Made by a program: the position numbers and the translations under genes | Shown: one piece after another, positions 1 through 24,474 of the stretch | How positions within the stretch are numbered: the stretch's first letter is position 1 | Layout of the letters: each line of letters begins with the position of its first letter | IMG/VR virus record: IMGVR_UViG_3300031675_000645 | Span: 1-24,474 of that record | Direction: 5' to 3' (one strand) | DNA: 24,474 nt | From: a virus | Notes under the pieces: model-generated | Databases searched by the model: none | Seen by the model: the letters and a program-made list of their open reading frames with translations, nothing else | What the model was told of the DNA's origin: nothing

Positions 1-1
1 A

Positions 2-2158
2 GTAGCACAGCACATAATACCATCAACAGACGTTACTTATGACTTAGGTTCATCAAGTAAGCAATGGCGAGACGTATACGTTGGTCCAGGATCACTTTAC
101 GTTAACGGACAAAAAGTACTTGAAGATAATTCAGGAACAATCCAGGTTAGTGCAGATGCAAACCAAAATTTAGGACTTATTACTTCAGGATCAGGTGACA
201 TAGAACTTAACTCATCAGGATCAGGTGTAATTAATATCCAATCAGCAATGACGTTTGACTCAGGTCAAACACTTACTGGTACTGGCGGTCTTACAATGGC
301 TTCCAACATTAATTTAGACAGTAACCAACTAAACAATTTACCAACACCAACCCAAGTGGCAGATGCTACTAATAAGGCTTACGTCGATGGCGCAGGTTAC
401 TTAACAGGCGGTGATGGTATTACAAATACTGCAGGTACATTTGCAGTAGATTCAACAATAGTTAGAACAACTGGTACTCAAGCAATTGGTGGAAACAAAA
501 CATTTAGTAATGATATAGTAGTAGACGGTAACTTTACAGTTAGTGGTACAACAACTACAATTAATACAGCAACATTATTATTAGAAGATAACATTATTAC
601 TCTTAACGCAGGAACAAGTGGAGCTCCAAGTGAGAACGCAGGACTTACTGTAGATAGAGGATCAAGTGCAGACGTAAACTTCCAGTTTAATGAATCATTA
701 GACAAATGGCAGTTTACTAACGACGGATCAACATACGTTAATATAGCAGTAGATACTGATACATTAACAGAAGGTTCAACTAACCTTTACTTTACAAATG
801 CCAGAGCAGATGCTAGAGCAGACAGTAGGTTTGCAACTAAATTAGCGTTAGCTGATACTGGTGACTTAGTAGAAGGAAGTAATTTATATTACACAAATGC
901 AAGAGCAGACGCAAGAATTGCCAACGCATTATTAGATGAAGACAACATGGCTTCAGATAGTGCTACTAAAGTTGCATCACAACAAAGTATTAAGGCTTAC
1001 GTTGCTTCACAAATAGCAACAACAGATAATACAGATGAGATGACAGAAGGTTCAACTAACTTATACTATACAGATGCAAGAGCAAGAGCATCTATATCAG
1101 TAGGCGGTGACTTATCATACAACAGCGGTACTGGTGTAATTAGTTTTACTAATGACGCAGGTGACATTTCAAGTGTTGTAGCAGGTACTGGTTTAAGCGG
1201 CGGCGGCACATCAGGTGACGTAACACTTAACGTATCAGGCGTAACGCTATCAGAGATAGCGGCAGGTAGTTTACTACTAAGTTCAGAATCATTTGCAGAT
1301 TCAGATACACAAATAATGACAGCAAAAGCAATCAATGACAGAATTGAGAGTTTTGGTTACTCAACAACAACAGGTGATATTACAACTGTAACAGCAGGTT
1401 CAGGTTTATCTGGCGGCGGTTCATCAGGTGACGTAACAATTAATATTGGCGCAGGAACAGGTATTAGTGTTGCCGCAGACAGTATTGCAGTTGACATGGG
1501 TGACTTTAGTACTTCTAATTTAGTAGAAGGGTCAAACGAATATCATACAAGTGCAAGAGTTAATACACTTATTGATTCAAGAGTTACTAATGCTTTTGTA
1601 GACGCATTGAATGTTGATGCAGATACATTAGACGGCATTAGTAGTGCAAGTTTCTTAAGAAGTGATGCTAACGATTCTCACAGTGGTACAATTACACCAT
1701 CAAGTGATAACGCAGTTGACTTAGGTAGTGGTTCATTAAGATATAACGAAGTATACGCAGTAACATTCCAAGGTACAGCAAGTGCGGCACAGTTTGCGGA
1801 TTTGGCTGAGAAATACGAAAGTGATGCAGAACTAGAAGCAGGCACAGTTGTTATGTTTGGCGGCGATAAAGAAGTTACAGCATGTGATAGTGAAAACTGT
1901 CATGCAGTAGCAGGTGTTATTAGTACTGATCCAGCTTACATGATGAACAGCGATGGTGAAGGACAATACGTTGCACTAACAGGAAGAGTACCTACTAAGG
2001 TTACTGGCCCAGTTGCTAAAGGAGACTTAGTTGTTTCTGCAGGCAATGGTAGAGCAATGTCAAATAACAACGCACAGGCAGGAAGAATAATTGGTAAAGC
2101 AGTTGGCTCTTCAGACGGTGGCGAAGCAGTTATTGAAGTACTTGTAAACTTAATGTAA
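2..2158 (+). CDS. Tail fibre / receptor-binding-type protein, 5' partial
   Basis: The frame is open from base 2 to the TAA at 2156-2158, so the gene begins before the window; the Met at 248 is internal. Upstream residues such as DVTYDLGSSSKQWRDVYVG are typical of marine T4-like phage fibres. The protein is rich in Gly, Ser, Thr, Asp and Asn. It contains four copies of an EGSxxLYYTxARxxA-type motif and two copies of GSGLSGGGSSGDVT, a beta-rich repetitive fibre shaft pattern. The last 120 residues form a different unit (ADLAEKYESDAELEAGTVV through AVIEVLVNLM) that I recognise from the C-termini of marine phage fibres. It may be related to Peptidase_G2-like fibre tips, but I cannot verify that. 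Likely role: adhesion to the host surface at the distal tail. The phage structural assignment is fairly sure; which fibre it is remains unknown. Confidence 0.8.
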   Translation, partial: VAQHIIPSTDVTYDLGSSSKQWRDVYVGPGSLYVNGQKVLEDNSGTIQVSADANQNLGLITSGSGDIELNSSGSGVINIQSAMTFDSGQTLTGTGGLTMASNINLDSNQLNNLPTPTQVADATNKAYVDGAGYLTGGDGITNTAGTFAVDSTIVRTTGTQAIGGNKTFSNDIVVDGNFTVSGTTTTINTATLLLEDNIITLNAGTSGAPSENAGLTVDRGSSADVNFQFNESLDKWQFTNDGSTYVNIAVDTDTLTEGSTNLYFTNARADARADSRFATKLALADTGDLVEGSNLYYTNARADARIANALLDEDNMASDSATKVASQQSIKAYVASQIATTDNTDEMTEGSTNLYYTDARARASISVGGDLSYNSGTGVISFTNDAGDISSVVAGTGLSGGGTSGDVTLNVSGVTLSEIAAGSLLLSSESFADSDTQIMTAKAINDRIESFGYSTTTGDITTVTAGSGLSGGGSSGDVTINIGAGTGISVAADSIAVDMGDFSTSNLVEGSNEYHTSARVNTLIDSRVTNAFVDALNVDADTLDGISSASFLRSDANDSHSGTITPSSDNAVDLGSGSLRYNEVYAVTFQGTASAAQFADLAEKYESDAELEAGTVVMFGGDKEVTACDSENCHAVAGVISTDPAYMMNSDGEGQYVALTGRVPTKVTGPVAKGDLVVSAGNGRAMSNNNAQAGRIIGKAVGSSDGGEAVIEVLVNLM
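767..1580 (+). repeat. Degenerate fibre repeats (EGSTNLYYTxAR motif) inside the tail fibre gene
   Basis: Copies begin at about 767, 869, 1043 and 1523, each encoding (T/V)EGSxxxYxTxAR. A second repeat, GSGLSGGGxSGDVT, begins near 1181 and 1394. The nucleotide copies are diverged by synonymous changes, so this is an old protein-level repeat rather than a fresh DNA duplication. Confidence 0.75.
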
Positions 2159-2174
2159 TTCAAAAACATATATT

Positions 2175-2205
2175 AAAAAGGGAGGTATTTAACCTCCCTT
2201 TTTTT
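2175..2205 (+). terminator. Rho-independent terminator after the tail fibre gene
   Basis: A 12-bp perfect stem (2175-2186 with 2192-2203, core GGGAGGT/ACCTCCC) closes an ATTTA loop and is followed by a T-run to 2205. It starts 16 nt after the stop codon. Confidence 0.93.
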
Positions 2206-2224
2206 ATGACTCTAATAAAATTAC

Positions 2225-2232
2225 GATAAATA
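2225..2232 (+). promoter_or_regulatory. T4-like late promoter (GATAAATA) for the 178-aa gene
   Basis: GATAAATACTCC matches the T4 late promoter core TATAAATA at seven of eight bases. It lies just after a terminator and about 84 nt before the next start codon. By analogy with T4, transcription would begin near 2238. Confidence 0.6.
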
Positions 2233-2315
2233 CTCCAGTACAACACAAATATTTGAGAGTACTCACATCACATCACACTACCCATAAACAATAAACAATC
2301 ACACGGAGATTAACA

Positions 2316-2852
2316 ATGGATCCAAGAATAGAATTAGAAAATATGATTTGGGAAATGAGAGAAAAACTTAACCAAATCGAAATGAAACTTTGGGAAATAC
2401 CTCACGCAGTTGAAACTTATGAAGCACCGTTTGTAGCACCAGTTGAAGGCGACTACATGCACCCAGAAACACCAACCCACCCATGTCCAGTTGAATTAGG
2501 CGAAGAAGCTTACTACGACACAGCATGTCAAGGTTGGATGCAACCTTCAGAAGATGAAGCAGATGAATACAACGTATATGCAAACATGAATACAGACATG
2601 AACTTTGATACAGAAGCGAATGTTTGGATTGAAGATGCAACTAACGATTGGTCAAATGAATTTAATGCAAACACATATTTTTATGCAGACGATATTGCAA
2701 TGGAATATACTGAAGCACCAATGACAGACGACGCAAATGTTTCTATGCCAGAACCTGAAGTACATTATGATACGGACAGACTCAATCAAGAACATTATGA
2801 GACTGCACCAGAAGGAAATGCAATGCCTACTGACGGAACTACAGAAAGTTAA
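2316..2852 (+). CDS. Acidic hypothetical protein, 178 aa
   Basis: I do not recognise this protein. The ATG at 2316 follows a GGAG at 2305-2308. The first 30 residues (MDPRIELENMIWEMREKLNQ region) form a short charged helix with hydrophobic spacing, probably a coiled coil. The rest is strongly acidic and rich in Asp, Glu, Asn, Thr, Tyr and Met with few basic residues, and so probably largely disordered. It contains two Cys (CPV and TACQGW contexts). No signal peptide or membrane segment is visible. It is a single-gene unit: a late promoter at 2225 and a terminator at 2870 flank it. A late-expressed virion or assembly protein is possible, but that is a guess from context only. Confidence 0.75.
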   Translation: MDPRIELENMIWEMREKLNQIEMKLWEIPHAVETYEAPFVAPVEGDYMHPETPTHPCPVELGEEAYYDTACQGWMQPSEDEADEYNVYANMNTDMNFDTEANVWIEDATNDWSNEFNANTYFYADDIAMEYTEAPMTDDANVSMPEPEVHYDTDRLNQEHYETAPEGNAMPTDGTTES

Positions 2853-2869
2853 TTTAAATTAGCATTCAT

Positions 2870-2898
2870 AAAAAAGCACCCAAAGGGTGCTTTTTTTT
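2870..2898. terminator. Bidirectional rho-independent terminator
   Basis: The stem GCACCC/GGGTGC with an AAA loop is extended by A-run/T-run pairing (2870-2881 with 2885-2896). It has T-tracts on both strands, so it can end the plus-strand 178-aa gene and the minus-strand 44-aa ORF that face each other. Confidence 0.92.
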
Positions 2899-2908
2899 AG
2901 ACTATTTT

Positions 2909-3043
2909 TTATCCGAAACACTTGCTGGTAATGTTTTCAACCTTACCTTGTTTCATCATATAATCAAATTTTTTAAAGTAGTCAGATGCCGTCCCAATAA
3001 CTGGTCGAGTTAATCTGGCTACTATTCCTAATGGATTCGCCAT
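2909..3043 (-). CDS. Small hypothetical protein, 44 aa
   Basis: On the minus strand an ATG at 3043 is preceded by a near-perfect Shine-Dalgarno, AAGGAGATAAAC. It opens a 44-codon frame starting MANPLGIVARLTRPVIG and ending in KCFG before TAA. The frame stops 11 nt before the bidirectional terminator, and a GATAAATA octamer lies about 110 nt upstream on the same strand. RBS, promoter and terminator together make a real short gene likely. The product is basic, mildly amphipathic and lacks a clear membrane segment. Family and function are unknown. Confidence 0.7.
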   Translation of the reverse strand: MANPLGIVARLTRPVIGTASDYFKKFDYMMKQGKVENITSKCFG

Positions 3044-3118
3044 GTTTATCTCCTTTGTGAGAACACTTTGCATCATGTGTTACTGTTTACGTCAACCCAA
3101 AGGGTATTGTAAACTTTG

Positions 3119-3151
3119 TGTTACAGGCATGTTACAGATATGTTACGGTTA
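3119..3151 (+). repeat. Three TGTTAC direct repeats at exact 11-bp spacing (operator-like array)
   Basis: TGTTAC occurs at 3119, 3130 and 3141, each starting an 11-bp unit (TGTTACAGGCA, TGTTACAGATA, TGTTACGGTTA). A fourth, unphased copy is at 3078. One helical turn per unit places all copies on one DNA face, as expected for a cooperative regulator. The array lies between divergent units: the 44-aa ORF to the left and the curli operon to the right. Regulator binding is an inference. Confidence 0.6.
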
Positions 3152-3159
3152 TATTTATC
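3152..3159 (-). promoter_or_regulatory. T4-like late promoter (GATAAATA), minus strand
   Basis: The minus strand reads GATAAATA here, about 109 nt upstream of the 44-aa ORF start at 3043. It abuts the TGTTAC array, which would lie in the 5' leader of that transcript. Confidence 0.5.
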
Positions 3160-3210
3160 AATATTATCAAGTCAACCCATGGTTCTGCGGCACATTTTCC
3201 TGAAAGTTTG

Positions 3211-3218
3211 CATAAATA
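3211..3218 (+). promoter_or_regulatory. T4-like late promoter (CATAAATA) for the curli operon
   Basis: CATAAATA differs from the T4 late core only at the first base and lies 68 nt before the first gene of the operon. No better plus-strand promoter is visible between 3044 and 3285. Confidence 0.5.
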
Positions 3219-3285
3219 GTGCTGTAGAGAGTAACAAAGAAACACACTTTACACAAAAAGATACAAACATACAGAGTGTGCATAT

Positions 3286-3582
3286 ATGGATGAGATTTTC
3301 AAATTAATAGCGGAGGTCGGAACGCCTATTGTTGGAAGTTTAGCAATGGGATATTTTATCTTCTTAACTATCAAACAAATGCTCGCCGGCATCGTGGGGC
3401 AAATTAAAACACTGACTAAATTTTGCGTAATGTTGGAAGACAGAGCCAGAACTATGAGTAACGAAATGATAAAAATTGACTTACTAGTAAGTAGTGCATT
3501 AGAGCTTAGACCCGACATTGAACGAATTGCCAGAGCAGAAAACTTCATTGAAGATGGCAGAATAGACTCAAGGAGAGACTAA
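3286..3582 (+). CDS. Small membrane/coiled-coil protein, YvrJ-like, copy 1
   Basis: The 98-aa product opens with MDEIFKLIAEVGTPIVGSL, then one hydrophobic segment (about residues 9-36), then a charged helical tail (about 45-90). The layout, a short (E/S)xGxPI lead-in, one membrane span and a coiled coil, resembles the YvrJ family of small phage or firmicute proteins. It also fits a single-span holin or membrane anchor. The next gene has the same layout with matching motifs (GYFIF/GYFIY; MI-ID/MIRLQQKV; ALELR/VLEYR), so the two are tandem paralogues. No strong RBS is seen. Its stop overlaps the next ATG by one base (TAATG). It is the first gene of the curli operon; a role in anchoring or gating is only a guess. 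Confidence 0.75.
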   Translation: MDEIFKLIAEVGTPIVGSLAMGYFIFLTIKQMLAGIVGQIKTLTKFCVMLEDRARTMSNEMIKIDLLVSSALELRPDIERIARAENFIEDGRIDSRRD

Positions 3583-3884
3583 TGAATAACCTTGCAACTA
3601 TAATAAGTGAATACGGTTTTCCTGTTGTCGCCTGCGTTGGGTTAGGCTATTTTATTTACTATGTTTGGAATTACATGAATACACATGTTAAGCCTGAACT
3701 AGGTAAAATGCATACGGCATTAATTAAAGTTATTGACCAAACAAGAATGTTAGATCAAGACATGATAAGACTACAACAAAAAGTTAATGTAGTGTTAGAA
3801 TACCGTGCCAAAGAAAAAATAATCGAAGAGCACGAAGAAGAAGAGGCAGTTGAAGAACTAAAGTCTCTCAAGGATAAAAAATGA
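3582..3884 (+). CDS. Small membrane/coiled-coil protein, YvrJ-like, copy 2
   Basis: The 100-aa product begins MNNLATIISEYGFPVVACVG, with one membrane span (about residues 10-33), then a long amphipathic helix and a Glu/Lys-rich tail ending KSLKDKK. It is paralogous to the preceding 98-aa protein over the membrane span and the start of the helix. It overlaps csgF by four bases (ATGA), implying translational coupling. YvrJ-like or holin-like are the best structural descriptions. Association with CsgF/CsgG secretion is inferred from position only. Confidence 0.78.
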   Translation: MNNLATIISEYGFPVVACVGLGYFIYYVWNYMNTHVKPELGKMHTALIKVIDQTRMLDQDMIRLQQKVNVVLEYRAKEKIIEEHEEEEAVEELKSLKDKK

Positions 3885-4378
3885 AAATTACAGGAACGCA
3901 TTTAGGCGTATTGGTAGGCATATTTTATTTCGCAAGTCAAGGCGTAATGGCAGACCAATTAACGCACAAATTTAAAAACCCTTCCTTTAGTGGTATAGGG
4001 ACTGGAGCTCATTACTTGACTATTGAGAATCAGGAAAAAAGTAGAAAAGATAAAATTAAAGACGATATTGAGGCGGCACTAAGAGCGGCAGACAGATTAG
4101 AGGATAACAGCACAATTAATAAATTTATTAGAAATTTGGAGAGTAGAATCTATTCACAAATCTCTAAAGGATTAGTCGATAGTATGTTTTGTAATCCAGG
4201 TGAAGAAGTATCTTGTACCAACTCAAGAGAAGGAGCATTTGAAATTGAAGGCAGTAGTGTTTCTTATATAGTAAAAATGATAGATGGTATAGAGTACATC
4301 GTGATGACTATTGTAGATCCCGATGGAACTATTACTGAAATTGAGATTCCAATTGGAATCGGTACGTTAGGCGGTTAA
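3881..4378 (+). CDS. csgF: CsgF-like curli assembly factor
   Basis: A cleavable signal peptide (MKITGTHLGVLVGIFYFASQ, cleavage probably after VMA) is followed by LTHKFKNPSFSG. This matches the conserved mature CsgF N-terminus (LTFxFRNPxFGG) that inserts into the CsgG pore. A helical region follows (IYSQISKGLVDSMF), then a C-terminal beta region ending DPDGTITEIEIPIGIG, in the same order as CsgF. At 165 aa it is somewhat longer than E. coli CsgF. In the curli (type VIII) system CsgF lines the outer-membrane secretion channel and couples secretion to fibre nucleation. Placement directly before csgG supports the call. It is coupled to the preceding gene by ATGA. A CysX-Cys pair near residues 104-111 is not typical of the enterobacterial protein. 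Confidence 0.88.
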   Translation: MKITGTHLGVLVGIFYFASQGVMADQLTHKFKNPSFSGIGTGAHYLTIENQEKSRKDKIKDDIEAALRAADRLEDNSTINKFIRNLESRIYSQISKGLVDSMFCNPGEEVSCTNSREGAFEIEGSSVSYIVKMIDGIEYIVMTIVDPDGTITEIEIPIGIGTLGG

Positions 4379-4379
4379 A

Positions 4380-5363
4380 GTGAGGCAGAGTTTTTTAGCA
4401 ATTATATTTGCGTTATTGTTTACTGGGTGTGCGAGTATCTCCATCCCCGGTGATAAAGTCTGCATGACTGACTTCTTGGAATGTATAGAAGAACCAAAGT
4501 TTGTAGAACTACCCACGTATAAAAAATTACGAAACTTACCACCAGCAGAAAAAATGCCAGTGGTAGCAGTTTATAAATTTGACGACTTAACTGGACAACG
4601 GTTAAGTAGTGATGGATCGGCTTCATTTAGCACAGCCGTAACACAAGGTGCTAAAGATTTATTAATAGATTCACTTAAAGCGGCTGGAGCCAAAGATAAT
4701 CCGAAAGGTACATGGTTCCGAGTTGTTGAAAGAGGATTAGGACTTGACAATTTGGTAAGGGAAAGGCAGATTGTTCGTAGCACACGCGAACAGTATGAGA
4801 CTGAAACCGAACCAGCACAGGCAGTCCAACCATTATTATTTGCAGGAATGATATTAGAAGGTGGTATTGTAGGATACGACACTAATGTTGAGACTGGCGG
4901 TAATGGCGCAAGATATCTAGGTATAGGGACAACAAACCAATATCGTAGAGATAGTGTTGTTATATCACTTCGTGCAGTAAGCACACTAACTGGTGAAGTG
5001 ATACTCAACGTACAGACATACAAAACCATTTTAAGCACTGGACAAGCAGGAGACATATTTAAATTCTTAGATATGGACACGAAACTACTAGAGCTAGAGA
5101 GTGGTATGACAGAAAACGAAAGTGTAACGTGGGCAGTACGTTCGGCAATTGAAGCCGCGGTATTGGCACTTATACAACAAGGCAGTGAAAGGGGTTATTG
5201 GAAAATAGTCTATCCAGAAGGGTGGGATCAACAGGAGTTAAAACCTGGTGAACAAGCGACTTGGATGCAAATAGACATTAACGAAGACGACCTTAAAGCT
5301 GATAAGAAGCTCTGGCAAAAAATGTTGCTAGAGAAATCTAATGGAGAAAAAAATGAAGACTAG
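4380..5363 (+). CDS. csgG: CsgG-family curli secretion pore lipoprotein
   Basis: A GTG start one base after csgF gives MRQSFLAIIFALLFTGC, a lipoprotein signal with lipobox LFTGC. The next part carries CsgG hallmarks: PVVAVYKFDDLTGQR, then STAVTQGAKDLLIDSLKAAG, then WFRVVERGLGLDNLVRERQI, and a later TGEVILNVQTYKTI strand region. CsgG forms the nonameric outer-membrane channel that exports curli subunits. At 327 aa it is about 50 residues longer than E. coli CsgG, with a charged C-terminal tail (WDQQELKPGEQ through SNGEKNED). The last 11 bases overlap the following curlin gene, whose Shine-Dalgarno lies inside this gene. Confidence 0.93.
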   Translation: MRQSFLAIIFALLFTGCASISIPGDKVCMTDFLECIEEPKFVELPTYKKLRNLPPAEKMPVVAVYKFDDLTGQRLSSDGSASFSTAVTQGAKDLLIDSLKAAGAKDNPKGTWFRVVERGLGLDNLVRERQIVRSTREQYETETEPAQAVQPLLFAGMILEGGIVGYDTNVETGGNGARYLGIGTTNQYRRDSVVISLRAVSTLTGEVILNVQTYKTILSTGQAGDIFKFLDMDTKLLELESGMTENESVTWAVRSAIEAAVLALIQQGSERGYWKIVYPEGWDQQELKPGEQATWMQIDINEDDLKADKKLWQKMLLEKSNGEKNED

Positions 5364-6171
5364 AAATTTTATGAATAAAATTGCAATCAATGTCTTCGGA
5401 GTTATGGGTATTATCCTAGCGACTATGGCACCATCATTGGCGGCAGACGAAAATGAGGTATTTATAGACCAAACAGGTGATAACTTAATTCTAACAATAT
5501 TACAGGCTGGTAATAGCAATAAGGTTTCAGGTGATGCATCACAAGGTAGCGATTTAGTTATCAGTGGTTCAAACTTGATTATTGATATTATTCAAGATGG
5601 TAATGGTAACGAAATATTTGGTGCGTGGACTGGTAATGGTTCCGGGTCGACTGTTTGGGACTTTTATTTCTATGGCGACAACAATGACTTAGATGCAAAT
5701 ATCGGGCAAACCGCTTCTGCAAATAGTGTTGATATGCTATGGAATATACAAGGTGACACAAACGTATTTGACATGGACTTAGGCGGAAACTACTCAGCAG
5801 ATAACTTGAACATGGATTTAACAATCCTTGGAAGTAGAAATAACTTTAAAGACAGTTTTACAAATACTAGAACTTGGGGTGGAACCGCAGGAACTAATTG
5901 GAATTCAACTGTAAATACAGCAATGTCTGGAATTAAAGTTGACTCTACTAGTGCTACATGGGAAATGAACATAACAGGCGACGATAATGCTATCGCAACT
6001 AACCAAACTGGTAATGCTAACCATTACTTAAAATTTGTATTAGTTGGCTCTGATGGTGATTTCCAATTTGAGCAGTCCATGGCGGCAACATGTTCACCAG
6101 TATGTCCTGGTAAAATTGACGTTGATATAGACAGTGAAAATGCATCGGTATCGATTAGACAAAAGGATTAA
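5353..6171 (+). CDS. Curlin-like fibre subunit 1
   Basis: I prefer the ATG at 5353 because GGAG at 5343-5346 sits at correct spacing; an upstream in-frame ATG at 5341 has no RBS. The product is 272 aa with a signal peptide (cleavage near PSLA/ADEN, residue 30). The mature protein has curlin-type repeats in which Gln, Gly and Asn recur: FIDQTGDNLILTILQAGNSN, DIIQDGNGNEIFG, GDNNDLDANIGQ, IQGDTNVFDMDLGG, GDDNAIATNQTGNAN. This is the strand-turn pattern of CsgA/CsgB amyloid repeats. It has only two Cys (CSPVC). It follows csgG directly and shares its first repeat with the second curlin-like protein at 7332. Major versus minor subunit cannot be decided. Confidence 0.85.
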   Translation: MKTRNFMNKIAINVFGVMGIILATMAPSLAADENEVFIDQTGDNLILTILQAGNSNKVSGDASQGSDLVISGSNLIIDIIQDGNGNEIFGAWTGNGSGSTVWDFYFYGDNNDLDANIGQTASANSVDMLWNIQGDTNVFDMDLGGNYSADNLNMDLTILGSRNNFKDSFTNTRTWGGTAGTNWNSTVNTAMSGIKVDSTSATWEMNITGDDNAIATNQTGNANHYLKFVLVGSDGDFQFEQSMAATCSPVCPGKIDVDIDSENASVSIRQKD

Positions 6172-7330
6172 ACTTTTTCTAACAGCATTATTACTGTTTA
6201 GTCCAATCACAGTTATATCCGCCGATGTAAAAATCGGCGGTGTATACGAGCAGAGCGGAACACCAGGTGCTATCAGTCGAAAGTCTGGAGACACATTGAT
6301 TGCAGAACTAGACACAGACATAGTTAGTTTGGACGAAGTAGAAACCTTAAATGGTAGGTTAGTACTAAAGTTCATAGACGACACAAAAGTAAGTTTGACA
6401 GAACATACTTACATGGAAATAAACGAATACGTTTATGATCCAGATCCAAGTAAAAGTAGAATGGCTTTAAACTTTGTACAAGGTACAGCCAGATTTGCTA
6501 CAGGTGGACTGGGTTTAGTAGCAAAGGAGAATATAACTATTCAAACGCCTACTGCTACTATTGGTATTAGAGGAACAGACTTTACTACAACAGTAGACGA
6601 ATTAGGAAGAAGTTTGGTTATACTATTACCAGACTCGGGTTGTACCGATGGGGTTAGACTTGAGGAAGGTTGTAGACCAAGTGGTAGTATAACTATTACT
6701 AATGCTGGTGGCGTTCAACTATTAACAGAAGCCTTTCAGGCTGTTATGGTTAGTACATATGAACAAGCACCAACTAATCCTGTAGTACTTGCGGACTTGG
6801 ATCTAAACATGATAGATAATATGTTTATTGTATCAGAACCGCAACAGATTACAGAAGCAGTTGAGGAACAACAGGAAGAATTAAAAGGCGATGCCGGCTT
6901 GTTAGACTTTAACGGATTAGATGCAAGTGCATTAGAACAAGACATGCTTACTGAAACAGACGAAGATTTACAGTTTAGTGAGCTAGATATGAATTTCTTA
7001 GATGTAGATTTTTTAGTGGATCTATTAGAAGTTGTAGAAGATGTAAGTACAGGCATTAATAAGAAAAGAAGAGCAGACTCAAAAGGCGGAGACCTAGGAG
7101 TTGATAAAATTACAGGAACTGCTTTAGGGCTAGATCCTAACACACAGGTTAATACTTTGAGCTTGGACGGAAAGATTTATTTCTTTAGGCAAGTTACAAA
7201 TACAGCAAGTATACGAATTGGATCCGGTACTAGTGCTAGAATAGAAATATATGATAGTAATTTAAAAGACACTATTATTTGTCTTAATGATTGTGAAGGC
7301 ACAACTATAATAATTACACAGGAAGATTAA
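6140..7330 (+). CDS. FecR-domain periplasmic protein
   Basis: The likely start is the ATG at 6140 (a GTG two codons earlier is possible); it overlaps the curlin gene by 32 bases. A basic n-region and hydrophobic core give a signal peptide ending near VISA (residue 28). Residues about 35-175 form a FecR domain: GAISRKSGDTLIAELDTDI, then LNGRLVLKFIDDTKVSL, then IQTPTATIGIRGTDF. A long acidic linker follows, with Glu/Asp/Leu-rich helices (about 230-310). The last 60 residues (TASIRIGSGTSARIEIYDSN through TIIITQED) look like a beta-rich tail similar in texture to the flanking curlins. FecR domains act in periplasmic sensing and often neighbour CHASE2 cyclases; one lies 7 kb downstream. Anchoring or sensing of the curli fibre is an inference. 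It is unusual as a phage gene. Confidence 0.85.
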   Translation: MHRYRLDKRIKLFLTALLLFSPITVISADVKIGGVYEQSGTPGAISRKSGDTLIAELDTDIVSLDEVETLNGRLVLKFIDDTKVSLTEHTYMEINEYVYDPDPSKSRMALNFVQGTARFATGGLGLVAKENITIQTPTATIGIRGTDFTTTVDELGRSLVILLPDSGCTDGVRLEEGCRPSGSITITNAGGVQLLTEAFQAVMVSTYEQAPTNPVVLADLDLNMIDNMFIVSEPQQITEAVEEQQEELKGDAGLLDFNGLDASALEQDMLTETDEDLQFSELDMNFLDVDFLVDLLEVVEDVSTGINKKRRADSKGGDLGVDKITGTALGLDPNTQVNTLSLDGKIYFFRQVTNTASIRIGSGTSARIEIYDSNLKDTIICLNDCEGTTIIITQED

Positions 7331-7331
7331 A

Positions 7332-8237
7332 ATGAGAACTTTAGGAATAATACAAGTATTTGTTTTGCTGTCAATGGCAACACAACTTTTTGCGGAAGAA
7401 GGGCATAACCATGTTCATATAGACCAGACGGGTGATAACTTAGTAATGGATATTTTGCAAAGCGGTAAAGACCAACACATAGACTTAGACTTAGGGTTAC
7501 AATATGGTAACGTTGACAATCTTACTATGTGGATCGGGCAACTTGGACAAGACAACGAAGTAGAATTTTCTGTATCAGGAGATGGTAATACAGTTAAAAT
7601 AAAACAAGAAGGCAGAAACAACACAGCAGGTTTTACCAGCACATGGGGTAAAGTAAATTGTAACAATGCAACATTTTGTGGAGACGTTGATGGTGTAGAT
7701 AATGAAATTTATGTAGACCAATATTGTAGTTTAGGTTCTGGTTGTGCGGCTACAGAAACAGGATTCCATGTTTGGGGAGACACTAACGAAATACGTTGGG
7801 GTCAAGGAGCACATTTAAGTAGTGTAACAGATACTACATTTTCACACTCTACAGCAAACAAAGGCGGACATAAAGCAATAATAGACTTACACGGAGACAG
7901 AAATAAAGTTGTTGGCTATCAGACTAATGGTTGGGGAACTACAACTTCCGATGATGGACATACAGCAGATGTTTGGCTATATTCAGATGATAATACAGTT
8001 TGGTCTCAGCAAAAACATAATGCAGGAAAAACTTTAACTATAAAAACATACGTGGACAACAATACGATAAATGTTGCACAACAAGGCGGCGGCGCCCATA
8101 CTGCCACGATACTATTGTATGGAACTCAGCCTACAACATTGAACCTCACACAAATAAATGATATCACAAAGTCATACAGCATTAATCAAAATTGCGTAAC
8201 TTCCGGCGGTTGTAATATAAACGTAACCCAACAGTAA
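7332..8237 (+). CDS. Curlin-like fibre subunit 2
   Basis: The ATG is two bases after the FecR gene stop (TAAAATG). A signal peptide (MRTLGIIQVFVLLSMATQLFA) precedes a 280-residue mature protein. It starts with HIDQTGDNLVMDILQSG, nearly the same repeat as subunit 1. Further repeats include IGQLGQDNEVEF, VSGDGNTVKIKQEGRNN, LHGDRNKVVGYQ and VAQQGGGAHTATI. It ends NINVTQQ. The recurring Q-x-G-x-x-N spacing is curlin-like. It differs from subunit 1 in carrying several Cys in pairs (CNNATFC, CSLGSGC, CVTSGGC), which suggests disulfides that would require export to the periplasm. It may be a nucleator paired with subunit 1. It is the last gene of the operon; no terminator is visible after it. Confidence 0.85.
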   Translation: MRTLGIIQVFVLLSMATQLFAEEGHNHVHIDQTGDNLVMDILQSGKDQHIDLDLGLQYGNVDNLTMWIGQLGQDNEVEFSVSGDGNTVKIKQEGRNNTAGFTSTWGKVNCNNATFCGDVDGVDNEIYVDQYCSLGSGCAATETGFHVWGDTNEIRWGQGAHLSSVTDTTFSHSTANKGGHKAIIDLHGDRNKVVGYQTNGWGTTTSDDGHTADVWLYSDDNTVWSQQKHNAGKTLTIKTYVDNNTINVAQQGGGAHTATILLYGTQPTTLNLTQINDITKSYSINQNCVTSGGCNINVTQQ

Positions 8238-8246
8238 CCAAAAAGG

Positions 8247-8275
8247 TTGACATTAGACCGTTAATCAACTATAAT
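8247..8275 (+). promoter_or_regulatory. Consensus sigma70-type promoter (TTGACA-17-TATAAT)
   Basis: TTGACA at 8247-8252 and TATAAT at 8270-8275 both match the bacterial housekeeping consensus exactly, with the optimal 17-bp spacer. It lies in the 46-nt gap between the curli operon and the 53-aa gene. The expected start of transcription (about 8282) almost coincides with the ATG at 8284. Confidence 0.75.
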
Positions 8276-8283
8276 TACTAGTT

Positions 8284-8445
8284 ATGAAACACATGATTAA
8301 GTGGTTAAAGATTACAGCAGGTATAAACATATACTTGTCTGTGATTATGACATTAGTGTTAATTGCCTTAATTGCAGATATCGTGTTGGATACATATTGG
8401 CATAGTAATGCTTATATAGAACAATTTAAAAGTATTGATGACTAA
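8284..8445 (+). CDS. Small single-span membrane protein, 53 aa
   Basis: The ATG at 8284 opens a 53-codon frame: MKHMIKWLKITAGINIYLSV, then a strongly hydrophobic stretch (about residues 14-35, IMTLVLIALIADIVL), then a hydrophilic tail ending QFKSIDD. No Shine-Dalgarno is visible. The start lies 8 nt after a perfect -10 box, so the mRNA would be nearly leaderless. It overlaps the next ATG by eight bases, which implies coupling. The basic N-terminus and single span suggest an inner-membrane peptide. The promoter implies early or host-driven expression, so a host-modifying or exclusion role is possible but unproven. Confidence 0.7.
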   Translation: MKHMIKWLKITAGINIYLSVIMTLVLIALIADIVLDTYWHSNAYIEQFKSIDD

Positions 8446-8749
8446 TTGGTTAAACTCGTATAAAGTTTATTCACTGTCAGTAATTTGCACACATGTTCTG
8501 ATATTTACTTTCTTTTTTCCTTACTTCATGCTTCACATACTTGCTTTAATTTTTATGTCGACTTTCCTGTGGTTTTGGTGTAAATTACAATATGAAATAG
8601 AAACTATGGCTAGAATGGATTTACTACATATGATAAAAGAAACTAATAATAACCACACAAAAGACCTACTTAGGCAAGAGCTATATACACTTAACAAACG
8701 CAGTTTGTGGGGTGATGAAATCAATGAAGCCGCCAATTATGGTTTCTAA
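8438..8749 (+). CDS. Small two-span membrane protein, 103 aa
   Basis: I choose the ATG at 8438; a TTG one codon earlier is less likely. After MTNWLNSYKVYSLSV come two adjacent hydrophobic stretches (about residues 10-32 and 33-50, rich in Phe, Leu and Trp). A charged helical tail follows (LHMIKETNNNHTKDLLRQEL) and the protein ends EAANYGF. I recognise no family. It is coupled to the 53-aa gene upstream and shares its sigma70-type promoter. A TGTTAC inverted repeat begins one base after its stop. Confidence 0.75.
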   Translation: MTNWLNSYKVYSLSVICTHVLIFTFFFPYFMLHILALIFMSTFLWFWCKLQYEIETMARMDLLHMIKETNNNHTKDLLRQELYTLNKRSLWGDEINEAANYGF

Positions 8750-8750
8750 A

Positions 8751-8767
8751 TGTTACAAATCGTAACA
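8751..8767. promoter_or_regulatory. Inverted repeat TGTTAC-N5-GTAACA (operator-like)
   Basis: TGTTAC AAATC GTAACA is a perfect 6-bp inverted repeat, using the same TGTTAC half-site as the array at 3119-3151. It lies 19 bp upstream of the late-promoter octamer at 8786, in the gap before the lipoprotein gene. Confidence 0.5.
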
Positions 8768-8785
8768 TAATTACAACACTTTTCC

Positions 8786-8793
8786 GATAAATA
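8786..8793 (+). promoter_or_regulatory. T4-like late promoter (GATAAATA) for the lipoprotein gene
   Basis: GATAAATATAAC lies 50 nt before the lipoprotein start in an intergenic gap, with the TGTTAC palindrome just upstream. Confidence 0.6.
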
Positions 8794-8842
8794 TAACTGT
8801 ACTTTGCCAGATGGGCAAGTACCTTATATATAAGGAGATGAA

Positions 8843-9124
8843 ATGAAAAATTTACTTTCAGTCTTTGGTTTAATCGTATGTTTTGGAATCACAAGTTGTG
8901 CCTCAGTTGGAGGGGCTTGGAATGCCGGAACAGAGATTGTTACAGGAACAGTTGACTCTGTTGTCGGCGGAGCCGCAACATTGGCAGTTGCTATTACTGA
9001 TGATGCAAGAAACATTGCAGACGTAACTATTGAAACAGCACAAGGTGTTGTTAAAACAGTTGCAGAAAATGTAGACAAGCAAACTGATGAACTACAGAAG
9101 AAAGACACGTCTGAGGGAAAGTAA
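8843..9124 (+). CDS. Small lipoprotein, zero-frame product of 93 aa
   Basis: A strong Shine-Dalgarno (AAGGAG) precedes the ATG. The signal sequence MKNLLSVFGLIVCFGITSC has a lipobox (ITSC, Cys19). Ser rather than Asp follows in the +2 region (CAS), consistent with outer-membrane sorting by enterobacterial rules. The mature part is a Val/Ala/Thr-rich amphipathic stretch (residues 30-75), then a charged helix (VDKQTDELQKKDTSEGK). The stop TAA follows directly after a GGGAAAG slippery heptamer, and the -1 frame stays open for 41 more residues; see the frameshift entries. Function unknown. It lies between the curli operon and the adhesin operon, so a role at the cell envelope is plausible. Confidence 0.85.
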   Translation: MKNLLSVFGLIVCFGITSCASVGGAWNAGTEIVTGTVDSVVGGAATLAVAITDDARNIADVTIETAQGVVKTVAENVDKQTDELQKKDTSEGK

Positions 9125-9161
9125 CAAGTTTTTCGTTTTTCAAAAAGAAGAACGAAGAACT
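9115..9161 (+). promoter_or_regulatory. Candidate programmed -1 ribosomal frameshift signal
   Basis: Three parts are visible. The slippery heptamer G GGA AAG is at 9115-9121, in the right phase relative to the lipoprotein frame; the zero-frame TAA follows at once (9122-9124). A 5-nt spacer covers 9122-9126. Then comes a 15-bp stem: AGTTTTTCGTTTTTC at 9127-9141 pairs with GAAGAACGAAGAACT at 9147-9161, with two G-U pairs and an AAAAA loop. GGGAAAG is the heptamer used by the lambda G/GT tail gene frameshift. Heptamer, spacer and stem all fit the canonical -1 layout. Confidence 0.65.
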
Positions 9162-9246
9162 AACTGCAAAAGAACTAATAGCACTTTTTAAAGAGAACCA
9201 AAAAAAATTAGAAGTGTATTGTGCAGAACACCCACAGGAATGTTAG
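9121..9246 (+). CDS. -1 frame extension of the lipoprotein (41 aa), product by frameshift
   Basis: This frame has no ATG, GTG or TTG at its beginning and an in-frame TGA at 9112, so it can hardly be read on its own; GTG first appears late, near residue 32. Reading by -1 slippage at 9115-9121 continues the lipoprotein with VTSFSFFKKKNEELTAKELI and on to VYCAEHPQEC before TAG (9244-9246). The total is 134 aa. The added segment is a basic then amphipathic helix with two Cys, protein-like in composition. It ends 15 nt before the terminator stem. Alternatives are a sequencing or assembly indel in a single 134-aa gene, or decay of that gene. Confidence 0.55.
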   Translation, partial: VTSFSFFKKKNEELTAKELIALFKENQKKLEVYCAEHPQEC

Positions 9247-9261
9247 AACATTAAAAAAGAG

Positions 9262-9285
9262 GCACACTTCGGTGTGCTTTTTTTT
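9262..9285 (+). terminator. Rho-independent terminator with TTCG tetraloop
   Basis: GCACAC-TTCG-GTGTGC (9262-9277) is followed by eight T (9278-9285). It is the first of two tandem terminators after the lipoprotein unit. Confidence 0.93.
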
Positions 9286-9290
9286 GACTT

Positions 9291-9317
9291 AAAAATGAGA
9301 CCACTCTCATTTTTTTG
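9291..9317 (+). terminator. Second tandem terminator
   Basis: AAAAATGAGA (9291-9300) pairs with TCTCATTTTT (9305-9314) around a CCAC loop, and T-rich sequence continues to 9317. It starts 5 nt after the first T-run and is symmetrical enough to act in both directions. Confidence 0.75.
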
Positions 9318-9330
9318 ATTTATAACAACA

Positions 9331-9356
9331 TGTTGCGGTTATAAATCTGATAAATA
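9331..9356 (+). promoter_or_regulatory. Late promoter (GATAAATA) with upstream TGTTGCGGTTATA element
   Basis: GATAAATA at 9349-9356 lies right after the double terminator and starts the unit 9457-16325. TGTTGCGGTTATA at 9331-9343 differs by one base from TGTTACGGTTATA at 3141-3153, the last unit of the TGTTAC array. This suggests a shared control element. The 5' leader would be about 95 nt. Confidence 0.55.
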
Positions 9357-9378
9357 ATAGCACATTAGACAGGGTCAT

Positions 9379-9397
9379 TTGCTTAGATATTAAGCAA
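9379..9397 (+). promoter_or_regulatory. Leader hairpin upstream of the Asn/Thr-repeat gene
   Basis: TTGCTTA (9379-9385) pairs perfectly with TAAGCAA (9391-9397) around GATAT. It falls about 17 nt into the predicted transcript and 59 nt before the start codon, with no T-run, so it is a leader structure rather than a terminator. Role unknown. Confidence 0.45.
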
Positions 9398-9456
9398 GGA
9401 CACTACAGTACATAACACACCCACTTAACAAACAAACCAGACCCACAGGAGTAATA

Positions 9457-10818
9457 ATGAAGATAAGAATATTGTCTGCGATAGCCATGATTAGTTCGTT
9501 CGGACTTTTCACGTTACCGGCTCAGGCGGACCAAACTGGTACATGTACTGCTGGTACACAGTATTGTGAGGAGTCAACTACAACGACCAACAATACTACA
9601 ACGACAACTGGTACGAATACGAATAATAATACGAATACCAATACGTCGACAAATACCAATAACAATACCAATGCGAACACCAATAATAATACTTCGACGA
9701 ATACGAATACGTCGACGAACACAAACACCAACAATAACACGAATGCGAACACAAACACCAACACCAACAATAACACGAATGCCAATACGAATACCAATAA
9801 TAATACTAGTACCAATACTTCGACTAATACCAATGCGAATACGAATACTAATAATAATACTTCGACGGCTTCGAATACGAACAATAACACGAACTCGAAT
9901 ACGAATAATAATACTTCGACGAATACTAATACGAACAATAATACGAATAATAATACTTCGACTTCGACGAATACGAATAATAACACCAACAATAATACGA
10001 ACAATACCACGAGTAACAATACTAACACCAACAACAGTAATGTGAATAGTACTTCGAATAATACAAATACTAACAACTCGAATATTGACCAGAATGTTAA
10101 TTCAAATTCAACTGCTACTAATACCAATAACAATAACAACAATACGACCTCTAATAATACGAACGTCAACAAGAATGAAAGTACTTCTAAAAGTGAAAGT
10201 GATGTGAACACTAATAATAAAAGTGAAAGTAACAACACTAATAATAACAATAACAAGAACGAAAACATTAACAAAACTGACCAAACTATTAAACAAGAGA
10301 TTACAACTAAGGCTCCTCCGGCTAGTGCGATTGCACCAAGCATAGGATCAAGTTATTCTCAAGACTTATGTACAACAGGTATATCAGGTGCTTTCCAAGG
10401 ACAAGTATTTGGTATTTCAGGTGGTAAGTCAGTAAGAGATATGAACTGTGAAAGAATGAAACTTAGTAAAACAATTTATGATATGGGTATGAAAGTTGCG
10501 GCTGTTAGTTTAATGTGTCAAGATGCTAGAGTTTTCAAAGCAATGGAAATGGCTGGAACACCTTGTCCTTATATGGGAGCAATTGGTGATGCGGCTTCTA
10601 AACAATGGGAAGATAATTCTACACAAAGAGCAGACTACAAAAAAGGCTGGTTTACGAAGAAAGATAAAAATTTAAAATCTTCAGCACCAATCGACGGTCA
10701 AGTAATGAGGTCAGGCGATGAATATGACGCATTTATGAAACAATGTAGAAAGAAAAAAGGTAAAGGCAAAAAGAAAACAAAGAGCCAATGTGAGAGTGAA
10801 TGGGAATCAAATCTTTAA
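9457..10818 (+). CDS. Exported Asn/Thr-repeat protein with conserved Cys-containing C-terminal domain
   Basis: GGAG precedes the ATG (9457). A signal peptide is cleaved near AQA/DQ (residue 24). Residues about 41-275 are almost only Asn, Thr and Ser in NTNNNTST-type runs. This is a low-complexity tract that could be a flexible stalk or an N/T-rich aggregation-prone segment. A folded C-terminal part (about 300-453) follows: DLCTTGISGAFQGQVFGISG, then MNCERMKLSKTIYDMGMKVA, a Cys in SLMCQDA, then AGTPCPYMG. That pattern recalls a small domain seen in other phage proteins, but I cannot name it. The C-terminus is Lys-rich (KKKGKGKKKTKSQ). It overlaps the next gene by 19 nt. An exported surface or virion-associated protein is likely. 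Confidence 0.82.
   Translation: MKIRILSAIAMISSFGLFTLPAQADQTGTCTAGTQYCEESTTTTNNTTTTTGTNTNNNTNTNTSTNTNNNTNANTNNNTSTNTNTSTNTNTNNNTNANTNTNTNNNTNANTNTNNNTSTNTSTNTNANTNTNNNTSTASNTNNNTNSNTNNNTSTNTNTNNNTNNNTSTSTNTNNNTNNNTNNTTSNNTNTNNSNVNSTSNNTNTNNSNIDQNVNSNSTATNTNNNNNNTTSNNTNVNKNESTSKSESDVNTNNKSESNNTNNNNNKNENINKTDQTIKQEITTKAPPASAIAPSIGSSYSQDLCTTGISGAFQGQVFGISGGKSVRDMNCERMKLSKTIYDMGMKVAAVSLMCQDARVFKAMEMAGTPCPYMGAIGDAASKQWEDNSTQRADYKKGWFTKKDKNLKSSAPIDGQVMRSGDEYDAFMKQCRKKKGKGKKKTKSQCESEWESNL
9577..10290 (+). repeat. Low-complexity Asn/Thr codon repeat tract
   Basis: The tract is a run of AAT/AAC and ACG/ACC/ACT codons with interspersed TCG and GCG. Synonymous codons change irregularly, so exact DNA repeats are short. 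The first two thirds favour ACG and TCG, which are uncommon in the flanking genes; the last third returns to ACT, ACA and AGT. Confidence 0.85.
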
Positions 10819-13800
10819 TAGCAGGACTACTACTTTGCTTAGTACCAACGTTGGTAGAGGCTAACAGTTACTCTACCCCTGGAAATTATCCTCTAAACAA
10901 TCTGCTTACACCATATGAGAATGGTAATGCAGACGGTTCTATACTATGTCAAGGTGCCGCAGATGAAACAGGTTGTAATGCCGCATTTGCTATTGGCTTT
11001 AACTTTGAATGGTATGGAGAAACGTTTACCCATGGATTAATGAGTACTAATGGTTGTTTAAAACTACTGAAGTCGAGTGCATTTAGCAGTAGTGATTACT
11101 GTAGTTATGATATACAACATTTAAGTTCTTCAGTTGGGATGAATGATACACTATTTCCTTTCTGGAGCGATTTAGACTTAGGCACAATATACGATACCCA
11201 AGCACCAAGCCCTAGCACGATGCTGTTTAACAACTCAGGCTCCTTCGCTACATTTGGTTGGTACTACATGCGTGAGTATGGCGTAACAGCAGATACAGAC
11301 CAGTTTGATCCGCAGTATCCAAACGCACATAATACTTTTGAAGTAGTACTTTTAAATCAAAATTGTGCTGATTGTCCTGGTGATGAAACAGATACAAATG
11401 ATGACTATGCTTACTTATATGGTAATTTAGAAATAAATCATTCCAATGTTTTAGTTGGTGAAAAGAAAAGCAGTACCCAACTTAACGAAGCATACTTTTT
11501 TAGTGATAACAGTTATTGTGATACTTGTATAGATCCAAACACAGGACTGCAAGGACGTTACTTGTTTATATGGGACGATTATGACAACGGAACATTAGAA
11601 GGCGGCGCCATGTATGCAGACGGTAATGGAACAGAACCGGCAGAATGTGCCAGCAATGCTCTTTACAGCACAGCCTGTAGTTTATATAGTATAACTTACT
11701 TACAGCAACAATGTGCCGTAGATCCTACATACAGTACAGATTGTAATGGATATTTTTCAGCCTTAGACAAAAAATTTGAAGAAGAACAAGAGTGTTATAA
11801 CGATCCAAACTTACCAGGCTGTGCTGGATTAGGTATTTTTGATGCCGTCTCTCAATATGATTATGCCACAGGAAACATGGGTCCTTATTATAGTCCAAAC
11901 GATTTTGGAGAAATGGACGGTTATGATCCTAACACAGGATTAGTAACACAAAGCGATGGTTCACAAATTAGTATCCAAGGTGATTACTATTCAGACGGAT
12001 ACGATCCTAACGCGGATTACGACAGCATTAATTCAAATACTGGCGATGACTTTTATATGAATCAAGACGGTGTGTATGTTCCTAATCAATATGACCCAAT
12101 GGAAGATGATGATATACAGTACGAATATTTAAATGGTGAACAACAAATGTTAGTTGAGCAAGGTTTAAGTCCGCAAGAAGCAGTACTAATCACAATGGGT
12201 ACGCAAGACATAATAGCACTAGGACATGATCCTAGCATACAATTTCAAGGCAACAATCCAGGCGATTTAGTTATGGATACTATTGGATTAGAAAATTATG
12301 ATTTAGAACTACATGACGAAACTATGTTAAAACAAGCAGAAGAAAATGGATTTGCAAATGGGTTTACAACAAGTGATATTTGGGCAACAGAAGAATACAT
12401 GCTACAAGAAGAACTGTATGACCAACAGTTTGAAGAACAGTATGGCGATGACGCATATGGCTGGTCATCAAAAGATTGGTACGATTATGATGTAAAAGAA
12501 TTTGGACAAGACCAAGTAGATGAGTGGTATGGCAAAGATGTAGTATTTGATGAGCGTGGTAATTTTGAATGGGAGTCTTATAATTATGCATTAGATGACG
12601 AGTACATGATGGAAATATATTACGAAGACGATATGGAATTTGATTTAGCATACGAACAATTCCTGAGCGATGAAATAGACTTACAAAAAGAATGTCCAAC
12701 ATGTGATATAGAAGCATTTTTTGATTTATCAGATGATGAACTAATAGCATTTGAGAACGAAAGAATGTATGAAGAAGAGGCTTACTTTGAATTAGGCCCA
12801 GAAGCAGACATAGAACGTTTTATACAAGAAGAAGGACTTGAAGATTTACTTAGTGAAGATGATTTAGAACAATTTAAAAATGAAGCATACGCAGAGATAG
12901 ACGAAGATTATGAACAAGGTCCTATGATGGACGAACACCACGAAGAAGACGGTCCCACTCATATTGCAGATGCCAGTACCCCACAGTCAAATGTTCAACG
13001 AGAACAAAAACAAGAAAAAGCAGACAAACAGTTTGTAGGTAATGTAGGATCAGGTGTTATGAGTTTAAGTGTTGCAGAGTTTAATATTGACTTTGGTAAC
13101 AGTAATAACTTTGATGATGGTGGAACACAACAACAATTAGAAACAATTATTGCAGGCATTATCGACGATGGTTCGGGTAGTGTTGATGACGGAAGTGGAA
13201 GTATTGACGATGGCAGTTCAAGTGGCAATGACGGTAGTGGAAGTTTTGCACAAGGCAATGACGGAAGTAGCAATAGTTACAGCACCGGAAGTCAAGGTAA
13301 CATGGGTATGCTAACACAAGAAAGCTCAACAGGTGATACGTTCTTGCAAGAACAAGCAGAACAACGTATGGGTCAACAAAGTTTTGATGCTACAGCAAGT
13401 GTAACTGATACAGTTGACACAGGTGCATTTGAAGTTGCACAGAGCTCAGTACAAGCATTCGAACAACAACAAGAAGATACTTTACAGTTTGTAGACAGTT
13501 TTGATGACGGAACAAGCGGTGGAGTTAGTGGAGCAGATATTCAGTTCGAAGATGAACTAACCACAGCATTAAGTAGTGGCACAGGCTTAACAGAATTCCT
13601 AAGCCAGGCACCAGCAGATTACAGCAGGTTTGAAGTTGAAGCACCTACGTTCCAAGAGCAAAGACAATCAGACGCAGTAGAAAGTTTAGCAGATACAATG
13701 GGAGCAACAGTTGCCGCGGCAAACTTAGAAAAAGAATTAGCATCGATACAAGCAGGTAATACTGACGATGCACAATATGGCGACCAAACGATTGCAGTTG

Positions 13801-14012
13801 CTTACATAGGATATACACCAGGCTTTAGTGCTTACACATCACAAATACAACTAGCAGACCAACAAGCATGGTACGGCTCATCACAAGTATATCCAGGACA
13901 AAAAGTTGTAGACAACAAAGCGAGTTTTTACATGATGGCTGGTAACACTCAAGTTAAATTAAAAAAAATGATATACAGCCAATATAAAACATTACAGGAA
14001 CAGGAGAAATAA
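10800..14012 (+). CDS. Large acidic exported adhesin-like protein with NIDO-like N-terminal domain
   Basis: The ATG at 10800 overlaps the previous gene by 19 nt. A signal peptide (MGIKSLIAGLLLCLVPTLVEA) starts this 1070-aa protein. Residues about 30-270 resemble a NIDO/adhesin beta domain: FAIGFNFEWYGETFTHGLMS with TNGCLKL, then LFPFWSDLDLG, then NTFEVVLLNQNC. Paired Cys (CADC, CDTC) suggest disulfides or metal sites. Residues about 330-720 are extremely acidic (Asp, Glu, Tyr) with repeated DGYDPNTG/DGYDPNAD motifs, possibly calcium-binding. A DDGSGSVDDGSGSIDDGSSS linker lies near residues 790-815. The C-terminal 100 residues (GYTPGFSAYTSQIQ, then AWYGSSQVYPGQKVVDN) form a separate unit. A cell-surface or virion adhesin is the best guess; NIDO is recognised by pattern only. 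Confidence 0.8.
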   Translation: MGIKSLIAGLLLCLVPTLVEANSYSTPGNYPLNNLLTPYENGNADGSILCQGAADETGCNAAFAIGFNFEWYGETFTHGLMSTNGCLKLLKSSAFSSSDYCSYDIQHLSSSVGMNDTLFPFWSDLDLGTIYDTQAPSPSTMLFNNSGSFATFGWYYMREYGVTADTDQFDPQYPNAHNTFEVVLLNQNCADCPGDETDTNDDYAYLYGNLEINHSNVLVGEKKSSTQLNEAYFFSDNSYCDTCIDPNTGLQGRYLFIWDDYDNGTLEGGAMYADGNGTEPAECASNALYSTACSLYSITYLQQQCAVDPTYSTDCNGYFSALDKKFEEEQECYNDPNLPGCAGLGIFDAVSQYDYATGNMGPYYSPNDFGEMDGYDPNTGLVTQSDGSQISIQGDYYSDGYDPNADYDSINSNTGDDFYMNQDGVYVPNQYDPMEDDDIQYEYLNGEQQMLVEQGLSPQEAVLITMGTQDIIALGHDPSIQFQGNNPGDLVMDTIGLENYDLELHDETMLKQAEENGFANGFTTSDIWATEEYMLQEELYDQQFEEQYGDDAYGWSSKDWYDYDVKEFGQDQVDEWYGKDVVFDERGNFEWESYNYALDDEYMMEIYYEDDMEFDLAYEQFLSDEIDLQKECPTCDIEAFFDLSDDELIAFENERMYEEEAYFELGPEADIERFIQEEGLEDLLSEDDLEQFKNEAYAEIDEDYEQGPMMDEHHEEDGPTHIADASTPQSNVQREQKQEKADKQFVGNVGSGVMSLSVAEFNIDFGNSNNFDDGGTQQQLETIIAGIIDDGSGSVDDGSGSIDDGSSSGNDGSGSFAQGNDGSSNSYSTGSQGNMGMLTQESSTGDTFLQEQAEQRMGQQSFDATASVTDTVDTGAFEVAQSSVQAFEQQQEDTLQFVDSFDDGTSGGVSGADIQFEDELTTALSSGTGLTEFLSQAPADYSRFEVEAPTFQEQRQSDAVESLADTMGATVAAANLEKELASIQAGNTDDAQYGDQTIAVAYIGYTPGFSAYTSQIQLADQQAWYGSSQVYPGQKVVDNKASFYMMAGNTQVKLKKMIYSQYKTLQEQEK

Positions 14013-14013
14013 A

Positions 14014-14445
14014 ATGGCAGAGATAGAATATAAAGGTATAAAGTTAGGAGGTTCTAAACTCGTAATTATAATTCCTTTACTAGGTACTTTAATTGGTGGA
14101 CTATGGGGAGGCTTTGAACTCTACAACAGACTGCTTATTGCAGAAAAGAAACTTTCTACTTTAAACCCAGCACAAATAGAAATGAAAATGGAAGAGTTGA
14201 CTAGGATTACAGACATAATCAGAGAAGACCTTAAAGACGAAATTGACATGGCGTTGGATTTAGCAAGAGAGGTAGACCAGACTTCAGCATCGACTCAAAG
14301 AGAAGTTAGAAATGATGTTTATGAGATGGAAAAAGAAATGCAAAGTCGCTTCAGAGAAATGGATGCAGACATTAGAACTACTAAAAAAGAACTAGAAGAA
14401 AAAATTACAACTATACTAGAAAATCCACTTAACGATACTGAATAA
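14014..14445 (+). CDS. Membrane-anchored coiled-coil protein, 143 aa
   Basis: A strong AGGAG precedes the ATG at 14014, one base after the adhesin stop. The N-terminus MAEIEYKGIKLGGSK leads into one membrane span (LVIIIPLLGTLIGGLWGGF, about residues 16-34). About 100 residues of charged heptad-like helix follow, with Met, Glu, Arg and Lys at regular spacing. The topology suits an inner-membrane anchor with a periplasmic or cytoplasmic coiled coil. I recall similar proteins in pelagiphages but know no function. It is the gene directly before the adenylate cyclase, so it could be a partner of the sensor. A spanin or holin accessory is another option. Confidence 0.8.
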   Translation: MAEIEYKGIKLGGSKLVIIIPLLGTLIGGLWGGFELYNRLLIAEKKLSTLNPAQIEMKMEELTRITDIIREDLKDEIDMALDLAREVDQTSASTQREVRNDVYEMEKEMQSRFREMDADIRTTKKELEEKITTILENPLNDTE

Positions 14446-14447
14446 CA

Positions 14448-14454
14448 TTAAATA
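14448..14454 (+). promoter_or_regulatory. Late-promoter-like TTAAATA next to the cyclase start
   Basis: CATTAAATACTAGT ends directly at the ATG (14460), leaving 5 nt between the octamer and the start codon. The sequence after the core (CTA) matches the T4 late extended consensus TATAAATACTA. There is no Shine-Dalgarno between them. Confidence 0.45.
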
Positions 14455-14459
14455 CTAGT

Positions 14460-16325
14460 ATGAAATGGATTTACAGCAAGAGTGCTGTAGCAGTTGCAAT
14501 ATTACTGCTACTAGCCGTGCGAATAGCAGACCCTACAGCATTACAGAGTCTGCGTAGTCAAGTATTTGATAGTTATCAACAGTTTGATACTATTGTGGAT
14601 AGCAACGATGTTGCTATTATAAACATAGGTGAAAAGAGTTTAGACGTATTAGGACAGTATCCTTTTCCTAGAACAACTTATGCACAACTTATACATGATA
14701 TAAGACAAAAGAATCAAGGCATAATAGGATTCACTATTATGTTTCCAGAACAAGACAGATTTGCAGGAGATGAGGTATTTGCATCATGGATAAAAGACAA
14801 CGGAATAGTTTTATCCCAGACCCCAAGTTCAAAAGGGGTGAGGAGTACAGGTCCTCACATTGGTACAGGAACGATAGGCCCTTTACCCGCACAGGACTTT
14901 GTACTAACATGGCCCAACCTAGTAACGAACATAAGCCAACTAGAGACTATGGCGTTTGGTATTGGAGTTAATGCTTCAGCACCACAACCAGACAATCAAA
15001 CAAGAACTTACCCACTAACAATAGGCGTTGAAGGAAAATTATATCCTAGTTTTGCTATTGAGCTATTAAGAGTTAATTCAGGTAAACCAAGTTATATAAT
15101 TAAAACATCTGAAATAGGTGTTAGCGAAATTGCTGTTCCACCTTATGACCCAGTTGTAACACAACCGGATGGAACAGCATATATTAGGTTCAACAACACC
15201 TTTCAAGAAGTTGAATACACAAATGCAGATAGTTTGCCTGACCTAGGTAGCAAATATGTTATAATAGGTGTAACAGCAGAAGGCATTGCTAATCCTGTTC
15301 CAACCCCACGTGGCAACTTGTATTCACAGCAAATACATGCTCATATGCTACAGAATATAATTAATGGTACAAATATACAGCGTAGCCAACTTAGTACCGT
15401 GTATGAGCTTCTATGTGCGTTACTGGGTATGATTCTTATTGCTTTCTGTGTGTATAGAACACCTATATGGTTAACTATACCAATTTCCCTTAGTATCATG
15501 GGTGGATTGGGATGGTTTAGTGTACTAATGTACCAGTCAAAACTGCTATTATTTGATGCAACATTCCCACTACTTGCAACATTTTTAGTGTTTACCCAAG
15601 CAACATTTAACAATTTTTACAAACAATACAAGTTGAGACAACAAATAAAAGCACAATTCGGTACATACATAAGTCCAGAGTATGTAGATATGCTAGTTAA
15701 AGATCCTAGTTTAATGAAGTTGGGCGGTGAAAGAAAAGAAATGAGTTTCTTATTTGCTGACATAGTCGGCTTTACTCCTATATCAGAACAGTATATGAAG
15801 AACGATGACCCTGAGGGATTAGTGGAACTTATCAATACCTTCCTGGATAAGATGACAAATATAGTATTAGCCAACGGTGGAACGATAGATAAGTTCATGG
15901 GAGACTGTGTAATGGCATTCTGGAATGCTCCACTACCTTGTGATAATCATGCCGAGATGGCAGTTAAAACAGCAATAGAAATTGAACTACTTGGCGATGA
16001 ACTAGAAGCAGAAATGGAAGAACGTGGCTTGCCTAGAGTTAAATTTGGTACTGGTGTAAACACAGGCACATGTATTGTGGGTAACATGGGTGCTGAAACT
16101 AGATTAGATTATAGTGTTGTAGGCGATGCTGTAAACTTAGGTGCAAGACTAGAAGCAGAAACTAGGAAGCAAGATACTCCTATTTTAATAAGTGAGTACA
16201 CATATCAGCAGACTACAAACATTCCATGTTCTAAATTGGGCGAAGTTACTGTTAAAGGTAAAGAGGAGCCTGTTAAAATTTATGCTCCGATAATTAATGG
16301 TGAAGTAAGAAAACTTTACAAATAA
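14460..16325 (+). CDS. CHASE2-domain class III adenylate cyclase
   Basis: The 621-aa product has an N-terminal membrane span (about residues 7-25) and an extracytoplasmic CHASE2 sensor domain (about 30-310; VAIINIGEKSLDVLGQYPFP, later YVIIGVTAEGIANPVPTP). Three close spans follow (about 312-385), then a linker (QIKAQFGTYISPEYVDMLV) and a cytoplasmic class III cyclase domain. Catalytic residues are complete: metal Asp434 (FADIVGFT) and Asp482 (DKFMGDCVMAFW), adenine-selecting Lys478 and Asp550 (LDYSVVGDAVNLGARLE), and transition-state Asn559 and Arg563. The Lys/Asp pair predicts ATP to cAMP rather than GTP. The domain order is standard for bacterial CHASE2 cyclases. It is very unusual in a phage. 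It may raise cAMP in response to an envelope signal, perhaps with the FecR protein; that link is inferred. Confidence 0.93.
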   Translation: MKWIYSKSAVAVAILLLLAVRIADPTALQSLRSQVFDSYQQFDTIVDSNDVAIINIGEKSLDVLGQYPFPRTTYAQLIHDIRQKNQGIIGFTIMFPEQDRFAGDEVFASWIKDNGIVLSQTPSSKGVRSTGPHIGTGTIGPLPAQDFVLTWPNLVTNISQLETMAFGIGVNASAPQPDNQTRTYPLTIGVEGKLYPSFAIELLRVNSGKPSYIIKTSEIGVSEIAVPPYDPVVTQPDGTAYIRFNNTFQEVEYTNADSLPDLGSKYVIIGVTAEGIANPVPTPRGNLYSQQIHAHMLQNIINGTNIQRSQLSTVYELLCALLGMILIAFCVYRTPIWLTIPISLSIMGGLGWFSVLMYQSKLLLFDATFPLLATFLVFTQATFNNFYKQYKLRQQIKAQFGTYISPEYVDMLVKDPSLMKLGGERKEMSFLFADIVGFTPISEQYMKNDDPEGLVELINTFLDKMTNIVLANGGTIDKFMGDCVMAFWNAPLPCDNHAEMAVKTAIEIELLGDELEAEMEERGLPRVKFGTGVNTGTCIVGNMGAETRLDYSVVGDAVNLGARLEAETRKQDTPILISEYTYQQTTNIPCSKLGEVTVKGKEEPVKIYAPIINGEVRKLYK

Positions 16326-16967
16326 TTATTCGTCGGGATCGTAGTGTCTAAATTCAGTAAACAACTTAGCATATTCCAGCAAATCTAATCTCAATGTCTG
16401 CAAGTGTTTTAACTCTATCGGAGCAGTAAACTTTGCAACATGGTATATAGGTATGTAGTAGTTCAAAATTTTATCTACTTTTTGTCTATCTTTAATTATG
16501 TCTTGTATAACTCTATGATAAAAGTTAGGCTCTATGATAAGTTGACTTAACCAAACATGATGGTCATCATTGTTATTATAACTGTAAGCCATTTCCCTAA
16601 CGTCATACGTTATTGCTCGTACTGGATTGATGTTACTCCTATACTTTTTCATTATAGGTCGGTAGTTCCACTTGTCATGACGAGTGTGTTGATTTCGTAT
16701 AAATGCTTTATACTCGTTTAAAAAACTTTTATATAATCCTTCTTCGCTGTCTTTTACATCTACATTGTAATGTTCTATTAAAGCGTCGGCATACTCTTGC
16801 ACCTTAGGCGACAAGTCATCATACAATTCTCTTACGTCTAGTATAGTGAATGTCCCATCGAAGAATGTGTTTGGGATTGCCTTGTGTCGATTATATTTTG
16901 TAAGTTCTGTAGTAAGTTTTATAGCATCAAAATTTATAATATCTTTTGACATGCTATTACTTATCAC
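16326..16967 (-). CDS. Hypothetical protein, about 210 aa
   Basis: I do not recognise this protein. GTG at 16967 overlaps the Nudix stop by four bases (GTGA); an in-frame ATG at 16952 gives 208 aa and lies 5 nt after GATAAGTA. Neither has a clear Shine-Dalgarno. It is a soluble, mostly helical protein rich in Tyr, Asp, Lys and His. Segments include ELYDDLSPKVQEYADALIEH, FIRNQHTRHDKWNYRPIMKK and NNNDDHHVWLSQLI. There is no signal peptide or Cys-rich motif. It is the last gene of the minus-strand gp14-gp15-Nudix unit. Its stop abuts the cyclase stop on the other strand with no bases between. Confidence 0.75.
   Translation of the reverse strand: MISNSMSKDIINFDAIKLTTELTKYNRHKAIPNTFFDGTFTILDVRELYDDLSPKVQEYADALIEHYNVDVKDSEEGLYKSFLNEYKAFIRNQHTRHDKWNYRPIMKKYRSNINPVRAITYDVREMAYSYNNNDDHHVWLSQLIIEPNFYHRVIQDIIKDRQKVDKILNYYIPIYHVAKFTAPIELKHLQTLRLDLLEYAKLFTEFRHYDPDE
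16958..16965 (-). promoter_or_regulatory. Late-promoter-like GATAAGTA 5 nt before an ATG
   Basis: The minus strand reads GATAAGTA-ATAGC-ATG. The same octamer with the same 5-nt gap precedes the radical SAM gene at 21437. It overlaps the end of the Nudix gene, so an internal late promoter is possible. Confidence 0.35.
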
Positions 16968-17515
16968 ATATTGATTTTAAGTATAGTGTGTAGTTTACCA
17001 GCACCTTTATTACGTCCTAGTGTGCTTCTTGCACCATCATGAAGTGGCTTGGGCCATTGCCCTATATCTACCCAAGCATACCCACAACTCTCTTTATTAA
17101 GTGTTGGCAAAAATTCACTATCTACTACAGCACAAAAACTGTAATACATAAAATGTTTATTTTTACTTTGATATGTATCAATTGGATTTAATTTTTTAAG
17201 TTCAGGAACAAAGCCTATTTCTTCTTCAAGCTCACGTTGAATGCATTCATATGGCGACTCACCATGCTCTATGATGCCTCCCCAAAATCCCCAAGTGTGT
17301 TTCATTCGTTTGTCTGAATTTCTTAATTGGAATAAACATCTGCCTGTGTCTTTTGCTAAGAATAATACACCCGCGGCACTAATACCTTTGTGCTTATTAA
17401 AATTGGTTAAAGGATTTAACCGTTCTATAATACTTACTGGCTCTAGATGTTTATTTTCCAGAACCCCGGATTGTACGTCCCTTCGTAAGTGCTTGTCCAC
17501 GTTTCGCTTTGCCAT
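16964..17515 (-). CDS. Nudix hydrolase
   Basis: The 183-aa protein has a perfect Nudix box, Gx5Ex7REUxEExGU, at residues 80-102 (GIIEHGESPYE, then CIQRELEEEIGF). KHKGISAAGVLFLAKDTGRC before it forms the usual first strands. It hydrolyses nucleoside diphosphates linked to another moiety. RFQLRNSD-type residues and TWGFWGG before the box resemble GDP-mannose-type or general NTP-cleaning members, but the substrate cannot be read from sequence. The ATG at 17515 gives a 73-nt out-of-frame overlap with gp15; no later ATG exists before the domain. A basic 40-residue N-terminal lead precedes the fold. The 3' end overlaps the next gene by four bases. T4-like phages often carry Nudix enzymes. Confidence 0.9.
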   Translation of the reverse strand: MAKRNVDKHLRRDVQSGVLENKHLEPVSIIERLNPLTNFNKHKGISAAGVLFLAKDTGRCLFQLRNSDKRMKHTWGFWGGIIEHGESPYECIQRELEEEIGFVPELKKLNPIDTYQSKNKHFMYYSFCAVVDSEFLPTLNKESCGYAWVDIGQWPKPLHDGARSTLGRNKGAGKLHTILKINM

Positions 17516-18888
17516 TTGTATTGTTTTCCTGTGTATGTGTTTGTAACGTAATGTAAGTCTGTAACAGCAGAAGCATTAAATACTACAGTCCATGCACTTC
17601 CGTTGTACTCTACTATGTCGTTTACGTCTGCAGATATACCCCACTGACTGCCTGATATTTCTGCTGTAAGTAAATATCTTTGCCCATTGGTAGCGGCATC
17701 TAACGTACCGTCTCCTGGGTAACTTGCTGTAGGGTCAATAATTTTAGTAATGTTAGAAAGTGTTGCAGTTGGTAGTGTATCATTGTCTACAGTAAATACT
17801 AACTTAGCAGGATCTATGCTATTCCTAGCAACAAATCCACTTACTAAACTTGTAACTGAATCTATGTCGTTTGATAAATTAAGTTGTAGTGTACTACCAG
17901 TTGTTAATGGTATGTCGCTCATTGTAACTGATGCATTACTTAATGTTCCGGATGCACCTTGCTGTGATATCGACTCTAATAAATCGTTCCAATTTGCTTT
18001 AGTAGTTGTTCCGTCATCGTAACTAGTACCTTCTGTAGGTCCTGTTTTAAATAATGTTGCTTCTGTACCGGCAATTTGTAAGAAGTAATTGTTAGGACTA
18101 ACAGTATGTAATTCAAAATCACTTTCTAATGTCCTAAAGAAATCGTATATATCTTCATCATACCCCATATCAGACACACTTGAAGTATCATATATGTTGG
18201 TGATAATTGTGTTAATAATTTTTTGTCTCTTAACTTTCGCCGGAGGACTGATCCATATTGGTAAAGTAAATGTTAGGGTGGCAACGTCTATGGTTTCATC
18301 TACGCCGGCTGGTACACTTCTGTTTGACCAATTTATGTCTGTTAGTTCTACTTCAAAAATACTAGTCCAGTCTAATGGATTAGTGCTACTTTGTAACTGT
18401 ATGCTAGGATTAAACAATACTAATATTTGTTCCATTATTTGTAGTTTTTGGTCTGTGTTACCACTCCAAATATCTACTTGCATTGTTAAGTTATATGGCA
18501 CAGGCATGTATCTATCTGTGCTGTATAAGTTTCCTGGAAAACTTTGACCGCCACTTCCTGTTTCATATTCACTAGAACCACTATCGTATTGTCTTTCTGC
18601 AACTTGTACTTTACTGACTAGCATAGGATCTTGTGCCCTATCTCTAGCAATTAATAAACTATTAATACTACATGCAATAAAAGGAGTAGCATTAACCATG
18701 TTCTCACTACCCTTTCTTAATATGTGTGCAACCATTCTACTCATGTCTGCATATCTTACAGGCACCTTGTTATAGAATGTTGAGCTATCTCTCTTACCTT
18801 CTGCTACTTTAAAGTCGCCAAAGATTCTCATGAACTGTGTCAAGTATCGTCTTAGTTGTGCGTCATACCAGTAATCCAAATTAGCCAT
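17443..18888 (-). CDS. 15: T4 gp15-like tail terminator (tail sheath stabiliser/completion) with C-terminal extension
   Basis: Residues 1-250 follow the gp15 pattern: YDAQLRRYLTQFMRIFGDF, FYNKVPVRYADMSRMV, YMPVPYNLTMQVDIWSGNTD, QKLQIMEQILVLFNPSIQLQ, WTSIFEVELTDINWS, ATLTFTLPIWISPP. In T4 this hexameric ring caps the tail tube and sheath and joins the tail to the neck. T4 gp15 is about 272 aa; this one is 481. The extra 200 residues are beta-rich (TSLVSGFVARNSIDPAKLVF, GDGTLDAATNGQRYLL, DIVEYNGSAWTVVFNA, ending GFWKINI) and look like an added virion-surface or carbohydrate-binding-type domain. The start shares one base with the gp14 stop. The end overlaps the Nudix gene by 73 nt. Confidence 0.87.
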   Translation of the reverse strand: MANLDYWYDAQLRRYLTQFMRIFGDFKVAEGKRDSSTFYNKVPVRYADMSRMVAHILRKGSENMVNATPFIACSINSLLIARDRAQDPMLVSKVQVAERQYDSGSSEYETGSGGQSFPGNLYSTDRYMPVPYNLTMQVDIWSGNTDQKLQIMEQILVLFNPSIQLQSSTNPLDWTSIFEVELTDINWSNRSVPAGVDETIDVATLTFTLPIWISPPAKVKRQKIINTIITNIYDTSSVSDMGYDEDIYDFFRTLESDFELHTVSPNNYFLQIAGTEATLFKTGPTEGTSYDDGTTTKANWNDLLESISQQGASGTLSNASVTMSDIPLTTGSTLQLNLSNDIDSVTSLVSGFVARNSIDPAKLVFTVDNDTLPTATLSNITKIIDPTASYPGDGTLDAATNGQRYLLTAEISGSQWGISADVNDIVEYNGSAWTVVFNASAVTDLHYVTNTYTGKQYKWQSETWTSTYEGTYNPGFWKINI

Positions 18889-19916
18889 TAATTATCTGCC
18901 TTTGGTTTAACTGCTTTACTGAGATTAGTTTTCTCATTTTGCGTTGTACCATCTGTATTGGTAGTTATGGTGTCGTTATTAACGAATGATGTAAGTAGTT
19001 TATTAGCGGCACTCCAAGCCTTCTTGTTGTCGTCACTAATTTTACTCCATCTACTACCTTGTTTTTTAAATAATCTGTGAGGTTCAAAATCTGTTCTCAA
19101 GAAATAATCTCCGTTAACACAACTTATTGGGAATGAACTTCCACTGCCTACTATACTTATACCATTAGGAGCAGTTCCATCGCCTGGGAAGTATATACCT
19201 GGCTTATCACTTTCTTCGTCAACATATAAATGTCCACCTTCGTAATAGCCTGTATCATGTTTAACATCTGTTGTAGCAAGTTCCATTACCTTATCACTAA
19301 TTGTAATTTCACTACTGTAAGTACTTAAAATGTTTCTTAAGTCTGTAGCAGTTTCACCAGTACCAAGAATATCTCTGTATTCTGGACTGTCTGTGATATT
19401 AGTTAATTTAACTTTCCACAAGTGAGGCCACCATCTAGGATCATATCCTTCTGCCGGTCTGCCTGAATCACTTACAACAAAGTATCTATTAATTGCTTCA
19501 CCGCCACCTAAAAGTAAATCATCTCTTAAATGTGGTAGTTCAACAACATCGCCTGGCATTAATCTTCTACCAAGCAAACTTGCACATGTATTCATATGAA
19601 ATGTCATTGACAAATTGTCGTTAGACATAAACATACCAAACTGTGTTAAATCAAAGTCTGGTTCACTTACATTGTAAGCACCACGTAATTCATAAATGTC
19701 TGTATCGTATTTTCTATCTCGGTTTTCTAAAAATAAAACATCTTGGATGTATAAATCGCCCGAGCCCGTACTTGCAGTTGCGTCATCAGTGTATGTGCCT
19801 ATGTATTTGTGTACATAAACTCCTGTTCCGCCTGCATTGATAACTTCTGCCACAGCTCTGTCTATGAAGCCGTAGTCGTTAGTTTTGTTCTTGTTCCACA
19901 GTTGTATTCTTGGCAT
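18888..19916 (-). CDS. 14: T4 gp14-like neck protein
   Basis: I prefer the ATG at 19916 (MPRIQLWNKNK), since an in-frame TTG at 19952 would place the promoter octamer inside the gene. The gp14 family pattern is visible: DRAVAEVINAGGTGVYVHKY, then FDLTQFGMFMSNDNLSMTFH, then RRLMPGDVVELPHLRDDLLL. In T4, gp14 joins the head portal complex to the finished tail. The order 14 then 15 matches T4. The C-terminal third (IYFPGDGTAPNGISIVGSG, GDYFLRTDFEPHRLFKKQGS, RWSKI) is a phage-type decoration module not found in T4 gp14. It heads the minus-strand late unit. Confidence 0.82.
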   Translation of the reverse strand: MPRIQLWNKNKTNDYGFIDRAVAEVINAGGTGVYVHKYIGTYTDDATASTGSGDLYIQDVLFLENRDRKYDTDIYELRGAYNVSEPDFDLTQFGMFMSNDNLSMTFHMNTCASLLGRRLMPGDVVELPHLRDDLLLGGGEAINRYFVVSDSGRPAEGYDPRWWPHLWKVKLTNITDSPEYRDILGTGETATDLRNILSTYSSEITISDKVMELATTDVKHDTGYYEGGHLYVDEESDKPGIYFPGDGTAPNGISIVGSGSSFPISCVNGDYFLRTDFEPHRLFKKQGSRWSKISDDNKKAWSAANKLLTSFVNNDTITTNTDGTTQNEKTNLSKAVKPKADN

Positions 19917-19923
19917 AATGTAG

Positions 19924-19931
19924 TATTTATC
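19924..19931 (-). promoter_or_regulatory. T4-like late promoter (GATAAATA) for the gp14-gp15-Nudix unit
   Basis: The minus strand reads GATAAATACTACATT then ATG. The match extends to the T4 late consensus TATAAATACTA. Only 7 nt separate the octamer from the gp14 ATG at 19916, so the mRNA would be leaderless or nearly so. Confidence 0.65.
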
Positions 19932-20012
19932 ACTTTCTAAAGTTCTTGACAAAAGACGTGAATGCCTATCTCTCCTTTACGCCAGTAATTAAAACTATTG
20001 TTAATTATTCCT

Positions 20013-20020
20013 GGTAAATA
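20013..20020 (+). promoter_or_regulatory. Weak late-promoter-like GGTAAATA upstream of the 81-aa gene
   Basis: GGTAAATA lies 58 nt before the ATG at 20079 in the divergent gap 19932-20078. It is a weaker match than the others. Nothing else in the gap looks like a plus-strand promoter. Confidence 0.3.
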
Positions 20021-20078
20021 TGTGCTACCGAGTATAACAATACTAGGCAATAGTGTGTACACACACAGAGAGATAGAC

Positions 20079-20324
20079 ATGGTAAAAGCAAAAGCAAAAG
20101 CAACAAAAGTATCTAAAGCAACCAAAAATGATTGGGCTTTTCAAGATGTTGGCGACAACGTAATGAGAAACGCACAAGAAATTAGTGCAAACATTCAAAA
20201 GAATGCACAGCAAATTAGTGCAAACATTCGAAAGAATGCAGAAGAGATAGGCAATAATGTAAGAGCAAACTCAGAGAGAGTTGGCAACAACATGAAAGCA
20301 TACTTAAATAGAAATATTAAGTAA
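20079..20324 (+). CDS. Lys/Ala-rich protein with four 11-residue repeats, 81 aa
   Basis: I choose the ATG at 20079 over an upstream in-frame start at 19998, which lies in the promoter gap. The product starts MVKAKAKATKVSKATK, a basic Lys/Ala tail like those of nucleic-acid-binding proteins. After NDWAFQDVGDNVMR come four 11-residue units (residues 31-74): NAQEISANIQK, NAQQISANIRK, NAEEIGNNVRA, NSERVGNNMKA. An 11-residue period predicts a right-handed hendecad coiled coil or an amphipathic helix lying on a surface. The protein ends YLNRNIK. Family unknown; a DNA-binding or membrane-surface protein are both possible. It lies 15 nt upstream of tRNA-Ala. Confidence 0.75.
   Translation: MVKAKAKATKVSKATKNDWAFQDVGDNVMRNAQEISANIQKNAQQISANIRKNAEEIGNNVRANSERVGNNMKAYLNRNIK
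20169..20300 (+). repeat. Four tandem 33-bp repeats
   Basis: Units begin at 20169, 20202, 20235 and 20268, each coding for 11 residues. Units 1 and 2 are nearly identical (shared ATTAGTGCAAACATTC), while units 3 and 4 have diverged. This points to a recent copy of unit 1 or 2. Confidence 0.8.
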
Positions 20325-20339
20325 AGTATTTAAGATTTG

Positions 20340-20415
20340 GGGGCTGTAGCTCAGTTGGGAGAGCGCCACGTTTGCAACGTGGATGTCGTAGGTTCGAACC
20401 CTATCAGCTCCACCA
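20340..20415 (+). tRNA. tRNA-Ala (anticodon TGC), CCA encoded
   Basis: The full cloverleaf is visible: acceptor GGGGCTG/CAGCTCC (one G-U), D arm GCTC...GAGC, anticodon stem CCACG/CGTGG with loop TTTGCAA (anticodon TGC), T stem GTAGG/CCTAT with loop TTCGAAC, discriminator A and encoded CCA. No intron and a standard short variable loop. It is the only tRNA in the window. GCA is a frequent Ala codon in these genes, which fits a phage tRNA serving its own codon use. It lies between two short plus-strand genes and is probably co-transcribed with them. Confidence 0.97.
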
Positions 20416-20433
20416 GATCCGTAGGAGATTATA

Positions 20434-20694
20434 ATGGCAGATGAAATGGACCGCGATTTAGAAGACGTCATAACAGGAGCAATGTTAGAATTGTTAATTG
20501 ATGCTAAAGAACGAGGAATGGATTTACTGTCGTTTGAACAAATTTGTGAATTATTAGGAGTTGATGATATAAGTTTAATGTCTGGATTTGAAAGTGGCAT
20601 GAACTTTGAACTCAACGATGAATTTCTAGATAAACTAAAAGATCCAGAGATAAGACGAGCAATGCTCGAATCTTTCAAGGCAACTAAACATTGA
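20434..20694 (+). CDS. Acidic hypothetical protein, 86 aa
   Basis: TAGGAGAT gives a strong Shine-Dalgarno for the ATG at 20434, only 18 nt after the tRNA. The product is acidic and helical: MADEMDRDLEDVITGAMLEL, then FEQICELLGVDDISLMSG, then DEFLDKLKDPEIRRAMLESF. There is no membrane segment. The first part could be a helix-turn-helix-like fold, but no signature is clear. Its stop overlaps the TTG start of the reductase gene (TTGA), so the two are translationally coupled. Coupling hints at a partner of the reductase or the radical SAM genes. Function unknown. Confidence 0.78.
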   Translation: MADEMDRDLEDVITGAMLELLIDAKERGMDLLSFEQICELLGVDDISLMSGFESGMNFELNDEFLDKLKDPEIRRAMLESFKATKH

Positions 20695-21416
20695 ATATAG
20701 AAACAGTTACATGGGTCCATCATTGGACCGACAAAACATTTAGTTTTAAAACAACACGCAATAAATCATTCCGTTTTATAAACGGTGAGTTTGCTATGAT
20801 TGGACTACCGTCAGAAGAAGAAAACGGAAGACCTTTACTAAGAGCATACAGTATTGCTAGTGCAAACTATGAGGATGAGTTGGAGTTCTTAAGTATTAAG
20901 GTACCCGACGGACCTCTTACAAGTCGTTTACAGCATTTAAAAGTTGGAGACGAAGTAATATGTATGCCCAAGACAACGGGCACTCTAACGATAGATAACT
21001 TAACTGTAGGGGACAATTTGTATTTGCTTTCAACAGGAACAGGACTTGCTCCGTTTATGAGTATTATTAGAGATCCAGAAACGTATGAAAAATTTAAAAA
21101 CGTTATACTAGTTCATACAACACGCACACATGCAGAACACACTTACATAAAACAAATTGAGGAAGTAGCATCGGTGTTTGCTTTAAAATATTATGATACC
21201 TGTACTCAAGAAGAATATATCCGCAAAGGACGACTGTGGGAACACATTGATTTGATTACTAACGGTGGATTTAATAAAGAAACTGACAGAGTTATGGTAT
21301 GTGGAGGCCCAGAAATGAATTATGAATGTCGAGACTATTTTGAAGAACATGGATTCATAGAAGGCAACTTAGGTGAACCAAACGACTTTGTACTAGAACG
21401 TGCTTTCGTAGATTAG
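20691..21416 (+). CDS. fpr: Ferredoxin/flavodoxin-NADP+ reductase, Fpr-like
   Basis: The TTG start overlaps the preceding stop by four bases; no ATG exists before the conserved N-terminus. The 241-aa product has the Fpr order: an FAD domain with RAYSIAS (isoalloxazine/ribityl binding), a phosphate-binding SRLQHLKVGDEV, then the NADP domain with LLSTGTGLAPFMSIIRD and VMVCGGPEMN, and the family C-terminus FVLERAFVD with a terminal aromatic/acid pair. It is slightly shorter than the usual 257 aa. It moves electrons between NADPH and ferredoxin or flavodoxin in the cytoplasm. The next two genes are radical SAM enzymes, which need a reduced [4Fe-4S] cluster, so it may serve them (inference). No ferredoxin gene is in the window. 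Confidence 0.9.
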   Translation: MNIETVTWVHHWTDKTFSFKTTRNKSFRFINGEFAMIGLPSEEENGRPLLRAYSIASANYEDELEFLSIKVPDGPLTSRLQHLKVGDEVICMPKTTGTLTIDNLTVGDNLYLLSTGTGLAPFMSIIRDPETYEKFKNVILVHTTRTHAEHTYIKQIEEVASVFALKYYDTCTQEEYIRKGRLWEHIDLITNGGFNKETDRVMVCGGPEMNYECRDYFEEHGFIEGNLGEPNDFVLERAFVD

Positions 21417-21423
21417 AAAATAC

Positions 21424-21431
21424 GATAAGTA
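21424..21431 (+). promoter_or_regulatory. Late-promoter-like GATAAGTA 5 nt before a start codon
   Basis: GATAAGTA-CATAC-ATG (21437). There is no Shine-Dalgarno between the octamer and the ATG. It is identical in octamer and spacing to the motif at 16958-16965 (minus strand). Confidence 0.4.
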
Positions 21432-21436
21432 CATAC

Positions 21437-23206
21437 ATGCTAGAAAACTTTAATCCTGAAAAAACTCCGGTAGATGTACTGCTATTTGCAGATGACTTAA
21501 CTGCTATTTGGTATTATGAACACATGATACCAGGTGCAAGTGTGTATGACTTTGGTTTAAAGTTAGCAGACGACCAAGGTATGAAACAATTTACTGATGA
21601 AGAATATGCAAAGTATTTAGAACATGTAGATAAAACATCACCAGAATCAGAAAGAGTTTGCAATTATGTAGAAAATAATGACTATTGTTCTGCACATCAT
21701 ACTGCAAGAAGTTATGCTATGTATAAACTTGCACATGAAATAAGAAAGAAAGGCTATACAGTACAAGTTGTAACACACTTTTGGTATCACACAGAAGAAG
21801 ACTTTAAAAAAATATTTAAAAAGTTTATAGGTGATAATACATTTTTAGTAGGCTTTAGTCAAACATTCCATAGTGCATATAACCCATGGGCATTGTTTCA
21901 TTCTCTTTACATGCCACCACAACGTCAACGTCAAATTAAAAACTGGATTAAAGATATTAATCCTAATACTAAATTAGTATCTGGAGGTAGTCCTCACACA
22001 TTAGAAACATTATTAGATAAAAGATTCGATAGTGCTATGCTTGATATGGATATTATCAACGTTGGTTATGCAGAAGCAACAATTTTTGAAATGCTAGATG
22101 ATATTAAAGCAGGCACCGAGTGGCCCGTTTATACAGATAGAGGCAGTCGACTAGATATATTAAACAGTACAATGAGTTACTGTGAAGAAGATGGAATTGT
22201 TAAAGGAGATGAAATGCCTTTAGAAACTTCACGTGGTTGTATTTTTAGTTGCAGTTTTTGTAACTTTGGATTACTAGGAAAAGAGAAAGGTACATATATT
22301 AGAAAACAAAGTCTTATACAAGACGAACTGAAACGTAATTGGGAAGAGAATGGCATTTACAAGTATTGGGTAATGGACGATACCTTTAATGAGGATAGTG
22401 ATAAACTTAAACTTGTAGCAGAAGCAAAACATAATGCTAACATACCATTAGAGCTTAGTGCGTTTATTAGATTAGACTTACAACATAGATTAAAACAAGA
22501 ACAATTACTACTGGATTGCGGATTATTTAATCCACACTATGGCATAGAAAGTCTTAATCCTCTCAATGGTCCATTAATAGGTAAAGGTTGGAACCCATTA
22601 GAGCAATTTGAATACTTATGGGAATTAAAGAACGGTATATTCAAAGACAAAGTACAACTGTTTAGTTCATTTGTAGTTGGATTACCAGAAGACACCAGAG
22701 AGTCTTTAAATTTATTCAGAGAACAAATACTAGATCCTAAATTTAATCCGTTAGATTACTTAATGGTAAACTATATGTTTATAAGAGATTTATCATCTCA
22801 TCAAGTTACGACATCGGGCGATGAAAACTTTCAACAAACAGGCAGTAAGATAGACAGAAATCCAGAAGACTATGGGTATGACTTTCCCATTGAAGAAGCA
22901 AACAGAATACAACAGGCTACTAGTGGAGCAGTTGTTAGGTACTGGCGTAACAAACATGGCATAACTTACACTGGTGCAGAACGGTTTGTTAAAAAGTTAA
23001 ATGAAGACTTCCATAAAAGTAGAGGCTGGATGCCAAAACTTACAGCAACGTATCACAAGATACCACTAGATGCAGAAAAAACAGACTTTATGAAAAATTA
23101 TTGGCAAGAGTATTGGTCAAAAATTATGTCAGTTCAACAACATACACGGTATAATTCTGTACAATGGGTAAATAACGGTGAAGTCACAGAGTTCAAACCT
23201 ATATGA
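21437..23206 (+). CDS. B12-binding-type radical SAM enzyme 1
   Basis: The 589-aa product has an N-terminal Rossmann-like domain of the cobalamin-binding type (about residues 10-230; VDVLLFADDLTAIWYYE, later LAHEIRKKGYTVQVVTHF, NPNTKLVSGGSPHTLE). A radical SAM barrel follows with CIFSCSFC (Cys268, Cys272, Cys275), YWVMDDTFN and a C-terminal tail. The classical DxHxxG cobalamin motif is not seen, so B12 binding is uncertain. The family includes methyltransferases and ring-forming enzymes; substrate unknown. Similar genes occur in marine T4-like phages, as I recall. There is no Shine-Dalgarno. Its stop overlaps the next gene's ATG by four bases (ATGA). Confidence 0.85.
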   Translation: MLENFNPEKTPVDVLLFADDLTAIWYYEHMIPGASVYDFGLKLADDQGMKQFTDEEYAKYLEHVDKTSPESERVCNYVENNDYCSAHHTARSYAMYKLAHEIRKKGYTVQVVTHFWYHTEEDFKKIFKKFIGDNTFLVGFSQTFHSAYNPWALFHSLYMPPQRQRQIKNWIKDINPNTKLVSGGSPHTLETLLDKRFDSAMLDMDIINVGYAEATIFEMLDDIKAGTEWPVYTDRGSRLDILNSTMSYCEEDGIVKGDEMPLETSRGCIFSCSFCNFGLLGKEKGTYIRKQSLIQDELKRNWEENGIYKYWVMDDTFNEDSDKLKLVAEAKHNANIPLELSAFIRLDLQHRLKQEQLLLDCGLFNPHYGIESLNPLNGPLIGKGWNPLEQFEYLWELKNGIFKDKVQLFSSFVVGLPEDTRESLNLFREQILDPKFNPLDYLMVNYMFIRDLSSHQVTTSGDENFQQTGSKIDRNPEDYGYDFPIEEANRIQQATSGAVVRYWRNKHGITYTGAERFVKKLNEDFHKSRGWMPKLTATYHKIPLDAEKTDFMKNYWQEYWSKIMSVQQHTRYNSVQWVNNGEVTEFKPI

Positions 23207-24474
23207 AGCACATACTTACATACGATAAAGATTTTATTCACACAGAAGTAGATATACTGATGTTTGCGAGTGACCCAACGGTAGCTAGACAGTATGAAGT
23301 ACAGTTAGAATCGATGAACTATCAAAAACAATGGACAGATGAAGAGTATGCAGACTATTTACAAACTGCAGACGACTTCGAAAAGCGTTGTTATACTAGA
23401 AACCAAAACTATGATCCAGTAAGAGCAAAAACAGACCCGTTTCATGGCTGGATAGAGTGGCCTATGAGTAGCGATCATAATTCTAGGTCAATGGGAGCAG
23501 ATAGGGTTGCACATGAACTTAGACAAATGGGGTATACAGTACAAGTAATACATTTTCCATTGCACTCCAGCGAAGATTTAATACACAACGTTATTAAAAA
23601 GTTTGTAGGACCTAATACTAAAGCAGTAATGTTTGGACAAGTGTTCGCCTTTGGCGCCACACAACGAGGATTAATGAATAGTGTGTATTTCCCTCCATCA
23701 AGACATCATAAATTAAAAGAATGGGCTACAGAAATTAATCCAGACATAAAACTTGTTATAGGTGGAATACAATTTAATGCTACAGAAGAATTAAAAGGTA
23801 ACGGACAAGTAGATTCTCCCCTACATGACATAGATGTGTTCATGTTTGGTTATGCAGACGTTACAATTAGACACATGATGATGGATTTAGAAGCAAACAC
23901 TCTCAAAAAAGTATACACTGACGCTAAAAGTATGCTAGATATAGAAAATTCTACACAACATTATTTTCCAGAAGACATACTTTTACCAAACCAACAGATA
24001 TCTTTAGAAATTGGCAGAGGCTGTATATTCAAATGCACATTTTGTGAATTTAACTTGATAGGTAAGGAGAAAGGCTCCTATATGCGTAGTACATCAAGGG
24101 TAGAAGACGAACTGAAACGTAATTGGGAAGAGTTTGGGGTATCAGAGTACTGGGTATCAGATGATACTATAAATGACGATAGTTCAAAGTTAGAAAGACT
24201 AGCAGAAATAAAAAGTCGTACAGGAATTCCTTTAAAATGGTCCGCTTTTGCAAGATTAGACTTACAACATAGATTAAAACAAACTCAATTATTAGTAGAC
24301 GCCGGCGCTGGTTGGTTACATTACGGAATAGAATCAACAATACACGAAAGTGGTATTGCATTAGGCAAAGGATGGGATCCTGAGGAGCAGTTTGCATTTA
24401 TTAGAGAACTAAAAGCAGGCGCATTTAAAGATGTTGGCATGAGCTCAAACTTTATGTTTGGGTTACCAGAAGAT
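23203..24474 (+). CDS. B12-binding-type radical SAM enzyme 2, 3' partial
   Basis: The ATG at 23203 overlaps the preceding TGA; the frame is open for 424 codons to the window end, so the gene is incomplete. It is a clear paralogue of the gene before it: VDILMFASDPTVARQYEV, then RVAHELRQMGYTVQVIHFPL, then NPDIKLVIGGIQFNATEE, CIFKCTFC (Cys274, Cys278, Cys281), EYWVSDDTINDD and FGLPED at the edge. Two stretches are identical in DNA to the first copy (24105-24132 and 24253-24282). The protein sequences otherwise differ widely, so the substrates may differ. The last quarter, expected to be about 165 residues, lies outside the window. Confidence 0.87.
   Translation, partial: MKHILTYDKDFIHTEVDILMFASDPTVARQYEVQLESMNYQKQWTDEEYADYLQTADDFEKRCYTRNQNYDPVRAKTDPFHGWIEWPMSSDHNSRSMGADRVAHELRQMGYTVQVIHFPLHSSEDLIHNVIKKFVGPNTKAVMFGQVFAFGATQRGLMNSVYFPPSRHHKLKEWATEINPDIKLVIGGIQFNATEELKGNGQVDSPLHDIDVFMFGYADVTIRHMMMDLEANTLKKVYTDAKSMLDIENSTQHYFPEDILLPNQQISLEIGRGCIFKCTFCEFNLIGKEKGSYMRSTSRVEDELKRNWEEFGVSEYWVSDDTINDDSSKLERLAEIKSRTGIPLKWSAFARLDLQHRLKQTQLLVDAGAGWLHYGIESTIHESGIALGKGWDPEEQFAFIRELKAGAFKDVGMSSNFMFGLPED

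Follow-up and report, generated by a model that had tools for sequence, protein, structure and literature searches.

A putative outer-membrane lipoprotein of marine tailed phages is very probably made in two forms by −1 programmed ribosomal frameshifting

The window analyzed here, 24,474 bases long, is the record of an uncultivated virus. It carries a lipoprotein gene between a curli cluster and the gene of a large N/T-rich secreted protein, and its other genes include a T4-like tail sheath stabiliser and tail fibre genes. The curli-related genes of this myovirus (3881-8237 and 14460-16325) encode CsgF, CsgG, two curlin-repeat proteins, FecR and CHASE2/adenylate cyclase, and its CsgG shares 46% identity with the CsgG of Pelagibacter phage HTVC008M. 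Such phage curli clusters have been described in pelagiphages and in one methylophage (PMC7029224, PMC9599517, PMC9004378), and the words frameshift and lipoprotein are absent from the main texts of these three papers. The secreted N/T-rich protein is of low complexity (9457-10818) and is followed by a 1070-aa secreted protein with no Pfam match (10800-14012). This pair recurs in L035, a contig of another phage type, beside a distant homologue of the lipoprotein. The features of the lipoprotein gene are listed in Table 1.

Table 1. Features of the lipoprotein gene and its flanks in the window.
Feature	Position	Strand	Basis or remark
T4-type late-promoter-like box GATAAATA	8786-8793	+	Pattern match; ATG 57 nt downstream
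Shine-Dalgarno AAGGAGA	8832-8838	+	Sequence
93-aa lipoprotein (short form); lipobox ITSC with Cys19 and Ala at +2	8843-9124	+	ORF; signal peptide by eye
In-phase slippery heptamer G GGA AAG, immediately before the 0-frame stop	9115-9121	+	Sequence; relatives
0-frame stop TAA	9122-9124	+	Forms the 5-nt spacer with 9125-9126
Putative stimulatory stem-loop, 15 bp, 5-nt loop	9127-9161	+	Folding; covariation in relatives
Extension in the −1 frame: 41 aa past the shift, with a linker rich in Lys and Glu, a helix and the Cys pair YC..HP.EC	9115-9246	+	
Intrinsic terminator GCACAC TTCG GTGTGC, then T8	9262-9285 (hairpin 9262-9277)	+	Sequence

The 3′ end of the lipoprotein gene reads GAG GGA AAG TAA, which places GGGAAAG in phase for a double slip. 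The original prediction, made from this sequence, had described a complete frameshift cassette at this point, and its parts were found as described. The heptamer lies directly 5′ of the TAA, the stem with its short loop folds five bases past the heptamer, and the −1 frame (VTSFSFF...HPQEC) stays open for 41 residues and closes at TAG 9244-9246, just ahead of the terminator hairpin. The −1 frame has no start of its own; its only ATG, GTG or TTG codon is a GTG at codon 32 of 41, near its end. The residues across the junction are EGKVTSF(SFFK), and ELTAKELIALFK is a peptide sequence of the extension type. Standard ORF calling overlooks the −1 extension, in the window as elsewhere. Stop-codon readthrough was considered and rejected, as the 0 frame closes 12 codons past the TAA in the window.

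Relatives were collected from IMG/VR with the lipoprotein and alignments of the fused proteins as queries. All of them were uncultivated-virus contigs, and they fell into two large clades. The comparison set comprised the 53 contigs with the core motif VTGTVD and an intact 3′ end. Merging identical entries left 35 distinct sequences of site and extension, representing 31 proteins and, at 60% identity, 9 extension clusters. A homologous −1 frame extension was kept in 53 of 53 contigs. The original prediction had named a relative with one uninterrupted frame as evidence against it, and none was found in this set (0/53). The extension ranged from 40 to 70 amino acids across the marine phage relatives and was closed by a Cys pair in all 9 clusters, typically in the form YC..NP.EC. 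The core of the lipoprotein, which is amphipathic and probably helical, is conserved both in the 53 loci with the extension and in a distant clade without it. By blastn and tblastn, neither the lipoprotein nor the fused protein matched any of the 50,697 phage records of INPHARED, and genome contig scans revealed no bacterial relative of the lipoprotein.

A recent frameshift mutation, an assembly error or gene decay would also yield a split frame, in which case a single original frame would have been broken without any functional shift. The split was found at the same place in every relative, in many independent assemblies. An indel error cannot recur in this way in 53 divergent contigs from many metagenomes, which contradicts the one-base indel raised as an alternative in the original prediction. 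Moreover, both halves are under purifying selection and the site is conserved. The probability of this explanation is therefore negligible.

The dN/dS of the extension, calculated in the −1 frame, was 0.21 in the curli clade (compared to 0.25 for the core), 0.48 in the CCCAAAA clade and 0.17 in a third clade. Variation in the extension was greatest at third codon positions, and this result, together with the dN/dS of 0.21, indicated that the extension evolves as a protein. It could be the product of a separate small gene, translated by reinitiation or from a non-AUG start coupled to the end of lipoprotein translation, as the −1 ORF begins right at the stop codon. In four members of the distant clade (L041, L043, L052, and L053), the lipoprotein stop is in fact followed 2-4 nt later by a distinct ORF in the −1 frame that encodes a small membrane protein and starts with an ATG, possibly an unfused counterpart or a precursor arrangement. 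Against a separate gene, the extensions share no start codon of any type, that of L020 lacks one altogether, and no Shine-Dalgarno sequence stands at a fixed place. The heptamer and the spaced stem would also be superfluous for a start, and we consider this route highly improbable. The distant podovirus-like group to which these four belong (L030-L054), whose proteins are 33-42% identical to that of the window, has neither the slippery site nor the extension and thus serves as a natural negative control.

The slip site itself was not constant. Among the 35 distinct sequences, GGGAAAG occurred in 12, AAAAAAG in 11, CCCAAAA in 7, GGAAAAG in 3, and CCCAAAC and GGGAAAC in 1 each. The expectation that relatives would share the extension together with a conserved GGGAAAG was thus borne out for the extension, while a fixed heptamer was not found. 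A canonical in-phase X XXY YYZ was present in 32 of the 35. The other three form a lineage (L103/L105/L108) with G GAA AAG, which is not a canonical heptamer and keeps only the A AAG slip of the second codon. The distance from the slip site to the 0-frame stop was 0 or 3 nt throughout. The codon preceding GGA was GAG, CCG, GCG or CAG, ending in G without exception, and that preceding CCA was AGC or AAC, ending in C without exception. Counted on the genes of the window, G and C make up 11 and 15% of third-position bases, respectively. The retention of the first base of the site while its codon varies, at a position where G and C are rare, indicated that the site is selected beyond the protein that it encodes. 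G_GGA_AAG and A_AAA_AAG are strongly shift-prone in Escherichia coli, and haloarchaeal tailed viruses use G_GGA_AAC (PMC5009743).

As a background rate, an in-phase XXXYYYZ at the same position was present in 6 of 425 (1.4%) other distinct ORFs of the fetched loci. Three of these six also had a long −1 extension, and all three belong to one homologous gene family, which probably has a real slip site itself. These counts agree with the original prediction that a chance coincidence of the elements is unlikely. The extension might instead be reached by transcriptional slippage, that is, by stuttering of the polymerase and not on the ribosome. Slippage can feed the −1 frame, and the AAAAAAG members contain 6 to 7 consecutive A. 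The 12 distinct GGGAAAG sequences and the CCCAAAA, CCCAAAC and GGGAAAC members have no run above four bases, however, and polymerase slippage needs neither the exact XXXYYYZ phase nor a spaced downstream stem. As most sites contain runs of three to four bases, transcriptional slippage is excluded as the general route, and we regard it as a very unlikely source of the extension.

The stem downstream of the heptamer in the window is AU-rich and contains G-U pairs. The 52 nt after the heptamer had a minimum free energy of −17.4 kcal/mol, with a z of −3.7 and p of 0.005 against 1000 synonymous recodings of the extension. In an anchored scan of 30 representatives, a hairpin was located in 27, with its 5′ arm beginning at +6 to +9 relative to the site (+6 in the window), and no stem was found in L083, L095 and L102. 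A shorter hairpin could be seen by eye in L083. At the slip sites of L095 (1348) and L102 (510), the site and the extension are conserved, and a simple stem was not found at the usual distance. Tested singly with 1000 recodings each, the folding energy was significant in the window and in L008, L023, L026, and L116 (p of 0.004, 0.003, 0.001, and 0.004, respectively), and the support was weak or absent in L007/L013, L012/L015 and several CCCAAAA members. Pooled over 18 representatives, which are divergent but related and hence not fully independent, the Fisher p was about 1e-10. In an alignment of L008, L009, L022, L023, and L026, 98% of the cells of the stem were paired and two pairs were compensated, while slid controls were all far lower. 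Four stem pairs with two-sided changes were present in the alignment of the nearest relatives of the window, and indels that put the 3′ arms out of register left that alignment with a weak consensus energy.

All 17 representatives of the curli clade had an ATAAATA box, 54-64 nt ahead of the start in 16 and 87 nt ahead in L026, and an intrinsic terminator followed the −1 stop in 16 of the 17. Judging by these patterns, the gene is probably a single late transcription unit that includes the extension.

The protein has a signal peptide with a lipobox, as judged by eye. Cys19 was invariant in 32 aligned homologues, and the next residue was A, S, T or G. As there is no Asp at +2, the lipoprotein is probably located in the outer membrane. 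It had no family match in Pfam or PHROGs, and a profile search of the PDB returned chance-level matches only. The AlphaFold model of the short form was poor, a single long helix with a mean pLDDT of 61. In the extension, a helix at residues 18-38 reached a pLDDT of up to 96. The part added in the long form is thus modeled as a charged linker followed by a helix, predicted with confidence, at whose end lies the Cys pair; the two cysteines are probably disulfide-bonded.

The neighbors of the gene differ between relatives. An Rz/Rz1-like spanin pair (PHROGs E 1e-11 to 1e-14) immediately precedes it in L104 and L109, and the distant homologues in L046 and L053 lie near endolysin genes. Together with the curli genes of the window, these neighbors fit a late envelope function, and on this gene context the long form may act in the envelope or in lysis. 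The lipoprotein could itself be an outer-membrane spanin of the Rz1 or PseT.2 type, with the long form as its lytic version. In favor of this, it is an outer-membrane-type lipoprotein with two C-terminal cysteines and, in some relatives, lysis-gene neighbors, like the o-spanin PseT.2 of T4, in which both C-terminal cysteines are essential (PMC6139136). An Rz/Rz1 match was also absent from seven curli-clade contigs, which is weak evidence as these records are fragments. Unlike PseT.2, the lipoprotein matched no spanin family, and in the phages that carry spanins both components are already encoded beside it, as in clade 2, where the adjacent i-spanin has its own o-spanin. With both components present and no profile match, the envelope or lysis context does not make the lipoprotein a spanin, and we think this identity unlikely.

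The original reading of a frameshift cassette is supported by the 53 of 53 split frames, the phased turnover of the site, the −1 coding signature and the stem. We are therefore highly confident, on the basis of the sequences compared, that 8843-9246 is one late-type gene whose product, a probable outer-membrane lipoprotein, would be made in two forms by −1 programmed ribosomal frameshifting. We infer that the slippage takes place on the ribosome with an efficiency at which the majority of ribosomes would terminate at the TAA at 9122 and release the 93-aa short form. Some ribosomes would pause at the slippery G GGA AAG, owing to the stem 5 nt downstream and perhaps to the adjacent stop codon, slip back by one base and read 41 further codons, giving a long form of 134 aa. 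The added tail would be a periplasmic linker and helix capped by the conserved Cys pair, and a minority of long subunits may equip the lipoprotein for additional binding in the envelope, in the late or lysis phase. It is plausible that the frameshift sets a fixed ratio of two envelope proteins, as was originally proposed.

The locus resembles the lambda G/GT genes in the in-phase GGGAAAG, a −1 shift shortly before the first gene ends and the short and long products from one start. Unlike G/GT, it is a single-gene unit with a secreted product, its 0-frame stop abuts the site, the site turns over, and a stem lies downstream. The lipoprotein had no PHROGs or Pfam match that would identify it as a tail assembly chaperone, and its gene is accompanied by curli, spanin or endolysin genes and not by those of a tail chaperone and tape measure. 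The dnaX and insertion-sequence type of site, A AAA AAG with a downstream stem, is shared by about a third of the distinct relatives. The product here is an envelope protein, and the shift lengthens it, whereas the dnaX shift shortens its product. No Shine-Dalgarno-like stimulator upstream of the site was obvious by eye in the lipoprotein gene. The G GAA AAG of L103/L105/L108 recalls Bacillus subtilis cdd (A CGA AAG), with an A AAG slip of the second codon and a C-terminal extension. The cdd frameshift has been described as incidental (PMC5009743), while the extension of the lipoprotein is conserved.

The mechanism would thus be textbook −1 frameshifting with the heptamer of lambda G/GT, and the gene class appears to be new. 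Recoding in tailed phages is known mostly from tail assembly chaperones. The basis of the frameshift predictor PRFect is almost entirely tail chaperones, and a literature search did not find a frameshifted phage lipoprotein; on these grounds we take the gene class as new. More broadly, the chances seem to us evenly balanced that −1 frameshifting has here an undescribed role, conserved widely among marine tailed phages and in a gene that does not serve virion assembly. It would set the ratio of the short form to the Cys-bearing long form of a late lipoprotein of the outer membrane that takes part in remodelling the host envelope or in lysis, and its slippery site would repeatedly have been swapped for other functional ones. 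The frameshift is kept down to about 30-45% protein identity, which suggests that the two envelope isoforms matter to these phages. Breaking the slip site or fusing the frames would offer a handle on a late function of uncultivated marine viruses, and the exchange of slippery sequences under a fixed phase is a natural record of the heptamers that function in these hosts.

A second gene in the fetched loci (L108:7611-8312, minus strand; L103:4397-4882; L102:4151-4480) ends in CAAAGTTTTTTTTA with a run of eight T. It is followed by a conserved continuation of 66-67 aa that is open in the −1 frame. We take this gene to resemble T4 gp26, and the continuation is perhaps gp51-like. Here, marine T4-like phages probably have a second fusion made by frameshifting or slippage.
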